Part shown: positions 1-27,121 of the stretch, piece by piece
How the letters are laid out: every line of letters begins with the position of its first letter
Numbering within the stretch: the stretch's first letter is position 1
DNA from: a bacterium
GTDB taxonomy: Bacteria > T1Sed10-126
Direction: 5' to 3'
NCBI GenBank assembly: GCA_003557545.1
Contig: PWOD01000229.1
Span: forward strand, 1 to 27,121
Length of the DNA stretch: 27,121 bases
The notes under the pieces: model-generated
The model's database searches: none
The model's input: only the letters and a program-made list of their open reading frames with translations
What the model was told of the DNA's origin: nothing
Program-made: the position numbers and the translations under genes

Positions 1-59
1 CATCGTTAATCCTTTTAAATAATTATATCAAATTTTTACAGCTTTTAGTATACTAAAAG
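1..59 (-). promoter_or_regulatory. Possible leftward promoter, RBS and start codon of a gene outside the window
   Basis: Read on the minus strand, the first three bases form an ATG preceded by AAAGGA with a 7-base gap. A TATAAT hexamer lies at 24-29. A perfect 18-bp palindrome (half-site CTTTTAGTA) sits at 42-59, where a repressor could cover the -35 region. No good -35 hexamer is visible. The gene itself would lie wholly outside the window, so this is inference from signal spacing only. Confidence 0.35.
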
Positions 60-450
60 GGACTTTTTGGAGTAGACTCAACTATCAATTTGTAAACTTA
101 CTCGCCGGCTACCAATATTATTTCTTCCTTGTATTACTCACACGATTTACACGCGTGGGTGATTTAAATAATAAGGCCTCCCTCCCCAAAAATTCACTTC
201 GCTATTCAGCCCACGGAGTTTCAGAAAAGCTATCTTTTGCGAAAGTCAGTTAATATAAAAGGGAGAACTCCCATATTAGTAGCATATATCTTCCAGTTTT
301 AAAAATAGTTAACAAAATAGTTAACAAGGACACCAAAAGAACTTTAATAAAACATTATTAAACGCAAAACCTTATACTTAATTATACCAATCAACAAGGC
401 AAAACCGTAACAAAAGATAAAGAAAAGTAAGGATATGGTAAGGGGGGGTA
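60..450. other. AT-rich intergenic stretch without a recognisable gene
   Basis: No open reading frame with a plausible ribosome site was found. The stretch is clearly more AT-rich than the genes to its right. It holds a 12-base tandem repeat (AAAATAGTTAAC at 302-313 and 314-325) and a small GGGAG/CTCCC hairpin near 261-273. Nothing else could be assigned. Confidence 0.5.
302..325. repeat. Two tandem copies of a 12-base unit
   Basis: AAAATAGTTAAC occurs twice head to tail with no mismatch. With only two copies and no matching element nearby it may be chance in AT-rich DNA or a paired protein-binding site. Confidence 0.6.
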
Positions 451-496
451 ATTCGATTATGAGTCGGACGCTCTAACCAGGCTGAGCTATGGGCCC
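451..496 (-). pseudogene. 5' half of a tRNA-Met(CAT), truncated
   Basis: On the minus strand the sequence begins GGGCCCATAGCTCAG, followed by a normal D arm and the anticodon loop CTCATAA. This matches the 5' half of a bacterial elongator tRNA-Met. After the first three bases of the 3' anticodon strand (TCG) the match stops and runs into a C-run and AT-rich DNA. No T arm or complementary acceptor strand (a TGGGCCC-like end) is present between here and position 1. It is therefore a broken tRNA, a tRNA split by an insertion, or an assembly junction. A functional copy must exist elsewhere if this one is dead. Confidence 0.7.
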
Positions 497-584
497 GCAT
501 AGAAAGCAAAATAATTTTAACTGGCAATTCGTTGGGATTCAATAGACACGTCAGACTGCGAAAAAAATTGCCGGCCGGGATTTT

Positions 585-1874
585 TTACTGGTCAATTCTT
601 TCCAACCACTGGCTGGCCAACCGGTTTCCCGGGTCGGATTCCAGTACCCGCTCAAACTCAGACTGAGCTTCAGCATGATTGCCCTGCTGATAAAGCACAG
701 CACCCAGGCCGATCCGGGCAGATTCATCCTCTGGATCTAACTGCAATATCTCCTGATAAAGGGAACGGGCCTGACGGTAATTTTCCTGGTAATAATATAT
801 AGTTGCCAGATTAATCAAGATGTCGGGATTTTCCGGATCTTTTCCCACAGCTCCAGCAAACTTCTCGGCCGCACGTGCCAGATCCTCTTCAAAAAAAGCT
901 TCCAGACCTGCTTCCACCAGAGCTAACACCTCGCGGGCTGCATCTTCAGGTAACTCCGGGGGATCCACTCCCGGCCAATCCTCTCTGCCCGGCAGTACGA
1001 CCGGCCTCTCATCAACCGCTGGGGTCCGGCCAAAAATTGGTGTTCTATCAAACACTTCACGAACCGGATAAGGTTCAGGACCCTGGTCGCCAAACCGGTA
1101 ATTAAACTCAATGCCTGCAGAGTAGCGGGGACTACCATCATCAAAACCTATTCGCACCTGGGGACGGTAGCTACTGAATCTGTGGGGGTTCCAATCAAGA
1201 CCAAGAACTAAATCACGTAAGCTATCACTATCTTTAAAAATTCGTTCACGACCGATTATTTCGGTCCGGAGAGTCAACTGTGGGGAAACAACAAAATGAT
1301 AGCCAATACCAAAGTTCCATCCATTTGTATATTCCTGACCACCTGCCGTCTCACCATCACGAAAACTATAGCCCAGTTCATAAACAACTGCCCCCGGCCC
1401 GGCCGGGGTTTTAAACGGAAAATTTATCCAGTAGTCGGTCCCATCATTACCATGGGGGAAAATATCACTGTCACCAGCAAATCTAGCACCGGCTGAGATA
1501 TAAAAATTATTACTCCAACGATATTTGGTGGCTATCTCTACTGCCTCAATCCCATCATTATCAATGCCACTTTCATCTCGTTCTCGATTGAAACTGTAGC
1601 CGGCACTCAAGCCAATTTCAAAATTATTATAGATTCCATAACGTAGTTCAAAAGGAGAGATCCGCCAGTTGTCATAATCAAAATCATCCAGCAGCTCACG
1701 ATTTTCTTCAAATCCAACCCCAAGGTTAAATTGCCACCCACCACGCGGCTGAATTGCTGACTCCTCAATTCTATCCAGCGCAGCCGAGGCCAATCCGGGC
1801 GTGGGGAACCCCAGCGTAACGAGAAACAGACAGATTAGAACGGCAGGCAGGTTGACAACGATTTTCAAAAACAT
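585..1874 (-). CDS. Outer-membrane beta-barrel protein with C-terminal TPR domain
   Basis: The 429-residue product starts with a signal peptide (about residues 1-31, ending LASA). Roughly residues 32-265 show alternating aromatic/polar strands typical of a transmembrane or surface beta-barrel, followed by a Pro-rich linker. The C-terminus (about 311-429) holds about three TPR units, with the usual NPD/DPE-type turns. ATG 1874 is preceded by GGGGAG with a 7-base gap. It is a paralogue of the protein encoded at 2169-3518: both share the order barrel, linker, TPR, and similar phrases around the second to fifth strands (for example YDNW/YDNF followed by a RYGI/RFGI motif). Inferred role: an outer-membrane protein whose TPR part sits in the periplasm and binds another envelope component. 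I cannot name a family for the barrel. A GC-rich palindrome between A- and T-runs at 561-586 could be a weak terminator. Confidence 0.85.
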   Translation of the reverse strand: MFLKIVVNLPAVLICLFLVTLGFPTPGLASAALDRIEESAIQPRGGWQFNLGVGFEENRELLDDFDYDNWRISPFELRYGIYNNFEIGLSAGYSFNRERDESGIDNDGIEAVEIATKYRWSNNFYISAGARFAGDSDIFPHGNDGTDYWINFPFKTPAGPGAVVYELGYSFRDGETAGGQEYTNGWNFGIGYHFVVSPQLTLRTEIIGRERIFKDSDSLRDLVLGLDWNPHRFSSYRPQVRIGFDDGSPRYSAGIEFNYRFGDQGPEPYPVREVFDRTPIFGRTPAVDERPVVLPGREDWPGVDPPELPEDAAREVLALVEAGLEAFFEEDLARAAEKFAGAVGKDPENPDILINLATIYYYQENYRQARSLYQEILQLDPEDESARIGLGAVLYQQGNHAEAQSEFERVLESDPGNRLASQWLERIDQ

Positions 1875-1897
1875 TTAGCAACTCCCCAAGAAAATAA

Positions 1898-1970
1898 TGG
1901 AGCTGACGGGACTCGAACCCGTGACCTCATCACTGCCAGTGATGCGCTCTCCCAACTGAGCTACAGCCCC
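1898..1970 (-). tRNA. tRNA-Ala(GGC)
   Basis: A 73-base cloverleaf reads from 1970 down to 1898 on the minus strand. The acceptor GGGGCTG pairs with CAGCTCC (one G-U), and the D arm has GTAGCTCAGTTGGGAGAGC. The anticodon stem CATCA/TGATG encloses loop CTGGCAG, giving anticodon GGC, and the T arm has GGGTTCGAGTCCC. The discriminator base is A and the CCA end is not encoded. It lies between two paralogous outer-membrane genes on the same strand. Confidence 0.95.
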
Positions 1971-2168
1971 CTGATTTGAACTAATAAATTATAGTGATTG
2001 GTTGGTGGAAAGTCAACCTGAAGCAGAAAAAACGATCTGACAAAGCTCTGTTGCTTAATTTGACTGTGGCTAAAATTTTCTCAAATAAGTTGGATGACCG
2101 GCAAAAAAGTTCGAGGACAGCAGTACAGAAGAGTAAAAAAAGTAACTTACAACCGGTATCCAGAGCAG

Positions 2169-3518
2169 TTACTCATCCAACAGTGACAACCAGTCCTGAA
2201 CGGTCTGGTTCCCGGGATCGATCTCCAGGACCTGGAGAAATTTTTCTCGGGCCGATTCAAATTCACCCAGCTGATAATAAGAGGCACCAAGATATTTACG
2301 GGCGATTGTCTCAGTCGGATCAACCTCAAGGACTTCACGGTAGTAGTCCCGGGCCTGCTGATACTCCTGCCGTCTGAAATGCAACCCTGCCAGATTCGAC
2401 AGAATAATCAGATCATCCGGACGCTGTTCAAGAGCCTGCTCATATTTTTCAATTGCCTGGTTAAGATCATTTCTATTGAAAGCTGCCAGCGCCTGCTGTT
2501 TAAGTTCCTCCGGGTCAACCTCAGGCCGGGGGCGGGGAGTCGGTTCTGGCATTTCAACCGGTTCTGGACGTTCAGGTTCCGGAGCCGGTTCTGGTTCAGG
2601 TTCTGGTTCAGGTTCCGGCCTGGGTTCAACAGCTGCTCTTACCGGAGTGCGAGTTGAAAAGCGCGGTTCCGGTACAAGAGCCGGACGGTCCGGTCGAGGA
2701 TAGCCAAAATTTAAAGACATATTTAATCCCAGGGAAAAATCCGGGCTTCCCTCTAACAACCCGGCGGCCAGATAAGGGGAGACAGCGGTTTGATGATTAA
2801 TCCTCACCGTCGATCCAAAAATCAACTGTAAATGATCGGAAAAGGAACCACCTTCCTCTATCTCAGCCCGGGCCTGACTGCCTAACAGTTCAAAAACATA
2901 GGCAAAAGTTCTGCTGCTATTCCAGCTATAACCGATCCCATAATTAAGATGGTTAGCCCATGAACCAACATCGTTATCACCATTTTCTACGTTTCCTCCG
3001 GCAAAAGTATAGCCTACCTCTGCATGCAAATGACCATCTCCAAGGTCAAAGACCATTGGTAAATTAAGCTTAAACTGGACGCGATCCCCCCCATATGGGT
3101 GAACCGACGGTTCGCCGGCAAAATGAAACCAGAGTGAAGTTGCTACATTTCGATGCCAGCGAAACCTGGTAAAAAGATCAATCGCCTCGATATTGTTTTC
3201 GGTTGGATAACCGGAACCGGAGTTGGCTGAAAATCTGGTGCCCACTCCAAACTCCACATTGTTCAATATACCAAATCGATATTGAAGGGGAGCCACTCTA
3301 AAATTATCATATTCACGGGTCCCATCATCGATTAAATCTTTCCCCAGGGTTCGGTTGATCTCATAAGCTCCTCCGACTCTTACCTGCTGATCACCGCGGC
3401 GAAGAAATTCCAGTGATTCTAAATGAATTGGATAGCCAGTGGCATAGACCGGCGACAAAATCATCAAACCAAACACAGTTATAAAGAGAAAACTAATATG
3501 ACTCCTATAGCTATACAA
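2169..3518 (-). CDS. Outer-membrane barrel/TPR protein with Pro-Glu spacer
   Basis: I chose TTG at 3518 as the start because GGGAGGTG lies 5 bases upstream; an in-frame ATG at 3560 has no ribosome site. From that TTG the product is 449 residues and begins with a clean signal peptide ending SPVYA. A barrel-like domain (about residues 30-275) is followed by a Pro/Glu-rich spacer (about 298-335, with a run of PE dipeptides). Three TPR units then reach the C-terminus (about 337-449). Pro-Glu spacers of this sort stretch across the periplasm in TonB-like proteins. By analogy this one would place the TPR domain away from the outer membrane, perhaps at the cell wall. It is a paralogue of the gene at 585-1874, and tRNA-Ala separates the two. 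Specific function is unknown. Confidence 0.85.
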   Translation of the reverse strand: MYSYRSHISFLFITVFGLMILSPVYATGYPIHLESLEFLRRGDQQVRVGGAYEINRTLGKDLIDDGTREYDNFRVAPLQYRFGILNNVEFGVGTRFSANSGSGYPTENNIEAIDLFTRFRWHRNVATSLWFHFAGEPSVHPYGGDRVQFKLNLPMVFDLGDGHLHAEVGYTFAGGNVENGDNDVGSWANHLNYGIGYSWNSSRTFAYVFELLGSQARAEIEEGGSFSDHLQLIFGSTVRINHQTAVSPYLAAGLLEGSPDFSLGLNMSLNFGYPRPDRPALVPEPRFSTRTPVRAAVEPRPEPEPEPEPEPAPEPERPEPVEMPEPTPRPRPEVDPEELKQQALAAFNRNDLNQAIEKYEQALEQRPDDLIILSNLAGLHFRRQEYQQARDYYREVLEVDPTETIARKYLGASYYQLGEFESAREKFLQVLEIDPGNQTVQDWLSLLDE

Positions 3519-3674
3519 AGAAACACCTCCCGCCTGACATAAAAAAAGGGTTGAGTTCATCTATTTTTTCGACATCTACCATGAATACCTAAAGGAAGAG
3601 TTTTTTGTCGACTGTAATAATTGAGTTTAAGCGCCAAAACCTTGCGGCTCCTCCGGTTTCTTTAAAAGATCGGT

Positions 3675-4286
3675 TCAATCTATTGTTAAATTAAACTTTT
3701 CCAGGTAAGCATAAAAATCTACCGGTCGGTCAAGATCAAGAATAAGCCGCTCATCGTCCAGCTCTAAATGGTTTATCCTGTCAGCATATTTTTTATAGAG
3801 ACTGTTAACACCGCGATCAGCTGGCAGCGCTATAATCTCCCGGACAAACCAGCGGGGAAATAGCGGGGGATGGCCCCGCCGCCCGCAGTAAACCGGGATA
3901 AGGAGATTGTTTTGGCCACTATTTGATAAAATTTTTTCAATTAAACAATCCGGTAAAGGTGGTTGATCCACCGTCTGCATTAAAAGGTATTGGGAAAGCT
4001 CGACGGCTTCCAGAGCCACCTGCAGGGAAGAGGTCTGGCCAGCGTCGGGCTGCGGGTTAGAGAGAACTGTAGTCTCGGGAAATTTTTCGAACTTGACCGC
4101 ATTACGGATACGGGCCTCATGGTAACCAAAGACCACCAGTCTGTTACAGGCTCCCAGCCTTTGAAGCTGCTCCAGTTTCCACTCTAAAATATAGCTTCCC
4201 TGAATTTTCAATAAAGGTTTGGGCAGACCCATCCGGGAGGACCGTCCTGCAGCTAAAATAACAGAATCCCAGCCTGGTTTTTCCAT
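3675..4286 (-). CDS. MobA/MocA-like nucleotidyltransferase
   Basis: The 203-residue product has the GT-A-like nucleotidyltransferase signature near its N-terminus, LAAGRSSRMGLPKPLL, in which the Gly-rich loop and Lys bind the NTP. It also has a QTVDQPPL segment equivalent to the metal-binding DQP of the family, and ends with an LDRPVDFYAY segment like the usual 'D-P-D' of MocA proteins. Family members transfer CMP or GMP to molybdopterin or act on other small substrates. The substrate cannot be decided here, and no molybdoenzyme is in the window. ATG 4286 lies 4 bases after the stop of the M20 gene, so the two are almost certainly translationally coupled and co-transcribed. Confidence 0.85.
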   Translation of the reverse strand: MEKPGWDSVILAAGRSSRMGLPKPLLKIQGSYILEWKLEQLQRLGACNRLVVFGYHEARIRNAVKFEKFPETTVLSNPQPDAGQTSSLQVALEAVELSQYLLMQTVDQPPLPDCLIEKILSNSGQNNLLIPVYCGRRGHPPLFPRWFVREIIALPADRGVNSLYKKYADRINHLELDDERLILDLDRPVDFYAYLEKFNLTID

Positions 4287-4290
4287 CCGT

Positions 4291-5448
4291 TCAGCTGTGC
4301 ATATTCCTTAATCGTTGATTACAGCTGATGAGCGCCGAAATTACCTGCAACTGTCCGGTTTCGAGACTGGACAGGTCCAATCTCTCATTTTCATGGTGTC
4401 GATGATGACCTCGGGCCAACCCGACGGTTACCGTAGGTATGCCGGCATCGATAAAAATACAGCTATCAGAAGATCCGGGCCCTTTAACTGAATCAACCTT
4501 TAATTGAGAATGTATCGACTCAATTTCCTCAACTAACCAGTGATTTTCCGGCAAACCACTTACCGGCCGCCGGGTGATTTCCTGGTAGTTCAGTTCAACC
4601 GAACTTCTTTCTTTATACTGCTGAATAAGTTCTATAATCCGTTCGTTCAACTCTTCCATTACCTCGGTCTCATCAGCCCGGATTTCAAGATCTAATTCAC
4701 AGTTATAGGGAACAGTATTAAAAGAAGAGCCCCCTCGAATTCGTCCTGCATTGACAAAAACAAACGGTTTTTCAGAAGGATATTCATCGTATATCCGATA
4801 GATATCAGTGACCAGTTGGCTGATCACTCTAATCGGATTTTCTCCTGTTTTATCCCGCCAGACATGTCCACCCTGGCTCTCGGTTTTGATCTGAATCCTG
4901 ATAGTTCCAAGAGACCAATGATCTATTCGCCCCAGACCATGGCCTTCCAGACAGAGAGTAAAGCCTACCTGCTGCTCGAAATTTTTGACAAAATAGCGGG
5001 TTCCCTGGAGATTACCTCTACCCTCAGTTCCGGTAGTAGCCAGCAGAATAAGATTCCCCGGCTCATCTTCCGGTAACAATCTTACAATTGATAATAATGT
5101 TGCCAGCCCGAGACTGTTATCACCAACCCCGGGACCGGAAACTACTCGATCATCAATCTGCACAGTATGATTGACCGATCGATCAAAGACAGTGTCAAGA
5201 TGAGCGGTCACACAAACTGGTGGAGTATTTCTGGTCTTACGATGGGCGATTACGTTCCCAACGGGATCAATGTAGACAGTATCGACATGCAACCGCTTAA
5301 AAGCATCGGCAAGAACCTCGGCACGATCACTTTCATCAAAAGTCGGTGCCGGCACCTGGCTAATATTTACCAGGTCAGACAACAGATTCATTCGATCACG
5401 GGCAATTTTCTCACGCAGTGTAGGAATTTCCAGATCTCCAATCGACAT
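4291..5448 (-). CDS. M20-family metallohydrolase homologue with altered active site
   Basis: The 385-residue product resembles the Firmicutes PepT-like branch of M20 peptidases. Visible landmarks are AHLDTV (metal His and Asp), GVGDNSLG (bridging Asp), GGHVWRDKTGENPI and SSFNTVP in the dimerisation lid, SSDSC, and a His-rich GHHRHHENE near the end where the family has its final metal His. The catalytic segment, normally GEEG followed by L/R-G-x-L-R-G, reads TGTEGRGNLQG here. The metal-binding Glu is kept but the general-base Glu is Thr. It may therefore be inactive or have changed chemistry. ATG 5448 is preferred over ATG 5454 because GAGGAGG then lies 8 bases upstream. It is coupled to the downstream MobA-like gene. 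Confidence 0.85.
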   Translation of the reverse strand: MSIGDLEIPTLREKIARDRMNLLSDLVNISQVPAPTFDESDRAEVLADAFKRLHVDTVYIDPVGNVIAHRKTRNTPPVCVTAHLDTVFDRSVNHTVQIDDRVVSGPGVGDNSLGLATLLSIVRLLPEDEPGNLILLATTGTEGRGNLQGTRYFVKNFEQQVGFTLCLEGHGLGRIDHWSLGTIRIQIKTESQGGHVWRDKTGENPIRVISQLVTDIYRIYDEYPSEKPFVFVNAGRIRGGSSFNTVPYNCELDLEIRADETEVMEELNERIIELIQQYKERSSVELNYQEITRRPVSGLPENHWLVEEIESIHSQLKVDSVKGPGSSDSCIFIDAGIPTVTVGLARGHHRHHENERLDLSSLETGQLQVISALISCNQRLRNMHS

Positions 5449-5533
5449 CACCATTACCTCCTCAGGATAAAACTCCAGATATTTTTCCGATTATTACAGC
5501 AGATCAAACTAAAACAGCAAACTAATTTACTGA

Positions 5534-8506
5534 TCAATAGGATTTTACCTGGTACTGTTTAAAATCAAGTTCTTCCATTAATCGTTTTCCAATAAATTTA
5601 ACATAATTTCCAAAATTACTGTTGGTTACCCGCTGGAACGAGGCTCGATCAAATTTAGCGTTGAACATCGGCTGACAGGAGGCGGCCCGAATATTACCAC
5701 CATCACGATATGTCCCGAGCAGGCGGGCCACTTTACTAAGATCAACAGTTTCCTCATGATCACGAATATTCCGCATAACCAGATTAGACGGTGACAGAGA
5801 GTAGAAAAAATAATCCATTGGATATTTTGAACGCAGGTGGGCGAGAGCCAGAGGATAGGTGAGGTTAGGGTCATCTTTACCGGTATAGACAGATTTTGCC
5901 ATACAGATGTTAACCCCGCTCTTTTCCCCGGTCAACTGCAACCGGTATACATTCCGTTCAAGTCGTGACAGAACTTTTTCCATACCCGGTTCAAACTCCT
6001 CCGGATACTGTTCTTCAAGAGCAACAAGATCCAACCCTGTCTCCTCAGTTATAGTTTCCAGAAGATAATAAAGATATTCGGCAAAATTCCGATCCGACAC
6101 CCGATCAAATCTTTTTTTAGGAAATCCGGGATTGTTTTCCGGTGATCCGGTAGCAGCAGAGGCATGCCCGCCATCCGAAGGACTTCCGATTTTACTAACG
6201 AGATTACTCAAATCAATATCATACCCGGATTCATTAACCCGCCGGGTTGAAAAAAGAAAGGAACCATAAGCATAAAAATAATAATCCATAGAATAACGTT
6301 TTTTTAAGTAATTAAGGGCAGAGGCTATATTGATCGACGGTTCACCCAACCGTTTGTTACAGAAGGGAGATAGAGCAGCGAAAATATCCACTCCCCGCCC
6401 TGATTTTTTTGCATAGAAATCCCGATAAAAATGCTCCTTGCTCCCCGGACCACCGGTTAAAAGCTCGATTGGATGGAAAAATTTCCCCAGCCCAACTTTA
6501 TCAGAATAAGCACCTTCTTCGGGAGGTTCGACAAGCTTGATGTGAAACAAAGATTTTTCCACCCGGGGGAGCACACGGGCCAGACCCGCTTCATATTGAG
6601 CAACAACTTCATCCCAGCACTGCCGGGACATGATAGAGGTGAACTCCCGTTTGGTTTTTACTGACATCAGTGCCTTCACCATCTTCACCTTGTTATAAGA
6701 TGATCCGATCAGTTTAGAGAGCTCAATCGCCAGTTTAGATTCCTTGATATGGAGATCCTGCAGACGAGCTTCGGCCCGTAATCGCTGCAAGCCAGGATTG
6801 TCAGCCTGGGTATCCTTAACAAACTGTTCATAAATTAGATCACCGCCACATTTTTGCTCCTCCAGTGGCAGTTCCTGCCCCTGGGGCAGACTGGAAAGCA
6901 CAATATCTTCAACAATCAATCCCTCCTCCTTGAGCTTTTCCAACCGCTGGAGAATTTCTGGAGCATAGGGATGATGATCATCAATCCTCATCAACCTGAC
7001 ATCATGTTCGGCCAGATGTCTGATATGAGCCTCAATCAGATCGCAGTTTATCTCAAGTGCCCGATCGGTGGCCACCGATTTTCCAGACTCAAGCTGTTCA
7101 ACATTAACGTTTTTTTCCTCGCCTGAACTTCCTCCTCTAATATATTCAACCAGCCGAAACTCAACCGAATCGGGAGCAGGATGTTCTGAAAAGTAATCCT
7201 CAGTTAAGATTAGATCTTCGGGATAAGTAATAAAATCCAGATCATTATGGGTCACAGTAACTCCAAACTCCGACTTATCTTCCGTAGCAAACTCCAACAA
7301 AACCTCGGCCGTTCCGGCTTCATCAGTAGGTAAGGCAAGATTTTTATAGCTATTTTCCTGCGACTCCGGACGACTCAACTTAAGCTCACCCTGTTTGACA
7401 TTAAACACCAGTTCAACCCCTTCAACCGGGCGACCGGAAGTCGATTCAACAAGTTGCACTATAAGCCGATTTTTTAAGGCTTCACTGTCAGCAATCAGCC
7501 ACTCATAGGAGAGCTGATTCCAGAAATCTTTAACAGTTTTTAAATCTTCAGAGATAGTCTTGATATTCTGATTTTCCTGATTTGCCTGAAGGATCTTTTC
7601 AACCAGCTTGTGGAACTGCTCAAGCGGCCCGAGAACCGCATCCCTGACTAAACCGAGCCAATCCTTAAAATCTTTTTTTGCCTCTTCAGTCAACTCATCA
7701 GCAATATTATTTAACATCAAACAGGTGCTAACATAGACCGAAACACCCTCGACCCAGACACCCAGCATCTGCTCGTGCCAGCCCAATCTTCCCCGGCATC
7801 CATAATCAAACCCAATCGAATCATTTAGCAGTAAACGGCGATTAACTTTTCCCTGGGGAATTTCAAAGAGCAGCTCACGCTTCAGATTGGAATCCAAAAC
7901 ATCTTTCAGTTCACTGCGGGCCCGGTCAAACTCCCGGCCGGTCAACCAGTCCGCCAGCAGTTTTATTACTTCACTTTCTTCACCGGTTTCTACAATCTGA
8001 CCGGCCAGTGCTCCAATAATCGAGGAGTACTGCCGGGTCATCCAGATCTCATAATATTTTCGGTCAGCGGTTATTTTACCGATCTGTTTGACAAGGTCGT
8101 TATATATGGTCTTAGTAGTTTCAGAAAAGCATTCTGAATTACCATAAAATATTCTTCTTATTATCTGTTTTTGCTGATAGAGATCGGATCGTAACCCGGC
8201 TTCCTCAGCTCGCTGCATCCGACGCAGCTCAAGGCGGGGCGCCAGCGCATCAATCGGAAAATCAGGTAGATATAAATCTGAACCCGGATGCCAATCCAGA
8301 TGTCTTAAGCCCTCCGAATAATTAACGAAATCAAACTCATAATCTTCACCATAAACCGGTTCACGACCGGTTTTTTCTTTAAAATGGTGCTGAAACCAGG
8401 CCCCAAAAAAAGCATTCGAGCTAACCGTATCAAGATCACCCCCGGATTCCTTACCAAGTCCATCCTTTTCACCCAGACCGTGAATAATAAATATCTTTTT
8501 TCGCAT
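5534..8506 (-). CDS. Multidomain DHH/DHHA1 phosphoesterase-like protein
   Basis: This 990-residue protein is unlike any named family I know as a whole. Residues 5-12 read IFIIHGLG, as in the oxyanion loop of alpha/beta hydrolases, but no GxSxG nucleophile elbow follows, so that reading is weak. Residues about 345-425 look like an Ig-like/Big-type beta domain (RPVEGVELVF then TDEAGTAEVLLEF). Residues about 480-565 include RIDDHHPY (507-514) and CGGDLIYEQF, which resemble motif III and its follow-on helix in DHH phosphoesterases. Two DHHA1-like units follow. The first ends in DGGHASAATG (778-787) and the second in DGGNIRAAS (935-943), each preceded by a YxMDYxFY strand and DLS segment. The first Asp motifs of DHH enzymes are not clear. 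No signal peptide is present, so it is probably cytoplasmic. ATG 8506 has AGGAGG 6 bases upstream. It stands alone between unrelated genes. Confidence 0.75.
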   Translation of the reverse strand: MRKKIFIIHGLGEKDGLGKESGGDLDTVSSNAFFGAWFQHHFKEKTGREPVYGEDYEFDFVNYSEGLRHLDWHPGSDLYLPDFPIDALAPRLELRRMQRAEEAGLRSDLYQQKQIIRRIFYGNSECFSETTKTIYNDLVKQIGKITADRKYYEIWMTRQYSSIIGALAGQIVETGEESEVIKLLADWLTGREFDRARSELKDVLDSNLKRELLFEIPQGKVNRRLLLNDSIGFDYGCRGRLGWHEQMLGVWVEGVSVYVSTCLMLNNIADELTEEAKKDFKDWLGLVRDAVLGPLEQFHKLVEKILQANQENQNIKTISEDLKTVKDFWNQLSYEWLIADSEALKNRLIVQLVESTSGRPVEGVELVFNVKQGELKLSRPESQENSYKNLALPTDEAGTAEVLLEFATEDKSEFGVTVTHNDLDFITYPEDLILTEDYFSEHPAPDSVEFRLVEYIRGGSSGEEKNVNVEQLESGKSVATDRALEINCDLIEAHIRHLAEHDVRLMRIDDHHPYAPEILQRLEKLKEEGLIVEDIVLSSLPQGQELPLEEQKCGGDLIYEQFVKDTQADNPGLQRLRAEARLQDLHIKESKLAIELSKLIGSSYNKVKMVKALMSVKTKREFTSIMSRQCWDEVVAQYEAGLARVLPRVEKSLFHIKLVEPPEEGAYSDKVGLGKFFHPIELLTGGPGSKEHFYRDFYAKKSGRGVDIFAALSPFCNKRLGEPSINIASALNYLKKRYSMDYYFYAYGSFLFSTRRVNESGYDIDLSNLVSKIGSPSDGGHASAATGSPENNPGFPKKRFDRVSDRNFAEYLYYLLETITEETGLDLVALEEQYPEEFEPGMEKVLSRLERNVYRLQLTGEKSGVNICMAKSVYTGKDDPNLTYPLALAHLRSKYPMDYFFYSLSPSNLVMRNIRDHEETVDLSKVARLLGTYRDGGNIRAASCQPMFNAKFDRASFQRVTNSNFGNYVKFIGKRLMEELDFKQYQVKSY

Positions 8507-8704
8507 AATTTCCTCCTGAACAGTGAAATTAAAACTAACCTAGCTTCCAGAATCAAAACTCCTGAACCTGTAAATTTCCAACTGCTATCCCTGTTGAATC
8601 TATCCACCTTCGCTTCAAATGGATATAATAAAAATACCAAAAATTACGACAAAGCAGTAGCTGTTTGACATTAAATTAGAAAAATATCAGTGAAGTGATT
8701 GGAT

Positions 8705-9781
8705 ATGAACCTTAAGGTTCAATTTACCGGGCTTCTCCAGAGCCCTGTCAGCTGGGCCCGAGTTTCTCGGGAACTACTGACCGAACTGGCAGAACTGAAG
8801 GATATCGACCTTGCAATAAAACCCTGCCGGGGCTGGTTATGGAACAAAAATATCAGGTTGAATAAAACTTTAACAGATCGGCTGGGGGAATTTTCCAACC
8901 CGGATCTACGGCTGATGTTTGCCTTCCCACCACAGTTAAAAAACTACCACGATGATTCCATCCCGCTCTACAATCTGTCGGTATATGAAGCAACAGTGCT
9001 GCCGGAAAACTGGGTAACAGCCCTTAACCACTACTGCCAAAAAATTCTTGTTCCCTCCCGTCACAACCTTAAGCTCTATAAAAATAGTGGAATTAACAGC
9101 GAAAAGCTGGCCCTGATCCCATATGGTTTCAATCCCGCCTTTTATAGCCCTTTACCCGCTGCATCGACCTCTCGTTTAAAGCTGCTCACCCTGGCCACCC
9201 CACACTTCCGCAAAGGGCTGGACCTGCTTCTACCATCAGCCCGGCTGTTAAAACAGTCCAATATCAGCTGGAAAATTCACCTACCCTACAGCCCCCGCCC
9301 CGGTAAAAGTCAGTTCTGGGAGGATAGCACAATAATACAAAAACTCTCCCATGCAGGGTTTGAACTCTCCACCGGGCAACTTTCTGATCAACAGGTCCGT
9401 GAACTCTACCAAAACTGTAACCTGGTCGTTCAGCCCAGCCGATCCGAGGGATTTGGTCTTGTGATCCTGGAAGCCATGGCGAGCGGGCGGCCGGTAATAA
9501 CCGCCGACTGGGGAGGACATTTAGATTTTTCTGGACCGGGTATGATTACAGTGCCCGGCCAGTTACGACCGGCAAAGCAGTGTCAGTACGGCAGCCAACG
9601 GCCGGGGGCAATGGTGTTTGAACCTGACCAACAAGCTCTTTCAGAAACCATATCGCGACTTATCTCGACTCCTGACAGGCTGACAAAACTGGGTCGACAA
9701 GCTCTCCAAACAATCAAAAATTGGAGCTGGAAAAGAGCTGCTCAAAAACTCAGTAAACAGTTTCAGAAAATTACAGTTTGA
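8705..9781 (+). CDS. GT4-family glycosyltransferase
   Basis: The 358-residue product has a GT-B fold C-terminal signature, EGFGLVILEAMASGRPVITADWGG, where the Glu residues and the Gly-rich turn bind the nucleotide-sugar. A linker segment VPSRHNLKLYKNSGI and IPYGFNPAFY are also typical of GT4 (group 1) enzymes. Donor and acceptor cannot be told from the sequence. ATG 8705 is preferred to TTG 8699 because a GAAGTG site lies about 7 bases before it. The gene diverges from the DHH gene and its last 11 bases overlap the convergent cupin gene. It is not inside a recognisable polysaccharide cluster. Confidence 0.85.
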   Translation: MNLKVQFTGLLQSPVSWARVSRELLTELAELKDIDLAIKPCRGWLWNKNIRLNKTLTDRLGEFSNPDLRLMFAFPPQLKNYHDDSIPLYNLSVYEATVLPENWVTALNHYCQKILVPSRHNLKLYKNSGINSEKLALIPYGFNPAFYSPLPAASTSRLKLLTLATPHFRKGLDLLLPSARLLKQSNISWKIHLPYSPRPGKSQFWEDSTIIQKLSHAGFELSTGQLSDQQVRELYQNCNLVVQPSRSEGFGLVILEAMASGRPVITADWGGHLDFSGPGMITVPGQLRPAKQCQYGSQRPGAMVFEPDQQALSETISRLISTPDRLTKLGRQALQTIKNWSWKRAAQKLSKQFQKITV

Positions 9782-10079
9782 TGCTCTCATCCGGCCGCAT
9801 ATCAACCGGATCAAAACTATAAAACTTCTCTAAATCAGCAAGAATTTCCCAACTGCAATCTAACCCGGCAGGAAACTGCACAAGATCACCAGCCGACAGC
9901 TCCACAGTTTTCTTTCCCGACAAATGCAGAATCAGCTCACCTTTAATCAAAAAACCGGTTTCAGTCGAGCTGTAAGACCAGTCAAACTTACTGACCTCCC
10001 GGGACCAGACCGGCCAGTTTTCCAGACCCAGTTCCTGTTTTCGCTCATCATCAATCGATCTTTCCACTAACAACTCCAT
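9771..10079 (-). CDS. DUF861 (Cupin_3) small cupin protein
   Basis: The 102-residue product is one small beta-barrel cupin. WPVWSREVSKFDW, ETGFLIKGELILHL and LSAGDLVQFPAGLDCSWEI follow the pattern of the DUF861 family, which includes the structurally solved Thermotoga protein TM1112 and the cupin part of EutQ. The conserved ExxFLIKGE and GDLVxFPxG blocks are intact. Family members bind metals or small ligands, but most have no proven reaction. ATG 10079 has GGAGG 9 bases upstream. Its 3' end overlaps the convergent glycosyltransferase by 11 bases. Confidence 0.85.
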   Translation of the reverse strand: MELLVERSIDDERKQELGLENWPVWSREVSKFDWSYSSTETGFLIKGELILHLSGKKTVELSAGDLVQFPAGLDCSWEILADLEKFYSFDPVDMRPDESIKL

Positions 10080-10458
10080 ATATCAGCACCTCCAAAAATA
10101 AATTTCATGACCACTATTTCTCCAGAGCGGTCTTTTGTTTCAGAATTTACCCGGACCGCCGAGTTTGTACCGTTTAATATTAAACGGTACAATAGCTGAA
10201 ATTATAAACCATTCCTGATTAAAACACAGCCTGAAACAACCAGTCACAATCTGGATTGAAAATTCAGTTCCATAAATTTTGTAGCTGATTCGAAAAGCTG
10301 ATGGTAATTTATCAGACGTCAGCTCCGCCTTAGAATCACCCGCCGACAGAGGTTATAAAATCAAGCTGTTTTTTTCTAACCAATTAGAGTTTATATGTTA
10401 AAATTCTTGCGGAAAATGAAACTCTCAAACATCTTATTAATAGTTGAGGTGACCAATT
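10080..10458. other. Intergenic region between divergent cupin and ferredoxin genes
   Basis: No coding sequence is seen in these 379 bases. They contain the start regions of two divergent genes and a perfect 28-bp palindrome at 10165-10192. A TAAAAT hexamer at 10399-10404 could be the -10 box for the ferredoxin gene, but no matching -35 is clear. Confidence 0.6.
10165..10192. promoter_or_regulatory. Perfect 28-bp palindrome, probable operator
   Basis: Each half reads TTGTACCGTTTAAT and the two halves abut with no loop. An uninterrupted palindrome of this length suits binding by a dimeric or tetrameric repressor better than a terminator, and no T-run follows on either strand. It lies 86 bases upstream of the cupin start and 267 bases upstream of the ferredoxin start. 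The regulator is not in the window. Confidence 0.6.
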
Positions 10459-10632
10459 TTGGATAGAGTTGACGAAGAGCTCTGTATCAGCTGTGGCATA
10501 TGTGTGGATAGCTGTCCGGTAGAAGCAATTGTCCTGCACGAAAACGACATTGCTGAAATCGATGCTGACAAGTGTGAAGCCCACAACGTATGTGTGGAAG
10601 TCTGTCCGGTTGATGCAATCGCCGAAGCGTAA
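10459..10632 (+). CDS. Small 2[4Fe-4S]-type ferredoxin with Cys-to-His change
   Basis: This 57-residue protein starts at TTG 10459, with TGAGGTG 7 bases upstream. The first iron-sulfur motif is canonical (CISCGICVDSCP, C-x2-C-x2-C-x3-CP). The second reads CEAHNVCVEVCP: the spacing is kept but the second Cys is His. In clostridial-type ferredoxins that position is a ligand of the second cluster. That cluster may therefore be His-ligated, a [3Fe-4S] cluster, or absent. The product is a cytoplasmic electron carrier by family. It is a single gene followed by a hairpin at 10651-10682. Confidence 0.88.
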   Translation: MDRVDEELCISCGICVDSCPVEAIVLHENDIAEIDADKCEAHNVCVEVCPVDAIAEA

Positions 10633-10650
10633 GAAATGCTGATCATGATC

Positions 10651-10682
10651 ATACCAGAGGCTTTTTTAAGAGCCTCTGGTAT
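10651..10682. terminator. Hairpin between convergent ferredoxin and rubrerythrin-like genes
   Basis: A perfect 12-bp stem (ATACCAGAGGCT with its complement) encloses an 8-base loop and lies between the two convergent genes. Neither strand has a T-run after the stem; the only T-run is in the loop. It is probably a bidirectional transcription end or mRNA-stabilising hairpin rather than a classical intrinsic terminator. Confidence 0.5.
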
Positions 10683-10749
10683 GAAACCAGCTATACTTAA
10701 CAGCTATTAAATCAGTTGAAGAAGTTGCACCCTTATCTCCCCAACTTGT

Positions 10750-11232
10750 TTAGACCTCTTTAAGCTTTTCCGAAAGTATCACAATATGGGATTTTTCTTG
10801 GTCAATAATCTCTGCCACACGATCCCGCCCATATTCTGCCGGAACGTTCTGAATGATCTGGTTGTAGAAGATAATCGTATCCTTCTCCAGTCCAATAGCA
10901 GTTTCGATTATTTCAGCCAGGGACTCTTCACCATCCAACTGCTTGACAACATCAGGGTCACCTTCGCCGCCATGTGTGGCAGCCAATGTCTGCAAGAACA
11001 GTTTGGCTTCCTGATCAGGATCAAATCCTGCGGACCCTTTTTCTACCGAAGAAAGTGTCTGGCGAAGCTCAACGAACTTTTGAGCGTGCTCGACTTCCAT
11101 CTCCGCAAGTTCTTCCAGAAACCCCCGGTGATCGGGGTGCAAATAGGCGGCCCGGCGATAGAATTTAACCCCATTTTTTTCAACCTGTTCGGCCAGTTGA
11201 AAGATCTCCTCAGCTTTGAAAGTAATTGCCAA
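10750..11232 (-). CDS. Rubrerythrin-like ferritin-superfamily diiron protein
   Basis: The 160-residue all-helical product has the two half-sites of a ferritin-like diiron centre: E18 in the first helix, E46-x2-H49 (EVEH) in the second, then LEKDTIIFY and DQEKSHI in the C-terminal pair of helices. It lacks the C-terminal rubredoxin domain of classical rubrerythrin. It could be a peroxidase using an outside electron donor or an iron-binding relative. The start is TTG 11232, in a row of genes, with GGGGAG 11 bases upstream. It begins 2 bases after the ferritin stop codon and is the last gene of the dfx-ferritin operon. Confidence 0.85.
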   Translation of the reverse strand: MAITFKAEEIFQLAEQVEKNGVKFYRRAAYLHPDHRGFLEELAEMEVEHAQKFVELRQTLSSVEKGSAGFDPDQEAKLFLQTLAATHGGEGDPDVVKQLDGEESLAEIIETAIGLEKDTIIFYNQIIQNVPAEYGRDRVAEIIDQEKSHIVILSEKLKEV

Positions 11233-11234
11233 TC

Positions 11235-11756
11235 TCAGTCACTCTCCCCGCCAGGAAACTGAAACAGGGGAGGGCGACTTCCATAATCTCTGTCCAGCAT
11301 CAGCAGCACTCCCATATCATCTCCTGCCATTTCCAGCTGATTAACCAGGTTATCGGCCGAATCCTCTTCCTCAACCTGCTCCTCCACAAACCACTGTAAA
11401 AACTGCCGGGTAGCATAATCGTTCAGCTCATCAGCCAGACTGACCAACTGATTAATTAATCCCGTCACCTTCTGCTCATGCTGGTATGTGTCCCGGGCAA
11501 CAGCCAGGGCAGAATCCCATTCTAGCGGAGGCTGCTCGATAGCCTGCAGCCGAGCACGGCCGCCCCTTTCAAGCAGATAATCCTGGATTTTCATCGCATG
11601 ATAAAGCTCTTCCTGAGCCTGGGTCTTCATCCAGTTACTAAATCCATCAATACCCTCTTCAGCCAGATAATTGGCCATTGACAGGTACATATAGGATGAA
11701 TACAGTTCCGCGTTTATCTGATCGTTTAAAGCTTTTTCCATTCTTTCATCAATCAT
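11235..11756 (-). CDS. ftnA: Ferritin (FtnA-type)
   Basis: The 173-residue product has the length and ferroxidase pattern of bacterial non-haem ferritin. An N-terminal INAELYSSYMYLSMA helix supplies the first Glu, and EELYHAMK carries the ExxH ligands. A later VEEQVEEE helix supplies further acidic ligands. It would oxidise Fe(II) and store Fe(III) in a 24-subunit shell in the cytoplasm. ATG 11756 follows GGAGGAG by 6 bases and lies 2 bases after the dfx stop codon. Placing it between superoxide reductase and a rubrerythrin-like gene suggests a response to oxygen in which released iron is stored while peroxide is reduced. Confidence 0.93.
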   Translation of the reverse strand: MIDERMEKALNDQINAELYSSYMYLSMANYLAEEGIDGFSNWMKTQAQEELYHAMKIQDYLLERGGRARLQAIEQPPLEWDSALAVARDTYQHEQKVTGLINQLVSLADELNDYATRQFLQWFVEEQVEEEDSADNLVNQLEMAGDDMGVLLMLDRDYGSRPPLFQFPGGESD

Positions 11757-11758
11757 TA

Positions 11759-12133
11759 TTAACTCCTCCAGAGACCATGTACGTTACAAAATTCACGCGC
11801 AGTTACCTCAGCGGCTGCAGTTTCAAATATCGCCACCGGTTCATCACCTGGTTGCAAAAACTTCCGACAGGATTGACCATCGGCAATCAACTCAATCCAC
11901 TCAATATAATGGGCCTCTTCCATCGGGTGAATTGTGCTGCCGACGGTAACCTTATAGCCTCCCTCGATCTGTTCAATCACAGGAACATGTTTTTCGGTAG
12001 TAAAATCAGCAGTTTGTTCATCCATTAACTCCATCGGCTGTCCACAACAAACCAGCTGACCCTGTCCCCCCCGAACTACAACCACAACATTATCACATAG
12101 CTGACAACTGTAGACCTGATCTCTCTCAGCCAT
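11759..12133 (-). CDS. dfx: Desulfoferrodoxin (superoxide reductase, 2Fe type)
   Basis: From ATG 12133 the 124-residue product has the ligand spacing of Desulfovibrio desulfoferrodoxin. Cys10, Cys13, Cys29 and Cys30 form the N-terminal rubredoxin-like FeCys4 centre. His49, His69, His75, Cys116 and His119 form the catalytic centre, with Glu47 and Lys48 beside it. This numbering match supports ATG 12133 over GTG 12142, as does AAAGGGTGATC just upstream. It reduces superoxide to hydrogen peroxide without making oxygen, as expected in an anaerobe. It is first gene of a tight three-gene operon with ferritin and a rubrerythrin-like protein. Confidence 0.95.
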
Positions 12134-12199
12134 CTTGATCACCCTTTCGTAAAATAAACTACTTTAACCCTTTAAGAATTTTTGATTGATTCTATATTA

Positions 12200-12227
12200 A
12201 TTTTACATTACAGTCATAAAATAACAA
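12200..12227 (-). promoter_or_regulatory. Candidate promoter of the dfx operon
   Basis: On the minus strand TTGTTA (12222-12227) and TAAAAT (12200-12205) are separated by 16 bases and lie 67 bases upstream of dfx. The match to sigma70 hexamers is fair. No PerR or Fur-like palindrome was recognised. Confidence 0.35.
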
Positions 12228-12357
12228 CAAAAAGCTTGCCGGTGGGCTAATTCTAAAGGAGATAACCGATCCACTGTGACTGACAGAGTATGAAATTTTT
12301 TCAGAAAATCGACAACTATATTAGGTCTGCTCACCAGCCAATCAATTATATCTCCGA

Positions 12358-12386
12358 TTGGAGTATTTGAAACTTTTGTGTATAAT
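12358..12386 (+). promoter_or_regulatory. Candidate promoter of the CDF transporter
   Basis: TTGGAG at 12358-12363 and a consensus TATAAT at 12381-12386 are 17 bases apart and 76 bases before the chosen ATG. The rest of the 329-base gap between dfx and this gene holds no coding sequence that I can support. Confidence 0.55.
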
Positions 12387-12462
12387 CAAGCTGCTTCAGA
12401 TTAAGCGACTAACCGCTCAATTAGCTGAACACTAAGATCTTCGATTGAAAGAACTGGCAGCT

Positions 12463-13323
12463 ATGAAGAACAATAAAATCTTACGGCCACTCTATTTTTT
12501 ATCAGCAATGAGCCTGAGTTTTGCCGGACTCAAACTGTGGGCCGGCTATATCTCCGGATCCTCCTCATTAAGATCAATGGGATTAAATAATAGTGCCGAT
12601 TTTCTGTACAGTATAATCATGCTGCTGGGAATGTGGATGAGCATTCAGCCGGCTGATTCAAACCATCCAGAAGGGCATTACCGGTATGAATCACTGGTCG
12701 GAATAACTATCGGTCTATTGATAATCACCAGTGGATTTCTGGTCCAGTGGGATGCCCTGCAAACCTTTATTGAAGAGACAACGGTAGAACTTTCCATCTT
12801 ACCAATCTTCGTTCTCGGTCTCTCTATCCTGGTCAAACTACTGTTTGTCTTCTATCTTAAAAAAATGAAGGAAATGGCAAATTCACCGGCGCTCCAGGCA
12901 CTGAGTAACGACCAGCTGAGCGATATTCTGGGCGATTTTTCAGTATTGTTTGCCCTGTTCAGCTCACGTTTTCTCTGGCCGGTTTTAGACCCGATTGTGG
13001 CTGCTTTAATCGGCCTGTTTATTTTGAAGCTTGGTTATGAGACGGTCCGCAGAAATTTTGGCCATTTAACCGGTGAGTCTGCTTCCCAAAATCTGCAAAA
13101 AAAAGCCTACGAGATAATTATTAACTCAACCCGGTTTGAAGGCCCTTACCATCTAAAAGCCCACCACGTAGGCCCCCGGGTCTTTCTATCCTTCGTTCTT
13201 AGAGCGCCCGGCAACAAAGATCTCCACAGCCTTCATGCTGAAGAAGAAAAGATCCGGGCCGCCCTGTTAGAACTTCCGCCGGTTGAACGGGTCTATATTC
13301 ATCTTGAACCCCAGGACAGTTAA
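12463..13323 (+). CDS. Cation diffusion facilitator (CDF) metal exporter
   Basis: The 286-residue protein has about six membrane segments and a C-terminal cytoplasmic metallo-chaperone-like domain (from about residue 205, with a HLKAHHVGPRVFLSF strand). HPEGHYRYESL is a typical CDF loop. In the second membrane helix the metal pair is N-x3-D (NNSADF); in the fifth it is D-x3-D (NDQLSDILGD). Zn exporters such as YiiP use D-x3-D and H-x3-D. The absence of the His and presence of Asn resembles Mn-exporting CDFs such as MntE, so Mn or Fe is a more likely substrate. ATG 12463 gives the usual N-terminus; TTG 12445 is an alternative. It diverges from the dfx/ferritin operon, which fits a metal-homeostasis role. 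Confidence 0.88.
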   Translation: MKNNKILRPLYFLSAMSLSFAGLKLWAGYISGSSSLRSMGLNNSADFLYSIIMLLGMWMSIQPADSNHPEGHYRYESLVGITIGLLIITSGFLVQWDALQTFIEETTVELSILPIFVLGLSILVKLLFVFYLKKMKEMANSPALQALSNDQLSDILGDFSVLFALFSSRFLWPVLDPIVAALIGLFILKLGYETVRRNFGHLTGESASQNLQKKAYEIIINSTRFEGPYHLKAHHVGPRVFLSFVLRAPGNKDLHSLHAEEEKIRAALLELPPVERVYIHLEPQDS

Positions 13324-13326
13324 AAA

Positions 13327-13366
13327 AATAAAGGATCCGAAAATATTACTTTCCGGATCCTTTATT
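13327..13366. terminator. Bidirectional intrinsic terminator
   Basis: A perfect 13-bp stem (AATAAAGGATCCG with its complement) encloses a 14-base loop. On the minus strand it is followed directly by a run of seven T residues, so it should end the lipoprotein operon. On the plus strand it lies 4 bases after the CDF stop codon and has a T-rich 3' stem, so it probably ends that transcript too. Confidence 0.8.
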
Positions 13367-13455
13367 GACAAAATTTAGTTATTACAGATTCCAACAATGG
13401 TAAAAACAGACAGCTCTTCTACCACTGCCAGAGCGGATCAGCCAGTCCCGATAAA

Positions 13456-14037
13456 CTATTCGGGGGGAGCCACCGCGTCACCGTCTAACCGCTGACGAAG
13501 CTGTTCACGGGCCTGTTCACGACCGAATTCCGTCTCCAGCCGCTCCATTTCATCAAACCCACGAGAAACTTCATCAAGGTTAGCTGAAACCATTACCCAG
13601 GCGTTAAACACTCCATTTTCCCGAGTAATCGCCCGCTCAACCTCACGCACCCCGTGAAGTTCTTCATCAACCACACGAACGGTCAGCTGCTCAAACACCG
13701 AAAGAATCTCAGCATCCGCTGCCTCACCCATTTCCTGCACATAATCCTCCTGAAAGGATTCAATGCTCTGGGCGAGCTGGCCGGCCAGCTGGTCGGTGGC
13801 ACGCAGACGTGCCCGGCGAATTGCAGTATTCAACTGCCGCGATTCAGCATTGGCCACTCCATAGATGGTGTCACTGGATTGGGGAGGAGAGATTACCCAG
13901 TCCGGCACATCAATACCCCAGGCACTGGTATCAACCGCCGGTTCCTCCACCTCGGCCTCACGACCTCCACAACCTACGGCGACAAACATAACCAGAACTA
14001 ATAACGCAACAGCTGCAAAACTTTTTCCCTTAAACAT
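13456..14037 (-). CDS. LPP20-family lipoprotein (first copy)
   Basis: The 193-residue product has a lipoprotein signal with lipobox AVGC and acylated Cys at residue 23. The mature part begins with PDWVISPP and IYGVANA, then AIRRARLRATDQLAGQL, the pattern of the LPP20 domain in outer-membrane lipoproteins of Helicobacter, Vibrio (FlgP-like) and others. The rest is rich in Glu and predicted helical. ATG 14037 has AAAGGAGG 7 bases upstream. It is the last gene of a four-lipoprotein operon, spaced 78 bases after the second LPP20-like gene, and is followed by a strong terminator. Exact role unknown; probably outer-membrane or cell-wall associated. Confidence 0.82.
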   Translation of the reverse strand: MFKGKSFAAVALLVLVMFVAVGCGGREAEVEEPAVDTSAWGIDVPDWVISPPQSSDTIYGVANAESRQLNTAIRRARLRATDQLAGQLAQSIESFQEDYVQEMGEAADAEILSVFEQLTVRVVDEELHGVREVERAITRENGVFNAWVMVSANLDEVSRGFDEMERLETEFGREQAREQLRQRLDGDAVAPPE

Positions 14038-14115
14038 AAGACTACCTCCTTTAAAAAATTTATTCCTCAGAGTAAAAATCCTAAAGTTTATATCTCGATA
14101 AAAACAGTTTAACAG

Positions 14116-15231
14116 TTAAAGCCTCAACATCTCCCGCTCAACCTGCTGAATAAAATCACCTTTGATGATCTGCTCAATTTCAGCCAGCATCCGCTGGGTG
14201 GCCGACTCGACTGTACTGGCCACAGCCCTACCATTACGTGTTACCGTTAATAAATTTTGCCCTGTTTCAAGGTGGTCAAACGCAATCGTGGCATCCCACT
14301 GGAGATGTTTGACCTGCTCCCTGTCAAACTCTACCAGCCGCAGCTGCAAGGTTGTATTGACCACCAGGTCAGCCTCGGAAGACTCACCAATCAGCCCAAA
14401 TCCCAGGCCATTTACGGCGCGCCGGGCCCAGGATTCCAGAACATCTCCGGCCCCATTCACGCTATGCTGACCGGCCAGCACGGGTTCCTCAACATATACG
14501 TTCAACCCCATTAATAACCGCATTCTCTCGTTTTGAATCTGTTCGGGCTCCGGTATTATTTCCGGCAACTCACGCCGAGTTGTTTCAATAATTTTCAACT
14601 GGTTCTTTAAATCAGCTGTTCGAAAAGCTGTCAGCTCAGCGGTTCCTATATATCTTAACTGCTCAAAAATCTCTTCCGCTTCCTGATATCTTTCATAAAG
14701 GTTGGCCACCTGGGCAATAAGGTTTTCAATCTGATCACGATAAATTCCGGCACTCTCGCGGCGATCTAAATAGGCCAGAGCATAACAGGTCTGTCCCCAG
14801 CCCTCTGCCGGAGTAATACACTCGGTAGGACCAACCCTTACGTTCATTAACTCCTCAGAAGATTTCACCTGAATCTGTCCAACCATTCTGGTCTGCTCGG
14901 CAAAACTTCTCTCATCATCGGTTACCATCTCAACATACTCTTCTTCTAAACGTTCATCCACTTCAATCTGTTGTGAAAAAATCCGACTGATCTCGGCTCG
15001 AGCGTTTTCCCGAGCTCCGCGGGAAGAGTTGGCGCTGGCAGTTCCAACTATATAACGTGAGAAGGGATACTCAGCCTCCGAATTAAGATACCATGACGGG
15101 ATTTCCGAAACAGCTTCTGCTGATTCCGATTCAGCTTCAGCCGTTGCACAGCCTGCCGTTAAAAAACCAACAAATAAAACTATCAAGCTGATCTTTAAAA
15201 TTCCGGCCCAAACAGCTCTACCATTCAACAT
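14116..15231 (-). CDS. LPP20-like lipoprotein, larger form
   Basis: From ATG 15231 the product is 371 residues, with lipobox LTAGC and acylated Cys28. The region after the signal (PSWYLN then YIVGTASANSSRGARENARAE) is the same LPP20-type pattern seen in the next gene. It continues with an ACYALAYLDR-like segment (here CYALAYLDRRES) and a coiled-coil-like helix. A C-terminal domain (about 235-371) has alternating strands like the LpoB/CsgG-type fold (VNTTLQLRLVEF), though this is only a resemblance. GTG 15240 is an alternative start. Position between a COG3014 gene and a second LPP20 gene marks it as part of a conserved envelope operon. Confidence 0.82.
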   Translation of the reverse strand: MLNGRAVWAGILKISLIVLFVGFLTAGCATAEAESESAEAVSEIPSWYLNSEAEYPFSRYIVGTASANSSRGARENARAEISRIFSQQIEVDERLEEEYVEMVTDDERSFAEQTRMVGQIQVKSSEELMNVRVGPTECITPAEGWGQTCYALAYLDRRESAGIYRDQIENLIAQVANLYERYQEAEEIFEQLRYIGTAELTAFRTADLKNQLKIIETTRRELPEIIPEPEQIQNERMRLLMGLNVYVEEPVLAGQHSVNGAGDVLESWARRAVNGLGFGLIGESSEADLVVNTTLQLRLVEFDREQVKHLQWDATIAFDHLETGQNLLTVTRNGRAVASTVESATQRMLAEIEQIIKGDFIQQVEREMLRL

Positions 15232-15312
15232 TTTCCCCACATCCTGTCAAAATATACTGTTTTCAAACTACCGGATACCGGTTTATTAACCTTATGCCAT
15301 AGTTGCATTATA

Positions 15313-16662
15313 CTACTGGAAAGCTCGGCCGACAACTAAATTTAAACTGTCAGAATCAACGGTTCTTTCCAGCTTCTCAGTTGAAACAACCCTACCCTGG
15401 GAGTAATACCTTATTTCAAACTGATAATCTCCAGGTGGGAGAGTTGTAAAGCCTACCTGGAACTGCCCGGGCAGGGTTCGCACCAGCCGTAAATCGGGCT
15501 GTTCACTCTGTTCAATATAAACCTCACCGGCGATCCAGGTGGCCAATCCCAAAACAGGGGACTGTCCCTCTGCCAGTTGACGGGCTTCTGAAGCGCCAAC
15601 ACGCTTGGCTATCGCTCTAATAAAGGCAGTTCCCATAATTGCTGGAAACCGTAATTGGAAAATATTTTCAGCAATTACATTGACATCTTCAAACGAGGCA
15701 AGAGTAACAAGTTGATTCCCCTCCTGGTAAATTCCCACCCGATCGATCGTTGTACCCCGCCGGACCATCTTCGGCAGTCCAACCTTTAAATGCTGACCAC
15801 TGCGCCAGGGAAGGTAAAGCTCCTGGGGCTGTTTAATCGGACCCAAGCCAAGTTTAACTATAAAATGAACCGGCTGTGCATCAGCTGACAGTTGAGGTCG
15901 TTGAGGCAACTCGGGGAAATCAAAGTTATAAAGTGCCGGCTGTTCCGAAAAAGCGCGGCGCATATGCTGCCAGTCAATCCGAACGCTATCCATCGATCTT
16001 TCATGCAAATAGACCATATAACCAATATAACGGGCCAGTGCACTAATGTGAAATTCCGCGGCCTGGACGGCAAAATCCAGTGCGGTATCAGAACTGTCCT
16101 GCTCAACAAAATCTCTATCAAAGGCAGCATCTCGATAATAATCAGCCCGTTCCTGATACCGATCATACATATAGTTAAGCTTGGTATCAAGCTTACGCGC
16201 TTCCACCCGAGCCGATTCCGGCTGGCCTAATTTTAAATAGTTAAGTGCCTTAAAGATATTTATATAAAGGTCTTCATGAGGATCGGCTTCATATTCCGTC
16301 TCGTTGGGATTGGTAATAAAAGCGTAGCCTACCTCAGATATTCTGGTAGTAAAAAGCTCATCCATTCGATCGTCGGCCAGGGTTAACAGCTCATTGCTCC
16401 GCTGATAATCACCGGCATAATGAAGGGCTATACCCTTTTCTATCCAGTAAAGAACCCTGTCCTTTTCCTGATAGCGCCGCTCAGCCCGAGCCGTCCTCAA
16501 TATCTCAGCCGAAGTTTGATAGTCACGCTGTTTTAGAGCCTCTTCCAGCGGTTCATAATGGGTTAAATGGGGGGAAGCACATCCAGACAACAGAAATATC
16601 CCGAGCAGAATCATCAACAGCTGTGAACTATTAAACCGGCTCTGCTTAACTAGAGATGCCAT
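15313..16662 (-). CDS. COG3014-family lipoprotein
   Basis: The 449-residue product has lipobox LLSGC and acylated Cys28. The N-terminal half is a TPR-like helical array: DYQTSAEILRTARAERRYQEKDRVLY and KGIALHYAGDYQRSNELL. It then has the LYINIFKALNYLKLGQPESARVEARKLD block that marks COG3014 proteins. The C-terminal half is beta-rich. COG3014 genes are known beside LpoB-like and LPP20-like genes in several Gram-negative phyla, as here. The protein is probably anchored in the outer membrane facing the periplasm; no reaction is known. ATG 16662 has AGGGAGGG upstream. It follows the lpoB-like gene by 70 bases. Confidence 0.88.
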   Translation of the reverse strand: MASLVKQSRFNSSQLLMILLGIFLLSGCASPHLTHYEPLEEALKQRDYQTSAEILRTARAERRYQEKDRVLYWIEKGIALHYAGDYQRSNELLTLADDRMDELFTTRISEVGYAFITNPNETEYEADPHEDLYINIFKALNYLKLGQPESARVEARKLDTKLNYMYDRYQERADYYRDAAFDRDFVEQDSSDTALDFAVQAAEFHISALARYIGYMVYLHERSMDSVRIDWQHMRRAFSEQPALYNFDFPELPQRPQLSADAQPVHFIVKLGLGPIKQPQELYLPWRSGQHLKVGLPKMVRRGTTIDRVGIYQEGNQLVTLASFEDVNVIAENIFQLRFPAIMGTAFIRAIAKRVGASEARQLAEGQSPVLGLATWIAGEVYIEQSEQPDLRLVRTLPGQFQVGFTTLPPGDYQFEIRYYSQGRVVSTEKLERTVDSDSLNLVVGRAFQ

Positions 16663-16732
16663 ACCTGTTCCCTCCCTCCAGTAGGAGCTTGATCAGAATC
16701 AACTCAAACAACCCGCTGAGCACCAGGATAGT

Positions 16733-17353
16733 TTACCAACTATAAGATGAACGATCGATTCTTTTTTGAATCCGCTTTTCACCAATCCAGACAGTTTCTG
16801 CCGTCTCTACATTAATCAACCGCAGATCCGTATGATACTGAACGGCGCTGACTCCAGAAATTCGCTGAGTGGTTGAGTAGAGGGCGCCGCGCAGCATAAA
16901 ATCCGCACCCAGTTCCTGGGCAAATGCAGCGGCGGTTTCAGCTGTGGCACGGGCTTCCTGATGCAGCCTTTCATCCTGCAGAGCTTCACGAGCATCCCCG
17001 CCGGCAACAAAAGAAACCTGGCCGGAATTGATCAGAACTCTTTCAAAAGATCCAACAAAGGTCTCAACATCAATATGTTCGTCGGTTCGATTTGCAATAT
17101 TACCAACTACCACCCGGGGCCGCCCTTCATTAGTACGTCGCCAGTTGTCCAGCCAGGCCTGACTGAGCACGTCATCAATCATCGATTCCGCCACCCTTCG
17201 AGCATCACCCTCATTCCAACGACCGGTTAAATCTATATCCTCGTCGGCATCCAACCGGGCTACCTGGGGTTGGGATGTCCCGCAACCTGTGACCAGTACA
17301 ATCCCCGATAGAAATAGAGCTGTTACCAGAAGTAAAATAGCTTTTTTTAACAT
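16733..17353 (-). CDS. LpoB-like lipoprotein (putative penicillin-binding-protein activator)
   Basis: The 206-residue product has lipobox LVTGC with acylated Cys24. The mature part follows the LpoB/COG3417 pattern: LTGRWNEGDARRVAESMI, RPRVVVGNIANRTDEHID, then ELGADFMLRGAL and a final VWIGEKRIQKRI strand. Enterobacterial LpoB crosses the periplasm from the outer membrane to stimulate PBP1b. No PBP gene is in the window, so here the partner is unknown. ATG 17353 follows GGGGGC by 7 bases, and a good promoter lies upstream at 17425-17454. It leads the four-lipoprotein operon. Confidence 0.85.
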   Translation of the reverse strand: MLKKAILLLVTALFLSGIVLVTGCGTSQPQVARLDADEDIDLTGRWNEGDARRVAESMIDDVLSQAWLDNWRRTNEGRPRVVVGNIANRTDEHIDVETFVGSFERVLINSGQVSFVAGGDAREALQDERLHQEARATAETAAAFAQELGADFMLRGALYSTTQRISGVSAVQYHTDLRLINVETAETVWIGEKRIQKRIDRSSYSW

Positions 17354-17424
17354 AATTTTCGCCCCCTGCTAAATTTTTAAAGCACTCATCAGTATCTTAT
17401 CCTGTCCACAATTATTACGCCCCT

Positions 17425-17454
17425 ATAATACTTCAGACCTTACTCGGCTGTCAA
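17425..17454 (-). promoter_or_regulatory. Sigma70-type promoter of the lipoprotein operon
   Basis: On the minus strand consensus TTGACA (17449-17454) and TATTAT (17425-17430) are 18 bases apart, 71 bases upstream of the lpoB-like ATG. Its -35 box lies 11 bases past the mlaA stop codon, so the lipoprotein operon can be transcribed apart from the mla operon. I see no terminator between them, so read-through is possible. Confidence 0.65.
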
Positions 17455-17465
17455 TATAACTAAAA

Positions 17466-18296
17466 TCAATGACAGGGCTGCATGCTTTCATAAAAATCTT
17501 TGACTGCAATATAGGGATCCAGTGCAAACTGCTCAAGCTGTTTATACTCCCTCAAATAAGGGCCCGAGCTGTTAAGAAGATTCAGGGTTCTACCCCCCGT
17601 GGCAACTTCGATCTCCTGGTAATTCATCGGATCCAAAAAACCATCGGCGACCATCCCCCCGGTACCTCGCAGCGAGGAAGGGCCAAGAAATGGCCAGACG
17701 ATATAAAATCCATCACCCACCCCCCAGCAGGCCATGGTCTGATTGAAATCGTGGGGCTTCTGTTCCAGATGTTCACCCGCCACATCAAACAATCCGCCCA
17801 GGCCAAAGGTCGTGTTGATCAGGAACCGGCCGAAAGCATTGTGGGCGGCAGAACCTTCCAGTTGAAACAGCGCATTAACAAAATTTACCGGCTCGATTAA
17901 ATTCGAGAAAAAATTGCCGATAGATCGGCGCACCGGATGGGGTGTTATCTTTTCATAGCCACTAACCGCCGGATCCAGCAGATAAAGATAAAATCTATCG
18001 TTAAAAGCAAAGGTTAATCTATTTAACCGCTCCAACGGATCAGAGATCGGCTCGGGCTGTTCAGAGGGCTCATCAAACTCTGTTTCAAACGGATCCCGAT
18101 AATCTCGCTCATGCCAATCACGGGCCGCCACAGGAAGCTCGGCCAGCAGTAAAAATATTAGAAAACAAAGGCCGCAAACAACAAAATATCCCGATGATCT
18201 ACGACCAGATTTAGCCGATTGCTGAATAGCTTGTTGCTCCTTTTTAAAAGTTTTTTTCAACCCTTTCGGAACAGCAGTCGAACTGAACTCACTCAA
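17466..18296 (-). CDS. mlaA: MlaA/VacJ-family outer-membrane lipid-removal protein
   Basis: The conserved MlaA core is clear: DPLERLNRLTFAFNDRFY, FFSNLIEPVNFVNALFQL, GRFLINTTFGLGGLFDVA, DFNQTMACWGVGDGFYIVWPFLGPSSLRGTGG and the final DPYIAVKDFYE. In E. coli MlaA is a lipoprotein ring that removes phospholipid from the outer leaflet and hands it to MlaC. Here the signal segment (about 40-60 residues after the start given) ends LPVAARD and contains no lipobox, so the protein may be cut by signal peptidase I. The start is uncertain. TTG 18296 overlaps the mlaC stop but has only a weak GGA site; an ATT at 18227 has AAGGAG 9 bases before it and would give a compact signal peptide; the frame is open back to TTG 18350. 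Last gene of the mla operon. Confidence 0.85.
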   Translation of the reverse strand: MSEFSSTAVPKGLKKTFKKEQQAIQQSAKSGRRSSGYFVVCGLCFLIFLLLAELPVAARDWHERDYRDPFETEFDEPSEQPEPISDPLERLNRLTFAFNDRFYLYLLDPAVSGYEKITPHPVRRSIGNFFSNLIEPVNFVNALFQLEGSAAHNAFGRFLINTTFGLGGLFDVAGEHLEQKPHDFNQTMACWGVGDGFYIVWPFLGPSSLRGTGGMVADGFLDPMNYQEIEVATGGRTLNLLNSSGPYLREYKQLEQFALDPYIAVKDFYESMQPCH

Positions 18297-18981
18297 CTTT
18301 ATCCAGAGGTACCAGTTCATCGGGAGCTGCGGTTGGATCATCATCCTCAACCCGCTGTTTTAGCAGATCGATTAAATAATCGATAGAATTTCTCGCCAGA
18401 ATATTGCTGAATTGCCGGCGATAATTCTGCACCAGTCCGATTCCCTCGACCTCAAAATCATAGATCTTCCAGCCCGGATCGGCAGCAATCAGACTGAACA
18501 TCAGACGAACCACTTGCCGGTCCCCCTCAAGCACCATTTCCGCCCTGGTATGAACCCTGGCATATCGACCATCGCGGGTTACCTGAGTATCCCCCAGGGT
18601 GATATCGACAATCTGATAATCCCCACCGGCTTCTTCGGCAAGATCTCCGGTCAACCGGTTGACATAGACATCGGTTAGCAACTTCGAAAATAGATCGACC
18701 AGCTGATCTATCTGCTCGTCAGTTGCCTGCCGGGCATAAGGCCCCAGGGCCCGAAAAGTCATCTCCTCAAAATCAAAATCCTCCCGGGCCAGATCAACCA
18801 GTTGCTCACGAACAGTATCTGATTTTAAGGAACTCATCAGATCTGTATCCTCAAGGATCGAGAGAACCTCATCGATCTTCTCCTGCAGATAATCCTCAGG
18901 AGCCATTGTAAATCCCGGTTCCACTGTGAATAGCAGTAAAAAAGCTACAAATAATAAAGAAATCAGTCGTTTGCTCACCAC
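18289..18981 (-). CDS. mlaC: MlaC-like periplasmic phospholipid carrier
   Basis: The 230-residue product has a signal peptide (residues about 1-26, ending GFTMA) and the MlaC/Ttg2D pattern: DLAREDFDFEEMTFRALGPYARQAT, FSKLLTDVYVNRL, then GRYARVHTRAEM and PGWKIYDFEVEGIGLVQNYRRQFSNIL. MlaC shuttles phospholipids between MlaA and the inner-membrane MlaFED complex. The start is GTG 18981 with GAGGAGG 7 bases upstream, overlapping the mlaD stop by 7 bases. The C-terminus ends in an acidic tail beyond the usual domain. Confidence 0.92.
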   Translation of the reverse strand: MVSKRLISLLFVAFLLLFTVEPGFTMAPEDYLQEKIDEVLSILEDTDLMSSLKSDTVREQLVDLAREDFDFEEMTFRALGPYARQATDEQIDQLVDLFSKLLTDVYVNRLTGDLAEEAGGDYQIVDITLGDTQVTRDGRYARVHTRAEMVLEGDRQVVRLMFSLIAADPGWKIYDFEVEGIGLVQNYRRQFSNILARNSIDYLIDLLKQRVEDDDPTAAPDELVPLDKVE

Positions 18982-19433
18982 AGTTCATCCTCCTCGCCAA
19001 AAATAAATCGTGACAGCATATCCTCTATTAATAACGGTGGATTGGTCTCAACTATTTCACCGGTACCGTCCTTGGGAATATTTTCCCGACCATGTCCGGG
19101 AGAAATAGCAATATACTGTTCCCCCAGCAGACCCTCGGTCCTGATCGATGCTTCGGTTCCGGGATCCGGCAGTTCTACATCATGATCGATTCTCAGGGTT
19201 ACCCGGGCCTGATAATTTTCAAGCTCAATATTTGAAACCGTTCCAATCTTCACACCAATCAACCTGACTGCTGTATTTTCTTTCAGCCCGGTAACATCTG
19301 AAAAGACTGCTTCGACCGTATAACGGTTTCTGCCCAGGATATCCACGTCACCAAAACTAATCGAAAGATAGGCCAACGAAAGAATCCCTAAAATCAAAAA
19401 TAAACCTACAATAATGTCAACCTTGCGAATCAT
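18975..19433 (-). CDS. mlaD: MlaD-like inner-membrane MCE-domain protein
   Basis: ATG 19433 (MIRKVDIIVG) is the true start: GGAGG lies 8 bases upstream and the preceding in-frame codons belong to the mlaF reading region. The 152-residue product has a single N-terminal membrane helix, then one MCE domain (YTVEAVFSDVTGLKENTAVRLIGVKIGTVSNIEL and RTEGLLGEQYIAISPG). MlaD forms a hexameric ring on the periplasmic side of MlaE and binds phospholipid. It is of normal MlaD length with a short C-terminal tail. It overlaps mlaF by 17 bases and mlaC by 7, so coupling is likely. Confidence 0.93.
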   Translation of the reverse strand: MIRKVDIIVGLFLILGILSLAYLSISFGDVDILGRNRYTVEAVFSDVTGLKENTAVRLIGVKIGTVSNIELENYQARVTLRIDHDVELPDPGTEASIRTEGLLGEQYIAISPGHGRENIPKDGTGEIVETNPPLLIEDMLSRFIFGEEDELW

Positions 19434-20181
19434 TTTTAACCGCCTCCAGTGGTCCTTGCAACGCCTCAATAACAAAGTTTTGGACGGAAGGATGTTCAAA
19501 TTCCATAAATTCTTCAGGGGTTGTCTGTATACGAATAACTCCTTCATCAAGCATAGCCACTCTGTTAACTATCTGGAAAACTTTCTGGAAATTGTGGGTC
19601 ACTATAACAGCTGTAAATTTAAACTCCTCATGTAAATCACAGATTAGTCGTAAGATTGAGTTGCCAATCAACGGATCAAGACCGGTAGTCGGCTCATCAA
19701 AAAATATGATCTTTGGTTCTCCCACAAGTGTACGGGCCAGAGCAGCTCTTTTTTGCATTCCTCCACTCAATTCAGCCGGATATTTATCGACTGCTTCGCT
19801 CAAACCAACCCGCTGGAGATATTTTTCCACACGAGCATTGATCTGGGTCCGGGTCATCCTGGTTTTTTCTCGCAGGGGAAAAGCTAAATTATCGTAAACA
19901 GTCATCGAATCAAACAGAGCACCTGCCTGAAAAAGCATCCCTATACGATCACGTATACTGGCCAATTCTTTACCGCGGGACCTGTGGATGTCTACATCAT
20001 CAATCAAAACCTCGCCGGAATCAGGTTCCAGCAACCCCACCAGAGTCCTCAACAGGACCGATTTCCCCGCTCCGCTAGCCCCCAGCAGCGCTAATATTTC
20101 ACCATCTTCAACCGTCATATCCACCCCGTTTAACACCTGTTGTGCGGCCAGTTCCTTTCGTAAATTTTTAACTACTATCAT
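19417..20181 (-). CDS. mlaF: MlaF-like ABC ATPase of the Mla transporter
   Basis: The 254-residue product carries an intact ABC ATPase: Walker A GASGAGKS, Q-loop region LFQAGALFDSMTVYDN (the ALFDSMT block is typical of MlaF), signature LSGGMQKR, Walker B IIFFDEPTTGLDP and the switch His in VTHNF. It would power phospholipid movement by MlaE at the inner membrane. ATG 20181 follows GGGAG by 9 bases. It lies 16 bases after the mlaE stop codon. Confidence 0.95.
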   Translation of the reverse strand: MIVVKNLRKELAAQQVLNGVDMTVEDGEILALLGASGAGKSVLLRTLVGLLEPDSGEVLIDDVDIHRSRGKELASIRDRIGMLFQAGALFDSMTVYDNLAFPLREKTRMTRTQINARVEKYLQRVGLSEAVDKYPAELSGGMQKRAALARTLVGEPKIIFFDEPTTGLDPLIGNSILRLICDLHEEFKFTAVIVTHNFQKVFQIVNRVAMLDEGVIRIQTTPEEFMEFEHPSVQNFVIEALQGPLEAVKNDSQG

Positions 20182-20197
20182 ATTATTCTACTCCCTT

Positions 20198-20968
20198 TTA
20201 AAACATCAACGAGGTCATGATGTAATTTGAAACAAGTATCAAAACGCTGGAGAGAACAACGGCTTCGGTCGACGCACGACCGACTCCCTCGGCGCCCCGG
20301 CCGGTATAAAATCCCTTGTAAGTACTGACCCAGGCGACAATCCCACCAAAAACAAATGCTTTAATCGAACCATACAATATATCATTGAAGATAACGAAAT
20401 CAATAACCCCACCGAAATAACTTCCATAACTTACCCCCAACAGTCCACCAGTTACAAAATAACCGGCAAATATTCCAACAAAATTAAAAATTCCCGTGAG
20501 TAAGACAACAGAAATAAGGGAGGCAACAAAGATTGGCGCCATGAAATAACGGAAAGGATTAAGGTTCATGATCTTCAAGGCATCAAACTGCTCTGTGATC
20601 TGCATTACGCCCAGTTCAGAAGCAATCGAGGAACCAGCTCGACCGGCAACCATAATGGCGCAGACAACCGGTCCCAACTCCCGCAGCAAAGCAAGTGATA
20701 CAAGTGTTCCCACGCGACCGGAGGCACCAAACTGGGCCAGGGTATGCTGACCGTGAAGTCCCATAACCGCACCGGTGAAAGCACTGATCAAAATAATTAA
20801 CCAGAGGGATTTGGTGCCAATAAAATTTATCCGATTAATAATCCGATCAAGCTTGATCGGAGGAACAAAGATATAGAGCAGGGTTTTACCGAGAAATTTA
20901 CCGAATAATCCCAGTCTACCCACCGAATATCTCGCTGACCTTCCAAACTTAGCAAAAAAATCTATCAT
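20198..20968 (-). CDS. mlaE: MlaE-like ABC permease
   Basis: The 256-residue membrane protein has the MlaE family core: TGAVMGLHGQHTLAQFGA, ALLRELGPVVCAIMVAGRAGSSIASELGVMQITEQFDAL and the later FIFGGIVAW-like membrane segment (here FVFGGIVAWVSTYKGF), with about five membrane helices. It is the permease of the MlaFEDB-type complex. No MlaB (STAS) gene is present, as is common outside Proteobacteria. ATG 20968 is preferred over the upstream TTG 20992, although its ribosome site (GCGAG) is weak. It leads the mla operon and has a promoter at 21011-21039. Confidence 0.93.
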   Translation of the reverse strand: MIDFFAKFGRSARYSVGRLGLFGKFLGKTLLYIFVPPIKLDRIINRINFIGTKSLWLIILISAFTGAVMGLHGQHTLAQFGASGRVGTLVSLALLRELGPVVCAIMVAGRAGSSIASELGVMQITEQFDALKIMNLNPFRYFMAPIFVASLISVVLLTGIFNFVGIFAGYFVTGGLLGVSYGSYFGGVIDFVIFNDILYGSIKAFVFGGIVAWVSTYKGFYTGRGAEGVGRASTEAVVLSSVLILVSNYIMTSLMF

Positions 20969-21010
20969 CAGTTCTCGCGCCCCTGACTGCAAGCTTAATC
21001 AAACCACCAT

Positions 21011-21039
21011 ATTATAACAGAAAAAGAGCAACCGACCAA
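21011..21039 (-). promoter_or_regulatory. Promoter of the mla operon
   Basis: On the minus strand TTGGTC (21034-21039) and consensus TATAAT (21011-21016) are 17 bases apart, 42 bases upstream of the chosen mlaE ATG. The spacing is ideal and the -10 is perfect; the -35 matches only in its first half. Confidence 0.6.
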
Positions 21040-21231
21040 AACCGGCTATTAATATCTTTTATCCGGTTGCAGTTTTTTCTAATTACCAGTACAATTTAAT
21101 TAAACTCAAGCAGTCCTTCCGCCTTTTCCCATGAATAACGTTCCTGGTACTGGCCACTATCAGAGAAGTGGGAGCGGGAGACAGCTTTTACCTGGCCGAG
21201 CAGAATAAATTGCTTTTACAAGGAGTTAAAA

Positions 21232-22107
21232 ATGACTGTATCAAACTGTTCCAGGTCGCCGCAAAGGCTGCGGGCCGATCTCCATCTACACACCATGCAC
21301 AGCGACGGTGCTTTAACCCCCTCAGCTCTATTAAGGATCGCCGCTGGCAATGGTCTAAAACTGCTGTCTATCACCGATCACGATAGTGTGGCTGGAATTC
21401 CCGAAGCCGAACGGGCAGCTCACAAATATAAACTGCTGTTTATCCCGGGAGTTGAACTGGAGGCTTTTATAGAAACCGAGCCCGGCCACTATCATTCGGT
21501 GCATCTACTGGGATATGGACTCAACTACAGGGAAACCGCACTGGTTGAATACCTTGCTGAAATACGTGAAGCCCGCCTGGAGCGGCTGCAGGGAATGCTC
21601 GGGAAATTACGTAATCTGGGAATCAAGGTCGATTTTTCCGCGGTTCAAAAAAACGCTACCGGTGAATCGGTAGGACGGGTTCACCTGGCCCGGACCCTCA
21701 AACAGAACAATCATGTCCAGAGTTTTGATCAGGCTTTTGAGCGTTATATCGGCAATGATCGACCTGCTTATGTGGCCAAGCCCCGCCATTCCCCACGGAA
21801 GATCATCAGGCTGATCCATGACTGTGGTGGAATTGCTGTCTGGGCCCACCCTTACTTTACAGGCAACGACGACCTGCTGCCGGAACTTATCAAGCAGGGA
21901 GTTGACGGGCTGGAAGCTTATCATCACGAGTTTAATCAACAGACCACAGAACACTACCTGCAACTGGCCGAACAAAATAATCTGTTAATAACCGGAGGTT
22001 CTGATTTTCATGGAACAATGGAAGAACAGTTTGAACCAGGTGATTGGTGGTATGAAGCTAACTCATTAGAGCAGTGGCACAGACTGTCATCAGTTTCCCT
22101 CGTTTAA
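21232..22107 (+). CDS. PHP-domain phosphoesterase (TrpH/YciV-like)
   Basis: The 291-residue product has the metal-binding motifs of PHP phosphoesterases: ADLHLHTMHSDGALTP, LSITDHDSVAG, the later IAVWAHPYF and the final GGSDFHG. Family members cleave phosphate from nucleoside 3',5'-bisphosphates or small RNAs with three metal ions; the best-studied is E. coli YciV (RNase AM). ATG 21232 follows AAGGAG by 6 bases. The gene is convergent with the rhomboid gene and their 3' ends overlap by 18 bases. Confidence 0.92.
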   Translation: MTVSNCSRSPQRLRADLHLHTMHSDGALTPSALLRIAAGNGLKLLSITDHDSVAGIPEAERAAHKYKLLFIPGVELEAFIETEPGHYHSVHLLGYGLNYRETALVEYLAEIREARLERLQGMLGKLRNLGIKVDFSAVQKNATGESVGRVHLARTLKQNNHVQSFDQAFERYIGNDRPAYVAKPRHSPRKIIRLIHDCGGIAVWAHPYFTGNDDLLPELIKQGVDGLEAYHHEFNQQTTEHYLQLAEQNNLLITGGSDFHGTMEEQFEPGDWWYEANSLEQWHRLSSVSLV

Positions 22108-22947
22108 TTCTTCACTTATCTGCTTGATCCTCTGCCGTTCCTCTGGAGAAAGATTTTCCCACCCCAACCGATTCAGCCGGTCAAGGATCTCATCGGCCTC
22201 TTTCAGAATCTGCTGATTACGCTGCTCCCTCTCCTCCTGTTCAATCCACTCCTGCTGTTTTTTACGGCGCCGAAAAAAACTACTCAAGGAACCCAGCAGA
22301 GGTTTCCTCGGGTCACCCTTCCAGCAGTATAAAAGCCCCATTAAAAGACCAAAAAGATGGGCCAGATGGGCTATCCCCGAGTCAGTTTCAGAAACTCCTG
22401 ACATTAATGTTATAACCCCGATAATCAGAACAAAATGTTTGATTTTCATTGGAAAAATTCCCCAGATGAATATCATTCTTTCCGGCCAGTAAATAGCAAA
22501 CGCTCCCAGTAAACCAAAAATTGCCCCGGAAGCCCCCACTACAGGAATCGGACCATAGCTGAATATCACCATGCCCAGACCGGCCACTATCCCACAGATT
22601 AGATAAAATCTGAGAAAACCGGCCGTACCCCAGACCTGTTCCAGCTCCACACCGAACATCCAGAGAACAAACATATTTATCAACAGGTGAAAAAAACCCC
22701 CATGCAAAAACTGGTAAGTGACCAGCTGCCAGATATATCCACGGCGTACAAGGTTAACTGGAATCAAAGCAAAAAAATTGCCGAACCAGTGGACCACCGG
22801 CATCCCCAGGGTATCGCGGCCGATAACCAGACCATAGCGTGGAAGCACCCACTGTAATAAAAATACCAGACCATTAATTATCAGCAGTGTCCGCACCATC
22901 GGGGTTGTATTTCTCGGTCCCATTGTCATTCTTGTCCGTCGTCTCAC
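22090..22947 (-). CDS. Rhomboid-family intramembrane serine protease
   Basis: The product has about six membrane helices. HGGFFHLLINMFVLWMFG is the conserved loop/TM2 block, GASGAIFGLLGAF holds the catalytic Ser, and AHLAHLFGLLMGLLY the catalytic His. A charged cytoplasmic tail of about 75 residues follows, rich in Glu/Arg and probably coiled-coil. The start is uncertain: GTG 22947 has AAGGTGATC just upstream, GTG 22956 and TTG 22968 are alternatives. Rhomboids cleave membrane-protein segments; the substrate is unknown. Confidence 0.9.
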   Translation of the reverse strand: MRRRTRMTMGPRNTTPMVRTLLIINGLVFLLQWVLPRYGLVIGRDTLGMPVVHWFGNFFALIPVNLVRRGYIWQLVTYQFLHGGFFHLLINMFVLWMFGVELEQVWGTAGFLRFYLICGIVAGLGMVIFSYGPIPVVGASGAIFGLLGAFAIYWPERMIFIWGIFPMKIKHFVLIIGVITLMSGVSETDSGIAHLAHLFGLLMGLLYCWKGDPRKPLLGSLSSFFRRRKKQQEWIEQEEREQRNQQILKEADEILDRLNRLGWENLSPEERQRIKQISEELNEGN

Positions 22948-23026
22948 CTGGATCACCTTACTCCTCAAATCAACCAGATTCAGACAGCCTTTTTGACTGT
23001 CATCAACATGCTTCCATCTGCTCGAA

Positions 23027-23046
23027 CCGGAGTTGTTTGACTCCGG
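23027..23046. terminator. Small hairpin after the glycosyltransferase gene
   Basis: CCGGAG pairs with CTCCGG around an 8-base loop, 21 bases past the stop codon of the minus-strand glycosyltransferase gene. No T-run follows on that strand, so termination is only a possibility. Confidence 0.3.
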
Positions 23047-23067
23047 CCGAAGGGTTTCTTGATTCGA

Positions 23068-24273
23068 CTAAAACAACAGTTCTTTCAGCTCATCTCGCTG
23101 CCGATCAATAAACCCCATCAGCTCCTGCCAACAGCTCTGAAAACTCCTGAACTCTCCCAGAGGATCCCCCGGTTTATACTCGTGCCGACCATAAAAAATA
23201 TTTTCCAGACAGCCCTGGGCGGCCTCTTTATCACCATCTATCAGATATTGCTGGGAGAGCATCATGTTTGTTTTATAGATTCTCTCCTCCAGATCATCGG
23301 TCAAAAATCGCCCGGGCCAGGGATCAAAATAATCAGCCGGGATCTGCAGCTGTTCCTCTATCTGCCGGACCTTTTTTCTATCGTAAATAAACCGTTCTAT
23401 ATCCAACCGAACCAGCTGCCAGAGTGGGAACCCCCGTGGTGGCGGCTTGTGCTGGACACTAAACTCACGATCCATAAAAAATCTAAATCCCGAGACCCTG
23501 CCATTGATCAGCCAGTCCATATCCTCACCCCGGTGACAGCCGGGATCCAACGGTACCTCCGTAAAATAATCACGGTGCAGCACAATGTTACCCATCACCA
23601 CATAAGAGGATTCTTTGAGCCGCGGTTCACCAAAAATATATCGGTTAAAAGCCTCGTTCATCGCCTCCGCATTGTTCCAGTATGCCATCCAATCGGGCGG
23701 GCGAGTGGCGTAGTTTATCGTTCCCTCCTCAGTGTAATAGGGACCACAGACAACTTTTACCGGCTCTTCCCGTCCCGGTGCCGGCCGATTAATCTGTTCC
23801 CCTGCTTTTTCAATGTAATGGGGGTCATCAACAACCACATCATCATCGGTTGAAATAATCAGATCGTGGCCCAGTATATGCGCCGCCAGAATCGACATAT
23901 TTCTCACATCTGAATAACCGTACATAGACAGGGGAACCAGCAGCTCCTCCCGATTAGTCTGTTCAATATAATCTTTTAATTTTCTAAACTCCCGATAACC
24001 AAAGAGATGACAATTATAACCTCCACTATGCTGTTTAATATCCTGTCTGATCCGCTCGTCCACCTCATCCTCCCATTTCCGACTGGAAGAAGCACTGGAC
24101 AAAACTACGGAAAAATCACCCTTTAAACAGTCCAGAGAGCGTAAAAAACGGGACAGACATCCCGGTTGATCGATCGCGATCGGATGATCGTATATCTGAT
24201 CCGTATCTGTGAAAAACTGCTCCTGCGGCGGACCCCAGAAGGTTGGAGCAATAAAGGCTACCTGTTCGGTCAT
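23068..24273 (-). CDS. GT-A-type glycosyltransferase-like protein
   Basis: From ATG 24273 (GGGAG 10 bases upstream) the product is 401 residues. It has no membrane helix. The segment GHDLIISTDDDVVVDDPHYI is a GT-A metal/nucleotide-sugar motif (DDD in place of DXD), and CHRGEDMDWLINGRVSGFRFFMD resembles the acceptor-side ED motif of GT2 enzymes. EFSVQHKPPPRGFPLW supplies a conserved-looking His. An N-terminal TDxDQIYDHP and a C-terminal helical extension (from about residue 320) are unfamiliar. Soluble GT2-like enzymes with this layout act on small acceptors, such as compatible-solute synthesis, or on cell-surface sugars; which applies here is unknown. It lies 77 bases downstream of pfkA on the same strand. 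Confidence 0.8.
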   Translation of the reverse strand: MTEQVAFIAPTFWGPPQEQFFTDTDQIYDHPIAIDQPGCLSRFLRSLDCLKGDFSVVLSSASSSRKWEDEVDERIRQDIKQHSGGYNCHLFGYREFRKLKDYIEQTNREELLVPLSMYGYSDVRNMSILAAHILGHDLIISTDDDVVVDDPHYIEKAGEQINRPAPGREEPVKVVCGPYYTEEGTINYATRPPDWMAYWNNAEAMNEAFNRYIFGEPRLKESSYVVMGNIVLHRDYFTEVPLDPGCHRGEDMDWLINGRVSGFRFFMDREFSVQHKPPPRGFPLWQLVRLDIERFIYDRKKVRQIEEQLQIPADYFDPWPGRFLTDDLEERIYKTNMMLSQQYLIDGDKEAAQGCLENIFYGRHEYKPGDPLGEFRSFQSCWQELMGFIDRQRDELKELLF

Positions 24274-24350
24274 TGGAATTTCACTCCCTGAATGATAATC
24301 TAAAAAACTCACTACCTTTTAATTTGACAGTTATTTTGTCTGTAAAGCTA

Positions 24351-25310
24351 TTATATACAGAGCGTTTGTGAAAGCTCCAGGTTCTCCTGGCTGAGCGGTT
24401 TTCCTGCAGCAGCTTCAGAGAGAGCGACAAGATTTCTGCGACCGGCTCTAATCCCGGTGCAGACACCGGTTTTACCTTCCAACAGAGTTTTCACTGCATA
24501 AGTTCCCATCTTGGCACCAATTATTCTATCAAACGCAGTTGGCGTTCCGCCCCGTTGAATATGTCCCAGGACCGCGACCCGGGTATCCATACCGGATTTT
24601 TGTCCCAGCTGATCAGCCAGTTTAAATCCCTTCCCGGCACCTTCGGCAAGAATAATAATATAATGAAGTTTACCCTTGCTGCGAGCTTTTTTTACCCGAT
24701 CAACAATATTGTCAACACTATATTCAACCTCTGGAATCAAAATCTCTTCGGCACCTCCGGCCAGACCAACCGACAGGGCTATATGACCCGAAGCCCTTCC
24801 CATAACTTCAATAATAAACAGCCGTTCGTGAGATGTTGCAGTATCCCTGATACGATCGACCGATTCCAGTGCTGTATTAACCGCCGTATCAAATCCGATA
24901 CAGAGATCACAACCACCAATATCATTATCAATACTTGCCGGCACCCCCACCACCTGGCCCGACCAGATCTCATTCAGGGCATCGGCTCCACGCAACGAAC
25001 CATCACCACCAATAACCACCAGGCCATCAATTCCCAGCCGTTCAAGGTTATTAACAGCTTTTTTCATTCCTGCCTCCGTTTTAAACTCAGGAGATCGCAT
25101 GGTTCTTAAAACCGTACCACCTCCCTCCAGTATCCCACCTACCATCCGAACATCCAGCTGCTGATATACCTGACTGATTACTCCATCAAACCCACGATGA
25201 AAGCCCAGAACCTCCAATCCTTCACAAATCGCTGTCCTGACAACACTCCTGATCGCCGCATTCATTCCCGGTGCATCCCCACCGCTGGTTAAAACTGCCA
25301 GTTTGTTCAC
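24351..25310 (-). CDS. pfkA: ATP-dependent 6-phosphofructokinase
   Basis: The 319-residue product has the bacterial length and all key motifs of PfkA: LTSGGDAPGMNAAIR (ATP loop), GGDGSLRGA (Gly rather than Asp after GGD, the ATP-dependent form), PASIDNDIGGCD (catalytic Asp; Ser replaces the usual Thr), EVMGRASGHIAL and LGHIQRGGTPTAFDR. It phosphorylates fructose-6-phosphate in glycolysis. GTG 25310 is the start, with GGGAGG 9 bases upstream. It is not with pyk or accA/D as in many Firmicutes. The gap to tRNA-Arg (about 100 bases) is short. Confidence 0.95.
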   Translation of the reverse strand: MNKLAVLTSGGDAPGMNAAIRSVVRTAICEGLEVLGFHRGFDGVISQVYQQLDVRMVGGILEGGGTVLRTMRSPEFKTEAGMKKAVNNLERLGIDGLVVIGGDGSLRGADALNEIWSGQVVGVPASIDNDIGGCDLCIGFDTAVNTALESVDRIRDTATSHERLFIIEVMGRASGHIALSVGLAGGAEEILIPEVEYSVDNIVDRVKKARSKGKLHYIIILAEGAGKGFKLADQLGQKSGMDTRVAVLGHIQRGGTPTAFDRIIGAKMGTYAVKTLLEGKTGVCTGIRAGRRNLVALSEAAAGKPLSQENLELSQTLCI

Positions 25311-25414
25311 AACTGCTCGCCTCCCGCTGAAATTTCAATTATCTAGAAAAAAGACTGGATAAATTTCGTAGTTATTATATTATTAAAAGGGTTCAAAAGA
25401 AATGGAACCATGTA

Positions 25415-25489
25415 GCGCCCGTAGCTCAGACTGGATAGAGCGCCGCCCTGCGGAGGCGGAGGCCGGGGGTTCAAATCCTCCCGGGCGTA
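25415..25489 (+). tRNA. tRNA-Arg(GCG)
   Basis: A 75-base cloverleaf: acceptor GCGCCCG pairs with CGGGCGT (one G-U), the D arm has GTAGCTCAGACTGGATAGAGC, and the anticodon stem CCGCC/GGCGG encloses loop CTGCGGA, giving anticodon GCG. The T arm has GGGGGTTCAAATCCTCC. Discriminator A, no encoded CCA. Its 3' end from 25467 is repeated downstream. Confidence 0.95.
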
Positions 25490-25556
25490 CTTAAACTAAT
25501 AACTATCCGGATACTTATCCTGCCCAAAATCATCATATAGTTACCCCGGACTCCAG
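25467..25556 (+). repeat. 90-bp direct repeat, copy 1 (tRNA-Arg 3' end plus flank)
   Basis: This segment begins in the T arm of tRNA-Arg and runs 67 bases past the tRNA. It recurs at 25682-25771 with one mismatch (G25509 against A25724), an offset of 215 bases. Confidence 0.9.
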
Positions 25557-25681
25557 GGAATTTAAGGGACGCAGTCCCTCATGCTTTCAGGCACAGGAGG
25601 TGCCGTAGGGGAGTAGCGAACACAGTAAGCGTTGAGGGGGGAGATGCTCCCCCCTCAAATAGCAGGAGGCTAACGGCCGGC
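25557..25681. repeat. 125-bp hairpin-rich insert between the repeats
   Basis: Three hairpins follow one another. AGGGAC/GTCCCT with a 3-base loop is at 25565-25579. GGCAC/GTGCC with a 5-base loop is at 25590-25604. A perfect 11-bp stem (TTGAGGGGGGA and complement, 5-base loop) is at 25632-25658. No reading frame of note is present. It could be a small non-autonomous mobile element, a structured RNA or a remnant of an insertion. The identity is not recognised. Confidence 0.6.
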
Positions 25682-25771
25682 GGGTTCAAATCCTCCCGGG
25701 CGTACTTAAACTAATAACTATCCAGATACTTATCCTGCCCAAAATCATCATATAGTTACCCCGGACTCCAG
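25682..25771 (+). repeat. 90-bp direct repeat, copy 2 (tRNA-Arg 3' fragment)
   Basis: It repeats the T arm, 3' acceptor strand and 67 bases downstream of tRNA-Arg. The tRNA 5' half is absent, so it is not a gene. The bases just before it (GGAGGCTAACGGCCGGC) loosely resemble the anticodon-to-variable region of the intact tRNA, so the homology may extend further in degraded form. Confidence 0.85.
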
Positions 25772-25868
25772 ATAATCCCAAACCACCGGAGAGCCTCAGT
25801 TGACCGGCCAAACTGCTGACAACCCCCTTATATAGTAAGGACGCTGTTTATTTTTCCGGTAAATAAGC

Positions 25869-25874
25869 TATAAT
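25869..25874 (+). promoter_or_regulatory. -10 box of the SRP RNA promoter
   Basis: A consensus TATAAT lies 15-20 bases before the 5' end of the SRP RNA. No clear -35 hexamer is found at 16-18 bases upstream, so only the -10 is called. Confidence 0.45.
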
Positions 25875-25888
25875 TTTTGGTAAATAAA

Positions 25889-26141
25889 TAGTCGGCGTGC
25901 TGGGTGGGGAGTTAGCGGTTCCCTCTATCCGAAAACCGCTTATGCGGAACCGATCGTCCGGGGAAGGAGAATGGTGGATAAGACCGCTTTTGCCGACCGC
26001 GTTGAAGGCTGAGTCCTGCAGATTTCAGTGCTTCGAATCCCGTCAGGCCCGGAAGGGAGCAGCGGTAAGGAGTGGCTGGGATGTTGCAGGGGTTCTTGGC
26101 CCGAGCGGAAAGCTTTAGTATGGCTTATACCAACCATTTTT
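25889..26141 (+). ncRNA. ffs: Signal recognition particle RNA, long bacterial form
   Basis: The conserved domain IV core GTCAGGCCCGGAAGGGAGCA (from 26042, continuing to GCGGTAAG at 26069) contains the GGAA tetraloop and asymmetric loop bound by Ffh. CCTGCA at about 26017 pairs with TGCAGG at about 26086. The 5' part (GTGCTGGGTGGGGAGTTAGC) is the Alu domain found in long SRP RNAs of Firmicutes. The 3' end is set at the T-run after ACCAACCA. Both ends are approximate. It is followed by dnaX, the usual Firmicutes order. Confidence 0.93.
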
Positions 26142-26209
26142 CGACCTCGGACTGCACGCCGCCATATTGTTTCTCAGATTAATCCCAAAATTAACAGAAC
26201 GGGGTAAAG

Positions 26210-27121
26210 ATGACCTATAAAGTGCTGGCGCGAAAATATCGACCGACCAGATTTTCCGACGTTATCGGCCAAAAACATATCACCGATACTCTAATTAAAT
26301 CACTGGAAAAAGAGCGCATAGGGCATGCCTACATTTTCAGCGGTCCACGCGGGATAGGGAAGACAACTACCGCCCGGTTATTCGCCAAGGCTGTTAACTG
26401 TGAAGATCCAGAGACAGTCGAACCCTGCAACAGTTGTGATTCCTGCCGCCAGATTACCGAAGACCGTGATGTGGATGTTATCGAGATTGACGGTGCTTCC
26501 AACAACAGCGTTGATCAGATTAGAACTTTACGTGAAAACGTTCAGTATGCACCGGCCTACAGCCGCCATAAGGTCTATATCATTGATGAGGTTCACATGC
26601 TTTCCAAAGGGGCTTTCAACGCCCTGTTAAAGACACTTGAAGAACCCCCGGACCATGTCATATTTATCTTCGCCACAACTGAGATAAACAAACTTCCAGA
26701 AACTATTCTAAGCCGCTGTCAGCGCTATGATTTCCGACTGATAAATCAACAGTTAATAACCAACTGCTTAAAAAATATCTGTGAAGCAGAAGCTATTGCT
26801 GCTGAACCGGAAGCGCTGTTTCTGATCGCTAAATTTGCCGCTGGAAGTCTCAGGGATGCACAAAGTATCCTTGACCAGATGATCAATTTTACGGGAGCGG
26901 GAGATGAAACAATCACCCAGGAGCTGGTCAGTCAGACCTGGGGGCTGGCCCCTTACGACAGACTGCTAAAAATGCTCACAGCAATACGTGACAATCAGCA
27001 AGAAATTGTTCTTGATGACCTGCACAAACATCTGGAGCAGGGACAGGACTTAATGGCTCTGATCGCCGACCTGGCTGAAATGTTGCGCAACTGTCTACTG
27101 CTTAAAGAAACAGCGGGTGGA
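26210..27121 (+). CDS. dnaX: DNA polymerase III gamma/tau subunit, 5' part (runs off the window)
   Basis: 304 codons are present and open to the window edge. The product begins MTYKVLARKYRPTRFSDVIG as in DnaX. Walker A is SGPRGIGKTTTARL, followed by the zinc module C-x8-C-x2-C-x2-C (CEDPETVEPCNSCDSC). Walker B and sensor motifs are VYIIDEVHML, ATTEINKLPETILSRCQRYDF and GSLRDAQSILDQ. It forms the clamp-loader core. GGGG lies 5 bases before ATG 26210. Being directly downstream of the SRP RNA is typical of Firmicutes. The tau C-terminal part lies outside. Confidence 0.97.
   Translation, partial: MTYKVLARKYRPTRFSDVIGQKHITDTLIKSLEKERIGHAYIFSGPRGIGKTTTARLFAKAVNCEDPETVEPCNSCDSCRQITEDRDVDVIEIDGASNNSVDQIRTLRENVQYAPAYSRHKVYIIDEVHMLSKGAFNALLKTLEEPPDHVIFIFATTEINKLPETILSRCQRYDFRLINQQLITNCLKNICEAEAIAAEPEALFLIAKFAAGSLRDAQSILDQMINFTGAGDETITQELVSQTWGLAPYDRLLKMLTAIRDNQQEIVLDDLHKHLEQGQDLMALIADLAEMLRNCLLLKETAGG

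Follow-up and report, generated by a model that had tools for sequence, protein, structure and literature searches.

Enzymes that combine a DHH domain with a DHHA1 domain complete the degradation of RNA and terminate signalling by c-di-AMP, pGpG and SAM-AMP; their annotation at the level of subclasses is a recognised problem (PMC9757072). In the stand-alone nanoRNases and dinucleotide phosphodiesterases NrnA, DhhP and Rv2837c, an uninterrupted chain of ~320 residues carries motifs I-IV of the DHH domain, followed by the GGH motif of the DHHA1 domain. In GdpP the N-terminal membrane, PAS and GGDEF parts lie outside the DHH domain, and the DHH/DHHA1 part that follows these modules is contiguous. 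NrnA (nanoRNase A) cleaves RNAs of 2-4 nt in the 5'-3' direction. It is marked by the GGGH-x-x-ASG and R-x-R-x-R motifs (PMC9757072), and Cdc45, a member of the RecJ clade, has a helical insertion of ~80 residues with an interaction role in its N-terminal DHH domain (L118-S197 in the human protein; PMC4873980).

The protein analysed here is encoded in the window (the whole stretch of 27,121 nucleotides, contig PWOD01000229.1 of assembly GCA_003557545.1). It shares with NrnA, DhhP and Rv2837c the order of motifs I-IV and then the DHHA1 GGH, and with GdpP the combination of a DHH/DHHA1 catalytic part with added modules. However, it has 990 residues, a split DHH domain and two DHHA1-like units, and its motif I begins at residue 5, with the additional module placed inside the DHH domain. 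It carries DGGH where the stand-alone enzymes have GGGGH, and has no Pfam-level similarity to them; relative to the NrnA motifs, it has SDGGHASAATG, and its unit 1 contains only STRR in place of R-x-R-x-R. The nearest precedent that we found for the insert is the one in the DHH domain of Cdc45 (PMC4873980), but the insert of the window family is ~400 residues long and the motifs around it are intact. In a literature search of partial coverage, no inserted or Ig-like domain within a DHH domain was found.

An uncatalogued family from a few uncultured phyla

The 990-aa ORF is open and intact on the minus strand, is preceded by a strong ribosome-binding site, and occurs as a single copy in its 2.15-Mb draft genome (Table 1). 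The protein matched no family at E≤1 in Pfam, NCBIfam and PADLOC, and no named family in the libraries searched covers it. A PHROGs search gave one weak match of function not known, and a PDB sequence search gave no meaningful match. The protein falls below the curated cut-offs of Pfam DHH (PF01368) and DHHA1 (PF02272), and is assignable to the wider DHH superfamily only, outside the curated Pfam DHH/DHHA1 models as they stand. The escape of the family from the Pfam and NCBIfam models is explained in part by the splitting of its catalytic domain. A first-pass annotation, made from the sequence, had set the 990 residues against the usual ~300-660 of DHH/DHHA1 enzymes, and rightly so, since the chain is far longer than those of known DHH/DHHA1 family members.

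The only relative in the named genome collection was a full-length homologue (64% identity) from the soda-lake MAG T1Sed10_126, hereafter the sister genome; no further genome of this family came up in the relatives search. In a review, the phylum T1Sed10-126 (Candidatus Busufiota) is listed with two genomes, which measure 2.15-2.2 Mb, have 46-48% G+C and come from sediment of hypersaline soda lakes (PMC11382960); we infer that the window's genome and the sister genome both fit this phylum. Whole-genome searches revealed the family in five phylum-level lineages. It is present in both of the genomes just named; in a second lineage, each of the three genomes has one long and one short copy. Further carriers are 2/2 genomes of a third lineage, 6 of the 16 genomes of a fourth, and G151. 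When the family profile was run against 386 genomes sampled across the domain, true members were found in 10; the eleventh match was a canonical DHH-CBS protein, matched at its DHHA1 part (E 7e-4). The family is uncatalogued and divergent, and occurs in a few uncultured bacterial phyla. Phage records, plasmid records and viral contigs contained no relatives, and a mobile-element origin is unsupported.

In a tree of the core, the root of which was not resolved, there were separate clades for the pair of Busufiota proteins, for the three long G029-lineage forms and for the G072 lineage, and the short forms grouped with a set of proteins that carry an N-terminal insert (L006, L023 and L041; 90/86). 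This grouping suggests that the large insert probably arose a single time, in the long-form lineages, or else that the other lineages lost it. For one homologue, L031 (G106:C50:9030-12494), a TAA was counted inside the aligned stretch; it probably sits at one end of that stretch. Read from its own ATG, the ORF stays open for 1,152 aa.

Table 1. Coordinates of the gene, its predicted parts and its downstream neighbour in the window.
Feature	Position	Strand	Basis or remark
Whole gene, 990 aa	5534-8506	-	ATG at 8506, stop at 5534-5536
Ribosome-binding site AGGAGG	8512-8517	-	Sequence; 5 nt ahead of the ATG
DHH motif I: strand and H9 (IFIIHGLG, residues 5-12), D24xD26 (GGDLDT, 22-27)	8426-8494	-	Invariant H9, D24, D26
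DHH motif II: YLPDFPID (79-86), D82	8249-8272	-	Invariant D82
Insert, ~400 aa (89-489), between motifs II and III	7040-8242	-	Alignments; absent from short relatives and the L006/L023/L041 group
Mainly helical part of insert (~95-340)	7487-8224	-	Sequence pattern and low-confidence secondary structure; PDB profile search gave helical-bundle look-alikes only
Plausible Ig-like beta part of insert (~347-425)	7232-7468	-	Weak: sub-threshold Pfam matches to Big_1 (E 0.22) and Filamin (E 0.12); PDB filamin-B E 1.1
DHH motif III: IDDHHP (508-513)	6968-6985	-	D510-H511-H512-P513 invariant in 11-member alignment
CGGDLIYE helix (553-560), family signature after motif III	6827-6850	-	Alignments
DHH motif IV: RLQDL (581-585), D584	6752-6766	-	Q-D invariant
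DHHA1-like unit 1 (698-838), DGGH at 778-781	5993-6415	-	Family and paralog alignments
DHHA1-like unit 2 (843-990), DGGN at 935-938	5537-5980	-	Separate family-HMM match, E 8.2e-26; AF2 pLDDT 79; Foldseek and VIA matches
M20-type peptidase gene, downstream, 79 nt off	4291-5454	-	Same order in sister genome, not in other lineages

Split DHH domain, insert and tandem DHHA1-like units

The motifs on which the first-pass annotation had built its description, IFIIHGLG, RIDDHHPY (507-514), DGGH and DGGN, were all at the residues it gave, and conservation takes them beyond chance. H9, D24, D26, D82, D510, H511, H512, P513, D584 and G779-G780-H781 were invariant in an 11-member core alignment. The catalytic positions of motifs I-IV were kept in 17/17 proteins examined, the short forms L009 and L013 included, and so was the GGH at 779-781 (for L016, as seen in the alignment). 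The invariant positions correspond to motifs I-IV of DHH enzymes and to the GGH of their DHHA1 domains. Motifs I and II are N-terminal, motifs III and IV come after the insert, and the DHH domain is predicted to be built from two chain segments (residues 1-88 and ~490-600).

The short forms L009 (393 aa) and L013 (388 aa) have one uninterrupted core, in which VIHG...GGDLDT is followed by YIPDLPLD, LDHHP, CGAELV, QDL and FFYCYGS..TTRK...DGGHPEAA. The window protein has the same order, but with ~400 residues between YLPDFPID and DDHHP. As judged from these uninterrupted forms, IFIIHG is DHH motif I rather than a separate hydrolase motif; with one complete catalytic motif set in the chain, the suggested second hydrolase half is unsupported. 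A full-length AF2 model of the window protein, made from an alignment of two sequences, was not usable (pLDDT 31). In a sister group (L006, 1462-3558, minus strand; L023; L041, 925-2784, plus strand), another segment of ~190 aa separates HG from GGDLDT within motif I, and the interval between motifs II and III is uninterrupted. L006 also has a GYF_2 domain at its N-terminus.

Direct profile matches between the family and canonical DHH proteins were weak (P about 1e-4 to 1e-5). A single profile mixing all canonical DHH groups diluted the signal, which group-wise profiles restored. A bridge was provided by the paralogs L024 (376 aa) and L053 (364 aa), found in the two genomes with L006 and L023, which aligned end to end with the family (hhalign E 8e-18). 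They share the core motifs and the DQDF/QDL motif IV with the window family; unlike the window protein, they keep GGGGH, detectable Pfam DHHA1/DHH matches and one DHHA1 unit, and they have no inserts. L053 passed the Pfam DHHA1 cut-off (26.2 bits, cut-off 25.9), and matched positions 6-118 of the 125 positions of Pfam DHH with an E-value of 2.6e-4, which is below cut-off. A profile of L024 and L053 alone, without any family member, was used in an independent scan; it found both DHH halves of the family (E 2.8e-7 to 2.8e-4), and in the same scan matched canonical DHH/DHHA1 proteins (E 2.6e-4 to 6.2e-4). The two paralogs were related to the NrnA group (global hhalign P 2.9e-10) and to the DHH-CBS group (P 1.2e-7), and gave no clear signal with the RecJ group (P 0.007-0.96). 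Through these paralogs, the family is significantly homologous to known DHH proteins, and together with motifs I-IV they bear out the earlier description of the protein as DHH-centred. We conclude that the window protein is very probably a single, very divergent DHH/DHHA1 phosphoesterase, whose DHH domain is interrupted by an insert of ~400 residues.

The first two thirds of the insert look helical, and PDB profile and Pfam searches revealed no recognised enzymatic domain in it. An Ig-like segment had been reported near residues 345-425, and such a fold is plausible for residues ~347-425, with matches that stay below threshold. When a profile of eight inserts was compared with the 386 genomes, full-strength matches occurred only within the family itself; three short matches outside it, with E-values near 1e-4 to 1e-3, look like chance. 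Identity of the long-form insert with that of the L006/L023/L041 group was unsupported (hhalign E 0.07, probability 0.8%).

Units 1 and 2 share 28% identity, and they are a tandem duplication of a substrate-binding DHHA1-like domain, in which unit 2 is degenerate in the histidine. The window protein has DGGN as its unit 2 motif and the sister-genome protein has DGGH, with DGGL, DGGT or DGGS in other members; this variability suggests that its histidine is under a different constraint from that of unit 1. The AF2 model of unit 2, made from an alignment of the window and L002 units, had a pTM of 0.77 in addition to the pLDDT of 79. This model was compared with the PDB using Foldseek, and each of the top 11 matches was a DHH/DHHA1 enzyme (TM1595, GdpP, DhhP and an H. 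pylori protein with that fold), with modest E-values (best 2.5e-3). With VIA-align, rows 1-48 were nearly all DHH/DHHA1 proteins, family II pyrophosphatase/PPX, Cdc45/RecJ or AlaRS C-Ala (best Z 9.3, 108 residues, rmsd 3.2 Å), and unit 2 superposed on the DHHA1 domains of NrnA, DhhP and Rv2837c. The consistency of the matches obtained with the predicted fold is a stronger argument than the Foldseek E-values. A DHHA1-type domain is thus indicated by the GGH in the sequence of unit 1 and by the DHHA1 fold in the model of unit 2. Both GGH/GGN units noticed earlier are present, as a tandem DHHA1-like pair. In the G072 lineage (L004, 829-4356, minus strand; L028; L029; L031) the C-terminus is longer, the proteins reaching ~1,176 aa, and a third DHHA1-like unit is possible there.

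Genomic context and proposed function

In the window and in the sister genome, an M20-type peptidase gene and an NTP-transferase-like gene follow the 990-aa gene on its strand, an arrangement absent elsewhere. A neighbourhood survey of homologues found no neighbour conserved across lineages, and synteny within lineages only; the gene stands alone, as had been noted before, with no conserved partner gene. The window also encodes two related secreted proteins (588-1874 and 2172-3560, minus strand) with a porin-like front half and C-terminal TPR repeats, to which one protein encoded nearby in the sister genome is related (31% and 45% identity). By eye, an oxidative-stress cluster of ferritin/rubrerythrin-like, ferritin-like and desulfoferrodoxin-like genes was recognised at 10753-12142 (minus strand), conserved in the sister genome at 54-80%, and an MlaA/MlaC/MlaD/MlaF/MlaE-like lipid-transport operon at 17469-20992 (minus strand), which indicates an outer membrane.

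The genome itself encodes a canonical NrnA (L032), a DHH-CBS-nucleotidyltransferase (L033) and a further DHH protein (L034). The last of these (1330-2781, plus strand) is a 483-aa protein with an HDDPDG motif and a GGGH near the C-terminus; it passed Pfam DHH, was below cut-off for DHHA1, and belonged to neither the NrnA nor the RecJ group of the comparison. It has a counterpart in the sister genome (L105), and similar proteins occur in several carriers. A diadenylate cyclase was present in 10/10 carriers tested and in 11 of 14 control genomes, and a PgpH-type HDED protein in 8 of the 10 carriers, namely the window's genome and 7/9 others; the two G072-type genomes tested had no PgpH-like HDED protein. 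Since NrnA and a PgpH-type candidate c-di-AMP phosphodiesterase are both encoded in the window's genome, nanoRNA, pApA and c-di-AMP turnover look covered there, and the substrate is probably another one. A role as replacement for a missing NrnA or c-di-AMP phosphodiesterase was rejected for this genome for the same reason.

On this basis, the protein would be a phosphodiesterase with one active site, dependent on a divalent metal, probably Mn2+. Metal ions held by H9, D24/D26, D82, D510-H511-H512 and D584 would activate a water for cutting the phosphodiester. The DHH segments 1-88 and ~490-600 would close around the inserted module, helical and probably Ig-like, which would most likely cover the cleft of the active site as a lid, or serve there as a docking platform. 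The DHHA1-like units would hold the substrate, unit 1 with its GGH and unit 2 as an extra, degenerate copy. Our best guess for the substrate, which we place somewhat short of an even chance, is short single-stranded oligonucleotides of RNA or DNA: DHHA1 domains are nucleic-acid binders, and the family has two or perhaps three of them. That the insert is a self-regulating sensor or docking module, peculiar to this family and threaded between motifs II and III, so that binding of a ligand or partner directly opens or closes the active site, is a tentative and rather unlikely refinement.

The same kind of enzyme could act on a nucleotide signal of the c-di-AMP, pApA, pAp, pGpG or SAM-AMP type, and the insert would then sense a ligand. 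The closest solved folds of unit 2, which include DhhP, GdpP, TM1595, Rv2837c and the SAM-AMP enzyme NrN, point in this direction, as do the diadenylate cyclases of all carriers tested and the G072-type genomes lacking a PgpH-like protein. Nevertheless, diadenylate cyclases are so common among the controls that their presence in carriers says little, most carriers have a PgpH-type protein, the window's genome has its own canonical NrnA, and a dinucleotide needs no two or three DHHA1 units; we consider a signal substrate unlikely, though next in line after oligonucleotides. Less probable again is an inactive scaffold with the insert as a protein-docking arm. Cdc45 is a DHH/DHHA1 protein whose helical DHH insertion is thought to serve interactions (PMC4873980), and a large conserved insert suggests binding, but all DHH catalytic positions are kept across five phylum-level lineages, whereas inactive members typically lose some, and neither a clear RecJ-type profile signal nor a conserved partner gene in the neighbourhoods was found.

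The unusual length and the two GGH-like units speak for a bifunctional protein, with a second hydrolase in its N- or C-terminal half, as had been suggested. This now seems very improbable: the N-terminal motif belongs to the DHH domain in the uninterrupted short forms, the GGN unit has a DHHA1-like fold without DHH motifs, and the insert has no recognised enzymatic domain. It is barely credible that residues 430-650 are not DHH and spell the letters by chance; the window protein itself has no direct Pfam match, but the bridge paralogs reach Pfam DHHA1 (above cut-off) and DHH, and the full motif set is invariant in the alignment.

With a single divergent phosphodiesterase as the preferred reading, the kind of enzyme is a known one. 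What is new, relative to the libraries searched, is the family itself, the 400-residue module that splits its DHH domain, and the repetition of DHHA1 units. The family has been kept in several candidate phyla, including both genomes that fit T1Sed10-126 (Candidatus Busufiota), and in a second group (L006/L023/L041) the DHH domain is interrupted elsewhere, by what seems to be an unrelated insert. These observations point to an enzyme class not described before, in which a module is built into the DHH domain in a distinct manner. If the sensor or docking reading of the insert is true, the protein would be a self-regulated phosphodiesterase acting on some nucleotide or oligonucleotide.
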